This document shows positions 1 to 64,000 of a stretch of 64,000 bases of DNA, piece by piece. Below the pieces are notes generated by a model. That model was not told the DNA's origin. It was given only the letters and a program-made list of their open reading frames with translations, and made no database searches. Each line of letters starts with the position of its first letter. Positions within the stretch are counted from its first letter, which is position 1. The stretch spans positions 1-64,000 of the forward strand of contig NZ_JADLQL010000001.1 of assembly GCF_015477805.1 (NCBI RefSeq), in the 5' to 3' direction. This DNA is from Nocardia flavorosea. GTDB lineage: Bacteria; Actinomycetota; Actinomycetes; Mycobacteriales; Mycobacteriaceae. Both the position numbers and the translations under genes were made by a program.

Positions 1-93
1 TACAACAGCCAGCGCATCCAGAAGAAGCTGGGTTGGCGATCACCGGACGAGTTCGAAGCGAGCTACCATCACCCGGTTCCGTCCGGAACCTGA
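1..93 (+). pseudogene. IS3-family transposase, C-terminal end only
   Basis: The first 30 codons read in frame from the window edge to a TGA. They contain the block YNSQRIQKKLGWRSPDEFEA, the typical last helix of the DDE integrase domain of IS3-family OrfB proteins (usually YN..R.....LG..SP.EF). The gene enters from the left, so whether it is complete is unknown. It abuts the IS607 debris that follows, which suggests that one element inserted into or beside another. The family call rests on this short tail alone. Confidence 0.6.
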
Positions 94-124
94 TTACTCC
101 GCCCTCCAGCAATGCGGGGGAACC

Positions 125-573
125 TCACTTCCTGGTCGAACGCTTGGATTTGAACGACGGAAACCCGACACGACGACCTTGACGTTTACCTTTGCCGCTC
201 TCATCCCAGTTCTTCAACGCCGCCGCGAGATTCTTGCAAGCGTTCGCGTACGCCTCTTTCGAGTTCTCGGGCCACCACGGCGTCCCGTCTTCACGCACCG
301 CCACCTGATGTTTACGGCGGTTGAAGTCATTACGCAGGGACTGGAACGACCACGACAGGCGCGGGGTGAGGTCAGCGGTGTCGATACCGTACGAGCGTTC
401 GGCTCACGTTGGGACAGGTTGGCTTTCACCGCCCGCAGCATCGTGTTTTACGCGAACCTCGCGCCACCGGCATGCGACTCCAACGCGGCACGCTGAGCCG
501 GAGTCGGGTCGAGCGCATACTGGTACGCCTGCAACACCCACCCGTCAGCAACCTCGAACTTCCCGGCCGTCAC
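125..573 (-). pseudogene. tnpB: IS607-type tnpB, N-terminal fragment (broken)
   Basis: Read on the minus strand from GTG at 573, this gives the N-terminal third of a TnpB/IS607 accessory nuclease: a start region with ALDPTPAQRAAL, then FA-NTMLRAVKANL, LSWSFQSLRNDFNRRKHQV, NSKEAYANACKNLAAALKNW and RRVGFPSFKSKR. It is broken in three ways: a TAA replaces an expected Tyr codon at about 448-450, the frame shifts near 395, and the reading frame ends at 125 just after FPSFKSKR, where the next TnpB segment should begin. The GTG overlaps the TGA of the tnpA fragment, the usual tnpA-tnpB coupling in IS607 elements. It cannot give a functional protein. Confidence 0.75.
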
Positions 574-842
574 GCCGCCCCGGTTTCGGCCTTGGTCGCG
601 GTGACCGCCCGCATCGCGCGGTTACGCGCGCCGCGCCGCCCGTAGAGGCGCGCGCACATCGAGGTCAGCACCTCGAGCATGTCCCGGACAAGATCGTCCT
701 CGGTCTCGCCCTTGTCGGCCACCACGATCCGCCGACCCTGCGCCGACAGGGCAGCCTCCAACTGCTCGACACCGAAACGAGCCAGCCGGTCACGATGCTC
801 CACAATCACCACCCTCGCAGAGGGGTCCGACAAAACTCGCCG
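570..842 (-). pseudogene. tnpA: IS607-type tnpA serine recombinase, C-terminal fragment
   Basis: The minus-strand frame encodes about 90 residues with RRVLSDPSA, VVIVEHRDRLARFGVEQLEAA, DDLVRDMLEVLTSMCARLYG and RRGARNRAMRAV. These are the end of the IS607-family serine recombinase (TnpA). The N-terminal MerR-like helix-turn-helix and the catalytic-serine segment are absent. Instead, at about 843 the frame runs back into an unrelated TnpB segment, so the fusion is a rearrangement scar rather than a natural start. The stop at 570-572 overlaps the GTG of the tnpB N-terminal piece. Confidence 0.75.
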
Positions 843-1043
843 GACGCCGACATCGATGCCGACTATCCGCGCGACGCGCTTCACGTGGGCGGGCCTTTGC
901 GCTGCGCGTTCGACGACACAGGTGAAACTCACCAGCCAGCACCCGCGTTCGCACCGCACCGTCGCCTTCAACACCCGCGCGGTGCCCTGTTCTAGCCGCC
1001 GGGCGAGTTTACGAGTCGACTCATGCACCCGCAACGCCCCCAG
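843..1043 (-). pseudogene. tnpB: IS607-type tnpB, middle fragment (inverted)
   Basis: The minus-strand frame carries LGALRVHESTRKLARRLEQG, a segment around CERGCWLVSFTCVVER, and VARIVGIDVGV. This is the central TnpB segment leading into RuvC motif I; the Asp of GIDVGV is the first catalytic acid. At about 843 it is joined to the tnpA fragment instead of continuing into the rest of TnpB. Its 5' end at 1043 lies head to head with the plus-strand C-terminal half that begins near 1048, so one of the two halves has been inverted. Confidence 0.7.
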
Positions 1044-1047
1044 CCGG

Positions 1048-1674
1048 GCACTGCAGCGCACGGCAGCCCGTCGGCGAGGCCCGTGGGACGTGCTGAGCAA
1101 GACTCGGCGCGAGCCCTCGGCCGGGTGGCTGCGTACGCAGCAGGCCATCGCGAAGCAGCATGTGCGGGTGGCGAATCTGCGCCGCGACCGACTACACAAG
1201 CTGACGACGGTGTTGGCGCAGTCTTTCGACGTGATCGGCACCGAGACCCTTGCGGTGAAGAACATGATGGCCTCGGGTGGTGCCCGCAAGAAAGGGTTGA
1301 ACCGCTCGATCGCTGATGCCGGTTTGGGTGAGTTCTCCCGCCAGCTCGACTACAAAACCATCTGGTACAACTCCGTGCGTGTGCGGGCCGGCCGGTGGTC
1401 TCCGAGTTCGAAGACGTGTTCCGGCTGCGGTTGTGTGAAAGCCAAACTCACCCTGGCAGAACGGCTCTACGTCTGCGATAACAACGACTGCGGGTTGCAG
1501 ATCGATCGTGATCTCAACGCCGCGATCAACCTCGCGCGTATGGCGCGGGCGGAGCAGAGTGCCTGCTTCGATAGTGGTGGAGCCGACCGTAAGACGACCG
1601 CTCCGGCGGTGCTGGTGGCTGCGAAACCTGAATCCAGCAATGGAAGCGCCTCACCGCAAGGCGAGGCTGCCTAA
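1048..1674 (+). pseudogene. tnpB: IS607-type tnpB, C-terminal half
   Basis: This plus-strand frame begins at ALQRTAARRRGPWD and continues through WLRTQQAIAKQHVRVANLRR, the RuvC-II region IGTETLAVKNM, the zinc ribbon (CSGCG ... CDNNDCG) and the RuvC-III motif QIDRDLNAAINLA, to a TAA at 1672. Two of the three catalytic acids (Glu in GTETL, Asp in IDRDLN) and four zinc cysteines are present. The first catalytic Asp lies on the opposite strand in the inverted fragment next door. An open frame continues upstream of 1048 but does not resemble TnpB there. No functional start is evident, so this is treated as a relic. Confidence 0.75.
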
Positions 1675-1699
1675 TGGAACAGAGCACTCACGTTTGCTC

Positions 1700-1837
1700 A
1701 CCAGAAGGCAACGGCTGCTACGCAAACCCGGCGCGTTGACCGGGGCGACCGCGCTCGAGCAGGCCCGGCTGGCGGGCAAGTTCACCCCGGTCCACGAGTT
1801 CCGCGTCGACGAATCGCGAGCCGCCGTCGGCGGTGTG
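1700..1837 (+). pseudogene. IS21-type (IstA) transposase fragment
   Basis: A short plus-strand stretch reads RKPGALTGATALEQARLAGK followed by FTPVHEF. It resembles the segment of actinobacterial IS21 transposases that carries PGALPG.TAL.QAR..G.FT..HE. No upstream DDE domain or downstream IstB gene accompanies it. It sits directly after the tnpB end and before the first intact chromosomal gene, and extends the mobile-element debris to about 1.85 kb. The assignment is from remembered family patterns only. Confidence 0.4.
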
Positions 1838-1891
1838 CACGATCCGGGTATTACCGCAACGCTTTCGTCAACTCTCGCATGCTCGACACAC

Positions 1892-2335
1892 TCACCGCAC
1901 ACCCTCGATGAACTGGTGGTCGAAGCTGATGCGGCCGTCGGCGTCGAGGCCGATGACCTCGTAGCCGCCACCAGCGACAGCGCCATCGGCGCGCGCGACC
2001 ATCGACCACGGCAGGCCGATGAGGCCGGCGGGCAGTTCGGCGGCCTCGCCGACCTCGAAGACGTACTCGCCGGGTGCGACGAACATCTCGTAGGCGCGGG
2101 TCACCCGCGCCTGCATCGCGTCGTGGCCGCGCACTTCCAGTGCGGGCACGGCGAAGCTCAGTTGCGCGGCCGCCTGCCGGATCTCCACCGGCGGATCGAC
2201 CAGGGTCTGCGCACCGGACGACGCCCAGATCTCGTGGATCAGCTTGCGGCGCAGCTCCGGGTCTGCCTCGTTCCACTGGGCCATGTAGCGCTCGGCGAAG
2301 GCGGTCAGGTCGTTGTCATCGAATCGCTTGCTCAT
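1892..2335 (-). CDS. SnoaL/NTF2-like fold protein
   Basis: The product is 147 residues with a small alpha+beta cone typical of nuclear-transport-factor-2-like proteins. Features include an N-terminal helix with FAERYMAQWNEADPELRRKL, an IHEIWA segment, AYEMFVAPGEYVFEVGEAAE in the middle, and a C-terminal strand ending YEVIGLDADGRISFDHQF. Such folds serve as small isomerases, dehydratases or ligand-binding proteins; nothing here decides which. It is transcribed away from the XRE regulator at 2469, with inverted repeats between them, so it is the probable target of that regulator. Its 3' end faces the insertion-sequence debris. Confidence 0.85.
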   Translation of the reverse strand: MSKRFDDNDLTAFAERYMAQWNEADPELRRKLIHEIWASSGAQTLVDPPVEIRQAAAQLSFAVPALEVRGHDAMQARVTRAYEMFVAPGEYVFEVGEAAELPAGLIGLPWSMVARADGAVAGGGYEVIGLDADGRISFDHQFIEGVR

Positions 2336-2372
2336 GGCTCAGAGTTTTGCGAGCATAACGCCGCGGCGCGAC

Positions 2373-2434
2373 TCCCTCCAGGGAATAACCCCGCTGTCGT
2401 GCCGATGCGTTTCGGTCATTCCCCGCGGGGAATG
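2373..2434. promoter_or_regulatory. Inverted repeats in the divergent NTF2/XRE promoter
   Basis: The 133-bp divergent intergenic region holds a perfect 18-bp palindrome, CATTCCCCGCGGGGAATG, at 2417-2434. A second inverted repeat, TCCCT-CC-AGGGA, lies at 2373-2384 and is followed by ATA, so both sites share the GGGAAT half. They lie between the two start codons (2335 and 2469), a usual place for the operator of a self-regulating XRE protein. That the XRE protein binds here is inference. Confidence 0.5.
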
Positions 2435-2468
2435 GCGCGGACGCGTCGGATCGGATATCACTGGAGTC

Positions 2469-3272
2469 ATGACTACGGTGGTAGTGCCAAGTCCGTTCGC
2501 GCAGCAGTTGCGGCACTGGCGAACCCAACGGCACGTGAGCCAGCTCGAGCTGGCCATTCGCGCCGCCACCAGCCAGCGCTATCTGAGCTTCCTGGAGCAG
2601 GGACGCTCCCGACCGGGTCGCACCATGGTGGTGCGGCTGGCCGAATCGCTCGAACTGTCGCTACGCGAGCGAAACGCGCTGCTGCTCGCTGCGGGCTATG
2701 CCCCGATCTTCCCCGAATCCGACCTGGATACGCCGGAATTGGGTCCGGTCCGCACAGCGCTGGAGCGCATTCTCGACGGACATCTGCCCTACCCCGCGGT
2801 CGTCACCCGGCCCTACGGCCGACTGGTCGCCGCCAATGCCGCGATCGACCTCCTCACCGAAGGGAGCGCGGCGGAGCTGATCACCCCCCCGATCAATGTG
2901 CTCCGCTTGGCCCTGCATCCCGATGGGCTGGCCCGGCGCGTGCATAATCTGCCCGAGTGGGGCCGCCACGTCACCGAAAGCCTGCGCGGTAAGGCGCTGC
3001 GCAGCCCCGACACCCGCCTCGACGAGTTCATTGCCGAACTCGAGAGCTACCTTCCCGAGGCAGACCTGGGTCCCGACCACCTCGGCTTCGCCGTCCCCCT
3101 ACGCCTGAGCAGCCCCGATGGCGAACTCCGACTGATCACCACGATCACCAGCTTCGCCACCGCCGTCGACATCACCCTCTCCGAACTCAGCCTCGAGGCC
3201 TTTCTCCCGGCCGACGACCAAACCGCCGAAATCCTACGCAGCCGCGCCGAGCAGCGCCGGACACGGGAGTAG
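2469..3272 (+). CDS. XRE-family regulator with MmyB-like ligand domain
   Basis: The product is 267 residues. Residues about 8-62 form a Cro/C1 helix-turn-helix (FAQQLRHWRTQRHVSQLELA, SQRYLSFLEQGRSRPGR). Residues about 90-255 match the MmyB-like ligand-binding domain, seen in YPAVVTRPYGRLVAANAAID and the closing HLGFAVPLRLSSPDGELRL with TTITSFATAVDITLSELSLE. MmyB-type regulators sense small or fatty-acid-like molecules and often control a divergent oxidoreductase or NTF2-like gene, which is the arrangement here. ATG at 2469 is chosen because it immediately precedes the HTH; the open frame extends further upstream without similarity. Confidence 0.88.
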   Translation: MTTVVVPSPFAQQLRHWRTQRHVSQLELAIRAATSQRYLSFLEQGRSRPGRTMVVRLAESLELSLRERNALLLAAGYAPIFPESDLDTPELGPVRTALERILDGHLPYPAVVTRPYGRLVAANAAIDLLTEGSAAELITPPINVLRLALHPDGLARRVHNLPEWGRHVTESLRGKALRSPDTRLDEFIAELESYLPEADLGPDHLGFAVPLRLSSPDGELRLITTITSFATAVDITLSELSLEAFLPADDQTAEILRSRAEQRRTRE

Positions 3273-3390
3273 AGGCTCATCAGGGTTGAGGGATATCTCT
3301 GCGAAAAGTGGCGTAAGGATTTATGGCAGATAGTCGACCACTATCTGCCATAACTCGTTACCGCCGGGTTTCTGGCGGATGAGCCTCTAC
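3269..3390. repeat. 122-bp palindromic element with internal hairpin
   Basis: Thirteen-base inverted ends, GTAGAGGCTCATC at 3269-3281 and GATGAGCCTCTAC at 3378-3390, enclose a 96-bp core. The core is clearly AT-richer than its surroundings. It contains a perfect 14-bp stem, TTATGGCAGATAGT / ACTATCTGCCATAA (3321-3334 and 3340-3353), with the five-base loop CGACC, plus a small CCGCC/GGCGG stem at 3361-3378. The left end overlaps the stop codon of the XRE gene. It could be a MITE-like non-autonomous element or a bidirectional terminator. No second copy was noticed in the window. Confidence 0.65.
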
Positions 3391-3559
3391 CCCAGATCCG
3401 CCCGCGCGATGCGGCAAGGACCGTGCGCGGGCGGACACCTTCCGGTGGGTCTGGGTCCGGGCGGTGCGGAGTTCGTACTCGGACTGATCAGTTGGAGCCG
3501 TTGCGAACCGGCGCGCTGCTGCGGCCCTCGCGCGATAAGGATCCGGACCCGGAAAGCGA

Positions 3560-4147
3560 CTAGTGCGGGAAAGACGTTGTAGCGAAGCGCACTTCGCTTC
3601 GACGCCGGGCGGTGGTGGCGATCGTGGTGTGTTCGGGGCCGTGCCATTCACTGATCCACAGGCCGCCGAACAAAGAGACCTGTGGCGTGGTTCCTTCGGA
3701 GAGGGTGACGGTGACTATTTCGCCGACGTATTCGCCCCAGACCATCCACCATCTCGTCTGCGGATCGGTCGTGAGAGCACCGGAGAGCCCTACTGCCAGG
3801 TCACCTCGCGCCGACCAGCGCTGCCATAGCGGTTCATGCTCGGAGTCCCCGGTTGCAGTGCTTGCGGGCTCCGGTCGCCGGATCCGGAAACACCGGTCTG
3901 CCGCGCGCCACTGCAGTTGGATCCGCGAGAGCGGCAACAGCTTCTGCACGACCCTCGCCTGGGTTGCGTGGGCCGACACCACGTACCTCCGGTTTCTGTC
4001 AGGCTTGGTTTTCGCTGCGCGGACGCAAGCGGGTATCGGTACAGACATTCCCGAAGACCTCGTTGCTAAACCGTGACCGGATAGCGGCGCCGATGTGACA
4101 CGCGCTCCGTCGCCCGGAATCACACCGTAGACGGTGCGCTCCGGCAC
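3560..4147 (-). CDS. Hypothetical protein
   Basis: This open frame has up to 195 residues and no family that I recognise. The C-terminal half looks like real protein, with a Trp-rich segment (QTRWWMVWGEYVGEIVTVTL), a following strand (VSLFGGLWISEWHGP) and codons with G or C mostly in third position. The N-terminal part is Arg/Pro-rich and less convincing, so the true start may be an internal codon such as the ATG about 34 codons in. No signal peptide or membrane segment is visible. It is convergent with the XRE gene across the palindromic element. Confidence 0.5.
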   Translation of the reverse strand: MPERTVYGVIPGDGARVTSAPLSGHGLATRSSGMSVPIPACVRAAKTKPDRNRRYVVSAHATQARVVQKLLPLSRIQLQWRAADRCFRIRRPEPASTATGDSEHEPLWQRWSARGDLAVGLSGALTTDPQTRWWMVWGEYVGEIVTVTLSEGTTPQVSLFGGLWISEWHGPEHTTIATTARRRSEVRFATTSFPH

Positions 4148-4235
4148 TGCGGCAGCTCCCGACGGCCGGGCCGGAATTCCCGTGCCGAATTCGACGAACT
4201 GGCCGATGCCGGCGCCCTCCCGGCCGGTCGGCGTC

Positions 4236-4260
4236 GTTTACCCCGCACAGCGACGGGTAG
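4236..4260 (+). promoter_or_regulatory. SigB/SigF-type stress promoter
   Basis: GTTT at 4236-4239 is followed after 15 bases by GGGTAG at 4255-4260. This closely fits the actinobacterial general-stress sigma consensus GTTT-N15-17-GGGTAT. It lies about 185 bp upstream of the Holin-X/DUF3618/DUF4235 operon. Two promoters of the same form occur near 22.35 and 22.41 kb. Assignment is by motif only. Confidence 0.5.
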
Positions 4261-4446
4261 CCGACCGCCGGGCAGAAAGTCGGTCCGGCGGTGTGCCGGC
4301 CCGGTGCCCGGCGCAAAACCCTCCTGCCGGGGCGTGCGCGACCCATGGGCAGGAAGCGGCCGCGGGTGTCCGTGGCGTCGTCGCCGGCGGCCCGGGCACG
4401 GCGGAGCACTGCCGCACCGCGACGGACATGAATGAGGAGGTAGCAG

Positions 4447-4866
4447 ATGACTGCGACGGCACAACCACGCATGCGAGAACCCGCGGAGCGGTCGGTTGGT
4501 GAACTCGTCGATGTGGCCACCATTCAGATGAGTCGGCTGATTCGTGACGAGATGCGGCTGGCACGGTTGGAAATGCAGGAGAAGTCGAGCGCGGCGGTCA
4601 AAGGCGCCGGTGCGGCGGGGATCGGCGGTCTGCTGGTGTTCTATGGTGGCGCGGCGTTGATGGTGGCTGCGGTGCTGGCGGTGGCGATCGTGTTGCCCGG
4701 CTGGGCCGCGGCTCTGGTGGTGGGGGCAGTGCTGATCGTGGCCGGCGCCGCGCTGACGATGGTGGGTAAGAAGACCATTACGGCGAACTCGCCGCCGGTG
4801 CCCGAAGACGCCGTGGCCGGGGCACGGGCCGATATCGACGCAGTGACTCACAGGAGGCAGCAGTGA
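4447..4866 (+). CDS. Holin-X family (phage-holin-like) membrane protein
   Basis: The product is 139 residues. Residues about 15-50 form an amphipathic helix (VGELVDVATIQMSRLIRDEM), followed by two closely spaced transmembrane helices (about 55-80 and 85-105) and a polar tail. This is the layout of the actinobacterial putative Holin-X family (formerly DUF1469), small inner-membrane proteins usually found beside DUF3618 genes; their molecular role is not established. A good ribosome site (GAGGAGG) precedes the ATG. The stop overlaps the next start as GTGA, and a SigB-type promoter lies upstream. Confidence 0.85.
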   Translation: MTATAQPRMREPAERSVGELVDVATIQMSRLIRDEMRLARLEMQEKSSAAVKGAGAAGIGGLLVFYGGAALMVAAVLAVAIVLPGWAAALVVGAVLIVAGAALTMVGKKTITANSPPVPEDAVAGARADIDAVTHRRQQ

Positions 4867-5249
4867 CCGAGGGAAACCGAGGAGCAGCCGACCGGGATGC
4901 GGTGCGCGAAGATCGCGACCGGGTGCGCGAAGAGTTGCGTGACACCGTGGACGCGCTGGCGGGAAAGCTCGATGTGCGGGCGCGGGCTACCGGTACCGCG
5001 CAGGCGGCAGCGGAGACGGTGAGCCGGAAGACCGGCGAGGTCGAACAGAAGGTGCACGGCCGTGTCGAACAAGCCCAGGACCACGCACACCAGGCGATCG
5101 AGCGGGTCAGGGCCGAGGCTCCGGGCCGGATGGCCGACCGCGGCCGGGATGTTGTGGAGTATGTGCGGCGGAATCCGGTGCCGGCGGTCAGCGCTGCCGC
5201 GGTTGCTGCAGTGGCGGCGTGGCTGCTTGTTCGCAGGAGTTCAGTATGA
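4863..5249 (+). CDS. DUF3618 protein
   Basis: The product is 128 residues, starting at GTG that overlaps the previous stop. The N-terminal half is highly charged and helical (DRDRVREELRDTVDALAGKL, the DUF3618 signature). It is followed by a longer amphipathic or coiled segment with many Gln and Glu, and a single C-terminal membrane helix (PAVSAAAVAAVAAWLLV). It is probably tethered to the inner membrane with its coil in the cytoplasm. It is the middle gene of a translationally coupled trio, and its stop overlaps the next ATG as ATGA. Confidence 0.85.
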   Translation: MTEGNRGAADRDAVREDRDRVREELRDTVDALAGKLDVRARATGTAQAAAETVSRKTGEVEQKVHGRVEQAQDHAHQAIERVRAEAPGRMADRGRDVVEYVRRNPVPAVSAAAVAAVAAWLLVRRSSV

Positions 5250-5503
5250 GCTTGCTGTACAAGCCATTCGGTACCGTGGCCGGTGCGCTGGGCGGTATCG
5301 CGGCGCACGCAGTGTTCCGGCAGGTGTGGCGACGTGTCGGCGGCGAGGAACATGCCCCGCGGGCGACCTCGCGCGATTACGGCTGGCGGGAAGTATTGAT
5401 GGCTGCCGCGTTGCAGGGCGCAGTTTTCGGGGTGGTGAAAGCCGCGGTCGATCGCGCCGGTGCGGTGGCCTACCAGCGGGCCACCGGCCACTGGCCGGAC
5501 TGA
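5246..5503 (+). CDS. DUF4235 membrane protein
   Basis: The product is 85 residues from ATG at 5246, which overlaps the DUF3618 stop. It matches the DUF4235 pattern: an N-terminal glycine-rich hydrophobic helix (LLYKPFGTVAGALGGIAAHA), the WRRV segment, a polar linker, and a second hydrophobic helix (VLMAAALQGAVFGVVKAAVD) ending YQRATGHWPD. The family is of unknown function and regularly follows Holin-X and DUF3618 genes in actinobacteria, where the set is thought to belong to the envelope or stress response. Confidence 0.85.
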   Translation: MSLLYKPFGTVAGALGGIAAHAVFRQVWRRVGGEEHAPRATSRDYGWREVLMAAALQGAVFGVVKAAVDRAGAVAYQRATGHWPD

Positions 5504-5765
5504 CCCGTGCGGTCCGCAGGACCGGAGGAGAACGGCCGAAGCCTGCTGCCATTACACCGAACTGACCGTCCGGACGCATTACGGGCCGGTCCGGGTTCGA
5601 CTCTCGCCGCAGCAGGACTGTTCATGAAGAGCACGGTGGGAGCGGTGCGGCCCGAGGCCGGCCGCGACTCGGGCGGCTGTGTTCGATGATCGGTGCGTCT
5701 GCCGACCGGGTATCGCCCCGGATCGACCGTATCGGGCCGGGGGTTGCGTCAGAATTCGCCAGCTC

Positions 5766-5805
5766 TCGACATGACAGTAGTGCTAACTATAATAAAAACA
5801 CGCGT
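5766..5805 (+). promoter_or_regulatory. Promoter with TetR-like operator for the MFS gene
   Basis: A -35-like TCGACA at 5766-5771 and a perfect -10 TATAAT at 5788-5793 are separated by 16 bases. ACACGCGT at 5798-5805 sits on the expected start point and resembles ACACGTGT (8203-8210), found just upstream of the TetR gene. The resulting leader would be about 165 nt before the MFS ATG. The shared ACACGYGT core suggests that one TetR acts at both sites. Confidence 0.5.
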
Positions 5806-5970
5806 CATTAAATGTTGGGATCGTGCGGCCCGCAACCGATGCCGCTGTGGTCGGTATCAGGCCGGCCAGTGCCGAGGGCAGGGGTGAGTCCGTAGGTCGG
5901 TTCGTCAGGCGGGCCTCGGTCCTGCGTAAAACAGTGAAGCGCAGACGTTTTGCTGATTGTGGAGAAGTAG

Positions 5971-7461
5971 ATGTCGCAAACGAACGAACCGGGCGCAGTG
6001 CCGGCGGCCGGCGATCCGCTCATGAAACCGCCGACGCTCGAGCCCGCCGCAGGCCGGGGACCGAACAAACCGGCCGCGGTGCTGGCGACTGTGGTGATCG
6101 TGCAGTTCATGGTCTCCTTGGACCTGTCCGTAGTGAACGTCGCGCTACCGGCGATCCAGTCCGAGTTCGCGATGTCGGCTACCGCGCTGCAGTGGATCGT
6201 CAACGCCTATGCCGTGGTCTTCGGCGGCTTCCTCTTGCTCGGGGGCAGGCTCGGCGATGTGATCGGCCGCCGCCGCACCATGCTGGCCGGTCTCGCGATC
6301 TTCGGCATCGCCAGTCTCGTGGGTGGCCTGGCCACCGATCCCGCGCTGCTCATCGGTGCGCGTGCGATCCAGGGGCTGGGCGCCGCCGCGCTGTCGCCGC
6401 TGTCCCTGGCGTTGATAACGGTGACGTTCGAGGAAGGTCCGGCCCGGAACAAGGCGGTGGGCCTGTGGGCCGGGGCAACCATGCTGGGTGGCGCCCTCGG
6501 TGTGGTGGCCGGCGGGCTGCTCACCGATTTCGTGGATTGGCGATGGGTCTTCCTGGTCAATGTGCCGATTGTCGTCGCCGCCGTGTTCACGGCCGCGACC
6601 GGAATTGCCGGCGTTCAGCAGCAGCACCGGCCCCGGCTCGATATCGCCGGGGCGCTGCTCGTCACGGCGGCAATGCTCCTGCTCATTCTCGGTGTGGTGC
6701 GAACGGAAGAACACGGTTGGGCGTCCGGCACGACTATCGGAACCATCGTGGTCGCCCTGCTCCTGCTGGCCGCGTTCGTCGTGGTGGAAACCCAGGTCCG
6801 TGAACCTTTGATGCGATTGCGTCTGCTCGCGCACGGAAGCGTCGCCGGCGCCAACGTGTTCGGGTTCATGATCACCGCGGGGCAGCTGACCGCCTTCTAC
6901 TTCGTCTCACTGCATATGCAGACGGTGCTGCAATACACACCGGCCACCGCCGGTATTGCTTTCGTTCCGTTCGCACTCGGCGCGGTGGTGGGTATGCGCC
7001 TCGTGGCGGTTATCGTGAACCGGTTCGGGCACCGCGCCGCGCTGGTGGCCGGCGGGCTCCTCGGTGCGATCGGTATCGCCTGGTTCGGTGTGGGCGGGCC
7101 CGGCGGTTCGTTCCTCACCGATATCCTCGGACCCTCCATCGTGGGCAGCATCGGTATCGGCATGAGCTTCGTTGTCATGGGAACCGTTGCCATGAGGGGA
7201 GTTTCGGCCGAAGAGGCGGGAATGGCATCCGGGCTGCTCAACAGTTCCCGTCAGCTCGGCGGCGCGTTCGGCTTGGCCGTGCTGACGACGGCGGCCGCCG
7301 CGGTGATTGCGGACAACCGGTCGCCGGAAGCGCTGAGCGACGGCTATTCCACCGCCTTCGTCCTGGCGGGTGCGCTCATAGCGGCCGGAACGGTGGTCGC
7401 CGGACTGCTGATCCCGCGGGCCGGAGCGACGCCGGCTACTGCGGATGTGAGCTCGCAGTGA
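5971..7461 (+). CDS. DHA2-type (EmrB/QacA) MFS drug efflux transporter
   Basis: The product is 496 residues with about 14 predicted membrane helices, the DHA2 topology of proton-driven multidrug exporters. Motif C-like and loop features include the first helix VIVQFMVSLDLSVVNVALPA (Asp in helix 1, typical of QacA/EmrB), the loop 2-3 motif GGRLGDVIGRRR, and GARAIQGLGAAALSP. The start ATG is preceded by GGAGAAGTAG. The gene's tail overlaps the convergent TetR gene by 26 bp. Export of a hydrophobic toxic compound is likely; the substrate is unknown. Confidence 0.92.
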   Translation: MSQTNEPGAVPAAGDPLMKPPTLEPAAGRGPNKPAAVLATVVIVQFMVSLDLSVVNVALPAIQSEFAMSATALQWIVNAYAVVFGGFLLLGGRLGDVIGRRRTMLAGLAIFGIASLVGGLATDPALLIGARAIQGLGAAALSPLSLALITVTFEEGPARNKAVGLWAGATMLGGALGVVAGGLLTDFVDWRWVFLVNVPIVVAAVFTAATGIAGVQQQHRPRLDIAGALLVTAAMLLLILGVVRTEEHGWASGTTIGTIVVALLLLAAFVVVETQVREPLMRLRLLAHGSVAGANVFGFMITAGQLTAFYFVSLHMQTVLQYTPATAGIAFVPFALGAVVGMRLVAVIVNRFGHRAALVAGGLLGAIGIAWFGVGGPGGSFLTDILGPSIVGSIGIGMSFVVMGTVAMRGVSAEEAGMASGLLNSSRQLGGAFGLAVLTTAAAAVIADNRSPEALSDGYSTAFVLAGALIAAGTVVAGLLIPRAGATPATADVSSQ

Positions 7462-8140
7462 TATCGGCCGCGTCCAGATTCGCCACGAGCCCGTCGACGA
7501 CTACGCGGACGGCTCTGCTCGAATCGTAACTGTCCACAATGGCTTGCCACTGCGGGAGCACGCGCAGGACCGAGGGGAATTCGCCGAGATCGTCCTCGGC
7601 GGCGGTATCGGTCCAATGCGGCGTCGGCTCGCCGCGCCGGTCCGCGCTACGCCGGTCGGCGCTGGCTTTGCGGGCGATGAGTTCGCCGAGAGCGAAGCGC
7701 CACAACACCGAATACATGTAACCCGCCTCGATATCGCCGGCCCCCAGCCGGTTTGCGGTGGTGACGAATTCGTCGAGTATCCACATGGCCGCCCGGCCGT
7801 AGGTCTCCCCGGTGACCAGGAGATCGATGATCCAGGGAAATTCGTGCAGCGTGTCGATGAGATGGACAATGATCGCGGCGAGCCGATCCCGGGGGTCGTC
7901 GGGCAGTTCCGGCCGAGGTAACTTCTCGGCCCGGGCGTTCAGGACAGCGAAGAACAGGTCGGCTTTGGTCGGGAAATGGTGATAGATCGCGGCAGTGCTG
8001 ACCCCCAGCCGATGAGCGAGCCGGCGCATACTGAACGCGGCGGCGCCGTCGGCGGACAGCATCTGATCGGTTGCCTCGAGAATTGTTGCGCGTTCGGCCC
8101 GAACCGGACGGCCACGCTTACGGGGGGCGGTATCCGGCAC
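7436..8140 (-). CDS. TetR-family regulator, probable repressor of the MFS pump
   Basis: The product is 234 residues from GTG at 8140, chosen because the family usually begins just ahead of the basic stretch RKRGRPVRAERATIL. The HTH spans about residues 30-55 (FSMRRLAHRLGVSTAAIYHH, FPTKADLFFAVL). The remaining helices form the C-terminal ligand/dimer domain. It is convergent with, and overlaps the end of, the efflux gene. Similar ACACGYGT sites lie upstream of both genes. Local repression relieved by a pump substrate is the usual logic for such pairs. Confidence 0.88.
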   Translation of the reverse strand: MPDTAPRKRGRPVRAERATILEATDQMLSADGAAAFSMRRLAHRLGVSTAAIYHHFPTKADLFFAVLNARAEKLPRPELPDDPRDRLAAIIVHLIDTLHEFPWIIDLLVTGETYGRAAMWILDEFVTTANRLGAGDIEAGYMYSVLWRFALGELIARKASADRRSADRRGEPTPHWTDTAAEDDLGEFPSVLRVLPQWQAIVDSYDSSRAVRVVVDGLVANLDAADITASSHPQ

Positions 8141-8202
8141 GGTCCTCCGTTCGGCGATCGAAGTACCCGGCAGTAGCGGGTTTGATATCGCCCATAGTAG
8201 AC

Positions 8203-8210
8203 ACACGTGT
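8203..8210. promoter_or_regulatory. Palindrome upstream of the TetR gene
   Basis: ACACGTGT, a perfect 8-bp palindrome within GACACACGTGTTCG, lies about 63 bp upstream of the TetR start codon. It matches the site at the MFS promoter in seven of eight bases. It is a candidate autoregulatory operator. Confidence 0.4.
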
Positions 8211-8652
8211 TCGTAAAGCTTTCGGACGGGACTCGGTCCGGGTGCGGAGCAATTGCCGCTCGCGCGGCCTCGCGACCGGAGTGTTCTCGGCGGGTAGTGC
8301 AGACCGGCCGGTGCGGTCACCGCACGCAACGCGACCCTTTTCGCCGCACCCGGCTACCTGATTGCCAGGTGCGGCGGGAGCCAGATCGGGCAGCAGGACG
8401 AACTCGGAGGTGTCGCCGTTCACCGCGCTGGCGCGGCGGCGCGATACGCGACGAATCGTTAGCGGGGGTCTCTCGCTGCCCGAAGACGGTGGGGGCCATC
8501 GGGCGAGAATGGGACGGCCGAACGTTTCCGGGTCGTACCGCATTACGGTCGGTAGCGTTGACGACGATCGGATCCACAGCCGGGGCGACGAAGTCGGATG
8601 ACGCGTCCCCGACCTGCTGCGACGAGCCGACCATTGTTCCGAGAGGACGAGT
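8211..8652. other. Intergenic stretch without a convincing gene
   Basis: About 440 bp separate the TetR promoter and the carboxylase. Several overlapping open frames exist on both strands, but none has a recognisable domain, a good start or consistent codon choice. The promoter of the carboxylase gene should lie here; no clear -35/-10 pair stands out. Confidence 0.5.
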
Positions 8653-10149
8653 ATGACGAACGCGCGAGGCTGGAAAGAAACACTCGAGAACCTCGACGGG
8701 CGCCGGGAGCGGTCGGCGGCCATGGGCGGACCCGAGCGGGTGGCCGCACACCGGGCGAAAGGCAAGCTGACGGCACGGGAGCGGATCGCGCACCTGCTCG
8801 ACCCGGAGTCTTTCCAGGAGTTCGGCGCCCTCGTCGGCGGTGAGGTCGCCGCCGATGCCGTCGTCACCGGTTCGGGCTTGATCCATGGGACGCCTGTCAT
8901 GGTGGGTGCGGAGGACTTCACCACCATGGCGGGAACCATCGCGCCGGGTAGCAATGCCAAACGCTATCGTCTGGCGGAACTGGCCCTACGCAATAAGGTT
9001 CCGCTGGTGATGCTGCTGGAGGGGGCGGGTTTCCGGCCGACGGCCGCGCACTATGGTCGGACGCCTACCGATCTGCTCGCGCAGGCCCGGTGTTCGGGGC
9101 GGGTGCCGATGGTCACCGGTGTTCTGGGCGCCTCGGCCGGCCACGGTGCGCTCATCGCGCCGGTGTCGGATTTCGCGGTCATGACCAGGCAGGGCGCTAT
9201 TTTCACCGCGGGACCGCCGGTGGTGCGCGAAGCAACCGGCGAGGACGTCGGTAAAGAAGATCTCGGCGGTCCCGGCGTGGCGGTGCCGAGCGGCCTGATC
9301 CACAATCTCGCCGACAACGACGAGGACGCACTCGACGATATCCGCAGGTATCTATCCTTTTTCCCGTCCAGCGCGTGGTCCTATCCGCCCGCTCGGCTCG
9401 CCGACGATTCCACCGAGCCGCGGCCGACACCGGAACTGCTGGATATCGTCTCGCGGGACAACCGCAACAGCTACGACGTCCGGACGGTGCTCGACGTGGT
9501 TTTCGATACTCCCGACTGGTTCGAGGTCCAGCCCGGGTACGGGACCGCGATCGTCTGCGCCCTGGCGCATCTCGGCGGCCATCCGGTGGCGGTGGTCGCC
9601 AACCAGCCACAGGTGCTCGCCGGCTCGATCGACACCGCCGCCGCCGAGAAGGCCGCCCACTTCATCTCGGTGGCCGATTCCTTCCACCTGCCGCTGGTGT
9701 TCCTCGCCGACAATCCGGGCATGCTGCCCGGTAGCGAATCCGAACGCGAAGGCATCCTGCGTGCGGGCGCCCGGATGTTCGTCGCCCAAACCACGGCGAC
9801 CACGATCAAACTGCATCTGACGCTGCGCAAGGCGTACGGATTCGGTTCGATGGTCATGTCGCTCATCGGCTTCGACAACCAGACCGCGGCCTTCGCCTAC
9901 CCCGGCGCCACCATGGGGGCGATGAGCGCGGCGGCCCTCGGCCTGGCTTCGGGCGCGGACGAGGATATCGCGGCGCAACTGCGGGAGAAAGAACTGCTGG
10001 CCTCCTACCACTCCGCCGAACGTATGGGTTTCGACGAGCTGATCCGTCCCGAAGAGACCCGCGACGCGCTGCTGACAGCCTTGCGGCGCGGAATCTTCGC
10101 CCGCCAGGAGGCGCCGGAACCGGTGACGCGCTCCGCAATCGTTCCGTGA
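8653..10149 (+). CDS. Acyl-CoA carboxylase beta subunit (carboxyltransferase)
   Basis: The product is 498 residues, the usual length for the AccD/PccB carboxyltransferase subunit. The N-terminal half has RERIAHLLDPESFQEFGALV and the acyl-CoA-binding half of the crotonase-like fold. The C-terminal half carries VVANQPQVLAGSIDTAAAEK, the DNPGMLPG loop (family D.PGF.PG) and AFAYPGATMGAMS. It transfers carboxyl from biotin to an acyl-CoA such as propionyl-CoA. No biotin-carrier alpha subunit is adjacent, so a subunit encoded elsewhere is needed. The ATG follows CGAGAGGACGAGT. Confidence 0.9.
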   Translation: MTNARGWKETLENLDGRRERSAAMGGPERVAAHRAKGKLTARERIAHLLDPESFQEFGALVGGEVAADAVVTGSGLIHGTPVMVGAEDFTTMAGTIAPGSNAKRYRLAELALRNKVPLVMLLEGAGFRPTAAHYGRTPTDLLAQARCSGRVPMVTGVLGASAGHGALIAPVSDFAVMTRQGAIFTAGPPVVREATGEDVGKEDLGGPGVAVPSGLIHNLADNDEDALDDIRRYLSFFPSSAWSYPPARLADDSTEPRPTPELLDIVSRDNRNSYDVRTVLDVVFDTPDWFEVQPGYGTAIVCALAHLGGHPVAVVANQPQVLAGSIDTAAAEKAAHFISVADSFHLPLVFLADNPGMLPGSESEREGILRAGARMFVAQTTATTIKLHLTLRKAYGFGSMVMSLIGFDNQTAAFAYPGATMGAMSAAALGLASGADEDIAAQLREKELLASYHSAERMGFDELIRPEETRDALLTALRRGIFARQEAPEPVTRSAIVP

Positions 10150-10154
10150 GTCGA

Positions 10155-10191
10155 CCGCGCTTCCCGGGAACAATCACTCCGGAAAGCGCGG
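10155..10191 (+). terminator. Hairpin terminator after the carboxylase gene
   Basis: CCGCGCTTCC at 10155-10164 pairs with GGAAAGCGCGG at 10181-10191 (one bulge) around a 16-base loop, starting six bases after the carboxylase stop. There is no run of T, as is common in high-GC actinobacteria. Function is inferred from position and stem strength. Confidence 0.45.
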
Positions 10192-10429
10192 CTGGAGATA
10201 GGGCGGGCTCACTGCGGCGTCGGGGTCGTGACCGGATGGTGTCGAGGTACCGGCCAAGGCGCGGCCGCGTGGTGCCCGCGATTCGGCACCGCCTCCACAC
10301 GGCCACCTGAGACGGATCTGGTGACGTGCGGTCGGCGATACCGCCTGCGACGGGCGCGGTGCGCCGGCGTTCCTGCAGGGCCTCGGCCGGCGGCGATCCC
10401 ACGATCGCGTTGTCGTCGCCGGCGTCGGA

Positions 10430-11101
10430 TCAGTTCTGGGTTGGGGTGGTTCCCCGAAAAGGCGTTGCCAGCGAGGCGATCACCGTTGCATCCGCGGCAG
10501 AGTGTCCATTCGGCGCGCCGGCGACCGCGGTGGCCGCATCGTCGGCGTTGTCGTGGGTGAGGCGGTAGACCGCCCGGTCGAGGATGGGCAGGATTTCGGT
10601 GATCTCGAGATTGTGGTCGGCGAATCGGCCGATCAGCGCGTAGGTGAGGTTGGCCAGGACCAGTGCGATGTCCTCGATATAGGTGGGGTCTGCGCGTTCG
10701 AACAGTGTGGCCAGGATGGGTTGCATGGCCTCGATGCCTTGGGTGTCCAGCCGGTGTCCGGACGGGCCGGTGCGGGCGCGATGGTATGCCTCGAGCATTC
10801 TGGGATGGCGTTCCCACGGCTGGAATACGTACCCGAGGACTCGCATCAAGACCTCGTGCAGGGTTTCGCCGCACCGAGGCGGTTGCATGGCGGCGAAACT
10901 GTGGGTGGCCATCCAGTGTTCGACCGCGGTGACGATCAGTTCGTCGCGGTCGGCGAAATGCTTGTACACGGTGGCGAGGGATACGTGCGCGCGGCGTGCC
11001 ACCTCGCGGAGTTGGACTGCCTCGTGGCCTTCGGTTTCCAGCAGGTGCAGGACAACGTCGACGATCTGATCGGTGGGCGCTGCCTTGGGTGCTGGACTCA
11101 C
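10430..11101 (-). CDS. TetR-family regulator (divergent to lipase)
   Basis: The product is 223 residues with an N-terminal HTH (VQLREVARRAHVSLATVYKH, FADRDELIVTAVEHW) and an all-helical effector domain with a conserved YVFQPWERHPRMLEAYHRAR. The C-terminal 25 residues are Ala/Thr-rich and probably disordered. Similar TetR proteins in Nocardia and Mycobacterium control lipid-degradation genes. It is divergent from a secreted lipase, with the palindrome AGTAACTATGTTACT between them, so it most likely represses itself and the lipase/oxidase genes. Confidence 0.88.
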   Translation of the reverse strand: MSPAPKAAPTDQIVDVVLHLLETEGHEAVQLREVARRAHVSLATVYKHFADRDELIVTAVEHWMATHSFAAMQPPRCGETLHEVLMRVLGYVFQPWERHPRMLEAYHRARTGPSGHRLDTQGIEAMQPILATLFERADPTYIEDIALVLANLTYALIGRFADHNLEITEILPILDRAVYRLTHDNADDAATAVAGAPNGHSAADATVIASLATPFRGTTPTQN

Positions 11102-11180
11102 GAGTCCACGGTAACGATTTCGGGTGTTCCGTGCGCGCCCGGCCGGTGCGGGGCTCGGGCACGACCGGATGGATACCCCG

Positions 11181-11195
11181 AGTAACTATGTTACT
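11181..11195. promoter_or_regulatory. Palindromic operator AGTAAC-TAT-GTTACT
   Basis: This perfect 6+6 inverted repeat with a three-base centre lies in the 193-bp region between the divergent TetR and lipase genes. Site size and position fit a TetR operator. A related half-site, GGTAACG, occurs twice more in the same intergenic region (near 11110 and 11255). Confidence 0.55.
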
Positions 11196-11294
11196 GTCCG
11201 GTGCGCCGCAGCTGTGACTCGCATCATCGGGACCGGGCTGGGCGACTCGGGACATTCGGTAACGGTCCTGGGCAGAGGTTATGGAGAGGTGTCG

Positions 11295-12632
11295 ATGGAC
11301 CAGCAGCATGGGCCGAATTACCGGCGGCGGCTGTCACGGGGCGTTCGAGCGACTGCGGCCGTAGTGGCCATCGCCTGCGCTGCCGCGGTGGCGGTGGTGG
11401 CCACCCAGCAGCCCGAGGCCGCGGCCGCGCCCGACGGGTTCTACAGTCCGCCCGAGCAGATCCCGGCCGAGCCCGGCGCGGTGATCCGGACCCGCCCGAT
11501 GTCGCTGCTGGCCACGCTGCCCTCCGAGCAGGGGTGGCCGGCCAAGGCGGAACACATCATGTACACCACTCGGTTGCAGGACGGATCCCCGGTCGCGGTC
11601 ACCGGCACCTATATCGATGCGGCGGGCCCGTGGCTCGGAGCGGGTCCGCGGCCGACCGTCGTGATCGGCCCCGGTACATCCGGCCAAGGCGACCGGTGCG
11701 CCATGTCGAAGGCATTCTCGACGGGGGTCACCATCACCACCGACCCCTCGCCGTCCTTGTCGGCGAACCAGGAGTTGCCGTCGTCGGCGGTGTGGAGCCG
11801 CCTCGGCGCACGGGTTCTGGTGACCGACTACATCGGATTGGGCACGCCGGGGATCCACACCTATGCGAACCGGATCGAGGAGGCGCATGCCGTCCTCGAC
11901 GGGGCGCGCGCGGCCAACAACCTGGCCGGTACCGGTCCCGATACCCCCTTGGTGTTCTGGGGTTACTCCCAGGGCGGCGGAGCTGTCGCCGCCGCGGCCG
12001 AGATGGCGCCGGACTACGCGCCGGAATTGAATTTGAAGGGCACGTGGGCGGGTGGTCCGGTGGCCGACCTCGCCGCCATCCTCGAGCGTATCGACGGCGC
12101 CCTCATCGGCGCAGCGATCGGTTTCGCCGTCAACGGGCTGCTGGTCCGCTATCCCGACCTGGACAAAGCGGTCGATCGGGTGACCAGCCAATACGGCCGC
12201 GACACCCTGGCGGCACTGAGCGATGCCTGTATCGCCGACATCATCACCCGCTACCCGTTCTTGAAGACCAGTTCGCTGACCCACGACGGGCAACCACTCA
12301 GTGCCCACCTGCAGGCGAATCCGGAAGCCGCCCCCGCTCTGGCCGATCTCCGGGTGGGCACCCTCACCCCGGCCTCGCCGGTGCTGATCACCAGCGGACG
12401 CAACGACGACACGGTGCCCTACAACCAGGCCCGTCAGCTCGCCGACGACTGGTGCGCCAGCGGTGCCACGGTCGAATTCCGGACGAACGAACTGCCGCCG
12501 CTGCTGCCCGGGACCACCATCCCGAACCATTTCGGGCCGGAAATCATCGACGGATTCGGCCCCGGCAACGCGATCACCTATCTCTTGGACCGCCTGGCCG
12601 GCAAACCGGTATCCGGCTGCACCATCAACTGA
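11295..12632 (+). CDS. Secreted lipase (LIP family)
   Basis: The product is 445 residues from ATG at 11295. A twin-Arg/basic start (YRRRLSRGVR) and the hydrophobic segment ATAAVVAIACAAAVAVVA, followed by AAAAP, form an export signal. The mature part shows the secretory-lipase fold: VVIGPGTSGQGDRCAMSKAF, VTDYIGLGTPG, the nucleophile elbow WGYSQGGGA (Ser), the acid region SGRNDDTVPYNQA and a late HFGPEI His. It hydrolyses acylglycerols or similar esters outside the cell. The same family recurs at 19037-20449. The gene lies upstream of the cholesterol-oxidase-like gene and may be co-transcribed with it (149-bp gap). Confidence 0.88.
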   Translation: MDQQHGPNYRRRLSRGVRATAAVVAIACAAAVAVVATQQPEAAAAPDGFYSPPEQIPAEPGAVIRTRPMSLLATLPSEQGWPAKAEHIMYTTRLQDGSPVAVTGTYIDAAGPWLGAGPRPTVVIGPGTSGQGDRCAMSKAFSTGVTITTDPSPSLSANQELPSSAVWSRLGARVLVTDYIGLGTPGIHTYANRIEEAHAVLDGARAANNLAGTGPDTPLVFWGYSQGGGAVAAAAEMAPDYAPELNLKGTWAGGPVADLAAILERIDGALIGAAIGFAVNGLLVRYPDLDKAVDRVTSQYGRDTLAALSDACIADIITRYPFLKTSSLTHDGQPLSAHLQANPEAAPALADLRVGTLTPASPVLITSGRNDDTVPYNQARQLADDWCASGATVEFRTNELPPLLPGTTIPNHFGPEIIDGFGPGNAITYLLDRLAGKPVSGCTIN

Positions 12633-12781
12633 CTATCCGCCGCCGACACGCCTATTTGCGGGCTGCGGTCGGCGCGGCTTCGTAGTACCGAGCGCATCAC
12701 CATCCGGCGGTGTGCGGTACAGCCGTGCCCAATTCGCGGGCCGTCTCCGGCGAGAACACCAACTCATCGAAGGACTGAACG

Positions 12782-14377
12782 ATGACGGAAATTACGCGCC
12801 GATCACTGCTGGCCGGCGCCGCCGCGGCAGGCGCGGGGCTCATCGGGGCACGCGCGATCGGGTCACCGGCTCCCGCCGCGGCCCAGACCAGCACTGTGCC
12901 GCTCACTCGCGAAGAACATCGAGTGGTGGTGATCGGCTCCGGGTTCGGGGGCGGTGTCAGCGCATTGCGTCTGGCGCAGGCAGGTGTGCGGGTGACGGTG
13001 CTGGAACGGGGATTACGCTGGCCCACCGGACCGAACTCCGAGACCTTCCCGCGGGCCACCGCACCCGATAAGCGACTGCTGTGGTGCCGCTCCAACCCGA
13101 ACCTGTTCGGCCGGCCGCTGGCCTTCGAGCCCTACACCGGTCTCGTGGAAGCGATCCCTGGTGAGAACATGACCGCCCTCTGCGCGGCCGGTGTGGGCGG
13201 CGGCTCGCTGATCTATCAGGGGATGTCGCTGCAACCGTCGGAAGAGGTGTTCAACACCCATTTCCCGCAGGGACTGGACTGGCAGGCCATGAACCGGGTG
13301 CACTATCCGCGGGTGGCGAAGATGCTGCGGCTGGCCGAGGCGCCCGATGAGCTGGTTGCTTCCGAAAACTATCGGGCAGCGCGAGTGTTCGCCGATCGGG
13401 TGCGACAGGCCGGGATGCCGCTGTCGAAGATTCCGATGCCGATCGACTGGGATTTCGCGCTGGCCGAATTGCGCGGCGAGATGAAACCCTCCTACACCAA
13501 CGGCGACGGCGCGATGGGGGTCAACAACGGCGGCAAGCATTCCGTCGATGTCACCTACCTCGCCGCGGCCGAAGCCACTGGGCTGGTCCGCGTGGAGACC
13601 TTGCACGAGGTGACCGATATCGAACGGGCGCCCGACGGCCGGTGGACCGTCCGGGTTCAGCGTCTCGACACCACCGGTGCGGTGGTGGAGCACAAGGTGC
13701 TCACCGCCGGTGCCCTGATCCTGGCGGCCGGTAGCCTCAATACCACCCGGTTGCTCGTGCGGGCAGGCGCCAACGGGCTGATCCCGGATCTGCCGGACGA
13801 TCTCGGCGCCGGCTGGGGTACCAATGCCGACCGGATCTACGTCTGGGCCGACCCGGCAGCGGGCTTCGGTGCGCCGCAAGGTGGCCCGGTGGTGTACGGC
13901 AGCCTGAACTGGGACGATCCGCGCAGCGCCCACACCGTGATACAGGCGTCGATACCACCGTTGGCGCTCGATCCGCGCAGTACGATGATGGTCGGCTACG
14001 GGGTCAGCGACGGCCGCGGGGAGTTCCGCTACGACGCCGCCCGCGACGACGCGGTCCTGCATTGGCCGAGCGCGGGTGACAGTGTCATCCAGAACGAGCA
14101 CATCGGACCGGCCGTGCACAGAATCGCCGGGCCCGGCAGCACCCTGCTGGACACGAACGCACTGTTCCCCTCCACCTGGCATCCGCTGGGTGGCGCGAGT
14201 ATGGGTACGGTGTGCGATCTGGACGGCCGCGTGCACGGCCAGCGTGGTCTCTATGTTCTCGACGGAGCGCTGATGCCCGGTAACACCGCCGCCTGTAACC
14301 CGTCGATGACCATCGCCGCAGTCGCCGAACGGGCGCTGGACAACCTGGTCGCGCGCGATGTCGGGACGCTCATCTGA
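12782..14377 (+). CDS. Tat-exported GMC oxidoreductase, cholesterol-oxidase-like
   Basis: The product is 531 residues. The N-terminus TRRSLLAGAAAAGAG is a Tat signal. The FAD dinucleotide loop is VVVIGSGFGGGVSALRLA (about residues 48-65), with GVGGGSLIYQGM following. The class I cholesterol oxidase active-site His and Asn are present as H467 (TWHPLGGASMG) and N506 (CNPSMTIAAVAER). The position equivalent to Glu361 of Streptomyces cholesterol oxidase, which serves in the delta5-4 isomerisation, appears to be Gln (Q388 in TVIQASIPP). The enzyme may therefore oxidise a 3-hydroxysterol with little isomerisation, or act on another alcohol. Confidence 0.85.
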   Translation: MTEITRRSLLAGAAAAGAGLIGARAIGSPAPAAAQTSTVPLTREEHRVVVIGSGFGGGVSALRLAQAGVRVTVLERGLRWPTGPNSETFPRATAPDKRLLWCRSNPNLFGRPLAFEPYTGLVEAIPGENMTALCAAGVGGGSLIYQGMSLQPSEEVFNTHFPQGLDWQAMNRVHYPRVAKMLRLAEAPDELVASENYRAARVFADRVRQAGMPLSKIPMPIDWDFALAELRGEMKPSYTNGDGAMGVNNGGKHSVDVTYLAAAEATGLVRVETLHEVTDIERAPDGRWTVRVQRLDTTGAVVEHKVLTAGALILAAGSLNTTRLLVRAGANGLIPDLPDDLGAGWGTNADRIYVWADPAAGFGAPQGGPVVYGSLNWDDPRSAHTVIQASIPPLALDPRSTMMVGYGVSDGRGEFRYDAARDDAVLHWPSAGDSVIQNEHIGPAVHRIAGPGSTLLDTNALFPSTWHPLGGASMGTVCDLDGRVHGQRGLYVLDGALMPGNTAACNPSMTIAAVAERALDNLVARDVGTLI

Positions 14378-14555
14378 CCGACCGGGGCACCGCTGGAATG
14401 CCGGCGATGGCCTAACCGGCCGAGATCCATTCGGCGGTGCGACTTCGGTCGAGGACGGGGACGGCATACCAGGCGATCGGATACGAAGTGGCCACAAGCC
14501 GGGCGGTCGGTTCGGATCGGGCGTCTACCTCGAGTAGTCTCGCCTCGAGCGTCCG

Positions 14556-15875
14556 GTGGCCTCGGCAGAGGCGCTCCCGGGTGCCGCATTCGCCTCTACA
14601 TATGGAGTGACACAGTTGTTTTCGCCGCCGTCCGACGACCGGTCCACCGTACTGCCGCTCATCCACGGCTCGCCCCAGAGCACCGACCAACCCCGGGTTC
14701 CGTTCTACGCCGAGGAGATCGCCCAGGCACCCCACCGCGCCTATCGCGAAATGCGCCGTCGATACGGCGCGTTGGTGCCGGTCGAGCTGGCTCCCGGCGT
14801 TCCGGCGACCCTCGTCGTCGGCTACCACACCGCGGTACGCATCCTCAACGACCCCGAGCATTTCCCGGCGGATTCCCGCACCTGGCAGCAGGGAATCCCG
14901 CGCGACTGCCCGGTCCTGCCGCTACTGGAATGGCGTCCGTCGGCGGTCCGGAACTCCGGTCACGTGCACGCCCGTTACCGGCAGGCGACCGTCGCCGGAG
15001 TGAACGGCGTCGATCTTTTCTCGCTCCACAGCCGAGTGGAACGGATCGCCGTGCCGCTCATCAATGATTTCTGCACCACCGGTTCGGCGGAACTCATCGA
15101 GCAGTACGCGTTTCCGCTGACCTTCGCGCTCATCAACGACATCCTGGGCTGCCCAGCCGAGATCAGTCGACGCGCGGCGGCAGGCATGGCCACCATGATC
15201 GAGGGATCGTCGGCGGCGGCCAGTGAAGGCAACGCCATGCTGGAACAGGCCATGGCCGATCTGGTGAACCTCAAGAAGCACCAACCCGATGAGGACATCG
15301 TCACCCGTATGGTGCAGGATCCGGCGAACCTCGACGACGAGGAAATGCTGCACAACGTCTACAGCTTCTTCGGGGCGGGGATCGAACCGCTGCAGAACCT
15401 GATCGTCAATTCGCTCCGGCTGATCCTCACCGACGAGCGATTCGCGGGCGGCGTCCTCGGCGGCAGCCTGTCGACCCGGGACGCCGTGGACGAGGTGTTG
15501 TTCACCGATCCGCCGGTGGCGAACTACGCGGTTTCGTTCCCACGTCAGCCGGTTCTGATCGACGGTGTCTGGCTCCCCGCGCACCAGCCGGTGATGATCA
15601 GCATCGCCGCGTGCAACAACGATCCGGCAATCGATACCGGGGCGTACACCGATAACCGCGCCCACCTGGCATGGAGCGTCGGAGCGCATATGTGCCCGGC
15701 CAAAGAGGTGGCCTACCTGGTGGCGCAGGAGGCAATCGACCAATTGCTCGACGCCCTGCCCGAACTACGCCTCGCGGTACCGGCCGAAGAACTCACCTGG
15801 CGCCCCGGTCCTTTTCAGCGTGCGCTGACCGCACTACCGGTCGCGTTCCCCGAATCCGCGCCGCTGAGAATCTAG
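14556..15875 (+). CDS. Non-canonical cytochrome P450 (CYP157-like), copy 1
   Basis: The product is up to 439 residues; GTG at 14607 is an alternative start nearer the family N-terminus. The core matches the P450 class found beside Streptomyces conservons (VPATLVVGYHTAVRILNDPE, HFPADSRTWQ, CPVLPLLEWRPSAVRN). The K-helix ExxR is EVLF, so the Arg is missing. The I-helix reads GAGIEPLQN, without the usual Thr. The haem loop is WSVGAHMCPAKE, with Cys about residue 380 and Trp for the usual Phe. No cvnA-D genes are adjacent. A close paralogue is at 40024-41268. Catalytic competence is uncertain. Confidence 0.85.
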   Translation: MASAEALPGAAFASTYGVTQLFSPPSDDRSTVLPLIHGSPQSTDQPRVPFYAEEIAQAPHRAYREMRRRYGALVPVELAPGVPATLVVGYHTAVRILNDPEHFPADSRTWQQGIPRDCPVLPLLEWRPSAVRNSGHVHARYRQATVAGVNGVDLFSLHSRVERIAVPLINDFCTTGSAELIEQYAFPLTFALINDILGCPAEISRRAAAGMATMIEGSSAAASEGNAMLEQAMADLVNLKKHQPDEDIVTRMVQDPANLDDEEMLHNVYSFFGAGIEPLQNLIVNSLRLILTDERFAGGVLGGSLSTRDAVDEVLFTDPPVANYAVSFPRQPVLIDGVWLPAHQPVMISIAACNNDPAIDTGAYTDNRAHLAWSVGAHMCPAKEVAYLVAQEAIDQLLDALPELRLAVPAEELTWRPGPFQRALTALPVAFPESAPLRI

Positions 15876-16011
15876 GTCCGGCCCCCGTCCGGGGCGACGA
15901 TCTGACCGTCCGGTACCTCGCCGGGCGTTCCGCGGCTGCCGATCGACGGCTCGGTAACAGTTGGGGGCGGCGCACGCCCACCCCCGACTACTGCTCGATT
16001 CGGCGCAGTGC

Positions 16012-16422
16012 CTAGTAGCCTTTCGGGGGCCGGTTGGTCGCTGCCCGGCGTTCGGCCTGCTTGGCCTGGGCCCGGTCTTCCTCGGCGCGGACGGCGGCAT
16101 AGCTTTCGCGTTCGCGGACGAGCCACTCCGGCGGATCCGCCAGATAGGCGGCGATCTCGTCGGCGGTGAGCGAATCGGATACTCCGGCCCGGGCCAGGCC
16201 GCTGTTGGAGACACCGAGCTTACGGGCCACGATATCGCGCGGGAACGGCCCCGTGCGGCGCAGTTCGGTGAGCCACTGCGGAGGATTCGCCCGGAGCTCG
16301 TCCAGTTCGGTCCGGGATACCGGGCCGTTCCGGAACTCTTCGGGAGCCGCCGGAAGATAGATGCCGAGCTTGTTCGCCGCGGTCAGCGGCTTCATCATCT
16401 GCGATTTCTTGTCCGGGCTCAC
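16012..16422 (-). CDS. DUF5997 family protein
   Basis: The product is 136 residues from GTG at 16422 (SPDKKSQMMKPLTAANKLGI). The sequence matches the actinobacterial DUF5997 pattern: YLPAAPEEFRNGPVSRTELD, then two PPQWL/PPEWL repeats, each followed by a charged helix (ELRRTGPFPRDIVARKLGVS, RERESYAAVRAEEDRAQAKQ). The paired repeat units look like small helical DNA- or protein-binding modules, but no function is known. It is divergent from the LysR-type gene at 16484 with only 61 bp between them; this pairing is common in the family. Confidence 0.85.
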   Translation of the reverse strand: MSPDKKSQMMKPLTAANKLGIYLPAAPEEFRNGPVSRTELDELRANPPQWLTELRRTGPFPRDIVARKLGVSNSGLARAGVSDSLTADEIAAYLADPPEWLVRERESYAAVRAEEDRAQAKQAERRAATNRPPKGY

Positions 16423-16483
16423 CGCTACAGCGTATCGGGCCGCCGAGCCGGGCCGGACGTCACGGTGCCATACGCTTGCCGGT

Positions 16484-17419
16484 ATGAGCCGGTTTCCTTC
16501 GATCGATGTGCAACGCCTGCGCTGGTTTGCCGCAGTCGCGCAGGAGTTGCACTTCGCCCGCGCCGCGAAGGCCTTGCACATCTCGCGTCAGAAGCTCAGT
16601 CATACGGTCATCGACCTGGAGACCGAGCTCGGCACGAAACTGTTCGTGCCCGGGGCGCAGCCGACCCGGCTGACCGATGCGGGACGGGAGCTCCTGCGGG
16701 AAGCGCGCGAGATCATCGCCCGTACCGAGGGCGAGACAGCCACCACAGCCGATGCTGTCCCCGCTCCACTGCGGGTCGGGTTCGTACCCGGTGTCACCGT
16801 CACCAAATGGGAGCGGATCTGGGGGCAGCGGTTCCCGGACACCGCGCTCGAACTGGTCGCTGTCGCCCAGGCCGACCAGGAGGCGGCACTGCGCGCGGGC
16901 CTGGTCGATATGTGCTTCGTCCGCCTGCCGATCGACCGCACCGGCATGAACGCGATCCCGCTCTACCGTGAGCTACCCGTCGTGGTCGTACCCAAAGACC
17001 ACGAGATTTCCCTGTTCGACGAGGTCGGTATGGCCGATCTCGCAGGCGAGCGCCTGCAGGACACCGCCGATATCGACGCTGCCAAATCTGCCCTCGAACT
17101 CGTCGCCGCCGGCGTCGGCGTCGCCATCGTGCCCCATTCGATCGCGCGCCTGCACCACCGGCGCGACCTCGTCTACCGCACCGTGACAGATGCCGACGAC
17201 ACCCAGATCGCCCTGGCCTGGCTGTCGGACCAGGCCGGCGATTCGATCGAGGAGTTCATCGGCATCGTGCGCGGCCGCTCCGAACACAGCTCCCGATCGC
17301 CCGCAGCCAAACGTGCCGAACCGGAGCCGCGGAAGCCGCAACCCGCGGGGAAGCGGCCGCATCCCGCGAAGAAACCGGGCACCTCCAAGAGGAAGCCGGC
17401 CCGCGGACGCAGACGATAA
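16484..17419 (+). CDS. LysR-family regulator with long basic tail
   Basis: The product is 311 residues from ATG at 16484. The N-terminal winged HTH is clear (QRLRWFAAVAQELHFARAAK, ALHISRQKLSHTVIDLE). It is followed by a shortened substrate-binding domain (PLRVGFVPGVTVTKWERIWG, ... AAGVGVAIVPHSIARLH). The last 45 residues are rich in Pro, Lys and Arg (KRPHPAKKPGTSKRKPARGR), like the tails of actinobacterial nucleoid proteins and unusual for LysR proteins. It is divergent from DUF5997 and convergent with the DNA ligase, whose stop lies six bases beyond. Confidence 0.87.
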   Translation: MSRFPSIDVQRLRWFAAVAQELHFARAAKALHISRQKLSHTVIDLETELGTKLFVPGAQPTRLTDAGRELLREAREIIARTEGETATTADAVPAPLRVGFVPGVTVTKWERIWGQRFPDTALELVAVAQADQEAALRAGLVDMCFVRLPIDRTGMNAIPLYRELPVVVVPKDHEISLFDEVGMADLAGERLQDTADIDAAKSALELVAAGVGVAIVPHSIARLHHRRDLVYRTVTDADDTQIALAWLSDQAGDSIEEFIGIVRGRSEHSSRSPAAKRAEPEPRKPQPAGKRPHPAKKPGTSKRKPARGRRR

Positions 17420-17424
17420 CCCGT

Positions 17425-18960
17425 TCAGCCGCCCCGCTCGTAGAACGCGCGGACAGTGTCGACCGTATCGGCCTCGTCGGCGGATTTGTCGTCGCGGTAG
17501 CGCACCACGCGGGCGAACCGCAATGCCATACCGCCGGGATAGCGGGTGGACCCCTGCACCCCGTCGAAGGCGATTTCGACGACCTGTTCGGGCCGCAGCG
17601 TCACCACGTACCCGTCGGCCGGGCCGTCGGCGAGTTCGGTGAAGCGCTCGGTCTGCCACGCCAGCATGGCGCCGGTCATTCCTTTGAAGGTTTTGCCCAG
17701 CATCACGAAACCACCGGTGGCCGGATCGCGGGCGCCGAGGTGAATATTCGACAGCGTGCCGGTACGCCGGCCGGAACCGCGTTCGACGGCGAGTACCACC
17801 AGATCCAACGTGTGCACCGGTTTGACCTTGAGCCAGCCGGCACCCCGGCGCCCGGCCTCGTACGGCGCCGACAGTGATTTCGCCATCACGCCTTCGTGTC
17901 CGGCGGCGAGCGTGCGGTCCAGGAACGCCAGCGCCATCGCGCTGTCGGCGGTCACCAGGCGGTCGACGCGCTGGGCGGCGGGCACGAGTCCGTCGAGCGC
18001 GGCGAGCCGGTCCCGGGTGGGCAGATCGAGAAGATCGGTGCCGTCGAGATGGAGCAGGTCGAAGAAGAACACCGACAGCGGTTCCAGTTCGCCCGGGTGT
18101 TTGCGGCCGAACCGCGCGGCGGTGACCTGGAAGCGTTGCGGCCGGCCGTCGGGTCGTAACGCGATGGCTTCGGCATCGGCGATCAGATCGGTGGCCGGTA
18201 GGGCGAGGGTGGCCGCGACGACCTCGGGGAGGCGGGCGGTGACATCGTCGAGACTGCGGGTATACACCGAGACCGCCGATCCGGCGCGGTGGATCTGTAC
18301 TCGCGCACCGTCCAGTTTGGCCTCGAATACGGCTGTTCCGCCGAGCCGCTGGAGGGCGTCGTCGACCCCTGTCGCGGTCTGTGCCAACATCGGCCCGACC
18401 GGCCGCCCGGCCCGGAGCCGGAACTCCGCCAGCGCGGGCCGGCCACCGATGAGCGCGGCGGCCGCCACGGTGGGCAGAGCACCGGCCAGCATCGCCGCGC
18501 GGCGAACCTCGGCGGCGGGTATCCCGGCAGCTCGGGCGATCGCGTCGGACATCACGCCCGCCAGTGCGCCTTGGCGCAACTCGCCACTGAGCAGCCGGCG
18601 CAGGAATACCTGCTCGGTATCGGTTGCCGTCGCGAACAGATCGCGCACCAGTTCGGCGCGCGCAGTCCGTGCACCCTTGCCGGCGACCGCCCCGATCCGC
18701 GAGAACCGCGCATCCACATCGGCGACCGTGAGCGTCGCTGTGGTAGCCGGTGGCGGCAGCGTCCGCAGTGCCGCCCAGCCCACGCCGATCTGGCGTTGCG
18801 GTAGTTCACCGGAAAGCCAGGACGCCGTCACCGTGACCAGGTGTGCGTCCCCGGCTGCCGCGACGCGGGTCAGCAGCGCGGCGAGGCGGTCGGTTTTGAC
18901 CAGCCGTGCCGAGGCGGACGCGATCTCGGCGGATGCGGCGACGACCTCGGCTAACAGCAC
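17425..18960 (-). CDS. ligB: ATP-dependent DNA ligase, LigB type
   Basis: The product is 511 residues from GTG at 18960 ([20 protein letters not shown]); a longer frame begins at 18996. It closely follows mycobacterial LigB (about 507 residues). The N-terminal DNA-binding domain has [19 protein letters not shown]. The adenylation motif I is EAKLDGAR with the nucleotidyl Lys, followed by [33 protein letters not shown] and GHEGVMAKS. The OB domain has [17 protein letters not shown] and [10 protein letters not shown]. It joins nicks using ATP and is accessory to the essential NAD-dependent LigA. It is not linked to repair genes here. Confidence 0.93.
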
Positions 18961-19036
18961 ATCGACAAGCCTGGCACGGCCGTCGGCTCCGGGCAATCGT
19001 CGTTGCCGGCGCGGGGCTGTCCGCGTGGCGCGGCTT

Positions 19037-20449
19037 TCAGCATTCGCTGTGCGCCGGGATACCGCGCAGCCGCTCGTCCAGCCAGATCATGGCCTCGGGA
19101 TAGCCGACCCCGGCCGCGATGACGTGTTCGCCGGGCACACTGCGGTACACCGCTGTGACGCCCAGCGCACACTGCTCACGGTAGAGATTGCGCGCGCCTT
19201 CGGCAGGGATCCAGAACTCCTGTTCACCGTTGTAGATGTAGAGCGGTGTCGCCGACGCGAGCCCCGCCATCCGGGTGACCTCGTAGATATCGCGAGCCAA
19301 AGCCGAACGCAGCGGGTCGGCGATATTCGCCGCGATATCGATCGGCAGGTGCAGTACACCGGGAAGCGCGAAAACGCTTATGCACTGATCCTTCATCGGC
19401 GAAGTGCTCACCCACTGGGCGAGATGGTTCATCCGGGCCAGGATCTGGGGCCGCTCCCGCGCGATACCGAATACGGCCGCCATGAACACGGCCGAGGCCA
19501 GATTGCCGTTCATGCTGCGGGCCAGGATCTCGTAGTCGGCGGGTACCCCGCCGAGCGCCGCACCGGCCAGCGACGGTGCGAGTTCGGGTGCGTAACCCGC
19601 GATCAGTTTCACCGCGCCGTGCGTGGCGATCGCACCGCCGGAGTAGCCGGTCATCGCGAAACGGCTCGCGCCGAACTCGTCCGGGCGCCAACTGCGCACC
19701 GCACGTACCGCGTCCAAGACCGCGTGACCCGCGACGTAGGGCTCGGCATAGGCCATCAGCGGCCCCTCGTGATCCGGGATGAGCACCGCATAGCCGCGCA
19801 GTACGGCCAGATGGGTAGTGGGTGGAACGAAATCGGTGACTGCGCTGTCGACCGAAATACCGTGCGCCAATGTGTAACCGGGCGTGCATCGACGGCCGAG
19901 AGCGTCGATCGGAAGATTGTTGACCACCACCGGCCGCGCCCCCGGTACCGGTGATGCCGTCGCCGGAATCACCAGCGTGGCCGTGGCGAAGGACGGTCGA
20001 TCGTGCGCGTCGGTGGTTCGGTATTTGAACAGCACCGCCCGCCGGATCGGCACCACGATCAGCGGCGCGGCGGACGCTGTGACATCGCGGGCCTCGAGCA
20101 CCGCACCGGGGGCGAAGCTCGCGAGGTCCGGCGGCCACCGGTCGAAAATCGGGTCGCCGACCGGCGTGGGCGACACTGCCCGATGCAACGCCGCCAGTTC
20201 CGGTGCCAGGTGGCCGGACTCGTCCCCGGGCGCCGGCTGGGGTAGCGGCGCGATCGGCGGCGGCGGAATCACCCGGTCGATCCACTGCTGGATACCGGGC
20301 AGGATCGTACCGCCGGTCGCCGCGGGCGGCGGTGACACCGGCAATCCGGGAATCGGGATCCCGGGCACCGGGGGCTGGGCGACGGCCGGCCCGGTGAGCA
20401 ATGGCACGATGACGAGCAAGGCGAGAGCGCCGGCACGTAAACATCTCAT
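19037..20449 (-). CDS. Secreted lipase (LIP family), second copy
   Basis: The product is 470 residues from ATG at 20449. The signal peptide is [20 protein letters not shown] ending at AVAQP. A Pro-rich linker ([16 protein letters not shown]) comes next and then the secretory lipase domain: [32 protein letters not shown], the nucleophile elbow [23 protein letters not shown] and the late EHVIAAG His. It is related to the lipase at 11295 but has its own linker. It is expected to act on esters or acylglycerols outside the cell. It lies 76 bp downstream of the ligase start and has no obvious partner gene. Confidence 0.88.
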
Positions 20450-20693
20450 GGCACACGCCCCTGGATGCGATGTCGAACTATGTGGCACCCGAGGAGATCT
20501 GGAGTGTGCTCCCCCGAAACGTCCCCTGTTGTACGGGGCCTGAGCTCAGGGTACGTGCCCGGCAGCCGGTTGCAGTGTTACGTCACAAGATTGAGACGCA
20601 CTGCTACCGATTCGAAATAACGCGAGGACGCCACGGAATCGAACGAACAGCCCGACGATGGTTCGCAGTGCGTGGTCCGAGCGCCTCGGTCGA

Positions 20694-21698
20694 TCAGAGT
20701 CCGGAACTCGTGGTGGACAGGATATCGCCGAGCGGTAGGCGCGGAGTTCGCTCCGGCGGGCGTTCGCGCTGCGGTGGTGCGCCGACCCTGACCAGCACCT
20801 GAGGCAGGTGATCACTGTCGAGCAGCCGGCGCACCGCGCGCCTGCTGTCCGGTACCTCGGTGAGGTGGGTGAGTGGACAGGTCGCATACCCCGCGCGGGT
20901 GGATTCGACGAGTACGGCCGAAAGGGTTTCGCCCGATCGCACGTGTTCTCCGGGGGTGTCCCCGGCGGTGGAAACGATCAGCACCTCGGCACGGTCGGGC
21001 GAGTCCGCGCCGGCCTCCGCGGCCGCCTCCGGTGTGGTCGGGAATTGGCGGCCGATATCGACCTGCTCATGTTCTCGCGGCGAAACCAGCGAAGTTTTCG
21101 GTACACCGGTGCCACCGATCACATGCCCGGTCCACCAGTGCAGCTCCGCGTGATAGTTCGAATCGTAACGCCGGCGCGCACCGGTCAGCCTGGTGGCATG
21201 GGCCAGCTCGGGGTGACTTTCTTCGGGCAGGATGCCCACGGTGGTATCCCGGGAATCGGTCGCCGCTCGCAGGATCGGCTCGAACTCGGGCCAGCCGGGC
21301 GGCGGTCCGAACGGGAGACGGTCCGTGTACCGCCGGTCGATGGCCGCCGCTCGATCGCTGTCGGCATCGGTGACGCCCGCGGACCGCTCGAACGTGATGT
21401 CCGCGATGTGGGCCCGGTTGCCGGGGTCGGGGAAACGCGCCACGGACGACCGCCACCCGGCGGCCGCCATGGCGTCCCGCAAGTGGCCCAGAGTGGCACC
21501 ACAGCTGATCAGCATCTGACGGCCGCCCGGGTCGGTCGTGGTGAGCATCCGCTCGGGTACCGCGAAAAGCCGTAGTACTCCGCCGTCGAATTCCCACCGC
21601 CACGGCTGGCTGTTGTGCAGCGAGGGAGCCCGAGCCGCGAGACGGACGGCGTCCGCGATTGTCGAACCGCTGGGACCAGCGCTCATATGCTCGACCAT
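20694..21698 (-). CDS. Acg-family FMN-binding nitroreductase-like protein
   Basis: The product is 334 residues with the Acg/DosR-regulon nitroreductase layout: AARAPSLHNSQPWRWEFDGG near the N-terminus, CGATLGHLRDAMAAAGW, RRYTDRLPFGPPPGWPEFEP, and a second nitroreductase-like half with AVLVESTRAGYATCPLTHLT and LPQVLVRVGAPP. In mycobacteria these proteins bind FMN and respond to hypoxia or NO, and some appear to store flavin rather than reduce nitro-compounds. The truncated haemoglobin and stress genes nearby make a redox or dormancy role plausible, but no DosR box was identified. Confidence 0.88.
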   Translation of the reverse strand: MVEHMSAGPSGSTIADAVRLAARAPSLHNSQPWRWEFDGGVLRLFAVPERMLTTTDPGGRQMLISCGATLGHLRDAMAAAGWRSSVARFPDPGNRAHIADITFERSAGVTDADSDRAAAIDRRYTDRLPFGPPPGWPEFEPILRAATDSRDTTVGILPEESHPELAHATRLTGARRRYDSNYHAELHWWTGHVIGGTGVPKTSLVSPREHEQVDIGRQFPTTPEAAAEAGADSPDRAEVLIVSTAGDTPGEHVRSGETLSAVLVESTRAGYATCPLTHLTEVPDSRRAVRRLLDSDHLPQVLVRVGAPPQRERPPERTPRLPLGDILSTTSSGL

Positions 21699-21780
21699 AC
21701 CTATCCGGAGGCGCCGGGTGTACGACCCACACGCGGTCCGTTCTCGTTCCTGCTGCGGCGGCCTCCGCGTTGCGGCGCAG

Positions 21781-22266
21781 CTATTCGATGATCCCGGACT
21801 GCCGCGCCGACAGGTGCCGGCCGGGGTTGTTCATCGCTCGGGGCAGGAATGCGCCGAGCGCGACCATGCCGAGCCCGAGCCCGAAGTGCAGCCAGTTGTC
21901 CGCGGTGTCGAGCGGAACGAAATTGGCGTCGCTGCTGTGATCGATCAGCAGGCCGTAGAGCCAGAGCAGCAGATAGATCAGCCCGCCCACCAGCAGGTAC
22001 ACGCGTGCCGCCACCGCGTTCACGCCCGCGGCCAGGCCCGCCACACCGAATACCAGGTGCACGACATTGTGCAGGATCGAAACGTTGAACAGGCCGAGCA
22101 GCTGCGCTTCGGAATGGTGCCCAGCCCATTCCATGCTGTCGTAGTTCGTGGTGATGCCCGGAATGAAACCGAGCACGCCGGCCAGGAGAAACACCGCGCC
22201 GACCGCCATAGCGGCGAGCTGAACCGGTGAACGGGCGGTGCGGGCCGAACTGGTGCGGTTCGACAT
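21781..22266 (-). CDS. DUF4383 membrane protein
   Basis: The product is 161 residues from ATG at 22266, which follows GGAGGACGAG. Four membrane helices are visible: LAAMAVGAVFLLAGVLGFIP, LHNVVHLVFGVAGLAAGVNA, YLLVGGLIYLLLWLYGLLID and NWLHFGLGLGMVALGAFLP. A conserved HN..H motif in helix 2 and W-L-H in helix 4 fit the DUF4383 family, whose role is unknown. A SigB-type promoter (GTTT-N15-GGGCAT) lies 67 bp upstream. It is divergent from a stress-type SDR that has the same kind of promoter. Confidence 0.85.
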   Translation of the reverse strand: MSNRTSSARTARSPVQLAAMAVGAVFLLAGVLGFIPGITTNYDSMEWAGHHSEAQLLGLFNVSILHNVVHLVFGVAGLAAGVNAVAARVYLLVGGLIYLLLWLYGLLIDHSSDANFVPLDTADNWLHFGLGLGMVALGAFLPRAMNNPGRHLSARQSGIIE

Positions 22267-22333
22267 GGTCTCGTCCTCCATTCCGCTGTCTTCGCAAGAC
22301 CGTCTCGCGAATCGGCAACTGGCTTCGCCGCGA

Positions 22334-22358
22334 ATGCCCACGCGAAGCCGTGACAAAC
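22334..22358 (-). promoter_or_regulatory. SigB-type promoter for DUF4383
   Basis: On the minus strand, GTTT (22358-22355), 15 bases, then GGGCAT (22339-22334) match the stress-sigma form GTTT-N15-GGGTAT with one change. The start codon is 67 bp downstream. Confidence 0.5.
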
Positions 22359-22397
22359 CCGCCGGCGGCATTCAACGGCGGATCTGGACTGCGGCGG

Positions 22398-22422
22398 GTT
22401 TGCCCGCAGCGTTGCGGGGCAT
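22398..22422 (+). promoter_or_regulatory. SigB-type promoter for the stress SDR
   Basis: GTTT (22398-22401), 15 bases, then GGGCAT (22417-22422) form a mirror image of the promoter 40 bp to the left, with identical -35 and -10 hexamer forms and spacing. The SDR start codon is 51 bp beyond. Confidence 0.5.
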
Positions 22423-22473
22423 AGCCGGATGAGCCGTGGACCGGTCGCACCGCAAATGCCAGGAGGTTCTCGT

Positions 22474-23382
22474 ATGCAGGACAAGAACGAGCACGGTGAC
22501 GAGCCCCAGATCCTCTCCCAACCGCGGCCTCCCTACCCTGAGCAGCGGCAACAGGCCCCCGGTAACGAGCAGGAAGTGCGGCCGCGGCCGCATTACCGAT
22601 CGGACCGCTACCGCGCGGCGGGCAAGCTCCGCGACAAGGTAGCGCTGATCACCGGCGGTGATTCCGGTATCGGCCGGGCCGTGGCCGTGCTCTACGCGCG
22701 CGAGGGCGCCGACGTCGCCATCGGGTACCTGCCCGAGGAACAGCCGGATGCGGAGGAAACACGCCGCGCGGTGGAGGCCGAAGGTCGCAGCTGCCTGCTA
22801 CTGCCCGGCAACCTCGCCGAGAAGTCGTTCTGTTACGACATCGTCGAGCAGACAGTGCGGGAATTGGGGGGTCTCAACATTCTGGTGAACAACGCGGCCC
22901 ATCTGAACAGTCAGTTGGACTTGTCGCAGCTGTCCTTCGAAGACTGGGATCGGTCGTTCAAGGTGAACGTGTACGCCTACTTCCATTTGGTGCAGGCTGC
23001 GCGCCCGCACTTGAAGGCGGGCGATGCGATTATCGCGACCGCTTCGGAGGAGGCCCTGAAGGGCAGCGATACGATGATCGACTACGCGGCCAGCAAGGCC
23101 GCCCTGGTCAATTTCACCAAATCCATCGCCTTCCACTTGGTCGCGGACGGAATCCGGGCGAATGTGGTAGCTCCCGGCCCCACCTGGACCGTACTCAATA
23201 TCGCCGACCCGAACATGCCACAGGAGGGGCTCGCTCAGCTCGGCAGCAACGGTCCGATGGGTCGGGTGGCGCAACCGGAGGAGCTTGCGCCGGCGTATGT
23301 GTACCTGGCCTCCGATGCGGATTCCAGCTACACCGTCGGTGAGATCCTTGCCGTCACAGGCGGTTTGACCACTACTCGTTGA
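22474..23382 (+). CDS. SDR oxidoreductase, general-stress (YdaD/YhdF-like) type
   Basis: The product is 302 residues from ATG at 22474, placed by the strong AGGAGG nine bases upstream. A Gln/Pro-rich N-terminal extension (PRPPYPEQRQQAPGNEQEV) precedes the Rossmann fold, as in the YdaD/YhdF general-stress SDRs. The NAD-binding loop is TGGDSGIGRAVAVLYAREGA, with NNAAH after strand 4. The catalytic Ser-Tyr-Lys are in TASEEALKGSDTMIDYAASK. The C-terminus is EILAVTGGLTTTR. The substrate is unknown. The promoter is of stress-sigma type and the gene is divergent from DUF4383. Confidence 0.88.
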   Translation: MQDKNEHGDEPQILSQPRPPYPEQRQQAPGNEQEVRPRPHYRSDRYRAAGKLRDKVALITGGDSGIGRAVAVLYAREGADVAIGYLPEEQPDAEETRRAVEAEGRSCLLLPGNLAEKSFCYDIVEQTVRELGGLNILVNNAAHLNSQLDLSQLSFEDWDRSFKVNVYAYFHLVQAARPHLKAGDAIIATASEEALKGSDTMIDYAASKAALVNFTKSIAFHLVADGIRANVVAPGPTWTVLNIADPNMPQEGLAQLGSNGPMGRVAQPEELAPAYVYLASDADSSYTVGEILAVTGGLTTTR

Positions 23383-23644
23383 GCACCGCCTGCCGCGCGC
23401 CGTGGCGCCGGTTCCGTCCTGCCGGACGTGGCTGTATCGGTCGCCGAAGTCGACCGCGGGCTTTTCGATGTGATTAGCCATTCTTGATTGGTGACTCATA
23501 ATCGGTGCGTACTGGCCCGGTCGTTTCGTGGGCGTGGGCGCGGTCGCCGATTCGGTGATGCGCGGTCGTACGGGCCGATAGTTCGCTGTTCGCCGCTGTT
23601 TTGCTGAGTCTTCGTCTGTCAAGGCCGTCGAACTCGAAAACCTG

Positions 23645-23654
23645 GACAGCTGTC
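23645..23654. promoter_or_regulatory. Palindrome GACAGCTGTC upstream of lcp
   Basis: The perfect 10-bp palindrome GACAGCTGTC is followed after four bases by a repeated ACAGCTG, about 93 bp upstream of the lcp start. The rest of the 364-bp intergenic region (23383-23746) has no gene. It is a candidate operator for a TetR (LcpR-like) regulator that is not encoded adjacent; this is inference from position and symmetry. Confidence 0.4.
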
Positions 23655-23746
23655 TGGTACAGCTGGTAAGTTATGGACCATTCCGCTTCGGTGGAGTGAC
23701 AGGTTTCACCGTTCGGTGGTGATCGAACTCAATGAGGAGTGGCGGC

Positions 23747-24997
23747 ATGGACGGACTCAGTAGGCGAAACGCATTGAAGGCCGGTGGGGTAGCGGGGGCT
23801 GCCGGGGCGTTCGCGATGGTGGCGGCGACGTCTACCGGGCGAGCGCAACCGTGGACATGGTCACCGCAGGGTTCGGTAGCCGGAACCGGTTCCGGCGCCG
23901 ACCCGATGACGGTCTGGGACCCCGAGGCCGACGAACTGGTCGCCGGGCTGATCGACCGGGGCGAAGTACCCAGGATCAACGACGCGTTGCGAACCTGGAC
24001 CAAGAACGGACAACCCCTGCCCGCCGGTTTGCCGCCGGAACTGCGGGACTTCATGGAGTACGCCCGGCAACTGCCGCAGTGGACCGATCCGGCCAAGCTG
24101 ACCACCGCCATCGAGTTCAACAAGAAGCGCGGACTGTATCTCGGTGTGCTGTACGGGTTCGCCAGCGGGATGATGAGCACCGTCATCCCCAAGGAAGCTC
24201 GCGCGGTCTACTACTCCAAAGGCGGGCACGATCTCGAGGACCGGATCTCCAAAACCGCCAAACTCGGCTACGACATCGGCAGTAACAACGCCTACGCCCC
24301 CGACGGTGAAATGATCGTCACCTGCGTCAAGACCCGGCTGGTGCACGCGGCGGTGCGCCACCTCCTGCCGCAGTCACCGCACTGGGCGCACTCCGCCGCG
24401 GAAGACATCCCGATCAGCCAGAACGACATCATGGTCACCTGGCACAGCCTTCCCACGACCGTCATGAAACATCTGACCAATTGGAAAGTGCCGATCCCGG
24501 TACACGAATCGGCGGCATTCCTGCACTCCTGGCAGGTGGCGGGACATATGCTCGGCGTTCGCGACGAATACATCCCGAAATCGTGGCCGGAAGCCGACTC
24601 CCAGGCGGCGCAGGTCCTCGATCCGATCCTGGCGCCGACGCCCGAAGGGATCAAACTGGCCGACCGGTTGCTCAGCTTGGGCGCCAATATCGACCTCACC
24701 ATCCTCAGCAAGCCTGTTCTCGGCGCATTCACCCGCTTCCTGCTCGGCGACCGGATCGCCGACGGCCTGCACATTCCCCGGGAACCGGTTTGGGATCCGC
24801 TGCTCCGGTTCAGCTGGGGCCCGTTCATCGCCGTACGCGAGGGCATCCTCACCGCCGTTCCGCCGGCTGCCGATCCCTATTGGTTGCTCGACGAATTCCT
24901 CCGCAAGGCCGCCCTGATGTATCTGTCCGAACTGCGGATGCCGATCAGCATCGAAATTCCCACCATGAACCGCGATATGAGCGTGCCGCCGCGCTGA
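23747..24997 (+). CDS. lcp: Latex-clearing protein, Tat-exported rubber oxygenase
   Basis: The product is 416 residues from ATG at 23747 (GAGGAG upstream). The Tat signal [20 protein letters not shown] matches the exported b-type haem rubber oxygenases. The sequence belongs to the oxygenase MpaB/DUF2236 group. Residues named in Lcp of Streptomyces K30 are all present with an offset of two: R166, K169 and T170 ([12 protein letters not shown]) and the axial haem ligand H200 ([11 protein letters not shown]). Total length also matches (about 407 in K30). Lcp cleaves cis-1,4-polyisoprene to oligo-isoprenoids with aldehyde and ketone ends. A truncated haemoglobin gene follows after 22 bp. Confidence 0.85.
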
Positions 24998-25019
24998 ACC
25001 ACCGGAAGGTGTAGAAACC

Positions 25020-25424
25020 ATGTCATCCTCCGTATCGTCCGGGTCCGCGCCGGACCCGGCCGCGGCTGCGCCGATCTATGAGCGGATCGGCGGCCGGGAA
25101 GCCCTGGAGGCCGTGGTCGAGGACTTCTACGAGCGTGTCCTCGCCGACGAAGTCCTACTGCCGTTCTTCACCGGTATCAACATGTCCCGGATGAAAGGCC
25201 GGCAGGTCGAGTTCTTCGCCGCGGCTCTCGGCGGTCCCGATCCTTATATCGGGGCCCCGATGAAACAGGTACACCAGGGCCGCGGTATCATCCGCTATCA
25301 CTTCGACCTGGTTGCCTGCCACCTCACCGATGCGCTGACCGGCGCCGGCGTGCCGTCGGACCTGGTCGCCGAGATCATCGTCGCGGTATCGCCGCTGGCC
25401 GACGAGATCGCGTCGAATTCGTGA
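25020..25424 (+). CDS. glbN: Truncated haemoglobin, group I (trHbN)
   Basis: The product is 134 residues. The pattern [47 protein letters not shown] fits group I truncated globins: B10 Tyr is Y37 and the proximal F8 His is H85. A 15-residue Ser/Ala/Pro-rich leader precedes the globin core and is not a signal peptide. The known mycobacterial homologue dioxygenates NO and binds O2. Its tight linkage to the haem-dependent lcp gene (22 bp) suggests co-transcription and a role in oxygen supply or protection, which is inference. Confidence 0.9.
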
Positions 25425-25494
25425 ACACACACCACACGGACCCCGGGTACCTGTATTTCCGGATGTGCCGTTCGACCACCAGCAAGGGAGCGCG

Positions 25495-25845
25495 ATGACG
25501 CCCACCACTCTTCGCCTTGCCGTCGCCTCGATCGCGGCCGCGAGCCTCGTCGGCACCGCCGCGCAAGCGACGGCTCAACCGGTCGCGCTCCCGGCGCCCA
25601 CGCCCGTGGCCGAGGGCGGATCCGGTACCGGCTCGTCGGCCGTGGACTCCGGGTCGGCAGCCGCGCGGACGGCCGGGATACTCGTCGGGAACGGCGATAT
25701 CATCGGCATCATCGTCCTGCTCGGCGTCACCCCGTTCCAGATCCTGACCGATGGCGTCTGCGATCTGGCCACCCTGTCGGCTCTGCCGAGCCCCTGCTCC
25801 CCGGGACCCGCCCATTATCCCGGGGCGAGGGCCACCCAGCGGTGA
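25495..25845 (+). CDS. Small secreted protein, unknown function
   Basis: The product is 116 residues from ATG at 25495 (AAGGGAG upstream). The signal peptide TLRLAVASIAAASLVGTAAQ ends near ATAQP. The mature part begins with a Pro/Gly/Ser-rich stretch, then a hydrophobic segment (GNGDIIGIIVLLGVTPFQIL) and a short Cys-containing tail (DGVCDLATLSALPSPCSPG) whose two cysteines could form a disulfide. No family was recognised. It lies 70 bp downstream of the haemoglobin gene on the same strand and may belong to the same transcription unit. Confidence 0.7.
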   Translation: MTPTTLRLAVASIAAASLVGTAAQATAQPVALPAPTPVAEGGSGTGSSAVDSGSAAARTAGILVGNGDIIGIIVLLGVTPFQILTDGVCDLATLSALPSPCSPGPAHYPGARATQR

Positions 25846-25888
25846 GGAACCGTCAGCGGACGGCGCAGCTCACGCGGTGAGCCCGGAA

Positions 25889-27214
25889 TCACGAATGGCT
25901 TCCCAGCGGCTCCAGCGAGTACAGGCTAGAAGTCGAAGTGCGGTCCGGGACGACATCGCCGCGGTGGATGGGCCGGGCCTGGTTACGCGACCGGCCGATC
26001 GGTTGCTGCCGGTGCGGGCATACCGACTCGTACGGAGATCTGATGGGACAGGACGGCCATCGCGAAGACACCCACCCCACGGCCGCTACTGCGCCGAATC
26101 CTTCCGTCGCGAAATCGGCGAATGCGTTCAGCACGGTGAATATCAGCGCCGCGACGCGCAATGTCTGCAGTGGCCAAAGTGGACCCGTGCGGCGATAACA
26201 GACCGCCGCCGGAGCCGCTGTAGAGAACGTCAGGCAGGCGCTGAGGAAGAGGATCAGTTCGGCGATACCCATCCGGTCCAGGTCGATAACGGTGTCGGCG
26301 GTCCGCAGGGTCAGCCCACCGGTCAGCAATGCGACGACCCCGGTGATCACCCCCGCCGCCGAGGCCGCGACCAGCACCCAGCCGATGATCGGCACCCATC
26401 GTGGGCTCCGCAAGAAGCCGGGAACCAGGCGTGGCGCGAATTGCTGGACCGAATACAGCCGGTCCACCCGATGTTCGGCCGCGTCCAGCAGCAGCCGGAT
26501 ACCGTGGACGGCCCGCGGATCGGCGCCTCCCGTCGCGGCGCGGTCCAGCATCGCGCGGGCCGCGCCGCGCCGGTGCGCGGGTAATCCGCCGGCCATCCCG
26601 GTCGCTGCGATCGCCGCGGCATTGGCAAGGTATTCGTCCACCGTCGGCGCCCGCACGACCCGCACCAGCCGGTTGGCGACCAGGATCACGAGCACCATTA
26701 CATACATGATCTCGGCGGCGGGACCATAGAAGTAGTCGTTGTCGGCGGTGACGAATTTGCCGACTTCGTCGAGGAACAAACCGAACCCGATACCGCCGAT
26801 CACCACAGTGATGGTCCGCGCGGTGAAACCGAGCAGAAGCCAGCCCATCAGCAGCGCTACCATCATGGCGGCACCACCGTACAGGGCGTGCGCAATATGC
26901 AGTGAACCACCGCCGACCTGCGGATAATCGGTGAGTGCGAGATAGGCACGAGTCACCAGGATGGTGGTGATCGCAATGATCAGGAATGTTTCGGCGGCCG
27001 CGTTGCCGTAGACATTGCGCACGAACCTCGTGCGTCGCCCGGTGGCACGGGGCGCGGGCAGTTCGTTCACGGCACCGTCCGGTTCGTCGACCGGCGCTGC
27101 GCGGTTTATCTGATGCCCGTTGTCCCGAACCACTGCCTGCCCCTGCCGTCGGACCTCGTGGTGAGCACTCCGGCATATGCGCCGGAAGGTGACCATAACT
27201 CGGTACCGGGGCAA
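25889..27214 (-). CDS. Polytopic membrane protein, unknown function
   Basis: The frame has up to 441 residues; GTG at 27070 (NELPAPRATGRRTRFVRNVY) is a likely alternative start. Seven hydrophobic helices are visible, for example ETFLIIAITTILVTRAYLAL, YGGAAMMVALLMGWLLLGF, TVVIGGIGFGLFLDEVGKFV, IMYVMVLVILVANRLVRVV and IIGWVLVAASAAGVITGVVA. A soluble loop of about 90 residues between helices 4 and 5 contains an Arg/Ala-rich helix (RRGAARAMLDRAATGGADPR). The motif FLDEVGKFVTADND resembles the membrane-embedded acidic region of other actinobacterial membrane proteins of unknown role. The C-terminal 40 residues may be non-native extension. Confidence 0.7.
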   Translation of the reverse strand: MPRYRVMVTFRRICRSAHHEVRRQGQAVVRDNGHQINRAAPVDEPDGAVNELPAPRATGRRTRFVRNVYGNAAAETFLIIAITTILVTRAYLALTDYPQVGGGSLHIAHALYGGAAMMVALLMGWLLLGFTARTITVVIGGIGFGLFLDEVGKFVTADNDYFYGPAAEIMYVMVLVILVANRLVRVVRAPTVDEYLANAAAIAATGMAGGLPAHRRGAARAMLDRAATGGADPRAVHGIRLLLDAAEHRVDRLYSVQQFAPRLVPGFLRSPRWVPIIGWVLVAASAAGVITGVVALLTGGLTLRTADTVIDLDRMGIAELILFLSACLTFSTAAPAAVCYRRTGPLWPLQTLRVAALIFTVLNAFADFATEGFGAVAAVGWVSSRWPSCPIRSPYESVCPHRQQPIGRSRNQARPIHRGDVVPDRTSTSSLYSLEPLGSHS

Positions 27215-27808
27215 AATCGGGTAGCCACTTTCGGTGGTGTGCGGTCGGCCGGGGCATCGTGCGCAACGTCGCGCCCACGCCGGAGACGATGTGGGAGACC
27301 TTTATCTCGCCGGCATACGGACCGCCCGCGGCTACCGCGTCCGCCCCGGCCGTACCGCGGAACGCATCCGTTCACCGTCGGAAAACGCGTGTACCGCACC
27401 GGCGATCACGCCCGCCGCGCCTCGTGCACGAGACGCCGCCGCGGTTTCACGGCCGGGCCGTGGACCGCAGCCTCCGGCCGAGCCGGCCTTGCCGCGACGG
27501 TACGAAGCGGCCGGCGACGAGCGGTGCCACCTGCGGCACCACGGGTTACCTCGGGGCCGCAGGCGAGGGTGCGCCGCCGGGCGCTATCTCTGCGCATGTC
27601 CGACTCCCGGCGGCCACACCGCCGACGGTGAAGCAGTGCCGTCCACCTCCGCTGTGCCGAACACCGTCCTACAACTGCCCGCGGCCCCAGTCGGCATCTC
27701 TTGCCGTCGAAGGGGCGACCACGGTCACGGACCGGACGGTTCTCACCGGTCGAGCCTCGCAGGCGCTACGGACCGGCGTTTTCGGCGGCTGAACGGGGTG
27801 GCCCCGGT
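27215..27808. other. Intergenic stretch, no convincing gene
   Basis: Six hundred bases lie between the thiolase stop and the membrane-protein start. Both neighbours are on the minus strand. Open frames here are Arg/Pro-rich, cross neighbouring genes or lack starts, as expected of chance frames in high-GC DNA. The promoter of the membrane protein should lie at its left end. I saw no hairpin or repeat worth reporting. Confidence 0.5.
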
Positions 27809-29011
27809 TCAGCGGGTGGCGATGATCGCCGAACCGTGGCCGAAGAGGCCCTGGTTCACCGCGATACCCGTCCGGGCATTTTCCACCTGGCGGCCGTCGG
27901 CTTCGCCGCGCAGCTGCCAGGTGAGCTCGCAGACCTGCGCGATGGCCTGCGCGGGAATGGCTTCGCCGAAGCAGGCCAGTCCACCGCTGGGGTTGACCGG
28001 TATCCGCCCGCCCAAGGTGGTGGCGCCGCTGCGCAGCAGCTCCTCCGCACCGCCGATCTCGCAGAGCCCGATGTCCTCGTACCAGTCCAGTTCCAATGCG
28101 GTGGACAGGTCGTACACTTCGGCGAGCGACAGATCGGCAGGACCGATCCCGGCTTCCTCGTACGCGGCGTGTGCGACGGCGGAACGGAATTCGCGCGGTG
28201 GCGGCTGGACGGCCACGGCGGAATCCGTCGCGAAATCCGGCAGGTCGATCACGGTTTTCGGGAATGTCGGCGTCACCGTCGACAGTGCCCGGATCCGGAC
28301 CGGGTCGGTGACACCGTGGCGGCGCGCGTATTCCATCGATGTCAGCACGAGTGCCGCGCCGCCGTCACTGGTGGCGCAGATGTCCAGCAGGCGCAGCGGG
28401 TCCGAGACGACCGCCGAGGCCGCGACCTCTTCGGCCGAGACCTCCTTTCGGTACCGGGCATACGGGTTGTTCAGGCCGTGCTTGGCGTTCTTCACCTTGA
28501 CCGCGGCGAAATCGTCGAGCGTGGCGCCGTGCAACGCCATCCGCCGGCGGGCGTACAGCGCGAAATAGATGGGGTTGGTCGCGCCGAGCAGATGGAAACG
28601 CAACCAGTCGGGATCGTCGCGGCGTTCCCCGCCGACCGGCTGGAAGAATCCTTTCGGGGTGGCGTCCGCGCCCACCACCAGCGCTACATCGCACAACCCG
28701 GCCAGAATCTGGGCGCGCGCGTTGGCAACGGCCTGGGCACCCGACGCGCAGGCGGCGTAGCTACTGGAGATCCGCGCCCCGGACCAGCCCAGCGCCTGGG
28801 CGAACGTCGCACCGGAGACGAACCCGGGGTATCCGTTGCGGATGGTGTCGGCGCCGGCGATATAGCCGACGTCGCGGTGGTCCACGCCCGCATCGGCCAG
28901 CGCCGCCCGTGCCGCGACCAGACCGTACTCGACGAAGTTACGTCCCCATTTGCCCCACTGGTGCATACCCGCACCGAGAACGGCGATATCGCGGTCATTC
29001 GACTCAGGCAT
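27809..29011 (-). CDS. Thiolase-like lipid-transfer (SCP-x/Ltp) protein
   Basis: The product is 400 residues, the length of the actinobacterial Ltp thiolases. The nucleophilic Cys is C88 in SSSYAACASGAQAVANARAQ. The later part reads AEVYDLSTALELDWYEDIGL, NPSGGLACFGEAIPAQAIAQ and NQGLFGHGSAIIATR. The GHP His motif of ordinary degradative thiolases is replaced by GEA, as in Ltp-type proteins associated with steroid or branched-chain degradation. It probably cleaves a beta-keto or aldol CoA intermediate together with the DUF35 protein. The two genes overlap by 8 bp, and a KstR-like box precedes the pair. Confidence 0.85.
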   Translation of the reverse strand: MPESNDRDIAVLGAGMHQWGKWGRNFVEYGLVAARAALADAGVDHRDVGYIAGADTIRNGYPGFVSGATFAQALGWSGARISSSYAACASGAQAVANARAQILAGLCDVALVVGADATPKGFFQPVGGERRDDPDWLRFHLLGATNPIYFALYARRRMALHGATLDDFAAVKVKNAKHGLNNPYARYRKEVSAEEVAASAVVSDPLRLLDICATSDGGAALVLTSMEYARRHGVTDPVRIRALSTVTPTFPKTVIDLPDFATDSAVAVQPPPREFRSAVAHAAYEEAGIGPADLSLAEVYDLSTALELDWYEDIGLCEIGGAEELLRSGATTLGGRIPVNPSGGLACFGEAIPAQAIAQVCELTWQLRGEADGRQVENARTGIAVNQGLFGHGSAIIATR

Positions 29012-29450
29012 CGACCGGCCTCCACATCCACACCGTATGCTCCGCTTCCTCGTCTTCGTACAGCACGCCGAGGGTCAATTCGACCGGCATGCCGACGGCC
29101 AGATCGTCCACCGTGAGACCACGCACCACCTGCCCGAGAATCACCATCTGCTCGACCTCCAGTTCCACCGCCGCGACGACGTACGGCTCGAACGGTTCGG
29201 GCGAGACATACGGCGGTGGCGGCTTGTACCGGGCGTCCGCATACGACCAGATCCGGCCGCGCGTGGAGAACAGGTACTCGGCGAGTTCGGAGCCGTCCTT
29301 CGGGCCGGTGCACTGCGGGTTCCGGCAGGCCAGCGTGTTCCGTGGGAAGTACGGCGTGCCGCAGGTGGTGCAGCGACTTCCCTTCAAGCGCACCGTGCCG
29401 TCATCCGCGGTGAACCAGTCGGCCACGGCGGGGCGTTGTTCTTTCTGCAC
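29004..29450 (-). CDS. DUF35/OB-fold zinc-ribbon partner of thiolase
   Basis: The product is 148 residues from GTG at 29450 (QKEQRPAVADWFTADDGTVR). An N-terminal rubredoxin-like zinc ribbon has C27, C30, C42 and C47 (CTTCG ... CRNPQC), followed by an OB fold (GRIWSYADARYKPPPPYVSP, VEQMVILGQVVRGLTVDDL). In steroid side-chain degradation, DUF35 proteins form a complex with an Ltp aldolase/thiolase and stabilise the acyl-CoA. Gene overlap with the thiolase supports a physical partnership. It is divergent from the EF-G-like relic. Confidence 0.88.
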   Translation of the reverse strand: MQKEQRPAVADWFTADDGTVRLKGSRCTTCGTPYFPRNTLACRNPQCTGPKDGSELAEYLFSTRGRIWSYADARYKPPPPYVSPEPFEPYVVAAVELEVEQMVILGQVVRGLTVDDLAVGMPVELTLGVLYEDEEAEHTVWMWRPVDA

Positions 29451-29464
29451 AAACCCGACCGTAT

Positions 29465-29478
29465 AGGAACACGTTCTA
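29465..29478. promoter_or_regulatory. KstR-like operator
   Basis: AGGAACACGTTCTA matches the KstR consensus TnnAACnnGTTnnA at every fixed position except the first. It lies 15-28 bp upstream of the DUF35 start codon, where a repressor would block the promoter. KstR controls cholesterol catabolism in mycobacteria and rhodococci. Binding is inferred from the motif. Confidence 0.5.
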
Positions 29479-29580
29479 CTTTGGGTTCGAAACCCACTCC
29501 ATGGGAGTGCGACCGAAGGTACGGTGAGGCCGGATCGGGAGGTAACGGCCTTCTCGAGTCGATCTGGAGTACCACACACG

Positions 29581-30369
29581 ATGGGCAGCGAAGTCATCGA
29601 ACCGCAGTCGATCCGCAACGTCACGGTCGTCGGGGATCCCGATGCGACCACACGAGTCGTGCACCGCCTGCTCCGCGATCTCACCCGGACCGGGACCGGC
29701 GTGCCGGGCACGGTCCACTGGACCACCGACCGCACCGAGCACACGATCCGTCTCGCCGAGTTGTCGAGCCAGGCCCCCATCGCTGTCCTGGAACGGTCCA
29801 TCCGGGTTGCCGACGGTCTGATAGCGGTCCTGGACGCCGCCGCGAAACGCGACTCACGCCTCGAGACGGCGCTGCGCATCGCCGACGATCACCAGGTCGC
29901 CCGGCTGTGCCTGGTGACCGGCCTCGACGATCCCGTTGCCGACTTCGGCCGCTGCGTCCGGATGGTCGCGGACGCGCACGGGGCCGCTCCGGTGGCGCTG
30001 CAGATCCCGCACGGCACCGGCACCGGTTTCGACGGTGCCGTCGATCTGATCTCGATGCGGGAGTCCGGCCGGCAGGCCCCCGGCACTGCCGGCGACCGAC
30101 CGAATATCGCGGGGGAGTGGTACCGCGACCTCGTGGACACTGTCACGGATCCGGACGACAGATATTCCGGCGGCGTTCCCGGAGTGTGGACGATCCCGGC
30201 CGGCCGATTGCACGACCGCCTCCGCTACCTCGCCCGTATCGGCGATATCGTCCCGGTCCTGTGCGATACGACGCCGCGGCGGCATATCGCCCCGATTCTG
30301 GACGCCATCGTCCGCTACCTGCCATCACCGCTGCATGTCTGCCAGCCGGAACACGTCCTCGACTATTGA
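29581..30369 (+). CDS. EF-G domain-I-only protein with no GTPase motifs
   Basis: The product is 262 residues from ATG at 29581. It aligns along the whole G domain of translation factor EF-G and then stops where domain II would begin. Matching blocks are IRNVTVVGDPDATTRVVHRL, VLERSIRVADGLIAVLDAAA, ETALRIADDHQVARLCLVTG, DFGRCVRMVADAHGAAPVAL, FDGAVDLISM, DIVPVLCDTT and ILDAIVRYLPSPL. All nucleotide motifs are lost: the P-loop AHIDAGKTT is GDPDATT (Gly-Lys deleted), DTPGH is absent, NKMD is TGLD, and the SA(L/F)K region is DTTPR. It is likely a pseudo-GTPase that binds a partner rather than GTP. It lies divergent from the DUF35-thiolase operon. Confidence 0.8.
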   Translation: MGSEVIEPQSIRNVTVVGDPDATTRVVHRLLRDLTRTGTGVPGTVHWTTDRTEHTIRLAELSSQAPIAVLERSIRVADGLIAVLDAAAKRDSRLETALRIADDHQVARLCLVTGLDDPVADFGRCVRMVADAHGAAPVALQIPHGTGTGFDGAVDLISMRESGRQAPGTAGDRPNIAGEWYRDLVDTVTDPDDRYSGGVPGVWTIPAGRLHDRLRYLARIGDIVPVLCDTTPRRHIAPILDAIVRYLPSPLHVCQPEHVLDY

Positions 30370-30629
30370 CGGCGTCGCCGCTGAGCAGCTGTTGCGACCC
30401 TCCGGCGCCTGCACTGCGGCCACGGTAACGAACGACCGTCTGCTCGGGCAGTCGGACGCCCGCGTATTCCTGTGTCCGTGGCTTCGACCATTACGCGCCC
30501 GGGGTCGCTGTGCGATCGAAGGCGCGCCGGACTCACTCCTCGGCGAACTTTGGTGCGCGGATCGGCGACCGCGGACCTTGCCGGCGGCTGTGTGCGCCGT
30601 GCCGAGCGCGACCTTCGAGATGGGGCCGG

Positions 30630-31430
30630 CTACACCGGCTTGCGGCCGACTGCCGCGTACAAGGGCAGGATGCGGTCGTAGGCGGCGGGCTGGTCCATCC
30701 GCGGCCGCCATCGGTGCAGCGGGACAATTCCCGGCTCGGCCATTTCGAGACCGGTGAAGAACCGCTCGAATTCGTCGCGGCTGCGCGGCTGCATGGCGAT
30801 TCCGCTCTGGGTATAGGTCGCGACGGTGCCTGCGACGCCCTCGGGGTCGATCTCGGCGGTCAGATGCGTCATCGCCAGGTAGCTGCCCGGGGCCAGTGCG
30901 CCCAGCAGGGTTGCGACGGCAGCGTAGATCGCGTCACCCGGAACGAAGTGGGCGATCGCGATGAGGCTCAACGCGGTCGGTACGTTCGGGTCGAGGGTGT
31001 CGGTCAGCGCGGGCGCGGACAGAATCGATTCCGGTTCGGTGAGATCGGCGTTGATGTAGCCGGTGCGGCCTTCCGAGGTGCCGGTCATGAGTGCTCGCGC
31101 GTGCGCGAGGACCAGTGGATCGTTGTCCACGTACACGATCCGCGCGGCCGAGTTCACCTCCTGGACGACCTGATGCAGATTCGGGGCGGTCGGAATCCCC
31201 GTGCCGATATCGAGGAACTGCCCGATCCCCGTCTCGGCCGCGAACCGCGCGGCCCGGTGCATGAAGTCTCGATTGGCCCGTGCGACCTTTCGGGCATTGG
31301 GAACCGCCTGTTCCACCTTGGCCGCGGCTTCCTGATCGGCTGGATAGTTGTCCTTGCCGCCGAGCAGGTAATCGTAGATCCGGGCGCTGTGCGGCTTGTC
31401 GGTTTGCAGATCCAACGACTTTCCCGCCAC
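30630..31430 (-). CDS. SAM-dependent methyltransferase, DUF574 type
   Basis: The product is 266 residues from GTG at 31430. It shows the DUF574 (Methyltransf_19) pattern: PHSARIYDYLLGGKDNYPAD, RDFMHRAARFAAETGIGQFL, the SAM-binding loop DIGTGIPTAPNLHQVVQ, VYVDNDPLVLAHARALM, DLTEPESIL and LIAIAHFVPGD. The family is expanded in actinomycetes, often beside regulators or P450 genes, and its methyl acceptors are unknown. It stands alone here, convergent with the EF-G-like gene. Confidence 0.87.
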   Translation of the reverse strand: MAGKSLDLQTDKPHSARIYDYLLGGKDNYPADQEAAAKVEQAVPNARKVARANRDFMHRAARFAAETGIGQFLDIGTGIPTAPNLHQVVQEVNSAARIVYVDNDPLVLAHARALMTGTSEGRTGYINADLTEPESILSAPALTDTLDPNVPTALSLIAIAHFVPGDAIYAAVATLLGALAPGSYLAMTHLTAEIDPEGVAGTVATYTQSGIAMQPRSRDEFERFFTGLEMAEPGIVPLHRWRPRMDQPAAYDRILPLYAAVGRKPV

Positions 31431-31621
31431 AGCAGACTCCGATCCGAGAACAACACCGGTACAACACTGTCGACGATATCGCCGCTTCGCACACGGCCGC
31501 ATGTGAGGTGTGGAGATCGGTGCATACCAAGTGGATTCGTCGCCGATACGACGGCGCGCAGCAACCCCTCTGCGCGGCGGGCCCGGTGGCGCTGTCCGTT
31601 TGCTGCGGATAGCTTCAATGG

Positions 31622-32422
31622 GTGCAGGACCACCTCGACGACCTCCGATTCGCCCATGTCCTCGCGGATTCCGCCGCCGCGGCGAGCATGGACCGCTTCA
31701 AGGCCCTCGACCTCGTGGTCGAATCGAAGCCGGATCTGGATTCGGTGCGCGAAGCCGCGACCGAGGTGGAGAAGCTCATTCGCGGGCAGTTGCAGCGGGC
31801 CCGGCCCCGCGATGCCGTTCTCGGCGCGGGGGAGGGGCTGGCGGGCACCGGGCCGCGCTGCTGGGTGGTCGACGCCATCGACGGTCTGGAGAACTACGCG
31901 CGCGGTGTACCGGTATGGGCCACGCAGATTTCCCTGATCGAAGCGTCGGAGGTCGGTTACCGGCCGGTGGCGGGGGTCGTCTCCGCCCCCGCGCTCGGCC
32001 GCCGGTGGTGGGCAGCGCAAGACCACGGTGCCTTCACCGGCCGCAACCTGTCTTCCGCCACTCGCATGCACGTCTCGGGTGTTTCGGCGTTGCCGGACGC
32101 GTCGTTCGCGTATTCCACCCTCGCGGGTTGGGAAGAGCGAGGCAGACTGGGTGGTCTGCTGGCGCTGTCCCGGGAGGTATGGCGCACGCGCGCGTACGGC
32201 GACTTCTGGCCCTACATGATGGTCGCCGAAGGTGTGGTCGATATCTGCGCCGATCCGGACCTTTCACCGCTGGAGATGGCCGCGCACGCCGTTATCGTCA
32301 CCGAAGCCGGGGGCGTCTTCACCGGGCTCGACGGTAGCCCCGGACCGCTCGGGGACAGCGCGGCCGCGTCGAACGGCCTGCTGCACCACGAGTTGCTCGG
32401 ATACCTGAGCCAGAGTTGTTGA
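31622..32422 (+). CDS. Histidinol-phosphatase/IMPase paralogue with lost metal ligands
   Basis: The product is 266 residues from GTG at 31622 and is colinear with actinobacterial HisN, for example ARGVPVWATQISLIE, VVSAPALGRRWWAAQ, VWRTRAYGDFWPYMMVAEG and VVTEAGG-like VIVTEAGGVF. Metal-site residues are altered. The TDAD stretch is EAAT, the GEE loop is GAGE (E to A69 and G70), DPIDGT is DAIDGL (D84 and D87 kept), and the distal WD is LE (E218). Phosphatase activity with Mg is doubtful, so it may be a regulatory or pseudoenzyme paralogue. It starts 191 bp from the divergent methyltransferase. Confidence 0.82.
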   Translation: MQDHLDDLRFAHVLADSAAAASMDRFKALDLVVESKPDLDSVREAATEVEKLIRGQLQRARPRDAVLGAGEGLAGTGPRCWVVDAIDGLENYARGVPVWATQISLIEASEVGYRPVAGVVSAPALGRRWWAAQDHGAFTGRNLSSATRMHVSGVSALPDASFAYSTLAGWEERGRLGGLLALSREVWRTRAYGDFWPYMMVAEGVVDICADPDLSPLEMAAHAVIVTEAGGVFTGLDGSPGPLGDSAAASNGLLHHELLGYLSQSC

Positions 32423-32498
32423 CGGGGCCCGGTATCGGTGGGCCGGCCGCCCGCAGGCGGTGCTGTCCGGCGTGACTCGCACCGGCCGTGGCGCGGAC

Positions 32499-33428
32499 TC
32501 ACCGGTCGTGGCGCGGATTCACCGAGTGGCCGTGCCTGACGCTGTCCCGGCTTCCCGCCGTATGTGCGAGGACGGCTGCCGCGACTTCCTCGTGTACCTG
32601 CGGCGGCAGTGTATGGCCCATACCGGCGACGATTCGAAGCTGTGCCCCTGGTATCAGCTCGGCGATCACCGCGCCGTGACCTGGTTTAACCGGTTCGTGG
32701 CTGCCTTCGATGACCAGTGTGGGGGCTTTGATCCGGGGAAGTGCACCGGTCGGTTCGAAGTCCGGGTGAGCGGCCGCGGCCAGCCGGTGGTTGGTGGCCG
32801 CCGCGAGGTCGCGAGCCCGGTCGTAGATCCGTTCCTGCAGTTCGCGTGCTGCCGTCTCGTCGAACGGCAGGCCGGTGCCGTGCAGCAGGCGCTGTTCGGC
32901 GACCATGCCGTCGATGCCGGTGGCGCGGTCCTGCGGGGGTGGTGCCGCCATGAGATCGCGGTAGAAGGCGACGAATTCGGGTGCCGGTTCGGGCAGGCTG
33001 CCCGGAGGCTGGGGTTCGCCGAGTAGAGCGCGCATGAGTACCGAGCCTTCGTGGCCCCCGAGCGGTGAGGAGCCGATCACCGTCAGTGAACGCACCCGTT
33101 CCGGCCGTTGCACCGCGACGAACTGGGCGAGCAGGCCGCCCGCCGAATGCCCCACCAGATGAGCGCTTTCGAGGCCGTGTGCGTCCAGTACCCGATAGAC
33201 ATCGTTCTTGATGTCTTCCCAGGTATAGGGCCGGGCCGCGAAATCGACGGTATCCGACATCCCGGTGTCGCGATGGTCGTACCGGATCACGCGGCGGCCG
33301 CCGGCGACGAGGCGCTCGATGAACTCCTCCGGCCACAGGATGCCCTGCGACATCGATCCCATGATCAGCAGGATCGGCGTATCCGTCGCGGCGCCGAACT
33401 CCTCGCTCCAGATCTTCACATCACGCAT
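32499..33428 (-). CDS. Alpha/beta hydrolase
   Basis: The product is 309 residues. The alpha/beta-hydrolase fold is complete: an oxyanion region near LLIMGSMSQGILWPEEFIER, the strand-helix VIRYDHRDTGMSD, the nucleophile elbow HLVGHSAGGLLAQ (Ser), a cap region, TLVIEGSHEPV with the acid, and GMGHTLP with the His. It resembles methylesterase-type hydrolases of the RdmC group. The last 20 residues are poorly conserved. The substrate is unknown. It follows a 42-residue peptide gene on the same strand, with which it may share a promoter. Confidence 0.85.
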   Translation of the reverse strand: MRDVKIWSEEFGAATDTPILLIMGSMSQGILWPEEFIERLVAGGRRVIRYDHRDTGMSDTVDFAARPYTWEDIKNDVYRVLDAHGLESAHLVGHSAGGLLAQFVAVQRPERVRSLTVIGSSPLGGHEGSVLMRALLGEPQPPGSLPEPAPEFVAFYRDLMAAPPPQDRATGIDGMVAEQRLLHGTGLPFDETAARELQERIYDRARDLAAATNHRLAAAAHPDFEPTGALPRIKAPTLVIEGSHEPVKPGHGAVIAELIPGAQLRIVAGMGHTLPPQVHEEVAAAVLAHTAGSRDSVRHGHSVNPRHDR

Positions 33429-33529
33429 ATCGTCTCCTCTGTGGCGCTACCGGGCGCCGATCGTGTTCCGGTGTTCCGATCCGGCCGCTTCGCCGGCGCC
33501 GGTGTAGTGCCGGCGGCTCGGATGTGGGG

Positions 33530-33658
33530 CTAGCGGCCGCCGCGCCTGCTGTGGCGCGGCAGGGCCTTCTTGACGATTGCCGCGCGCGGTGGTGCCGGCC
33601 GGGCGGCGAGACGCTGCTGATCGGCCGGAACGGGGAAGGTGCCGTGGAGCTTTCGCAT
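33530..33658 (-). CDS. 42-residue basic peptide (putative small gene)
   Basis: The minus strand encodes 42 residues from ATG at 33658 to TAG at 33530: MRKLHGTFPVPADQQRLAAR, then PAPPRAAIVKKALP and a basic Arg/Gly tail. A ribosome-binding sequence AAAGGCGG lies at the right distance before the ATG. The frame ends with a normal stop. The peptide is strongly basic, with no membrane helix or signal. It lies between the hydrolase and the TetR gene, divergent from the latter and facing its palindromic sites. It is novel to me; expression is not shown. Confidence 0.45.
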   Translation of the reverse strand: MRKLHGTFPVPADQQRLAARPAPPRAAIVKKALPRHSRRGGR

Positions 33659-33735
33659 ATCGGTTCCGCCTTTCGACGAGGACGGTGGAATTCGAGAGAG
33701 TCGGGGCGGTGACCCGCTGCTCCTTACCGCCTCGC

Positions 33736-33778
33736 TTGTAGTACTCTGGATGAAGTGATTTGAACTGTAGTACTACAG
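33736..33778. promoter_or_regulatory. Two AGTACT-centred TetR operators
   Basis: CTGTAGTACTACAG at 33765-33778 is a perfect 14-bp palindrome ending directly at the TetR start codon. A related site, TTGTAGTACTCTGG, lies at 33736-33749, with its AGTACT core exactly 29 bp away. Two sites between divergent genes fit an autoregulating TetR that also controls the peptide and hydrolase genes. Confidence 0.6.
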
Positions 33779-34378
33779 ATGGAGTGGTGTCAAGTGGTCC
33801 GTACGAATCCCCAGCGGCGCCAGGCGTTGCTGGACGCATCGATCGAGGTCCTGGCCCGGGAAGGCGCCCGTGGCCTGACCTTCCGCGCAGTGGACAAGGA
33901 GGCCGAGGTGCCGGCGGGCACCGCTTCGAACTATTTCGCCAACCGTGACGACCTGCTGGTTCAGGCGGGGCACCGGTACTACGAGCGCCTGGTCCCCGAC
34001 GAATCGGTGCTGATGAAACTGCAGGGACCTCGTTCCCGTGAGACCGTCACCGAACTCATGACCGAAGTCGTCGGGCGCGTCACCCGGTTCCGCACCGGCT
34101 ACCTCGCGCTGCTCGAACTCCGGCTGGAGGCCACCCGCCGACCCGAGCTGCAAGCCCTGCTCACCGAACGGGTCCGAGCGGATCTGGACTTCAATATCCG
34201 CAACCACGTCGACAACGGAATGCCGGGCGACGAGAACACCGTCGTCCTGCTGTTCCTCGCGCTCAACTGGCTCATCCTCGAACGTCTCACCCTGCCCGGT
34301 GTGTTCACCGAGGAACGGGTCGACGAACTGGTCCGCATGGCGGTCGAGCGCGCGATTCCCGCCACCGGCGGGGCTTGA
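33779..34378 (+). CDS. TetR-family regulator
   Basis: The product is 199 residues from ATG at 33779; GTG at 33794 (VRTNPQRRQALLDASIEVLA) is an equally possible start and would put the palindrome in the leader. The HTH is at about residues 30-55 (LTFRAVDKEAEVPAGTASNY, FANRDDLLVQAG), and an all-helical ligand domain follows. It belongs to the short TetR type with a conserved YERLVPDE loop. Two AGTACT-centred operators lie at its promoter. The divergent basic peptide gene and hydrolase are the probable targets. Confidence 0.88.
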   Translation: MEWCQVVRTNPQRRQALLDASIEVLAREGARGLTFRAVDKEAEVPAGTASNYFANRDDLLVQAGHRYYERLVPDESVLMKLQGPRSRETVTELMTEVVGRVTRFRTGYLALLELRLEATRRPELQALLTERVRADLDFNIRNHVDNGMPGDENTVVLLFLALNWLILERLTLPGVFTEERVDELVRMAVERAIPATGGA

Positions 34379-34454
34379 ACGGCTGCAGTCACGGTATCCG
34401 GCGAACTAGCCGGGCGGGGGCCGTCCGGCGCCGGTTCGTGCGCCGCCAGCGCCC

Positions 34455-35450
<996 letters not shown>

Positions 35451-35457
35451 GGGTGAT

Positions 35458-36429
35458 ATGCGGGTGCTGATCACCGGCGCCACCGGATTCGTCGGCGCCT
35501 GGACCGCCAAAGCCGTACACGACCGCGGACACCGGATGCGATTGCTGGTCCGCGACCCCGCCCGCCTGGCGCCGATCGCGGCGGCACTGGGATTCGACGC
35601 CACCGATGTGGTGCGCGGCGATATGACCGACCCGGATCGGGTCCGCGAAGCCCTCGACGGCTGTGATGCGGTGGTACATGCCGCCGCGGTCGTTGCGCTG
35701 CGGGCCGACGCCGCCGGCGAGATGATCCGGGCCAATCTCGCCGGCGCGCGGAATGTGCTGGGCCAGGCGGCCGCCTGCGGTGTCGATCCGGTCGTGTACG
35801 TCTCGAGTATGACGGCCCTGTGGCATCCGCAGTGTCCGCTGCTGCACGCCGATCTGCCGCCGGCGGGCGGCAGCGATGGTTACGCCACCTCCAAGGCGCG
35901 GGTCGAGCGGTACGCCCGGGAACTACAGCAGCAGGGCGCCCCCGTGGTGGTGACCTATCCCAGTTGCATCGTCGGCCCGGCCGCCGGGAATCAGTTCGGG
36001 GAATCCGGTGAAGCCGTCGCCGCGTTCGTCCGCGTCGGTATTCCGGGGCGTGGCGCGGCCTTCACCATCGGCGATGTACGCGATCTCGCCGAGGCCCATG
36101 TCCGGCTGCTCGAACCGGGCCACGGCCCGCGACGCTACGTTCTCGGTGGACACCACGTGACAGGCGCCGAATTGGCCGGTCTGCTCACGGATATCGCCGG
36201 CCGGCGGGTCCGCTACTACGGCGTTCCCGACAGTGTGCTGCTCTCCGCCGGAAAGCTCGCGGACCGGTTCCGGCGTGTGCTGCCTCCCGGTATGAGCCAG
36301 CTCAGCGAGACCTCGATCCGGTATCTCACCGACTCACCGCCCACCGACGACGGCCCCGCGGAGCGTGATCTCGGCATCACATTCCGGCCGGTCCGCGAGA
36401 CGTTGGCGGATATGCTCGCCGATCGCTGA
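35458..36429 (+). CDS. NAD-dependent epimerase/3beta-HSD-like reductase
   Basis: The product is 323 residues of extended-SDR type. The NAD(P) loop is TGATGFVGAWTAKAVHDRGH, followed by VRDPARL and VVHAAAVVAL. The active-site Ser is in YVSSMTALWHP and the Tyr-Lys pair is in DGYATSKARVERYAREL. VTYPSCIVGPAAG matches dihydroflavonol-reductase or 3beta-hydroxysteroid-dehydrogenase-like proteins. It lies just after the mycofactocin-type SDR and probably reduces or oxidises a related alicyclic hydroxyl. Confidence 0.87.
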   Translation: MRVLITGATGFVGAWTAKAVHDRGHRMRLLVRDPARLAPIAAALGFDATDVVRGDMTDPDRVREALDGCDAVVHAAAVVALRADAAGEMIRANLAGARNVLGQAAACGVDPVVYVSSMTALWHPQCPLLHADLPPAGGSDGYATSKARVERYARELQQQGAPVVVTYPSCIVGPAAGNQFGESGEAVAAFVRVGIPGRGAAFTIGDVRDLAEAHVRLLEPGHGPRRYVLGGHHVTGAELAGLLTDIAGRRVRYYGVPDSVLLSAGKLADRFRRVLPPGMSQLSETSIRYLTDSPPTDDGPAERDLGITFRPVRETLADMLADR

Positions 36430-36777
36430 AGGGCCGGCCGCCGCGCCGGAATCGCGTCGACGAGCAAGCAGGTTGTTGCGGCCGCCGAAGACCGGACTGT
36501 GGACTCGACCGGGCCGCTGATCGCCACTATCAGGCCGGTCGAGCTGGGGATCTGCTGTGTCGATGTTGCCCGCGTCGCCGCCCCACGCGCAAGCCGGTGT
36601 CCGATCGCGCGGTGCGGCCGGTTCCCGCTCCGCTTGCGAGGTGCCGGTGTGGCACGCGATCCGGGGGCGGCGTGCGGAAGCCGCGTGGAATCGGCCGCGG
36701 CGCGGCGTATCGCGACCCGAGATGAACGCCGGCCTGCCCGTCGACCTGTACGGCCCGGTGCGCGACCGGCTATGCGC
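36430..36777. other. Intergenic stretch between convergent genes
   Basis: About 350 bp lie between two convergent stop codons. No frame with domain similarity or good codon pattern is visible, and no strong terminator hairpin was found. Confidence 0.4.
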
Positions 36778-38892
36778 TCACAATTTCGTCGCTGCTTGCC
36801 ACGCGGTATGAATCGCGCCCTGAATGTAATCGACTTTCGCGGCGTCGCCCACGATATGCACCTCGGGCACAACGTCCTTCAGCCCCTCGGCCAGTCGCGC
36901 CTGCGCGGAAACCTCCGAGGCGACGACGACCATATCCGCCGGAGCGGTCGAGGTCTTGTCGCCGACGGTGAACTCGACGTACTTCTCGGTGATGCGCTGA
37001 ACTGTGGCCTGGCGGTGGATCCGCACACCCGACTCCTTCGCGTGCCGGACGGCGGTCCAGCGCCGCGGCAGCGCCATCGGTACGCCGAGCTGACCGCCTT
37101 CTTCGAGCAGGGTCACGGTGCGGCCGCGTTCGGCCAGGAACTCCGAGAGTTCCAGGCCGACGAGCGAACCGCCGATCACCACGACGTTCTTACCCATCGG
37201 CAGGAACTTGCGGGTGACCGCGCGGATCGCGGCGGCACTCCTGGTGATACCGGACAGCTTCCCCAGTTTGGCGATGACCCGCAGCAGCGGCGGCACTTGC
37301 GATACATCACCGGACCCGGTCATCAAGGCGCGCAAGGTATCGCCGGTGTGGACATGCGGCAGCTCGCTGCCGGGGACCGCGGGCCGTCCGCGGACAGCAC
37401 CCGTGGCCACGACCACCGCATCCGGCTGCAACGCCTGGATCGAGGCCACTGTGGCCTCGGATTTCAAGCGGATATCGACGCCCAGTCGCTGCACCTGCAC
37501 CTTCAACCAGTCCAGCAGCATCTGGTTGTCCGGCGTGGTGAGCCCGGAGAACCAGAGTGTGCCGCCGAGCCGATCGGATTTGTCCACAACGGTTACGCGG
37601 TGCCCGCGCTCGGCAGCCACTCGGGCGGCCTCGAGTCCGCCGGGGCCCGCACCGACGACGACCACATGTTTGCGCGCGGTGACCGGTGTCAAGGGGAGCA
37701 GTTTCTCGTTGCCCAGCGCGGGGTTCACCGCGCAGAGGGGGGTGTCGTCCCAGAAGTTCTCCTGCACGCACACATAGCAATTGATGCAGGGACGCACCTG
37801 TTCCGGCGTACCCGCCCGCAGCTTGTTCACCAGATCCGGGTCCGCAAGCAGTTGCCGGCCCATGGCCACGAAATCGGTACTGCCCGCCGCGATCGCCTGC
37901 TCGCCGACCTCCGGCAGTACCCGGCCGACGGCGATCACCGGGATGGATACCGCCTGCTTCACCGCGGCCGCCAGGCCCGTGTACGCGCCGACCTTGTCGG
38001 GTAGGGGCCCGTCGGTGAAATTGGAGAACGGATTACGACCCCACCCGGTGACGTGGATGGCGTCGGCGCCGGCGGCCTCGAACAGTGCTGCCGCCTGTGC
38101 GGCTTCCTCGGTGGTCAGTGCGCCGTCCTCGCCGAACTCGCGGCCGGCGACGCGCACCAGGATCGCGAGTGAACCGCCGACTTCCGCCGCGACCGCCCGG
38201 ATCACTTCCACCGCCAGCCGGGCCCGGTTCTCCAGCGAACCGCCGTAGTCGTCGGTGCGTTTGTTGTCGGCCCGGCTCAGGAAGGCACCGAGCACATAAC
38301 CATGCGCGACATGGATTTCGACCGCGTCCCCGCCGGCCGCGCGCACCCGGCCCGCGGCCTCGGCGAAGCTGCGCACCAGCCAGTCGATATCGTCCTGGGT
38401 GGCTTCGTGGAACGTGGGCTGCTTGCCGCCCGCGACGGTTGCCATCTTCTGCAGTTCGCCGGGAGTGTTGTCGGCCAACGCGGAGCGGTCCGGAGGTGCG
38501 GACGGCGCCGACGGAACCAGCAGCGGCCGGCCCTGCAGCGTATCGATCCGGGCGACCTTGCCGTGATGGGTCATCTGTACGCACAACTTGCTGCCGGCGG
38601 CATGGACCGCGTCGGCGAGCGCCTTCAGTCCCGGCAGGAACCGGTCATCGGAGAGACCCGGTTCCTTAGTGCTCGTGCAGCCGATCGGGAAAGCAACGGC
38701 GCAGGCACCGGTGATGATGAGTCCCGCCCCGCCGGCCGCGCGGGCGGCGAAATGATCGATATCGCCCTGTTCGATCTCGCCGTCCTCGCAGAGGTTCATA
38801 TCCATTGCGGGCATGACCACACGGTTGGCAAGAGACATCGGGCCGATGGTGCCGGGGGAGAGCAGATGCGGGAAGGTCTTGGTGCGGGTCAC
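36778..38892 (-). CDS. FMN/FAD/4Fe-4S reductase of the OYE-FadH family
   Basis: The product is 704 residues, the length of 2,4-dienoyl-CoA reductase-type enzymes. Residues 1-about 360 form an old-yellow-enzyme TIM barrel (FPHLLSPGTIGPMSLANRVV, HHGKVARI, HVAHGYVLGAFLS, GSLENRARL). The iron-sulfur cysteines follow (RPCINCYVCVQENFWDDTPL, C around 370-395). The last 300 residues hold FAD and NAD(P)H folds (VVVVGAGPGGLEAARVAAER and NVVVIGGSLVGLELSEFLAE). It reduces a conjugated C=C, probably of an enoyl-CoA or enone. It is convergent with the epimerase-like gene. Confidence 0.92.
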   Translation of the reverse strand: MTRTKTFPHLLSPGTIGPMSLANRVVMPAMDMNLCEDGEIEQGDIDHFAARAAGGAGLIITGACAVAFPIGCTSTKEPGLSDDRFLPGLKALADAVHAAGSKLCVQMTHHGKVARIDTLQGRPLLVPSAPSAPPDRSALADNTPGELQKMATVAGGKQPTFHEATQDDIDWLVRSFAEAAGRVRAAGGDAVEIHVAHGYVLGAFLSRADNKRTDDYGGSLENRARLAVEVIRAVAAEVGGSLAILVRVAGREFGEDGALTTEEAAQAAALFEAAGADAIHVTGWGRNPFSNFTDGPLPDKVGAYTGLAAAVKQAVSIPVIAVGRVLPEVGEQAIAAGSTDFVAMGRQLLADPDLVNKLRAGTPEQVRPCINCYVCVQENFWDDTPLCAVNPALGNEKLLPLTPVTARKHVVVVGAGPGGLEAARVAAERGHRVTVVDKSDRLGGTLWFSGLTTPDNQMLLDWLKVQVQRLGVDIRLKSEATVASIQALQPDAVVVATGAVRGRPAVPGSELPHVHTGDTLRALMTGSGDVSQVPPLLRVIAKLGKLSGITRSAAAIRAVTRKFLPMGKNVVVIGGSLVGLELSEFLAERGRTVTLLEEGGQLGVPMALPRRWTAVRHAKESGVRIHRQATVQRITEKYVEFTVGDKTSTAPADMVVVASEVSAQARLAEGLKDVVPEVHIVGDAAKVDYIQGAIHTAWQAATKL

Positions 38893-39051
38893 GGGTAGAA
38901 GTTAGTGCGATACGGCGCTATCTCGAGTCGCCGTTCCCGATCACCGGGACTCGGCCGCAGCGAAGACCGACGGGCCAGGAATCGTGTCGGCTCCGTACTC
39001 GCTGCCCGGCTGCCGGGACTCGCCGCGCCGCCGGTGTCCCCGCGCCGATGA

Positions 39052-39729
39052 TCAGTTCTCTCCCACGACCACGCCGGCCCTGCGGTCGAGGAACTCGGGT
39101 AGGTAGCGGACCTGTATGCGCGTGTTGACCACCGTGACCCCGTCCACCCAACCGGAAGTCCGGCGCGTGCGCCCCGCGTGGTCGGTGAACTCCACCGTTA
39201 CCCGGGTGCTGCGGGCTCCGTCGTCGGAATCCCGCCGGGAAGCCCGGGTCACCGTGCCGGTCGTCGCACGCCCTTCGGTCCGCACGCGCTGCCGTAACCG
39301 GCGGTTCCGTGTCATGGCGCGGGCGATCACCTCGACGGCCACCATGGCCGCAGCTCCCGCAGCGGTGAACCCGACCGACAACACCGGCGGCGGCGTCGCG
39401 GTGAGCACACCGTGCGCGATTCCGCCGGCGCCGTGCGCCACGAACACCGCCGCGAGTGGGGAGAACACGATCCGCGGCTCGAACTCCGGGGATTCTGCTC
39501 CGGCGGCCAGTGCGAACACTCCCGCGACGAGTGCCATGATCCCGGTGGGCAGTGCCACCGCAACGACCCGGCCGGGCGTCGAGTACTGCGGTCCCGCACC
39601 GAGCGTTTCGCCTGTCGACCAGCCCACTGCCAGGAACGCACACACTGCGGCCCCGGAGCACACGTACCCGACGACGCGGCACAGCGTGGCGCCGGGGTCG
39701 CGCCGCGTGGTGGTCTCGATCGGGCTCAC
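39052..39729 (-). CDS. Membrane protein with C-terminal DUF3592-like domain
   Basis: The product is 225 residues from GTG at 39729. Four membrane helices are visible (VVGYVCSGAAVCAFLAVGW, VVAVALPTGIMALVAGVFAL, FSPLAAVFVAHGAGGIAHGV, LSVGFTAAGAAAMVAVEVIA). The cytoplasmic tail GRATTGTVTRASRRDSDDGA, then VTVEFTDHAGRTRR and IQVRYLPEF, resembles the small beta domain of DUF3592 proteins. Function is unknown. It lies between two unrelated genes and no operon partner is evident. Confidence 0.75.
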   Translation of the reverse strand: MSPIETTTRRDPGATLCRVVGYVCSGAAVCAFLAVGWSTGETLGAGPQYSTPGRVVAVALPTGIMALVAGVFALAAGAESPEFEPRIVFSPLAAVFVAHGAGGIAHGVLTATPPPVLSVGFTAAGAAAMVAVEVIARAMTRNRRLRQRVRTEGRATTGTVTRASRRDSDDGARSTRVTVEFTDHAGRTRRTSGWVDGVTVVNTRIQVRYLPEFLDRRAGVVVGEN

Positions 39730-40023
39730 AACATCGCATCCTTCCTCTCCGCCGCGTGTATCTCGATCATCCCCTATCGAGTCGGGCCGGAGCTTGCCGG
39801 CGGTATCCGCCTGACCCGAAGATCACCGGAACACAGGTCACGAAACTCTATGCGGCGTATACCGGGCCGGGCCGGCGGCGGCCGGATGAGGGGATACCGC
39901 CCGTTCGCGTTCATCGGCGATCATGACGGTGTGCTGCCGGCTGTCTCGGCGGCTGCCGGCAGCACAGCGGCACTCGGCCGTACGACGAGAGAAATAGCCG
40001 GTCCTGTGCCTAGGATCCGTCCG

Positions 40024-41268
40024 GTGACGATTTCCGAGCAGCACTCGCCCCGCGCTCCGCACAGTACACCGGCCGATATGGACGGCCCGCGGATTCCCTT
40101 GTACGTACCGGAGTTCGCGGTCGACCCGCACAGCACCTATCGCGCGATGCGGGAACGTTACGGGTCCCTGGTGCCGGTCGAGGTGGCGCCGGGGGTGCCC
40201 GCGACGCTGGTGATCGGCTACTACACGGCGCTGCGGATCTACAACGACCCGGACCATTTCCCGGCCGACCCGCGCACGTGGCAGCGCGATATTCCCGCGA
40301 ACTGCCCGGTGCTGCCGCTCATGCAGTGGCGGCCGAACGCCCGGCGCAACGACGGCAGCGCGCATACGCGCTATCGGCAGGCCATCGTCGCCGGGCTGGA
40401 CGAGGTCGATCCGTTCGGCCTGCACGAGACCGTGGAGCGGGTCGCCGTTCCGCTGATCAACTCCTTCTGTGCCGACGGATCGGCGGACCTGATCGAGCAG
40501 TACGCGTTTCCGCTCACCTTCGCCGTGCTGAACTCGATGCTGGGCTGCCCTACCGAGATTGCACAGCGGGCCGCGACCGGGATGGCCGCCATGTTCGAGG
40601 GTGTCGGCGCCGAGGACGGCGCTGCGTTGCTGATGAAATCGCTGGCGGAGCTGATCGAGCTCAAACGCGCTCAACCCGGTGACGATGTGACGACCCGGAT
40701 GATGCAGCACCCGAGCGCATTGACCGAACCCGAGATCGCGAACCAGGTGGGCACGATCTACGGGGCAGGTATCGAACCGCTGCAGAATCTGATCGTGAAC
40801 GCGCTGCGGTTGATGCTCACCGACGAGCAGTTCGGGGACAGTGCGCTCGACGGCAGTCTGTCCACTCGGGACGCGCTGGACGAGGTGCTGTTCAACGATC
40901 CACCGATGGCGAATTTCTGTTTCACCTTCCCGAAACAGCCGATCCTCATCGAGGGGGTCTGGTTGCCGGCGCACCAGCCCGTGATCATCAGCATGGCGGC
41001 CTGTAATACCGATCCGGTGATCGGGTCGGACCGGCATGCGGGTAACCGGGCTCATCTGGCCTTCGGTGGGGGCCCGCATGTGTGCCCGGCCAGTTCGCTG
41101 GCCTACCTCATCGCGCAGGACGCCATCGACCAACTGCTCGACGGCCTGCCGGAGATCCGGCTCGCAGTACCGCCCGCGGAGCTGACCTGGCGGACCGGCG
41201 CTTTCCATCGCGCGTTGACGACGCTGCCTGTCGTTTTCCCGCCGTCACCACCGTTGTCGCCGATGTAG
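40024..41268 (+). CDS. Non-canonical cytochrome P450 (CYP157-like), copy 2
   Basis: The product is 414 residues from GTG at 40024. It is strikingly similar to the P450 at 14556-15875 over its whole length (CPVLPLMQWRPNARRNDGS, YAFPLTFAVLNSMLGCP, GAGIEPLQNLIVNALRLML, EVLFNDPPMANF, GVWLPAHQPVIISMAACNTD). Here the haem loop is canonical, FGGGPHVCPASS with Cys 354. The K-helix is again EVLF without the Arg, and the I-helix lacks Thr (GIEPL). Such ExxR-less P450s are known from Streptomyces CYP157, normally beside cvn genes that are missing here. Two bases separate its stop from the opposing TetR stop region. Confidence 0.87.
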   Translation: MTISEQHSPRAPHSTPADMDGPRIPLYVPEFAVDPHSTYRAMRERYGSLVPVEVAPGVPATLVIGYYTALRIYNDPDHFPADPRTWQRDIPANCPVLPLMQWRPNARRNDGSAHTRYRQAIVAGLDEVDPFGLHETVERVAVPLINSFCADGSADLIEQYAFPLTFAVLNSMLGCPTEIAQRAATGMAAMFEGVGAEDGAALLMKSLAELIELKRAQPGDDVTTRMMQHPSALTEPEIANQVGTIYGAGIEPLQNLIVNALRLMLTDEQFGDSALDGSLSTRDALDEVLFNDPPMANFCFTFPKQPILIEGVWLPAHQPVIISMAACNTDPVIGSDRHAGNRAHLAFGGGPHVCPASSLAYLIAQDAIDQLLDGLPEIRLAVPPAELTWRTGAFHRALTTLPVVFPPSPPLSPM

Positions 41269-41271
41269 CCC

Positions 41272-41937
41272 TCATCTTTCGCGTAGCCGGGAGACGTTGT
41301 TCAGCCAGTCGTCGACGACCCGGTCGGCCAGGGTCGAATCGGTGCGTAGCAGCCGGGTGAGTTCCAGCCCGCGCACGAGCGCCATGAGCGATTCGAATGC
41401 TGTCCGGGCCGCTTCGGGATCGGTGATACCGGCATGCCGTTCGAAATGGCCGCGGAGTGCGGACCCCAGCCGTTTCTCGGCGGGCAGCAGCGCTTCGCGT
41501 AATTGTGGGTCGGTACGGGACGCGGCCCACAGTTCCATTGCCGCCTGAAAGGGGGGCCCGGTCATCGCCGACCGGACCGCGTGCACCATCTGCGGGAGGT
41601 TCTCGGGCCCGTCGCCCAGGCCGGCGACGTATTCGCCGAAATCGGCCAGGCGCCGGTCGGCGATATGGTGGATCGCGGCGACCAGCAACTCCGATTTCGA
41701 CGCGAAATGATGCAGTAACGCACCCCGCGAGACGCCGGCTTCCTCTTGGATACGTTGTGTGGTCGTGCCCGCGTACCCGTGTTCGACCAGGCATCGGATC
41801 GTGGCGTCGAGCAGCGCGGCGTGAGTTTGCGCGTGCTGTTCTCGACGCGTCCGGCCGGTGGTGCGCGGCACCGGCCGCGCGGGCTCTCGCCGCTGCGGGC
41901 CGGCGACACGCCCGGAATGCGCCGATTTGCCGGTCAC
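41272..41937 (-). CDS. TetR-family regulator of the ligase-crotonase operon
   Basis: The product is 221 residues from GTG at 41937, whose GTGA overlaps the stop of the CoA ligase. A basic, Pro-rich leader of about 30 residues precedes the HTH (YAGTTTQRIQEEAGVSRGAL, LHHFASKSELLVAAIHHIAD). The effector domain has FQAAMELWAASRTDPQLREA, typical of TetR proteins near acyl-CoA genes. It is the last gene of a three-gene operon (crotonase, ligase, TetR). The ACAGTCC-GATT-GGACTGT palindrome upstream of the crotonase is its probable site; acyl-CoA is a plausible inducer. Confidence 0.87.
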   Translation of the reverse strand: MTGKSAHSGRVAGPQRREPARPVPRTTGRTRREQHAQTHAALLDATIRCLVEHGYAGTTTQRIQEEAGVSRGALLHHFASKSELLVAAIHHIADRRLADFGEYVAGLGDGPENLPQMVHAVRSAMTGPPFQAAMELWAASRTDPQLREALLPAEKRLGSALRGHFERHAGITDPEAARTAFESLMALVRGLELTRLLRTDSTLADRVVDDWLNNVSRLRER

Positions 41938-43541
41938 AGGGCTTCGAGTCGGCCGTCGGCGATCATATCGCGAAGCCGGAACTTCTGGAGCTTGCCCATC
42001 GCGTTCACGGGGAGGCTCTCGGCGACGTACCAGGATTTCGGGGTTTTGTGCGGAGCGAGACGTTCCCGCAGGTAATTCTGGAGATCGACCGGTGTGGGGG
42101 CCGGTTGTGCCGGGTCCGGCCGCACCACCGCGGCCACGCGTTCGCCCCAGGTCTCGTCGGGCAGGCCGAGTACGACCGCATCGATGAGCGCGGGATGTGC
42201 GGCCAGCGCTTCCTCGATTTCGCGCGGGTAGATGTTCTCGCCGCCGCGGATGATCATGTCCTTCAGCCGCCCGGTGATGCGGATATAGCCGCGGGCATCC
42301 ATCGTCCCGAGGTCGCCGGTGTGCAGCCGGCCCGCGGGATCGACTGTCTGCGCGGTTTCGGCGGGCATATCGAGGTATTCGAGCATCTGCTGGTAGCCGC
42401 GGGCGCAGATCTCGCCCTCGACCCCGAGTGGTTGCACCGCCCCGGTCCCGGGATCCAGGATGGAGACTTCGACGCCGGGAAGGGGCCGGCCGGCGGTGGA
42501 CAGGTTGTCCTCGCGGCTGTCGGCCGGACTCGTCTGGCAGACGATCGGCCCGAGTTCGGTCTGCCCGTAGACCGCGCTGGTGGCGGCGCCGCAGAGCTGC
42601 GCCCAGCCGTCGACCAGTGCGGGCGGCACGGCATCGCCCCCGGACATCACGACCCGCAGCGCACCGAGATCGAACCCGGCCGCCCCGGGGTAGGCGAGCA
42701 GGGCGTGCAGCATGGCGGGCACGCCACCGTAGATCTCGGCGCGGTGCTCCTGGAGCGCGGCCAGCATCGTCGCCGGGTCGAAAACTTCGGCGAGGACGAG
42801 TGTGGCCCGCTGATACACCGAGCCCAGCGCGGCCAGACCGCACCCCGCGGTGTGGAACAGCGGCAGAGCGGTGGCGAAGGTCGCTCCCGGTGCCGCACCG
42901 CAGCGGTCACGGACGAAGGCCGCGTTGGTCACCATCGACCGGTGCGCCAGTACCGCCGGTTTCGCGCGGCCGGTGGTGCCGGAGGTGAACTGGATCTGGG
43001 TTGCCGAGCGCGGATCGACCACCGGTAGTTCCGCGGGCTTCTCGGTGCCGCGGACTTCGTCGAGCCAGCCGTCGAAGGTGACGACCGCGCGCACCGCGGG
43101 GACTGCGGGCAGCACGGCGTGGATCTGGGCGGCCATATCGGTACCGCGGAAGCTGTCGGTGTAGAAAACGCCGGCCGCACGCGACCGGTCGAGTGCGTAT
43201 TCGAGTTCGGGTCCACGCAGAGCGGGGTTGGCCGTGACGAGCACCAGCCCGGCGAACGCGGCGCCGTACTGCAGCACGAGCCATTCGGGGACATTCGGCG
43301 CCCACACCGCGATATGTTCGCCCGGCCGGAACCGGTCGAGCAACCAGGCTGCCGCGCGTTCGGCATCGTCGAGCAGTTGCGCGTAGGTCCAGGTGCGGGA
43401 GTTACGTTGCGGAGCCACCGAGACCAGCGCGACTTTCTCCGGCGCGTCGGCGGCCGCCTGCCGGAGCAGTTCACCCACCGTGACCTCGAGAACCGGCCTG
43501 CTGGTGTCGACCGGCCACACGGATTCGGTGAGCGCGGTCAT
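41934..43541 (-). CDS. Acyl-CoA ligase (AMP-forming)
   Basis: The product is 535 residues with all core motifs of the adenylate-forming family: the P-loop FTSGTTGRAKPAVLAH, VYGQTELGPI, the hinge region GDLGTMDARGYIRITGRLKD, IRGGENIYPREIEE, and the C-terminal catalytic Lys in PVNAMGKLQKFRLR. It activates a carboxylic acid, probably a fatty or alicyclic acid, to its CoA ester. Its start overlaps the crotonase stop and its stop overlaps the TetR start, so the three are translationally coupled. Confidence 0.92.
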   Translation of the reverse strand: MTALTESVWPVDTSRPVLEVTVGELLRQAAADAPEKVALVSVAPQRNSRTWTYAQLLDDAERAAAWLLDRFRPGEHIAVWAPNVPEWLVLQYGAAFAGLVLVTANPALRGPELEYALDRSRAAGVFYTDSFRGTDMAAQIHAVLPAVPAVRAVVTFDGWLDEVRGTEKPAELPVVDPRSATQIQFTSGTTGRAKPAVLAHRSMVTNAAFVRDRCGAAPGATFATALPLFHTAGCGLAALGSVYQRATLVLAEVFDPATMLAALQEHRAEIYGGVPAMLHALLAYPGAAGFDLGALRVVMSGGDAVPPALVDGWAQLCGAATSAVYGQTELGPIVCQTSPADSREDNLSTAGRPLPGVEVSILDPGTGAVQPLGVEGEICARGYQQMLEYLDMPAETAQTVDPAGRLHTGDLGTMDARGYIRITGRLKDMIIRGGENIYPREIEEALAAHPALIDAVVLGLPDETWGERVAAVVRPDPAQPAPTPVDLQNYLRERLAPHKTPKSWYVAESLPVNAMGKLQKFRLRDMIADGRLEAL

Positions 43542-44449
43542 CGCCGCTGCTCCGCCCGCTGCTCGAGCTCCCGCTTCATCCGCTCGATCTCGTCGTCGGC
43601 CGGGATCTCACCGCCGCCGTCCGGGATGAACCGGCCCGTATCGCGCCACTGGACCGCGGCCTCGAAACCGTGTTGCTGGGCGAAATCGACGAACCAGCGG
43701 CCCTCGGGGGAGTGGCGGGTGATGCCGTCGAAGAGGATCGCGAGGTTCTGTGTCGTCTGCAGGCCCATGTTGTCGTAGGCCTGGTTGATCATCATCTTCT
43801 GCATGACCAGCTGGTTGGTGGGGACCCCGGCCATCCGGTCGACGAGTTCTTCGACCGCGGTATCGAGTTCGGCCGCCGGGACCGCGTCGATGACCAGCCC
43901 CCACTCCCGGGCCCGGATCCCGTCGATGGTGTCGCCGGTGAGCAGCATCCGCTTCGCGCGTTCGGCGCCGAGGCGATACACCCACATCGCGGTGGTGGGG
44001 CAACCCCATACCCGGGCCGGCATATAGCCGATCCGCGCGTCCTCCGCCATGACGACGAGGTCGCAGGACAGCGCGATATCGCTACCGCCCGCGACGGCGT
44101 AGCCGTGCACTTTCGCGACGGTGGGTTTGGCCGAACGCCACAGCGAGAAGAAGTGGTCGGTATTGGTTTTCATCATCCGGAAATCCTTGATCGGATCCCA
44201 GACCGCGCCCTGATGTTCCGCACCGCCTTCGGCATAGAGCTTCAGATCGTAGCCCGCGCAGAAGGCGCGGCCCGCCCCCTGTACCACGATGACGCGTACC
44301 GAATCGTCGGCGTTCGCCGCGGCGACGGCGTCACCGATTTCGCGAGCCATCTCGCCGGTGATCGCGTTCAGCCGCTCGGGCCGATTCAAGGTGAGGTAGG
44401 CGCGGTGGTCGCGTACTGCGTAGTCGACCGTCGTTCCGGTGAAGGTCAT
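43538..44449 (-). CDS. Crotonase/enoyl-CoA hydratase family protein
   Basis: The product is 303 residues, longer than classical hydratases (about 260) because of a charged C-terminal helix. The crotonase core is clear: NRPERLNAITGEMAREIGDA, the oxyanion loop GRAFCAGYDLKLYAEGG, and the second oxyanion Gly in VHGYAVAGGSDIALSCDLVV. The Glu that acts in water addition in classical hydratases is not evident in IGYMPARVWGCPTTAMW, so the reaction may differ from simple hydration. It is the first gene of the operon that includes the ligase and TetR. Confidence 0.88.
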   Translation of the reverse strand: MTFTGTTVDYAVRDHRAYLTLNRPERLNAITGEMAREIGDAVAAANADDSVRVIVVQGAGRAFCAGYDLKLYAEGGAEHQGAVWDPIKDFRMMKTNTDHFFSLWRSAKPTVAKVHGYAVAGGSDIALSCDLVVMAEDARIGYMPARVWGCPTTAMWVYRLGAERAKRMLLTGDTIDGIRAREWGLVIDAVPAAELDTAVEELVDRMAGVPTNQLVMQKMMINQAYDNMGLQTTQNLAILFDGITRHSPEGRWFVDFAQQHGFEAAVQWRDTGRFIPDGGGEIPADDEIERMKRELEQRAEQRR

Positions 44450-44493
44450 CTCGGTGTTCCGATCTGGTCGGCGAAGGTACCGAGAACGGTTTC

Positions 44494-44511
44494 ACAGTCC
44501 GATTGGACTGT
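44494..44511. promoter_or_regulatory. Palindromic operator ACAGTCC-GATT-GGACTGT
   Basis: This perfect 7+7 inverted repeat with a four-base centre lies 45 bp upstream of the crotonase start, between that gene and the NTF2-like gene. Its position and size fit the operator of the TetR at the end of the operon. Confidence 0.6.
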
Positions 44512-44521
44512 CAATGGGAAG

Positions 44522-44974
44522 TCAGCGGCCCGAGCGGGTCACCGGCACATCCTCGGCGAAATCGACCACGAGTTCCCGGCGGGAGAACAACCAGGTGCCG
44601 CCGGAGAACTCGAAGGTGTCCTGATAGCGCAGCGCGATCCGGTTGTCCCGGTGCCCCTCACCGCGTGTGTAGATGTGGTGCGCCGTGCAATAGGTCTCGC
44701 CATGGGCGCGGCCGGTGGTGTCGGTCTCGACCACCTGCTGTCCGATGACGTGCCGGGTCGCCACCAGGTGCGATACCGCCCCCACCACCGACCGGGCCAC
44801 TGTCTCCCGGCCGCGGAGTTCCGCCGGTGCGTCCGTTCGGTTCAGTTCGGGCGGCAGCACGACCACCACCTCGGAGGTACACAGGGCGGCGACTGCCGCG
44901 GTGTCCCGGCGGTCGACGGCTTGGGCATAGCGCGCGGCGAGTGCGCTCAGGGCAAGACGGTCGGCAGGGTCCAT
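44522..44974 (-). CDS. SnoaL-like (NTF2-fold) protein
   Basis: The product is 150 residues. Typical SnoaL_4-type features are an N-terminal helix (LALSALAARYAQAVDRRDTA), AVAALCTSEVVVVLPP, and a strand with THHIY-like CTAHHIYTRGEGHRDNRIAL and RYQDTFEFSGGTWLFSRREL. Such proteins often act as small dehydratases or isomerases in steroid and polyketide pathways. It lies 72 bp upstream of the crotonase operon on the same strand and is divergent from an SDR. Substrate and catalytic residues cannot be fixed from sequence. Confidence 0.85.
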   Translation of the reverse strand: MDPADRLALSALAARYAQAVDRRDTAAVAALCTSEVVVVLPPELNRTDAPAELRGRETVARSVVGAVSHLVATRHVIGQQVVETDTTGRAHGETYCTAHHIYTRGEGHRDNRIALRYQDTFEFSGGTWLFSRRELVVDFAEDVPVTRSGR

Positions 44975-45091
44975 CGTTGTATCTCAGCCCTGATCGACGC
45001 GGATCCCAAGGGGGCCTCTCGGTGGGTGAGACTTCGGTGGCCGCACCGCCGGTGAGTACCGCACGCTGCCCTCGGAACAGGAGGCATACAT

Positions 45092-45880
45092 ATGGGTACG
45101 TTGACCGGTCGGGCCGCACTCGTCACCGGCGCCGGGGTGGGTATCGGGCGCGGTATCGCGGGTGCGCTGGCCCGGGAGGGCGCGGATGTGCTGGTCGCCG
45201 AGATCGACGCGGCCGCCGGTGCGGATACCGCGAAATGGTTGACCGAGACATGGGGTGTGCGGGCGCACTTCGTGTACACCGATGTCACCGAGCAACGTCA
45301 GGTCGAGGCGATGGTGGACGCTGCGGTGTCCGAATACGGCCGGCTGGACGTTCTGGTCAACAATGCCTGGCGCGGAACGGGTTACGCACGCCTGGAAAAG
45401 ACGGCACCCGCGGTGATGTCCGCCGGTTTCGATATGGCGGTGATGGCCGCGTTCTGGGCCATGCAGCGGGCTTATCCAGCGCTGGCGGAACACGGCACCG
45501 GGCGGGTCGTGAACCTGGCCAGCCTCAACGGTGTCAACGCGCATATGTACTCGGTCGCCTACAACGCGGCCAAGGAGGCCCTGCGGGCCCTGACCCGTAC
45601 TGCGGCGCGCGAATGGGCGCCGAAACAGGTGTGCTGCAATGTGATCTGCCCCGGCGCGCGCAGCGCGGCCTACCAGCGGATGGCCGATGCCAATCCGGAA
45701 ATGGCGGCCTCGATCGATGCGGCGAACCCGATGGGTCGCGTCGGGGATCCCCTCGACGATATCGGCCCGGTCGTGGCCTTCCTCGCCGGCGACGGTGCGC
45801 GCTACCTGACCGGTAACACCCTGTTCGTCGACGGCGGCGCGCATATCAACGGCGTGCAGTGGGCGCCGCAGGTCGACTGA
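45092..45880 (+). CDS. SDR oxidoreductase
   Basis: The product is 262 residues of classical SDR type. The NAD loop is TGAGVGIGRGIAGALAREGA, then YTDVTEQRQVEAMVD, NNAWRG (NNAG variant), the Ser in NLASLNGVNAHMYSVAYNAA and the YxxxK pair in AYNAAKEA. The ending CPGARSAAYQRMADANPEM and GNTLFVDGGAHINGVQ is typical. The ribosome site AGGAGG lies 10 bp before the ATG. The adjoining SnoaL-like, crotonase and ligase genes suggest a catabolic alcohol dehydrogenase. Confidence 0.9.
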   Translation: MGTLTGRAALVTGAGVGIGRGIAGALAREGADVLVAEIDAAAGADTAKWLTETWGVRAHFVYTDVTEQRQVEAMVDAAVSEYGRLDVLVNNAWRGTGYARLEKTAPAVMSAGFDMAVMAAFWAMQRAYPALAEHGTGRVVNLASLNGVNAHMYSVAYNAAKEALRALTRTAAREWAPKQVCCNVICPGARSAAYQRMADANPEMAASIDAANPMGRVGDPLDDIGPVVAFLAGDGARYLTGNTLFVDGGAHINGVQWAPQVD

Positions 45881-45985
45881 GCGCGCGCTTTCCACTGGCT
45901 GAGACCTGCCACGGCGGGTGCGGGCGGGACTTGGATAGCGTCGGATCGGCACATGCGGCGTTGCCGGACACGTGTGGCACGGGAT

Positions 45986-47683
45986 ATGCGGGCAGGAGTT
46001 GAGTTGGAACACGCGACCATTGCGGGAATGCTGCTCGACCGTCTCGGCGATTCGCACCTGGGAGTGCGGACCCGGGAACGGGATTGGACGTGGGACGAAA
46101 CGGTGCGCGAAAGCGCCGCCCGCGGGGCGCTGGCCACGGCGTTGCGGGTCGACGGACCGTTCCATATCGGGGTGCTGCTCGAGAACACCCCCGAATATCT
46201 GTTCTGGCTCGGCGGCGCCGCCTTGAGCGGTGCGGTGATCGTCGGTATCAACCCCACCCGGCGCGGCGCCGAACTCGAGGCCGAGATCCGATACGTCGAC
46301 TGCCAGCTGATCGTGACAGATACCGCCGGGATGGCGCAGCTGCGTGAGCTGGATCTCGGCCTCGACGAGGACCGTTTCGTCCTCGTCGACGCACCGTCCT
46401 ATCCCGGCCGGGTCCGGGAGCACTGGGTGGACGAGCCCGTCGCCGCGCCGGCGGTGGACGAAACGACGCTGTTCCTGCTGCTGTTCACCTCCGGCACCAC
46501 CGGTACCTCGAAAGCGGTGCGCTGCAGCCAGGGCCGGTTGGCCCGGCTCGCGTACGCCAACACCGAGAAATACGGGCACGTCCGCGAGGACGTCGACTAC
46601 TGCTGTATGCCGTTGTTCCACGGAAACGCGCTGATGGCGTTGTGGGCGCCGGCGCTGTCCAACGGCGCCACCGTCTGCCTGACCCCGAAGTTCTCCGCCT
46701 CCGGTTTCCTGCCCGACGTGCGGTTCTTCGGCGCCACCTTCTTCACCTACGTCGGCAAGGCCCTGAGCTATCTGATGGCCACCCCCGAACAGCCCGACGA
46801 TATCGACAACACCCTGGTCCGGGGATTCGGCACCGAAGCATCACCGGAGGACAAGGTCGAGTTCGCCCGCCGTTTCGGAGCCGAACTGTTCGAGGGCTAC
46901 GGATCGTCGGAGGGCGCGGGATCGGTGAAGGCCGACCCGGATGCCCCCGAAGACGCCATGGGCCGGCCCGCGCACGCCGAGATCGCCGTCGTGCACCCCG
47001 ACACCCGGGCCGAATGCGCCCGCGCGAAGCTCGACCGGTTCGGCCGGGTGCTGAACCCGGACGAGGCGATCGGCGAGATGGTCGACAAGGGCGGCGCGAA
47101 ACGTTTCGAGGGGTACTACAAGAACGAGGCCGCGGTGGCCGAGCGGATCCGGCACGGCTGGTACTGGACCGGCGACCTCGGCTATATCGACGAGGCCGGG
47201 TTCATCTACTTCGCGGGCCGCAAAGGTGACTGGATCCGCGTCGACGGCGAGAACACCTCCGCGCTGACGATCGAACGGATCCTGCGGCGGCACCCGAAGA
47301 TCATCGCGACCGGTGTGTATGCGGTACCCGACCCGCGTTCCGGGGATCAGGTGATGGCCGCGATCGAGGTCGCGCAGGTATCCGATTTCGACCCCGCCGA
47401 ATTCGCGGATTTCCTCGGCGGCCAGGACGATCTGGGGACCAAGGCGGCGCCGCGGTTCGTGCGGGTATCGGCGAACCTCCCGGTGACCGGATCGAACAAG
47501 GTGCTCAAACGCGAACTGCAGGCGCAGTTGTGGCGGGTCGGCGACCCCATATACCACCGGGTGGGCCGCGGTGCGCTGACCTACGAACTGCTGACCGAAA
47601 CCGGCAAACAGGAACTCGAACAGGAATTCCACACCTACGGCCGCGCGCGGTTCCTCCCCGACCCGGAGACCGCGCGTCGATGA
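45986..47683 (+). CDS. Long-chain acyl-CoA ligase (FadD17-like)
   Basis: The product is 565 residues from ATG at 45986; a longer frame begins at 45953. Motifs are LLFTSGTTGTSKAVRCSQGR (P-loop), MPLFHGNALMALWAPALSNG, GYGSSEGAGS, HGWYWTGDLGYIDEAGFIYF, RKGDWIRVDGENTS and the catalytic Lys in LPVTGSNKVLKRELQ. The long C-terminal extension and absence of membrane segments resemble mycobacterial FadD17-type ligases. The gene is followed by an F420-type oxidoreductase 52 bp downstream, so the two are probably co-transcribed. Confidence 0.9.
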   Translation: MRAGVELEHATIAGMLLDRLGDSHLGVRTRERDWTWDETVRESAARGALATALRVDGPFHIGVLLENTPEYLFWLGGAALSGAVIVGINPTRRGAELEAEIRYVDCQLIVTDTAGMAQLRELDLGLDEDRFVLVDAPSYPGRVREHWVDEPVAAPAVDETTLFLLLFTSGTTGTSKAVRCSQGRLARLAYANTEKYGHVREDVDYCCMPLFHGNALMALWAPALSNGATVCLTPKFSASGFLPDVRFFGATFFTYVGKALSYLMATPEQPDDIDNTLVRGFGTEASPEDKVEFARRFGAELFEGYGSSEGAGSVKADPDAPEDAMGRPAHAEIAVVHPDTRAECARAKLDRFGRVLNPDEAIGEMVDKGGAKRFEGYYKNEAAVAERIRHGWYWTGDLGYIDEAGFIYFAGRKGDWIRVDGENTSALTIERILRRHPKIIATGVYAVPDPRSGDQVMAAIEVAQVSDFDPAEFADFLGGQDDLGTKAAPRFVRVSANLPVTGSNKVLKRELQAQLWRVGDPIYHRVGRGALTYELLTETGKQELEQEFHTYGRARFLPDPETARR

Positions 47684-47695
47684 CGGCCGGCCGGT

Positions 47696-47720
47696 GGTGC
47701 AGGTGCAGGTGCAGGTGCAG
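47696..47720 (+). repeat. Hexanucleotide tandem repeat (GGTGCA)x4
   Basis: Four perfect copies of GGTGCA plus one G lie between the ligase stop and the ribosome site (GAAGGAG) of the LLM gene. Changes in copy number would alter leader length, and so possibly translation, without touching either coding sequence. Confidence 0.7.
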
Positions 47721-47735
47721 CGAAGGAGACAGGGA

Positions 47736-48611
47736 ATGAAGCTCGGTGTCGTGATCCCGGTCGAACTGGGCACGAGCGGGGAACCGGAGGAGATCCTGCG
47801 GTTCGCCCGGGCCGCGGAATCGCTCGGATTCGACGAGATCTCCGCCGTGGAACATTCGGTGGTCATCGCCGATACCGAGAGCGAATACCCCTACTCGCCG
47901 ACCGGCAAATCTCATCTGCCCGACGATTGCGATATCCCGGACCCCTTGGAGCTGCTGTCGTTCGTCGCCGGCGCCACCACCACCCTCGGCCTGTCGACCG
48001 GCGTCCTGGTGCTGCCCAACCACAATCCGGTGGTGCTGGCCAAACGCCTGGCCACCCTCGACCGGCTCTCCGGCGGACGCCTGCGCATATGCCTCGGTGT
48101 CGGCTGGATGCGGGAGGAGATCGAGGCCTGCGGCGGTCGGTTCGACCGGCGCGGCCGGATCGCCGACGAATCCATCGCGGTCATGCGGGCGTTGTGGGCC
48201 GGTCGCGACGGCGTGGATTTCAGCGGTGAATACTTCTCGTTCACCGGCGCCTACAGCCGGCCCCAACCTGTCCGGGACACCGGGGTGCCGTTGTATATCG
48301 GCGGCCACAGCCTGGCAGCCGCTCGCCGGGCCGGCCGGTTGGGCGACGGATTCCAGCCACTGGGGCTGGCCGGCGACGACCTCGCTACGGCGATCGGCAC
48401 CATGCGCGAAGCGGCCGTGGCGGCCGAGCGGGATCCCGCGGATATCTCCCTGGTCCTCGGCGCCACCCTGCCGCGCCTGGACGAGTCCAAGCTGGACCGG
48501 TCCCGCGCGCTCGGCGCCGACCGCCTCGTCCTGTCGGCGTCCCGCCACGCCACTTCCATGGATCTCGTGATCGACGAAATGGCGGAGTGCGCGAAACGTG
48601 TGGGCCGCTGA
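47736..48611 (+). CDS. LLM-class F420-dependent oxidoreductase
   Basis: The product is 291 residues from ATG at 47736. It has the TIM-barrel LLM pattern (MKLGVVIPVELGTSGEPEEI, FARAAESLGFDEISAVEHSV, LGLSTGVLVLPNHNPVVLAK, LATLDRLSGGRLRICLGVGW and PLYIGGHSLAAARRAGRLGD) typical of F420-linked oxidoreductases in mycobacteria and Nocardia. It reduces or oxidises an unknown substrate using F420. It lies downstream of an acyl-CoA ligase and is convergent with the quinone reductase. Confidence 0.88.
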   Translation: MKLGVVIPVELGTSGEPEEILRFARAAESLGFDEISAVEHSVVIADTESEYPYSPTGKSHLPDDCDIPDPLELLSFVAGATTTLGLSTGVLVLPNHNPVVLAKRLATLDRLSGGRLRICLGVGWMREEIEACGGRFDRRGRIADESIAVMRALWAGRDGVDFSGEYFSFTGAYSRPQPVRDTGVPLYIGGHSLAAARRAGRLGDGFQPLGLAGDDLATAIGTMREAAVAAERDPADISLVLGATLPRLDESKLDRSRALGADRLVLSASRHATSMDLVIDEMAECAKRVGR

Positions 48612-48620
48612 TCGTCCGGG

Positions 48621-49643
48621 TTACGGGCGGACGACGATCTTGCCCACGTGCCGGCGGGTGCCGAATTCCGCTTGCGCCCGGTGGATATCGGCCAGGTCAT
48701 AGGCGGCCGCGATCGGCGGTCGTACGGTGCCGTGGCGTGCCTGGGCCACGAGTAGATCGAAGTGGTGCGGGGTGTGCATCGAGGAACCGATGATCGCGAT
48801 GTTGTGCAGATAGAGCCGGCGCAGGTCGAGCGGGACGGTGTGGCCGCCGATCGCTCCGGCGATCATCCACCGGCCGCCGTCGCGCAGATGCGGTAGCACC
48901 TCGGCCAGAACCGGGGCGCCGACCACGTCGAGGACGGCGTCGAGCCCGCCTCGGGCATGCTCGTGCACCGCGTCGCCGATCGGCCGGTGACGGTCGACGG
49001 TCACCGCGGCGCCGGCGGCGGTGACCTGGTCGCGCTTGGCCTCGGTGGTCAGGGCGATGACCTGCGCACCGCGTGCCCGGGCGAGCTGCACCAGGGCGAT
49101 ACCGACTCCACCCGAAGCCCCGGTGATCAGTACTGTCTCACCGGGTCCGATACCGCCCCGCTCGAGCATCCCCATCGCGGTGCCGTAGGCGACCGGCAGG
49201 CAAGCGAGTTCCTCGTCCGACAGGGGCGAGTCGGAGACGTCGTGCACCCGGCTGCTCTCGACGAGAACTCGTTCGGCGAAGCCGCCGTCGGCTTCGCTCC
49301 CCAGCAGCCCGACCGGGTGGTCGCGGGCATCGTAGAAGGCGGGGTCCACCAGGACGCGCCGGCCGATCAGGGAGCTGTCCACACCGTCGCCGACGGCCTC
49401 GACGACTCCGGCGATATCGCCACCCTGGACGCGCGGGAAATCGATCGGCCCACGCCACCCGGCCCGGGCGTCCGGGTCCTCCGCGGTTCCGTAGGCGCCT
49501 TCGCGGGTCCAGATATCGGTGTTGTTCATCGCCGCGGCGGTGACCCGGACCAGTACCTGGCCCGCCCCGGGGGCCGGATCGGGCACGTCGCGAACCTCCA
49601 GCGCCTCCGGTCCGCCGAAGCGAATCAGCACTGCCGCTTTCAT
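48621..49643 (-). CDS. Zinc-binding alcohol dehydrogenase/quinone oxidoreductase
   Basis: The product is 340 residues of MDR type. It has the N-terminal GroES-like half (MKAAVLIRFGGPEALEVRDV, GAYGTAEDPDARAGWRGPID, RVQGGDIAGVVEAVGDG) and the NADPH half (ETVLITGASGGVGIALVQLA, RARGAQVIALT). The structural zinc cysteines of classical alcohol dehydrogenases are absent, which points to a zeta-crystallin/quinone-reductase type. The ATG follows directly on the stop of the SDR upstream, so the pair is probably one operon. Confidence 0.9.
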   Translation of the reverse strand: MKAAVLIRFGGPEALEVRDVPDPAPGAGQVLVRVTAAAMNNTDIWTREGAYGTAEDPDARAGWRGPIDFPRVQGGDIAGVVEAVGDGVDSSLIGRRVLVDPAFYDARDHPVGLLGSEADGGFAERVLVESSRVHDVSDSPLSDEELACLPVAYGTAMGMLERGGIGPGETVLITGASGGVGIALVQLARARGAQVIALTTEAKRDQVTAAGAAVTVDRHRPIGDAVHEHARGGLDAVLDVVGAPVLAEVLPHLRDGGRWMIAGAIGGHTVPLDLRRLYLHNIAIIGSSMHTPHHFDLLVAQARHGTVRPPIAAAYDLADIHRAQAEFGTRRHVGKIVVRP

Positions 49644-50387
49644 CTATCGCAGCTTGATGCTGCCGCCGTCGACCATGATGGTCTGGCCGGTGATGTAGTC
49701 GGCGTCCGCGCTGGCGAGGAAAACCGCGACCCGGCCGATATCGGCCTCGGGGTCACCGAACCGGTGCAGCGGCGTCTTCGCCAGCAGAACATCCTCGATA
49801 CCGGGGTTCGCGGCGATATAGGATTCGACACCCTCGGTCAGCGCGAGCGGCGAGATCAGGTTGACATTGATGTTGTCTACCGCCCACTCGTTCGCGGCGA
49901 CCCGGCTGATCGCCCGGATGGCCTCCTTGGCGGCCGCGTAGGAGGCCTGGTTCTCCTGCCCCTCGATACCGGCCCCCGAGGCGAAGTTGATGACCGCGCC
50001 CTGATTGGTGGCCAGTTGTTCGTGTGCGGCCTTCATGAGCCAGAAGGTCGGATAGAAACCGGTCCCGAAGGACAGATCCAGCATGTCCTGGGTGGTCTCC
50101 AGCAGCGGCGCCTGCCGGGAGGCGTGCGCATTGTTGACGACGATATCGAGTTTGCCGAACGCCTCGATCGCTGCCTGCACAATGGCCGGCGCGCTCGCCT
50201 CCTTGGAGATATCGGCGTTCAGGAACTTCCCGGTTCCGGCCAGTTCGGTTTCGAGTGCCTTACCCGCGTCATCGTCGATATCGACGAAAAGGACTTGTGC
50301 GCCTTCTTTGGTGAAGGCCCGGACGATTCCGCGGCCGATACCGCCCGCGCCTCCGGTCACGATCGCGACTTTTCCGGCCAGCCTCAT
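49644..50387 (-). CDS. SDR oxidoreductase
   Basis: The product is 247 residues. It has the NAD loop TGGAGGIGRGIVRAFTKEGA, DIDDDAGKALETEL, NNAHASRQAPLL, the Ser in INFASGAGIEGQENQASYAA and the Tyr-Lys pair in ASYAAAKEAIRA. It ends GQTIMVDGGSIKLR. It is the first gene of a two-gene operon with the quinone reductase, and lies divergent from an SDR at 50697. Confidence 0.9.
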   Translation of the reverse strand: MRLAGKVAIVTGGAGGIGRGIVRAFTKEGAQVLFVDIDDDAGKALETELAGTGKFLNADISKEASAPAIVQAAIEAFGKLDIVVNNAHASRQAPLLETTQDMLDLSFGTGFYPTFWLMKAAHEQLATNQGAVINFASGAGIEGQENQASYAAAKEAIRAISRVAANEWAVDNINVNLISPLALTEGVESYIAANPGIEDVLLAKTPLHRFGDPEADIGRVAVFLASADADYITGQTIMVDGGSIKLR

Positions 50388-50696
50388 CGCACTCCTTCCG
50401 ATCGGGTCGTTCGATACCTATGCGGTCCGGACCGGACCGCCGGGACGTATGCAGCGTATGCGACTGCCGGCCGAGCCCGGCTGCACCGCGTCGCGGGCGT
50501 GTACCACTACACCGCTCCTCGGCGTTCGCCAGATCACTGGTGCGATGTCCACTGAGCGGACGCCGAGACTGTGCGGCCGAGGGGTGGGGCGGTATGTCCT
50601 GAACATCATCCGAAGGATCGAGAGGATTTACCCCCCGAAGCGTGGTGCCGGCGAGGTCCTGCGGCGCACCCTCCCCATTCGACGACAAGGAATATC

Positions 50697-51503
50697 ATGT
50701 CTACTTACGTTCTCACCGGCACAGCTTCCGGAATCGGAGCGGCCACCAAAGCCCGGCTGGAGGCCGGCGGTCACCGCGTAATCGGCGTGGATCTGCAGAA
50801 TGCCGATATCGACGCCGATCTCGCGACACCGGCCGGTCGGGCGGCGGCCATCGCGGCGATCACCGACCTGGCCGATGGACCCATCGACGGGTTCGCGCCG
50901 ATTGCCGGGGTCGGCCCGGCCACCGGGCGCCCGGCCGGACTACTGGTCGCGGTGAACTACTTCGGCGCCGTCGAGCTCCTGGCCGGGCTGCGACCTCTGC
51001 TCGCCCAGCGGGAGACGTCCTCGGTCGTTCTCGTCAGCTCGAACTCGACGACCTGCCAGCCCGGCTGGCCGACCGAACTCGCCGACGCCTGTCTGACCGG
51101 CGACGAAGCCGCGGCCTGCCGCCTGGCGGAGTCGTATGGCGAGTTCGCCTCGATGCAGGCATATCCCGCGACGAAGGCGGCCCTGGCATACCATGCCCGC
51201 CTGAACTCCGGTGAATACATCAAAGACGGCATCCGGATCAATGCTGTCGCACCGGGTTTCATTCATACTCCGCTGACGGACAGCAGCGTCGACGACCCGG
51301 CCGTCGGCGCCGGAATGAAGGAGTTTTTGGCCGGTATTCCGGTCGGACGCGGCGGCCGGCCGGAGGAGATCGCCTCGCTGATCGCGTTTCTGCTGGGACC
51401 CGAGTCGACGTTCCTGGTGGGCTCCGTGCTCTTCGCCGACGGCGGCACCGATGCGGCACTGCACGCGAAGGATTGGCCGAAGATGTGGGAGGCCGGTGAG
51501 TGA
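50697..51503 (+). CDS. SDR, 3alpha-hydroxysteroid dehydrogenase/carbonyl-reductase-like
   Basis: The product is 268 residues from ATG at 50697 (AAGGA upstream). It has the short NAD loop TGTASGIGAATKARLEAGGH, VIGVDLQNADIDADLATPAG, no classical NNAG (PIAGVGPATG) and the catalytic Ser in LVSSNSTTCQPG. An insertion of about 25 residues (LADACLTGDEAAACRLAESY) precedes the Tyr-Lys pair in AYPATKAALAYH. This layout matches 3alpha-HSD/carbonyl reductase of the Comamonas type. A steroid or terpenoid alcohol is a reasonable but unproven substrate. Confidence 0.87.
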   Translation: MSTYVLTGTASGIGAATKARLEAGGHRVIGVDLQNADIDADLATPAGRAAAIAAITDLADGPIDGFAPIAGVGPATGRPAGLLVAVNYFGAVELLAGLRPLLAQRETSSVVLVSSNSTTCQPGWPTELADACLTGDEAAACRLAESYGEFASMQAYPATKAALAYHARLNSGEYIKDGIRINAVAPGFIHTPLTDSSVDDPAVGAGMKEFLAGIPVGRGGRPEEIASLIAFLLGPESTFLVGSVLFADGGTDAALHAKDWPKMWEAGE

Positions 51504-51621
51504 TCCTCGCCCGGGTACACCGCCCCCGGCTTCGTCCGGCCTTTGGACGGAAGCCGCCGTAGTTGCCGGTGGCGTCGGAAATGCGTGTCGTGGCCATCCG
51601 GCCCGGTGCTAGCCTCGGAAT

Positions 51622-52263
51622 GTGCCCGACGGCGATGCGCTGCTGACCTTCGGACTGGCTTCGCTGGTCCTGATCGTGATCCCCGGCCCCAGTGTGCTTT
51701 TCGTGATCGGCCGGTCGCTGTCACTGGGACGTAGGGGCGGGTTGCTCAGCGTGCTGGGTAACGAGGTGGGAGGCCTGGTGCCGATCTGTTTGGTCGCCGG
51801 CGGGGTGGGGTCGATCGTGGCGAAATCGATCGTATTGTTCACGGTCGTCAAAGTGTTCGGCGCACTGTACCTGGCCTACTTGGGAGTCCAGGCCATCCGT
51901 CATCGCCGAGACAGATTCGACGCGCCCGGTGCCGGCGATACCGCGGCGCTCTCTCCGTGGCGGGTGTTCGGTGAGGGTTTCACGGTGGGGGCGACGAATC
52001 CGAAGACGATCGTCTTCTTCGTCGCCGTCCTGCCCCAGTTCGTCGATTTCCGCGCGGGCAATGTTCCCTTTCAGATGATGGTGCTCGGTGCGGTTTTCAC
52101 CGCGGTCGCGTTCGCCTGTGACAGTGTGTGGGCGTTACTGGCCGGTGCCGCGCGGGGCTGGTTCACCGGGTCGCCGCGGCGGCTTTCCATGGCGGGCGCC
52201 TCGGGCGGGGCGATGATGATCGGTCTGGGTGGCACTCTGCTGTTCGCCGACAACCGGCAGTAG
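51622..52263 (+). CDS. LysE-family exporter
   Basis: The product is 213 residues from GTG at 51622, with about six membrane helices and the LysE/RhtB signature GPSVLFVIGRSLSLGRRGGL near the N-terminus. Helices such as GGVGSIVAKSIVLFTVVKVF and GEGFTVGATNPKTIVFFVAV (with the NPK motif) follow. The family exports amino acids or related small metabolites. It stands alone between an SDR and a convergent monooxygenase gene. Confidence 0.9.
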   Translation: MPDGDALLTFGLASLVLIVIPGPSVLFVIGRSLSLGRRGGLLSVLGNEVGGLVPICLVAGGVGSIVAKSIVLFTVVKVFGALYLAYLGVQAIRHRRDRFDAPGAGDTAALSPWRVFGEGFTVGATNPKTIVFFVAVLPQFVDFRAGNVPFQMMVLGAVFTAVAFACDSVWALLAGAARGWFTGSPRRLSMAGASGGAMMIGLGGTLLFADNRQ

Positions 52264-52363
52264 CGGAACAGAAGCATCGAGTCGGTCGCGTAGCGCTCTT
52301 GCCCATGCAGCCCGTTGCTGTGCGCGCTTCCTGCCGAAGAGGTCGTACAGCGAGTCGTTCCCG

Positions 52364-53725
52364 CTAACCGGGTATCGGTACGGACGCGAACCGGCTCGCG
52401 GGTTTCGGCAGACCGAGATGGTCGCGCAGCGTGGTGCCCGTGTACCCGGTGCGGAACAGGCCGCGTTCCCGCAGGATCGGTACCACGGTTGCGGTGAAGG
52501 TCTCCAGGCCACCGGGGTAGTAGGGCGGCATCACATTGAAACCGTCGGCGGCGCCGGAGTAGAACCATTCCTCGATGGTGTCGGCCACCTGCTCCGGGGT
52601 TCCGGCGAATACGCGATGCCCGCGGGCCCCGGCGAGACGGTGCAGCAGGCCGCGCAGGGTGGGGCGTTCGCGGCGCACGATACCGGCCACGACCTGGCGC
52701 CGGCTGGCCGTGTTGTCGGTGACATCGCCGGCGTCGGCGAACAAGCCGGCCGGGACCGGCTCGTCGAGCGGCAGGCGACGCAATGATTCACCGGCCAGCC
52801 CTTCGAGCTGGTCGAGACCGTATTCGGGAACCGTGAGCTCGTTGAACTCGCGTTCGAGCTGTTTCGCCTCGGTTTCGGTGGCCGCGATGAACGGGCTGAG
52901 GCCGGGCAGGATCTTCACATGGCCGGGATCGCGGCCGAATTCGGCTGCCCGGCGTTTGATATCGGTGTAGAAGGCCTGGGCGTCGCCGAGTCGCTGATGT
53001 GCGGTGAAGATCGCCTCGGCGTAGCGGCCCGCGAAGGCCCGGCCCTCGTTCGAGGCGCCGGCCTGCACCAGCACCGGATAGCCCTGCGGGGTCCGGGCCG
53101 AGGTGAATGGGCCACGCACCCGCAGATGTTCTCCCGCGAAATGGATGGGATGGATCTTGTCCGGGTCGGCGTAGCGACCGGCGGCGCGGTCCAGCAGGAC
53201 GGCGTCGTCCTCCCAGCTGTCCCACAGTGCCGTTACCGCGTCGACGAATTCACGGGCCCGTGCGTAGCGTTCGGTGTGGCCGGGATGGTGGTCGAGGCCG
53301 AAATTGGCGGCGGCCAGATCGGTTCCGGTGGTGACGATATTCCAGCCCGCCCGGCCGCCGGAGATATGGTCCAGCGAGGAGAACAGCCGGGCCAGGTTGT
53401 AGGGCTCGTAATAGGTGGTGGACGCCGTCGCGATCAATCCGATCCGGCTGGTGGCCGCGGCGATCGCGGTGAGCAGTGTGATCGGCTCCAGGCCGGGCGC
53501 GGCGTTGTAGGCCACACTGGTCCGCAGCGCGGGACCGTCGGCGAAGAAGACCGCGTCGAAGGCCGCGGCTTCTGCGGTCCGCGCGATCTCCTGGTAGTAG
53601 CGCACATCGTAGATCCGGTCCGGGCGGCTGAGCGGATGCCGCCAGGCGGCCTCGTGGTGGCCTGCGGGATAGATGAACGCGTTGAGGGCGAGTTGACGTC
53701 GCCCGGCGGGAGAAGAGTGAACCAT
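52364..53725 (-). CDS. FMN-dependent monooxygenase (NtaA/DmoA type LLM)
   Basis: The product is 453 residues, the size of the NtaA/DszA/DmoA group, longer than F420-type LLM proteins. It has QLALNAFIYPAGHHEAAWRH, FDAVFFADGPALRTSVAYNA, EPITLLTAIAAATSRIGLIA, NLARLFSSLDHISGGRAGWN and the segment VTTGTDLAAANFGLDHHPGH. It oxidises a small sulfur- or nitrogen-containing or similar organic substrate using reduced FMN from a separate reductase, which is not encoded adjacent. Confidence 0.9.
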   Translation of the reverse strand: MVHSSPAGRRQLALNAFIYPAGHHEAAWRHPLSRPDRIYDVRYYQEIARTAEAAAFDAVFFADGPALRTSVAYNAAPGLEPITLLTAIAAATSRIGLIATASTTYYEPYNLARLFSSLDHISGGRAGWNIVTTGTDLAAANFGLDHHPGHTERYARAREFVDAVTALWDSWEDDAVLLDRAAGRYADPDKIHPIHFAGEHLRVRGPFTSARTPQGYPVLVQAGASNEGRAFAGRYAEAIFTAHQRLGDAQAFYTDIKRRAAEFGRDPGHVKILPGLSPFIAATETEAKQLEREFNELTVPEYGLDQLEGLAGESLRRLPLDEPVPAGLFADAGDVTDNTASRRQVVAGIVRRERPTLRGLLHRLAGARGHRVFAGTPEQVADTIEEWFYSGAADGFNVMPPYYPGGLETFTATVVPILRERGLFRTGYTGTTLRDHLGLPKPASRFASVPIPG

Positions 53726-54126
53726 AGCCGCATTACAGCAACGCGCTCACCGGTTGGGGAACGGTAATCCGCGCGCTGATCCGAACTCCGTACGGCGGTT
53801 TGCCCGATACCGAACGGAGTGCCGGGTGACGGTGTGGTCGATACCGCGCCCGTGAACGCCTCAGGCTCCCCGATAAGGTCCGGGTTGTCTCGCCGAAGCG
53901 ACCGCGGGTTCGGCATTCCGTTCTTCCCGCCGGTCACAACTTCTGCACCGCCGGCGCGGACAGCGCCAGCAGGGGCTGGAGGAACTGGTTCGCGCCCAAT
54001 GCGTAGTGCGGGCGAGTGCTCGCCGGCGGCCGCGGCACCGCCTCACCGAAGCCGGTGTGGACCCCGCACGAACTCGGCTTCGAGCCCGAGAACGACATTC
54101 GCGGTGCCGGAAAGGGTGCCGGTTCG
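53726..54126. other. Intergenic stretch, no gene seen
   Basis: Four hundred bases lie between the monooxygenase start and the TetR stop. Open frames are short, Arg-rich and without domain similarity. The promoter for the monooxygenase should be at its left end, but no clear hexamers stand out. Confidence 0.45.
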
Positions 54127-54744
54127 TCAGGTTTCGAGGTAGCTGACTATTCCGCCGATCAGGGCATCGAGGGCGTCGTCGAGGTCGCCGTAGGTGCCCA
54201 GAGTGCGTTCGGAGGTGATACCGCGCATTGCCGCGGGGATGAGCGCAGCTACTTTGCGTACCTTGACCGGGTCTAGGTCCAGGTCGGCGAATGCCTTCTG
54301 GCAGGCGGTATCCCACTGTGGTTTCCACGAGGCCAGTTCGGCGGCGGTGAGCGGGAAATCGCGTTCGAGTTCGGTGTGGTCGCGGGGGAGCGCGGCGCGC
54401 AGCGTTTCGATCGCGAGCGATTCCCGGCTGCGCAGGCCGCGGGCCATGGCGGTGATCATGGCGGCGACCCGCTCCTGCAGGGTGCCGTCGGGTTTGATGC
54501 CCGCGGGCAGATCGCCGCGTTTGTCCGCGGTGCGGCGCAGTACAGCCGCCCAGAGACCGTCGATATCGCCGAACTGATACTTGATCACGCCCCAGGTCGC
54601 GCCGATATCGCGGGCGATGCGGTTACCGGAGACGGCGGCGGGATCGCCGGTGGCCAGCGAGACGATCGCGGCCTCGAGCATGCTCTCCCGAGATTGGATT
54701 CCACGCCTGTTGGCGCGCCGTTCACCTGCCGCCGCTTCTGTCAC
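54127..54744 (-). CDS. TetR-family regulator (divergent to Rieske oxygenase)
   Basis: The product is 205 residues. The HTH region is NRIARDIGATWGVIKYQFGD, IDGLWAAVLRRTADKRGD, near residues 38-65, and is followed by an all-helical domain (ERDFPLTAAELASWKPQWDT). It is divergent from the Rieske oxygenase operon, and the 156-bp promoter region holds two inverted repeats. It is therefore the likely repressor of the Rieske-dehydrogenase pair and of itself. Confidence 0.88.
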   Translation of the reverse strand: MTEAAAGERRANRRGIQSRESMLEAAIVSLATGDPAAVSGNRIARDIGATWGVIKYQFGDIDGLWAAVLRRTADKRGDLPAGIKPDGTLQERVAAMITAMARGLRSRESLAIETLRAALPRDHTELERDFPLTAAELASWKPQWDTACQKAFADLDLDPVKVRKVAALIPAAMRGITSERTLGTYGDLDDALDALIGGIVSYLET

Positions 54745-54788
54745 GAGCAGCGAGTCTACCGGCGCCGACCGATGCCGCGGAGTTCCGC

Positions 54789-54823
54789 GAACACCCCTTG
54801 TGTTCTTTCATAGAGGGTTCTAT
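54789..54823. promoter_or_regulatory. Two inverted repeats in the TetR/Rieske promoter
   Basis: GAACAC-CCCTT-GTGTTC at 54789-54805 and ATAGA-GGGT-TCTAT at 54810-54823 are both perfect inverted repeats within the divergent promoter. The TATTAT overlapping the second could be a -10 for the Rieske operon. They are candidate sites for the adjacent TetR. Confidence 0.5.
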
Positions 54824-54900
54824 TATCAGTGCGCACGTGGGCCGGATCGGCCGATCCGTGCGTCGTGCCGAGCAGCTCACGAAGGCGTGAAGGGGTGCAG

Positions 54901-55953
54901 ATGGCGAAACCGCCGCTGTCGATGGAGCCGACGGGCTGGTTCCAGGTGGCCTGGTGCAGTGAGATCACCACCGGGGCGGTGCAGAAGATGAAGTACTTCG
55001 GGCGTGAGATGGTGGCCTGGCGGTCGGCATCCGGCCGGGTCGCGGTATTCGACGCCTACTGTGAACACCTCGGCGCCCACCTCGGATACGGCGGCCGGGT
55101 GGAGGGGGAGAACCTGGTATGCCCCTTCCACGGGTGGGAGTGGAATCGCGAGGGGCGCAATGTCTGCATCCCGTACGAGAGTCATCCGAACAAGGGCCGC
55201 CGGATCCGTAGCTATCCCGTGGTGGAACGCAACGAGGCGGTGTGGATCTGGTTCGATATCGAGGGCCGGCCGCCGTATTTCGAGGTGCCGGATATGTTCA
55301 CCGCGTTCGGTGACGGCCGCACCGCCGCCGACTACTACCCGCCGGTCCCCGCGGCGACCCTGTTCCGGACGGGACTGGAGATGCATCCCCAGTACGTCAT
55401 GGAGAACGGCGTCGATTTCGCCCATTTCAAGTTCGTGCACAAGACCCCGTTCGTCCCGGAATTCACCCGCCACGATTTCTCCGGTCCCGTCTCCTACGTC
55501 GATTTCACCATCGCCTTCGACGAATCGGTGGCCGCGGACCAGGTCAACAGCGGTGTCGAATCGATCAATGCCGGGCTGGGTTGTTCGATCACCAAGAGTT
55601 GGGGCATGGTCGACAATCGCACCATGCCGGCGGTGACGCCGGTGGACGAATCCACCTCCGACGTCCGGTTCACGGTGTGGATCGGGCGCAAACCCGGCGA
55701 CGACGGCCCGGAGATCACCCGGTACGGGCAGACGATGGCCGATTTCGTCATCGAACAGTTCGAGGCCGATATCGAGATCTGGTCGCACCAGCGGTATTCG
55801 GATCCACCCGCACTGTCGCGCAAGGAGTATCGGGGGTTCACCGCGCTCCGGGAATGGGCACGGCAGTTCTACCCCGCCACCGCGCCGTCCGCCGACCCGT
55901 ACCGGCAGTACAGCGGTGCCGTCCGGCCCGCGGACCACCCGGCCGATTCGTGA
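54901..55953 (+). CDS. Rieske oxygenase, KshA-like terminal oxygenase
   Basis: The product is 350 residues from ATG at 54901. The Rieske [2Fe-2S] ligands are C54, H56, C74 and H77 (YCEHLGAHLGYGG, LVCPFHGWEWN). The mononuclear iron site is NGVDFAHFKFVH (D172, H175, H180). The size and spacing resemble 3-ketosteroid 9alpha-hydroxylase oxygenase (KshA) and related steroid or terpenoid Rieske enzymes. It needs a ferredoxin reductase encoded elsewhere. A dihydrodipicolinate-reductase-like gene follows after 40 bp. Confidence 0.88.
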   Translation: MAKPPLSMEPTGWFQVAWCSEITTGAVQKMKYFGREMVAWRSASGRVAVFDAYCEHLGAHLGYGGRVEGENLVCPFHGWEWNREGRNVCIPYESHPNKGRRIRSYPVVERNEAVWIWFDIEGRPPYFEVPDMFTAFGDGRTAADYYPPVPAATLFRTGLEMHPQYVMENGVDFAHFKFVHKTPFVPEFTRHDFSGPVSYVDFTIAFDESVAADQVNSGVESINAGLGCSITKSWGMVDNRTMPAVTPVDESTSDVRFTVWIGRKPGDDGPEITRYGQTMADFVIEQFEADIEIWSHQRYSDPPALSRKEYRGFTALREWARQFYPATAPSADPYRQYSGAVRPADHPADS

Positions 55954-55993
55954 TCCCGCCTGCCCGCAACCCCGCCAGACCGAAAGGCCGCAT

Positions 55994-57076
55994 ATGAGCA
56001 CCGACAAGATTCGGGTATTCCAAGTAGCGACCGGCAATCTCGGCACCGAGATGATCAGCCGGATCCGAAACCATCCCGACCTCGAACTCGTCGGGCTGCA
56101 CTGCTACACCCCGGACAAGATCGGCCGCGACGCCGGCGAGATCGTGGGTATCGACCCGGTGGGCGTGATAGCCACCGGGACGGTCGCGGAGATCATCGCC
56201 GCCCGGCCCGATGTACTCACCTTCCACGGGGTCTTTCCGGACGAAGACCTCTACGAGAAGGTTCTCGAAGCGGGTATCAACGTGGTGACCACCGCGGACT
56301 GGATCACCGGATACCACCGCGACACCAACCATCCGCATCCTTCCGGCCGCAAGGTCAGCGAGGTCATCGCGGCCGCCTGCGAACGCGGTGACGCGACGTT
56401 CTACGGGACCGGGATGAACCCGGGGCTGGCGCAGATCCTCGGCATCGTGCACAGCGCCGATGTCGCCGATATCGAGAACGTCACCGTCACCGAATCGGTC
56501 GACGTCTCCTGCCATCATTCCGTCGACACCTGGAAGGCCGTCGGATACGGGCGCCCGGTCGACGATCCGGCCATTCCGGAATCGTTGCACAAGTACACTG
56601 CCGTGTTCGCCGATTCGGTGTACCTGATGGCCGACGCCTTCGGCCTGGAACTCGACGAGGTCACCTTCGGCTATGAACTCGGCGCCTGCACCGAAGACGT
56701 CGATCTCGGCTGGTACTTCCTGCCGAAGGGGTCGCTCGGCGCCAACTACATCAAGTACCAGGGTCTCGTCGACGGTGTGCCTCGGGTCGAATCGCATCTC
56801 GAATGGCAGATGACCCCGCATACCGATCCGGCCTGGAAGATCAAGGGCTGCTATATCACCCAGATCACCGGCGATCCCAACATCTACAGCAAACATATGG
56901 TGTTTCCGCGCAAGGGTGTCGATCTGTCCGACCCCGCAAGTTTCGCCTCGATCGGGATGACCGTCACGGGTATGCCCGCACTGCACTCGCTGCGGTCCGT
57001 GGTTGCGGCGCGGCCGGGCATCATCACCAGCGCGGACCTGCCCCTGCGCAGCTTTGCCGGGCGTTTCAAGCTCTGA
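55994..57076 (+). CDS. DapB-like NAD(P)-dependent dehydrogenase
   Basis: The product is 360 residues from ATG at 55994. It has a Rossmann N-terminus (RVFQVATGNLGTEMISRIRN), TADWITGYHRDTNHPHPSGR and GTGMNPGLAQILGIVHSADV. These are the pattern of the dihydrodipicolinate-reductase-like/2,4-diaminopentanoate-dehydrogenase family rather than of true DapB. Its reaction is unknown. In actinobacteria such genes occur beside oxygenases. The tight linkage with the Rieske gene suggests that it acts on the oxygenated product. Confidence 0.85.
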   Translation: MSTDKIRVFQVATGNLGTEMISRIRNHPDLELVGLHCYTPDKIGRDAGEIVGIDPVGVIATGTVAEIIAARPDVLTFHGVFPDEDLYEKVLEAGINVVTTADWITGYHRDTNHPHPSGRKVSEVIAAACERGDATFYGTGMNPGLAQILGIVHSADVADIENVTVTESVDVSCHHSVDTWKAVGYGRPVDDPAIPESLHKYTAVFADSVYLMADAFGLELDEVTFGYELGACTEDVDLGWYFLPKGSLGANYIKYQGLVDGVPRVESHLEWQMTPHTDPAWKIKGCYITQITGDPNIYSKHMVFPRKGVDLSDPASFASIGMTVTGMPALHSLRSVVAARPGIITSADLPLRSFAGRFKL

Positions 57077-57948
57077 ATCCGATACTCGCCCGGGTTTCGG
57101 CTCGGGTGCAGGGATCGGGAAGAATCCGTAGTGGCAGACGGCCGGGCCCGCCGAAGCGCAGGCCCGGCCGACGTGTATCGGGAAAGGGTACTGCGGGCGG
57201 TGTGGCGGCGACCGCGGCGGCTATCCGCGCCCACCGGTGAGTCGGTGCGATTCACCCGCCCCGCGACGGTGCGGTAGGCCCGGGGCCGGGCGCTGTCCAG
57301 GCCCCGGCTGCGGTGTGCACCGGCACGTGGCCACCGCGGTTCTCGCTCAGCGGGAGTGGCGATGGTCTCTTTCGTACCGGCGACTTAATGTCGGTGGCGA
57401 ATCGACCGGAATACACCGGCGTCACGAAGAGGTTTTCGCTGCGTGGTGTTCGCACCGGTCGAGGTAAACGGTTGCCGACCGCTACGCAGCGGCCGGTCCG
57501 CGTATTTCCGCCACCCGCCTGATCGGCCGGACGAGAATCGCGGGCCGGTGGCCGCGGACCTCCGCATACGCGCGTGTATTCGCGCGCTTCGCGGCCGGCG
57601 GAGGAGAAGAAGGGAACGTCATGACCGCGACCCAATCCTTATAGCCCGGTTCGTTGCGGTGTTCTGCCCACCGGCCGAAATATCGGACGGCGGGCGTATC
57701 GCCACGCCCTGATCACCGGCGCGGCGATATCGTCGCATCCATTGTGCCGAACCCCGAATGAATCCGTTCGGCGGATCGTAATCGCTTCGCCCAGACAATT
57801 TACTGTTGCCGGGAATTTTCGTGTGCTCATTCTCCCGACTATGAGCACGACCTGTGGCGTAGTGGCCTGTCCATATTCTTCCGGTGACATTCCGGAAAAA
57901 ATTGCCGATGCCGGCATGTCCGCTTTCGATCGAGATGAGGGTCAACAG
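57077..57948. other. Long intergenic region before the porin genes
   Basis: About 870 bp have no convincing gene. The right 200 bp are clearly AT-richer than average and presumably hold the porin promoter and leader. The left part has several short Arg-rich frames that look like chance. I found no RNA gene, long repeat or clear promoter hexamers. Confidence 0.45.
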
Positions 57949-58638
57949 ATGAAAGCAAATGTCCCACGCTACCCGTATGCCCGTGGCGTCCGTCGCGGTA
58001 CGCGCCTGGGCGGCGTAAGTGCGGTATTCGCGACCGTCGGAGTGCTGGCCGCCGGCCACGCCGCGGCCGATACCTTCGTACCGCTTCCCGACGGCCACCA
58101 GGCCGCTCCCGGGGCGACGATCAGTCGTACGGGCGAACACGCGGTGGTGTCACCGTCGATGGCCGCCAACGGTGCGGGCCGAGTGGTGTGGGTATCGGGC
58201 ACCGTCACCGCCGATGTCGTCCATACACCGACGGTCGAACGCCCGGGACCCTATTCGACACCGGCGGATATGCCCGGTACGAACAATTCGTCGACCCACG
58301 GCGCCTCGCAGGTCAGCACCGGCTATATCGTGGGTTGCCAGGTCAGCATCGGCGACAGGGCCGTCACCGCAGGACTTTCCGGAAATGCCAGCACGAACGG
58401 TGGCGGATTGAGTGGTTCAGTCGGCATCCAGCTCGGCCCGGGGGAGGTGGAATTCGTCCGGGTCGGTTTCAAAGATATTCTGAAGCCGGGTGTCTACAGT
58501 CTCGGATACCGGGATTTCGAGATAGAAATCCAGGGTTGTGGCGGTTACGCGCAGGCCAGGGCCTACACGGTGGTGGAAATCATCGGCGATCATTATTCGA
58601 AGACCACTCTCTACGGGGCGCCGTTCAGTATCGGATGA
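57949..58638 (+). CDS. MspA-family porin, copy 1
   Basis: The product is 229 residues from ATG at 57949 (GAGGG upstream). The signal peptide (RRGTRLGGVSAVFATVGVLA ... HAAADT) is followed by the MspA opening TFVPLPDGHQAAPG. Further MspA blocks are AVVSPSMAANGAGRVVWVSG, TGYIVGCQVSIGDRAV, GGLSGSVGIQLGPGEVEFV, FEIEIQGCGGYAQARAYTVV and GAPFSIG. MspA proteins form octameric beta-barrel pores across the mycolic-acid outer membrane. This copy has an extra stretch (PTVERPGPYSTPADMPGTNN) between early strands, so its rim or lumen may differ from copy 2. Confidence 0.9.
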   Translation: MKANVPRYPYARGVRRGTRLGGVSAVFATVGVLAAGHAAADTFVPLPDGHQAAPGATISRTGEHAVVSPSMAANGAGRVVWVSGTVTADVVHTPTVERPGPYSTPADMPGTNNSSTHGASQVSTGYIVGCQVSIGDRAVTAGLSGNASTNGGGLSGSVGIQLGPGEVEFVRVGFKDILKPGVYSLGYRDFEIEIQGCGGYAQARAYTVVEIIGDHYSKTTLYGAPFSIG

Positions 58639-58700
58639 GCCGGATCCGATACCGGCCGCTCATCTTCTCGACATGTAATGAACCCGGAGAGGTTTACGCA

Positions 58701-59354
58701 ATGATGAATCCCGAAAAACTCGTCCGCGCCGCTTTCGTGGCGGCCGCATCGGTGGGGTTGCTGACCACCGGCACCGCCGGCGCCGACACCTTCGTACCGC
58801 TGCCCGGGGCAGCGGTCACCGAAACTCTCGGTGACGGCACCACCGTCACACTGCGCGTCGTCGGTGAGTCGGCCACGATCAGCCCGTCCATGGGCGCCAC
58901 CCCCTTGCACCGCAATGCCTGGGTGTCGGGCAGCGCCCAGGTCGAACTCTCGGCGCCGGCACGCTCCAAGATCAAACCCGGCTATGTGGTCGGCTGCCAG
59001 GTGAATATCGCCGGCGGCGGTGCCAACGGTGGTGCGAACTACAACAGCGATTGGGCGGGCGAGAACCAGTCGGCCGGCACCAGTCTCGGCGGGAACCTGA
59101 GTCTGGGACCGGGGCAGGCCAAGAAGTTCTACCTGCTGGACCTGGAAGCCCCCGACGCTTTCGGTTCGGAATCGCATCGGCCCTTCTCGTCGATCGCCGG
59201 TACCAACGGCAGCGTGAGCTGGCACAACAGCACCATCGGGCTGTCGGGTTGCGCGGGCTACGCGCAGGCCAGGGTGTTCACCGAGGTGGAGGTCGAAACG
59301 GCTACCGCCAAGGAGATCGTCACCGTATGGGGTCAGCCGTTCAGTCTCGGCTGA
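58701..59354 (+). CDS. MspA-family porin, copy 2
   Basis: The product is 217 residues from ATG at 58701 (GGAGAGG upstream). The signal peptide MMNPEKLVRAAFVAAASVGL ends at TAGADT, then TFVPLPGAAVTETLGDGTTV. MspA features are ATISPSMGATPLHRNAWVSG, PGYVVGCQVNIAGGGANGGA, GTSLGGNLSLGPGQAKKFYL and GCAGYAQARVFTEVEVET. It is closer to classical MspA than copy 1 and lies 62 bp downstream of it, so the two are probably co-transcribed and may form mixed or separate pores for hydrophilic nutrients. Confidence 0.92.
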   Translation: MMNPEKLVRAAFVAAASVGLLTTGTAGADTFVPLPGAAVTETLGDGTTVTLRVVGESATISPSMGATPLHRNAWVSGSAQVELSAPARSKIKPGYVVGCQVNIAGGGANGGANYNSDWAGENQSAGTSLGGNLSLGPGQAKKFYLLDLEAPDAFGSESHRPFSSIAGTNGSVSWHNSTIGLSGCAGYAQARVFTEVEVETATAKEIVTVWGQPFSLG

Positions 59355-59366
59355 GAGCGCCGCAGC

Positions 59367-59396
59367 CCCGGGGCCCACCGCGCGGTGGGCCCCGGG
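59367..59396 (+). terminator. GC-rich terminator hairpin after the porins
   Basis: A perfect 30-nt palindrome, CCCGGGGCCCACCGC followed by its complement, starts 12 bp after the second porin stop. The 15-bp stem is very stable and there is no T-run after it. It also lies between the convergent porin and SDR genes, so it may serve both. Confidence 0.6.
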
Positions 59397-59495
59397 CATT
59401 CCAGTACCGGTCGGCGCGGGTAACGAAATCCTGTTCCCGCAGCCATACTGCGCATTCTTGCCGCTCGCGACCCGACCACCTGCGCGCGAGGCCGC

Positions 59496-61046
<1,551 letters not shown>

Positions 61047-61166
61047 GGCGTCGGTTCTCCGATCCGGTGACTCACCTGCGGCGTCTTCTCCTGGGTCCGG
61101 GTGAGGTTATGCGATGAGGACGGCAGGTCCGTGCCGTTTTTCCACCGAGTGGGACGTTGCGCGCTG

Positions 61167-61694
61167 TTACGTGAGTGGCGAGCGTGCTCGTGGTCCGCGT
61201 ACCACCCGGCCGATGCCCTCGGGAAGCCCGGCGGCGGTCTGGATCCGGCTGAACTCCGCCAGGTAACGCTGCCGGTCGGCGGTCATCGGGGCGGAACGCC
61301 GAGTGGTCAGGTCGAAGTGCAGGTCCAGTTGTTCACCGACCGCTACCCGGCGCTGTGTGTCCAGGCTGAACACCTCGTGCAAAACGTGAATACGTTTGTC
61401 GTCGGCGCCCAGCAGCCAGGAACGGATCTCGAGTTCGTCGCCACGCCGCACCTCGCGCTCGTATCCGAGCGAAGACTGGACCACAACCTTGCCCAGTCCG
61501 GTTTGCTCGACGTAGTCGCCGCCCATTCCGATGAGCGCGCTGAACTCCGCCTGCCCCCGGTAGACGATGATGCCGTAATACATGGCATTCATATGATCGT
61601 TGAAGTCGATCCACGAATCCTGCACCCGGCATCGGAAAGAGGTGACCGGCCCCTGCGGCACCTGGTCGAGTGGTATCGCGTCCGCCGAAATCAT
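61167..61694 (-). CDS. Hotdog-fold acyl-CoA thioesterase
   Basis: The product is 175 residues from ATG at 61694, fixed by GGAGGAGG just upstream. Its sequence (FRCRVQDSWIDFNDHMNAMY, YGIIVYRGQAEFSALIGMGG, YVEQTGLGKVVVQSSLGYER and EVRRGDELEIRSWLLGADDK) is the 4HBT-type hotdog pattern with the catalytic Asp in the D-F-N-D-H-M motif. It hydrolyses short or medium acyl-CoA or related thioesters. It lies 120 bp upstream of the dead/frameshifted SDR pair on the same strand and may share its transcript. Confidence 0.87.
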   Translation of the reverse strand: MISADAIPLDQVPQGPVTSFRCRVQDSWIDFNDHMNAMYYGIIVYRGQAEFSALIGMGGDYVEQTGLGKVVVQSSLGYEREVRRGDELEIRSWLLGADDKRIHVLHEVFSLDTQRRVAVGEQLDLHFDLTTRRSAPMTADRQRYLAEFSRIQTAAGLPEGIGRVVRGPRARSPLT

Positions 61695-62056
61695 GGGCCT
61701 CCTCCGCATCCGGACCACCGGGCCCGACGGCAACCGGTGGACAACTCCGGAACGTATCGACCGGACGATCATGTTGTCTGTCCGGTTACCGGTGAGTGGA
61801 AACATCCGGCGGCGCGGGCCGGCCGTCGACCGGGCTGTATCGCCGACAGCGCCCGCACGAGGGTTGGAACGGCCGTGGCAATCGAATACATCGGATACTC
61901 GGCGAAACCGCGGCGGATCGGCCGGTGCGGTGTCCTGGTCGTCGGGAAGACCGGTGATAGCGCCGGCCGGGTGACGCATGATGGTGCAGATGTGGGTCCG
62001 CCACCGCTGCCGGCGGCCGGGCGGACGAAACCTACGGCCGAGGAGGTCCACCGGAT

Positions 62057-62584
62057 ATGCGCGGAATCAACCATATCGTCCTGTACGTTTCCGATCTCGC
62101 GCGCAGTCTGTCCTTCTACGAGCAAGTACTCGGGTTCCAGCGGCTTCCCGGTGGCTTTCCCGGTGGCGCGTTCCTGCGGCACGCCGGCTCGGCCAACGAT
62201 CACGACCTGGGGTTGTTCGAATCCCGTAGCGCGGCCGTCCCGGCGCCTGGATCGGTCGGGATGTATCACGTGGCGTGGGAGGTCGAGACACTGGCCGACC
62301 TCGTGGCGGCGCGGCAGCGGCTGTCCGAGGCCGGAGCGTTGACGGGTGCGGGCGATCACGGCTCGACCAAGGCGCTGTACGGCCGCGACCCCGACGGTAT
62401 CGAATTCGAGGTGTGCTGGCTAGTCCCCGACGAGCAGGTCGAGGAAGCGCTGCGGGGTGCGTCGATGACCGCGCCACTGGATCTCGCGGCCGAGATCGAA
62501 CGGTACGGCGCGAACACCGCGGGCGGTCCGCGCACCGACCCGGCAGTATGGGCGAGGGTCGCGGCGATGCGCACCGCTGAATAG
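62057..62584 (+). CDS. VOC-family (glyoxalase/extradiol-dioxygenase-like) protein
   Basis: The product is 175 residues. Typical VOC elements are GINHIVLYVSDLARSLSFYE (metal-ligand His at residue 6), FYEQVLGFQRL, FLRHAGSANDHDLGLFE, GMYHVAWEVETLADLVAARQ (second His) and YGRDPDGIEFEVCWLV with the Glu. The metal site looks complete, so it may be an active dioxygenase, glyoxalase or isomerase. The C-terminal 35 residues form an extra helix. The substrate is unknown. It is divergent from the thioesterase. Confidence 0.88.
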   Translation: MRGINHIVLYVSDLARSLSFYEQVLGFQRLPGGFPGGAFLRHAGSANDHDLGLFESRSAAVPAPGSVGMYHVAWEVETLADLVAARQRLSEAGALTGAGDHGSTKALYGRDPDGIEFEVCWLVPDEQVEEALRGASMTAPLDLAAEIERYGANTAGGPRTDPAVWARVAAMRTAE

Positions 62585-63137
62585 GGGTCATCCCACACCT
62601 GCGGGCCGCAGCGACCGCATATTGCCCGTCTGCCGGTATCCGCGTGCTCCGGTCGGGTAGGTCGCGGATCGCTACCGCCGGGAGTTTCGATGAAGTCGGG
62701 ATACCGCGCGCCCAACCCCGGAGAAACCGGAGGGCACGCCGGCACGGCCGCGGTCGGTCCGGCCGGTTGTCTCTGTTGCGCGGTGGGGGCGGTCCGGCGT
62801 CGGACATGAACGGGCCGGCGATCGCCGAAATTCGAAACCGCCGATGAGCAGTGGCGAAGCCGGCCACGAACACATCGCGGGCGTCGCGATGGGACCGGAA
62901 GCGATAGACCCGCGATCCCGATGAATGCGGGTCGCCCGCGGTGGTTCGCGACCCGGCGGTCGATGCCGCGTGCCGGGGCCGCGCCTGATCCGGGCACGCG
63001 CCCGAATCCATTCAGTGGGAGTCGGCACCGCACGGTGCGCTGCCGACTCTAGCCTCGACAGCGGTTCTTCCGGGGGTGCCATCAGCCTGAGTGGATGAGG
63101 TGTGAGCCCGGTTTCGACTCGGAACGAGGAGAGAAAC
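62585..63137. other. Intergenic stretch, no gene seen
   Basis: About 550 bp lie between the VOC gene and the last SDR. Short Arg-rich frames exist on both strands, but none has a family signature or convincing start. The SDR promoter should lie at its right end. Confidence 0.45.
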
Positions 63138-63932
63138 ATGGATATGCAGAAGTATGGGCCGTGGGCCGTTATCGCGGGCGGATCCGAGGGGGTCGGGGCC
63201 GAATTCGCGACCCAGCTCGCCGAGCAGGGGATGAACCTGGTGCTGCTGGCGCGCAAGCCGGAGCCGCTGGAAGCCACCGCCGCGGCCTGCCGCGCTCACG
63301 GCGCCGAGGTGCGGACACTGTCGGTCGATCTGCTGGCCGCGGATGCGTTCGACCGGATCCGGGAGGCCACCGATGATCTCGAGGTCGGCCTGTTCATCTA
63401 CAACGCGGGCGCCAACACCTACGGGCACGAATTCGTGACCGGTGATCTCGACCGCTTCCAGGACGTCATCGACCTGAACATCACTGCCCAGCTGAAACTG
63501 GTGCAACATTTCGGCGCGCCCATGCGGGAACGGCGCCGGGGCGGGCTACTACTGGTGGGTTCGCTGAGCGGTTATCTGGGATCGGCGCAGATCAGTGTCT
63601 ATTCGGCGGTCAAATCGTTCTGCCGCACCTTCGCCGAAGGACTGTGGCTGGAGATGAAGGACTACGACGTCGACGTCCTGGAGTTGGTGCTGGGGCTCAC
63701 CCGTACACCGGCCATGGACCGGGCGGGCCTGAAGATGGACCGGCCCGGGCTGCTGGTCTCCGAACCCCGCGATGTCGCGGCCCAGGGTCTGGCGAACCTC
63801 GCCAATGGCCCCGTCGTCGTGGTGAAGCAGTTCGAGGCGGCCGCCGAGAAGAACAGCGGGCACAACCGGGCCGAGCTGCTGCTGGAGGCGCGTGCCTCGG
63901 CGAAGAAGCTGCTTCCGCCGCCGACCGAATGA
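63138..63932 (+). CDS. SDR oxidoreductase
   Basis: The product is 264 residues from ATG at 63138 (GAGGAG upstream). It has the NAD loop GGSEGVGAEFATQLAEQGMN, LVLLARKPEPLEATAA, NAGANTYG in the NNAG position, the Ser in LLVGSLSGYLGSAQISVYSA and the Tyr-Lys pair in VYSAVKSFCRTF. It has the compact form of SDRs annotated as DltE- or 17beta-HSD12-like. It is followed by a further start codon at the window edge, so an operon continues to the right. Confidence 0.9.
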   Translation: MDMQKYGPWAVIAGGSEGVGAEFATQLAEQGMNLVLLARKPEPLEATAAACRAHGAEVRTLSVDLLAADAFDRIREATDDLEVGLFIYNAGANTYGHEFVTGDLDRFQDVIDLNITAQLKLVQHFGAPMRERRRGGLLLVGSLSGYLGSAQISVYSAVKSFCRTFAEGLWLEMKDYDVDVLELVLGLTRTPAMDRAGLKMDRPGLLVSEPRDVAAQGLANLANGPVVVVKQFEAAAEKNSGHNRAELLLEARASAKKLLPPPTE

Positions 63933-63988
63933 TGCTGCTACCGCGGCAATTCGGTTGAAACAGTAGTTTCCGGACGGAAGGAACACAC

Positions 63989-64000
63989 GTGAGACTCGAC
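63989..64000 (+). CDS. Start of a further gene, cut by the window edge
   Basis: A GTG at 63989 opens the codons for MRLD, preceded by GGAAGGAAC at good ribosome-site spacing, 56 bp after the SDR stop. The opening MRLD is common in SDR proteins, but four codons are too few for a call. Confidence 0.4.

Follow-up and report, generated by a model that had tools for sequence, protein, structure and literature searches.

A predicted pseudo-GTPase derived from EF-G domain I, conserved in Nocardia and encoded across a KstR-type operator from a DUF35-thiolase gene pair

The G domain of the translation factor EF-G (domain I) includes a subdomain, G', that contacts L7/L12, and the steroid antibiotic fusidic acid acts on EF-G at a site lined by the switch II region (DTPGHVDF). 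Duplicated relatives of EF-G are represented by EFG II, mycobacterial EF-G2 and the extra EF-Gs of Nocardia, while pseudo-GTPases have been described mainly in eukaryotes. In thiolase-type complexes such as ChsH1-ChsH2-Ltp2, Shy-Sal, the archaeal thiolase/HMG-CoA synthase and PhlABC, DUF35 proteins combine a zinc ribbon with an OB fold and serve as the scaffold; some of these complexes hold a third protein according to the relevant passages of PMC12329534 and PMC6996347. A passage of PMC3936769 further reports a direct interaction between a DUF35 protein of Sulfolobus, Trf, and aIF2-gamma, a translational GTPase subunit. Here, we describe a locus of Nocardia flavorosea in which an EF-G-type G domain and a DUF35-thiolase gene pair lie on either side of one operator.

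The window, which is the whole stretch of DNA analyzed (64,000 nucleotides; positions 1 to 64,000 of contig NZ_JADLQL010000001.1), encodes at 29581 to 30369 on the plus strand a protein of 262 residues, here called EFGL, that corresponds to EF-G domain I by both sequence match and predicted fold, with the G' subdomain still present in the predicted structure. The open reading frame ends after domain I, domains II to V being absent. Compared with domain I of EF-G, the protein has also lost the P-loop, switch I, DTPGH and the NKxD lysine, with switch I and DTPGH replaced according to sequence comparison with EF-Gs, and it has a new conserved C-terminal tail that is not EF-G-like (residues 250 to 262, ending in VCQPEHVLDY; positions 30328 to 30366, plus strand). 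In an alignment of 103 homologues, obtained after removing by hand 17 of the 120 listed from 183 found altogether, neither the P-loop GxxxxGK[ST] nor the NKxD lysine occurs in any sequence (0/103 for each), and every sequence has a P-loop segment of 8 residues. All 62 EFGL genes extracted are 200 to 264 codons in length, and all finish with the tail motif. The initial annotation had read the product as a free-standing, motif-less EF-G domain I, and this reading holds across the family: none of the aligned orthologues is full length with intact motifs, the stop after domain I is family-wide, and the predicted structure matches domain I of EF-G. A local truncation of a normal EF-G was considered and rejected, as the genome encodes a separate EF-G of 707 residues with its motifs and the short motif-less form is found family-wide. 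Judged from the alignments and the structural model, EFGL is a predicted pseudo-GTPase, that is, a GTPase fold kept under selection without the nucleotide-binding motifs, and it presumably does not bind GTP. It is a real and conserved protein that falls beyond the usual picture of EF-G paralogues; no EFGL-like protein was reported in the open-access literature searched, and the searched passages of a paper on EF-G paralogues mention neither Nocardia nor truncated forms (PMC3150367).

Among the 120 protein matches listed, every source name bearing an organism was Nocardia, as was every title of the 65 EFGL loci recovered in a scan of named genome contigs. When the order was sampled, EFGL occurred in 8 of 397 genomes and in 1 of 85 genera (E value of 1e-55). 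About half of the Nocardia genomes (79 of 150) carry it, at an E value below 1e-60, counting partial matches in genomes G093 and G098 and adding by hand G015, where the gene lies over two contigs. In a tree of 20 of the 62 extracted EFGL sequences and 22 EF-Gs, the EFGL proteins form a single clade on a very long branch, apart from the EF-Gs, all of which keep the P-loop, GHVDF and NKxD; no particular Nocardia EF-G paralogue was singled out as the origin of EFGL in this set. Like the extra EF-Gs of the same genus, EFGL is a relative of EF-G, but in a clade of its own. Several Nocardia genomes encode extra full-length EF-G paralogues with intact motifs (loci L096, L098 and L109, among others), some of them only a few kilobases from the main EF-G.

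EFGL evolves rapidly but under constraint. The median pairwise omega was 0.41 for EFGL (1,889 of 1,891 pairs) against 0.067 for the adjacent thiolase (Nei-Gojobori method, with which codon bias may inflate both values), calculated for 62 genes comprising that of the window and those of 61 of the 65 loci, matches with 230 or fewer aligned residues being excluded. On the thiolase tree, the EFGL presence label switches 12 times, a count that is blind to gain versus loss on a tree with 31 of 81 inner branches weak, and EFGL-bearing lineages are basal, which makes it likely that EFGL has been lost repeatedly.

In the window, EFGL is divergent to a gene for a DUF35 protein of 148 residues with a ChsH2-like zinc ribbon and OB fold (29004 to 29450, minus strand, GTG start), which is followed by a gene for an SCP2/lipid-transfer-type thiolase of 400 residues (27809 to 29011, minus strand; NCBIfam PRK06059.1). 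The pair shares with the known DUF35-scaffolded complexes a zinc ribbon/OB protein beside an SCP2-type thiolase. The same arrangement around EFGL is found in 62 of the 65 named loci; two of the three exceptions start at contig ends, and the third is a second, N-truncated EFGL copy of N. salmonicida. This copy (L154:2352-3008, minus strand) has no adjoining DUF35 match. When the open reading frames of 12 of the 65 loci were used as queries (those of 110 codons or more that are GC-rich at third positions, so that small genes may have been missed), EFGL, DUF35 and the thiolase, together with their antisense shadows, were the only genes to recur in at least 18 of the 65 loci; within 10 kb of EFGL, these queries revealed no further recurrent gene, and no hydratase, synthase or translation gene is conserved nearby. 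In contrast to those known DUF35 complexes for which a third protein is described in the passages cited above, the Nocardia pair has no conserved hydratase or synthase gene beside it. The thiolase also differs in sequence from the known DUF35-scaffolded enzymes: the SYAACASG nucleophile region is kept, while YDLS and GGLACFGEAIPA stand in place of the YDHF/YDCY of Ltp2/Sal-type aldolases. Two further observations concern less widely shared genes of the window. An unusual pair common to the closest relatives consists of a TAT-signal MPAB/Lcp-type protein (rubber oxygenase family; 23732 to 24997, plus strand) beside a bacterial-type globin (25020 to 25424, plus strand), and an S-adenosyl methyltransferase of family PF04672, encoded downstream of EFGL (30630 to 31502, minus strand), is found at this place only in close relatives.

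DUF35 (E value of at most 1e-50) is present in 78 of the 79 EFGL genomes, the remaining one having EFGL at a contig edge, while among the 150 Nocardia genomes 18 have DUF35 without EFGL and 53 have neither. Outside Nocardia, 9 genomes from one other genus in the family carry the orthologous DUF35-thiolase pair and lack EFGL; together with the 18 Nocardia genomes, these indicate that EFGL is dispensable for the pair. Three thiolase orthologues of that genus (L158, L160 and L161) likewise have YDLS and GGLACFGEAIPA. Of six loci read in the other genus, five contain a 5'-3' exonuclease/PolA-type gene (Pfam check on L158) and five a KstR-type site. We take this genus to be Mycobacterium and Rv1629 to be polA. 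The orthologous pair of the other genus (41 to 48% for DUF35 and 70 to 73% for the thiolase) would correspond to mycobacterial Rv1628c/Rv1627c, with EFGL absent from those loci, and the combination of pair, PolA-type gene and KstR-type site matches the Rv1628c/Rv1629 entry in Table 3 of PMC1995591, where a KstR motif is listed.

Between the divergent EFGL and DUF35 genes of the window lies a KstR-type operator (29465 to 29478) with the 14-base core TAGAACGTGTTCCT on the minus strand. The pattern AACnnGTT occurs in all 63 EFGL-DUF35 intergenic regions (the window plus 62 loci, a DUF35 match being required), and with a matrix made from 47 published KstR sites the intergenic site came out on top in 61 of the 62 loci scanned out of the 65; the one exception was N. 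thailandica, with stronger places elsewhere within the locus. In the window, the operator was top-ranked at 22.8 bits, the next unrelated place reaching 9.9 bits, and its core is identical to that of the M. tuberculosis Rv3531c/Rv3532 site, which is listed as EMSA positive in the part of PMC1995591 concerned with KstR sites. The N. flavorosea genome encodes KstR itself (the L173 protein matches the KstR of the PDB at an E value of 3.9e-84), and the gene, with TAGAACATGTTCTA upstream, is flanked by acyl-CoA dehydrogenase and trehalose-phosphatase family genes, an order equal to the fadE34-kstR-otsB order given for M. smegmatis in the corresponding passage of PMC1995591. A TetR gene beside a strong operator in L168 was considered as KstR and rejected because of its weak KstR match (E value of 2.4e-4), the orthologue sitting in L173. 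Genome-wide, the broad pattern GAACRYGTTC was found at 58 places and its reversed control at 4, although several of the sites in 15 inspected loci were intragenic, and a stricter pattern was found at 6 places compared with 0, although it undercounts, as it misses the site upstream of kstR. Four of the five other strict places have genes for acyl-CoA dehydrogenases, or for short-chain or zinc alcohol dehydrogenases, in their vicinity, and at the fifth (L172) none of these dehydrogenase-type neighbours was recognised. From these matches, KstR would control both sides of the intergenic region and be relieved during steroid breakdown.

A promoter-like element, TACGGT (29520 to 29525, plus strand), lies upstream of EFGL 44 bp from the operator core. 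TAC[CG]GT, which may be a -10 box, occurs in 62 of the 63 regions, with a spacing to an operator core of 44 bp in 52 of them and of 45 bp in 10, L043 being the sole region lacking it, while anywhere between 13 and 65 bp separate the element from the EFGL start codon. A single operator-element pair, at 44 to 45 bp, is present in 55 of the 63 regions, and in 7 loci the first operator lies 67 to 68 bp from the element and a second operator restores the 44 to 45 bp. After shuffling of the sequence following the operator, the element fell at 44 to 45 bp in 8 of 12,600 sequences, a comparison in which the relatedness among loci remains, so that the 63 regions are not independent events. In all 18 loci with operator, DUF35 and thiolase but no EFGL, the element is absent at 40 to 49 bp, and this absence together with the fixed spacing ties the operator to EFGL as well as to the pair. 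For a predicted pseudo-GTPase built on domain I of EF-G, this connection with a steroid-type regulon was unexpected.

The distribution of constraint along EFGL indicates what has been given up and what has been kept. Conservation is strongest in the tail (residues 249 to 262; 0.42 bits), in alpha3-beta5 (91 to 113; 0.55 bits) and at the N-terminus (1 to 19; 0.66 bits); the sequences vary most in the linker that occupies the former switch I site (35 to 44; 2.07 bits) and in the core of G' (160 to 207; 1.85 bits). In the tail region (246 to 262), amino acids differ in 13.5% of comparisons and fourfold sites in 41.5%, so selection acts there at the protein level; at residues 1 to 19, fourfold sites differ at just 25.4%, and this low synonymous variation suggests that the N-terminal constraint may be partly on the DNA. 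The EFGL of N. concava (L153:1542-2141, minus strand) has 200 residues, with most of G' gone and the start, core and tail intact, and is still modelled confidently (pLDDT of 84.3). With the conservation map, this loss makes both nucleotide binding and the ribosomal face look abandoned. Given the topology of the P-loop fold, the conserved parts presumably share the face that points away from the nucleotide pocket and leads to domain II in EF-G, and what EFGL retains is probably binding through that face.

We tentatively favor, at somewhat less than an even chance, the interpretation that EFGL is a non-catalytic partner in a predicted steroid/acyl-CoA thiolase complex, joining it by docking on DUF35 as the scaffold. 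It is favored as a third component by the gathering of DUF35, thiolase and EFGL around one operator with no other conserved partner. EFGL would contact DUF35 through the N-terminus, alpha3-beta5 and the new C-terminal tail, and, as no gene for a third partner is conserved near the pair, the EF-G domain would fill that slot, from which it may tune the stability, partners or activity of the complex. The initial annotation had suggested a scaffold for the neighbouring CoA enzymes; the neighbourhood, operator and spacing lend this strong support from context, but positions of the two enzyme-pair proteins gave no convincing mark of it: no DUF35 position tracked EFGL presence (mean of 0.24 after shuffling), and the two thiolase positions that did (shuffled mean of 0.33) were equalled in 17 of 300 shuffles, leaving no convincing EFGL-linked interface position in either protein. 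This result, the dispensability of EFGL and its fast evolution point against docking, as do the 12 label changes on the thiolase tree and the chance that part of the N-terminal constraint is on the DNA. The Sulfolobus case offers a parallel in that a DUF35 protein and a translational GTPase are involved in both, but the Sulfolobus subunit acts as a functional initiation factor, whereas the Nocardia G domain is stripped and sits beside a thiolase; in addition, the contact is archaeal and its interface is unknown according to PMC6996347, which counts against the analogy. We regard as doubtful the more far-reaching proposal, built on that analogy, that a former translation G domain no longer binding GTP has become a steroid-catabolic thiolase subunit docked on DUF35 by its domain-II-side face, echoing Trf, and that a partnership of DUF35 with translational G domains recurs between lipid breakdown and the translation machinery.

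The observations can also be explained by other rationales, of which co-regulation without contact is the main one, those that follow it being less likely. As a pseudo-GTPase adaptor, EFGL may take part in the response to steroids or lipids by binding another protein or an RNA, and have no more than the promoter region in common with the pair. We consider this rather unlikely, about one chance in a few, although the fixed operator spacing speaks of co-wiring, not contact, DUF35 bears no interface signal, and the pair works elsewhere without EFGL. Against it, the pair is found in every EFGL genome except the one with EFGL at a contig edge, no other neighbour is conserved, and DUF35 proteins bind third proteins in the passages of PMC12329534 noted above. 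Less probable still is that EFGL slows translation during growth on steroids, either in competition with EF-G or by docking on the L7/L12 stalk; mimicry of this kind had been raised in the initial annotation and has gained no support here. The EF-G domain I fold and the G' kept in the window protein speak for it, but the P-loop, both switches, DTPGH and the NKxD lysine are lost, G' is among the least conserved parts and mostly missing in N. concava, and translation genes are not conserved beside EFGL.

That EFGL is a decaying leftover piece of EF-G, transcribed but of no lasting function, is very improbable: the 12 label changes, the fast protein evolution, the internal deletion in one species and the N-truncated second copy in another would fit, but the median omega of 0.41, the excess of fourfold over residue differences in the tail, the tail motif closing every extracted gene and the fixed promoter spacing argue for a maintained protein. 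The least probable reading, binding of a steroid-like molecule as a sensor or sink, is supported only in that an EF-G domain happens to be encoded next to a steroid-type operator, and is opposed by the replacement of DTPGHVDF and the absence of domains II and III.

To conclude, if the findings hold, a bacterial family of EF-G domain I on a catabolic operator would represent a core domain of translation reused as a pure binding module, and a role as partner of the thiolase complex would give a domain of a translation factor a function new to it. The locus also raises the question of whether DUF35 scaffolds, which serve thiolases and in one archaeal case a translational GTPase, recognise G domains more generally.
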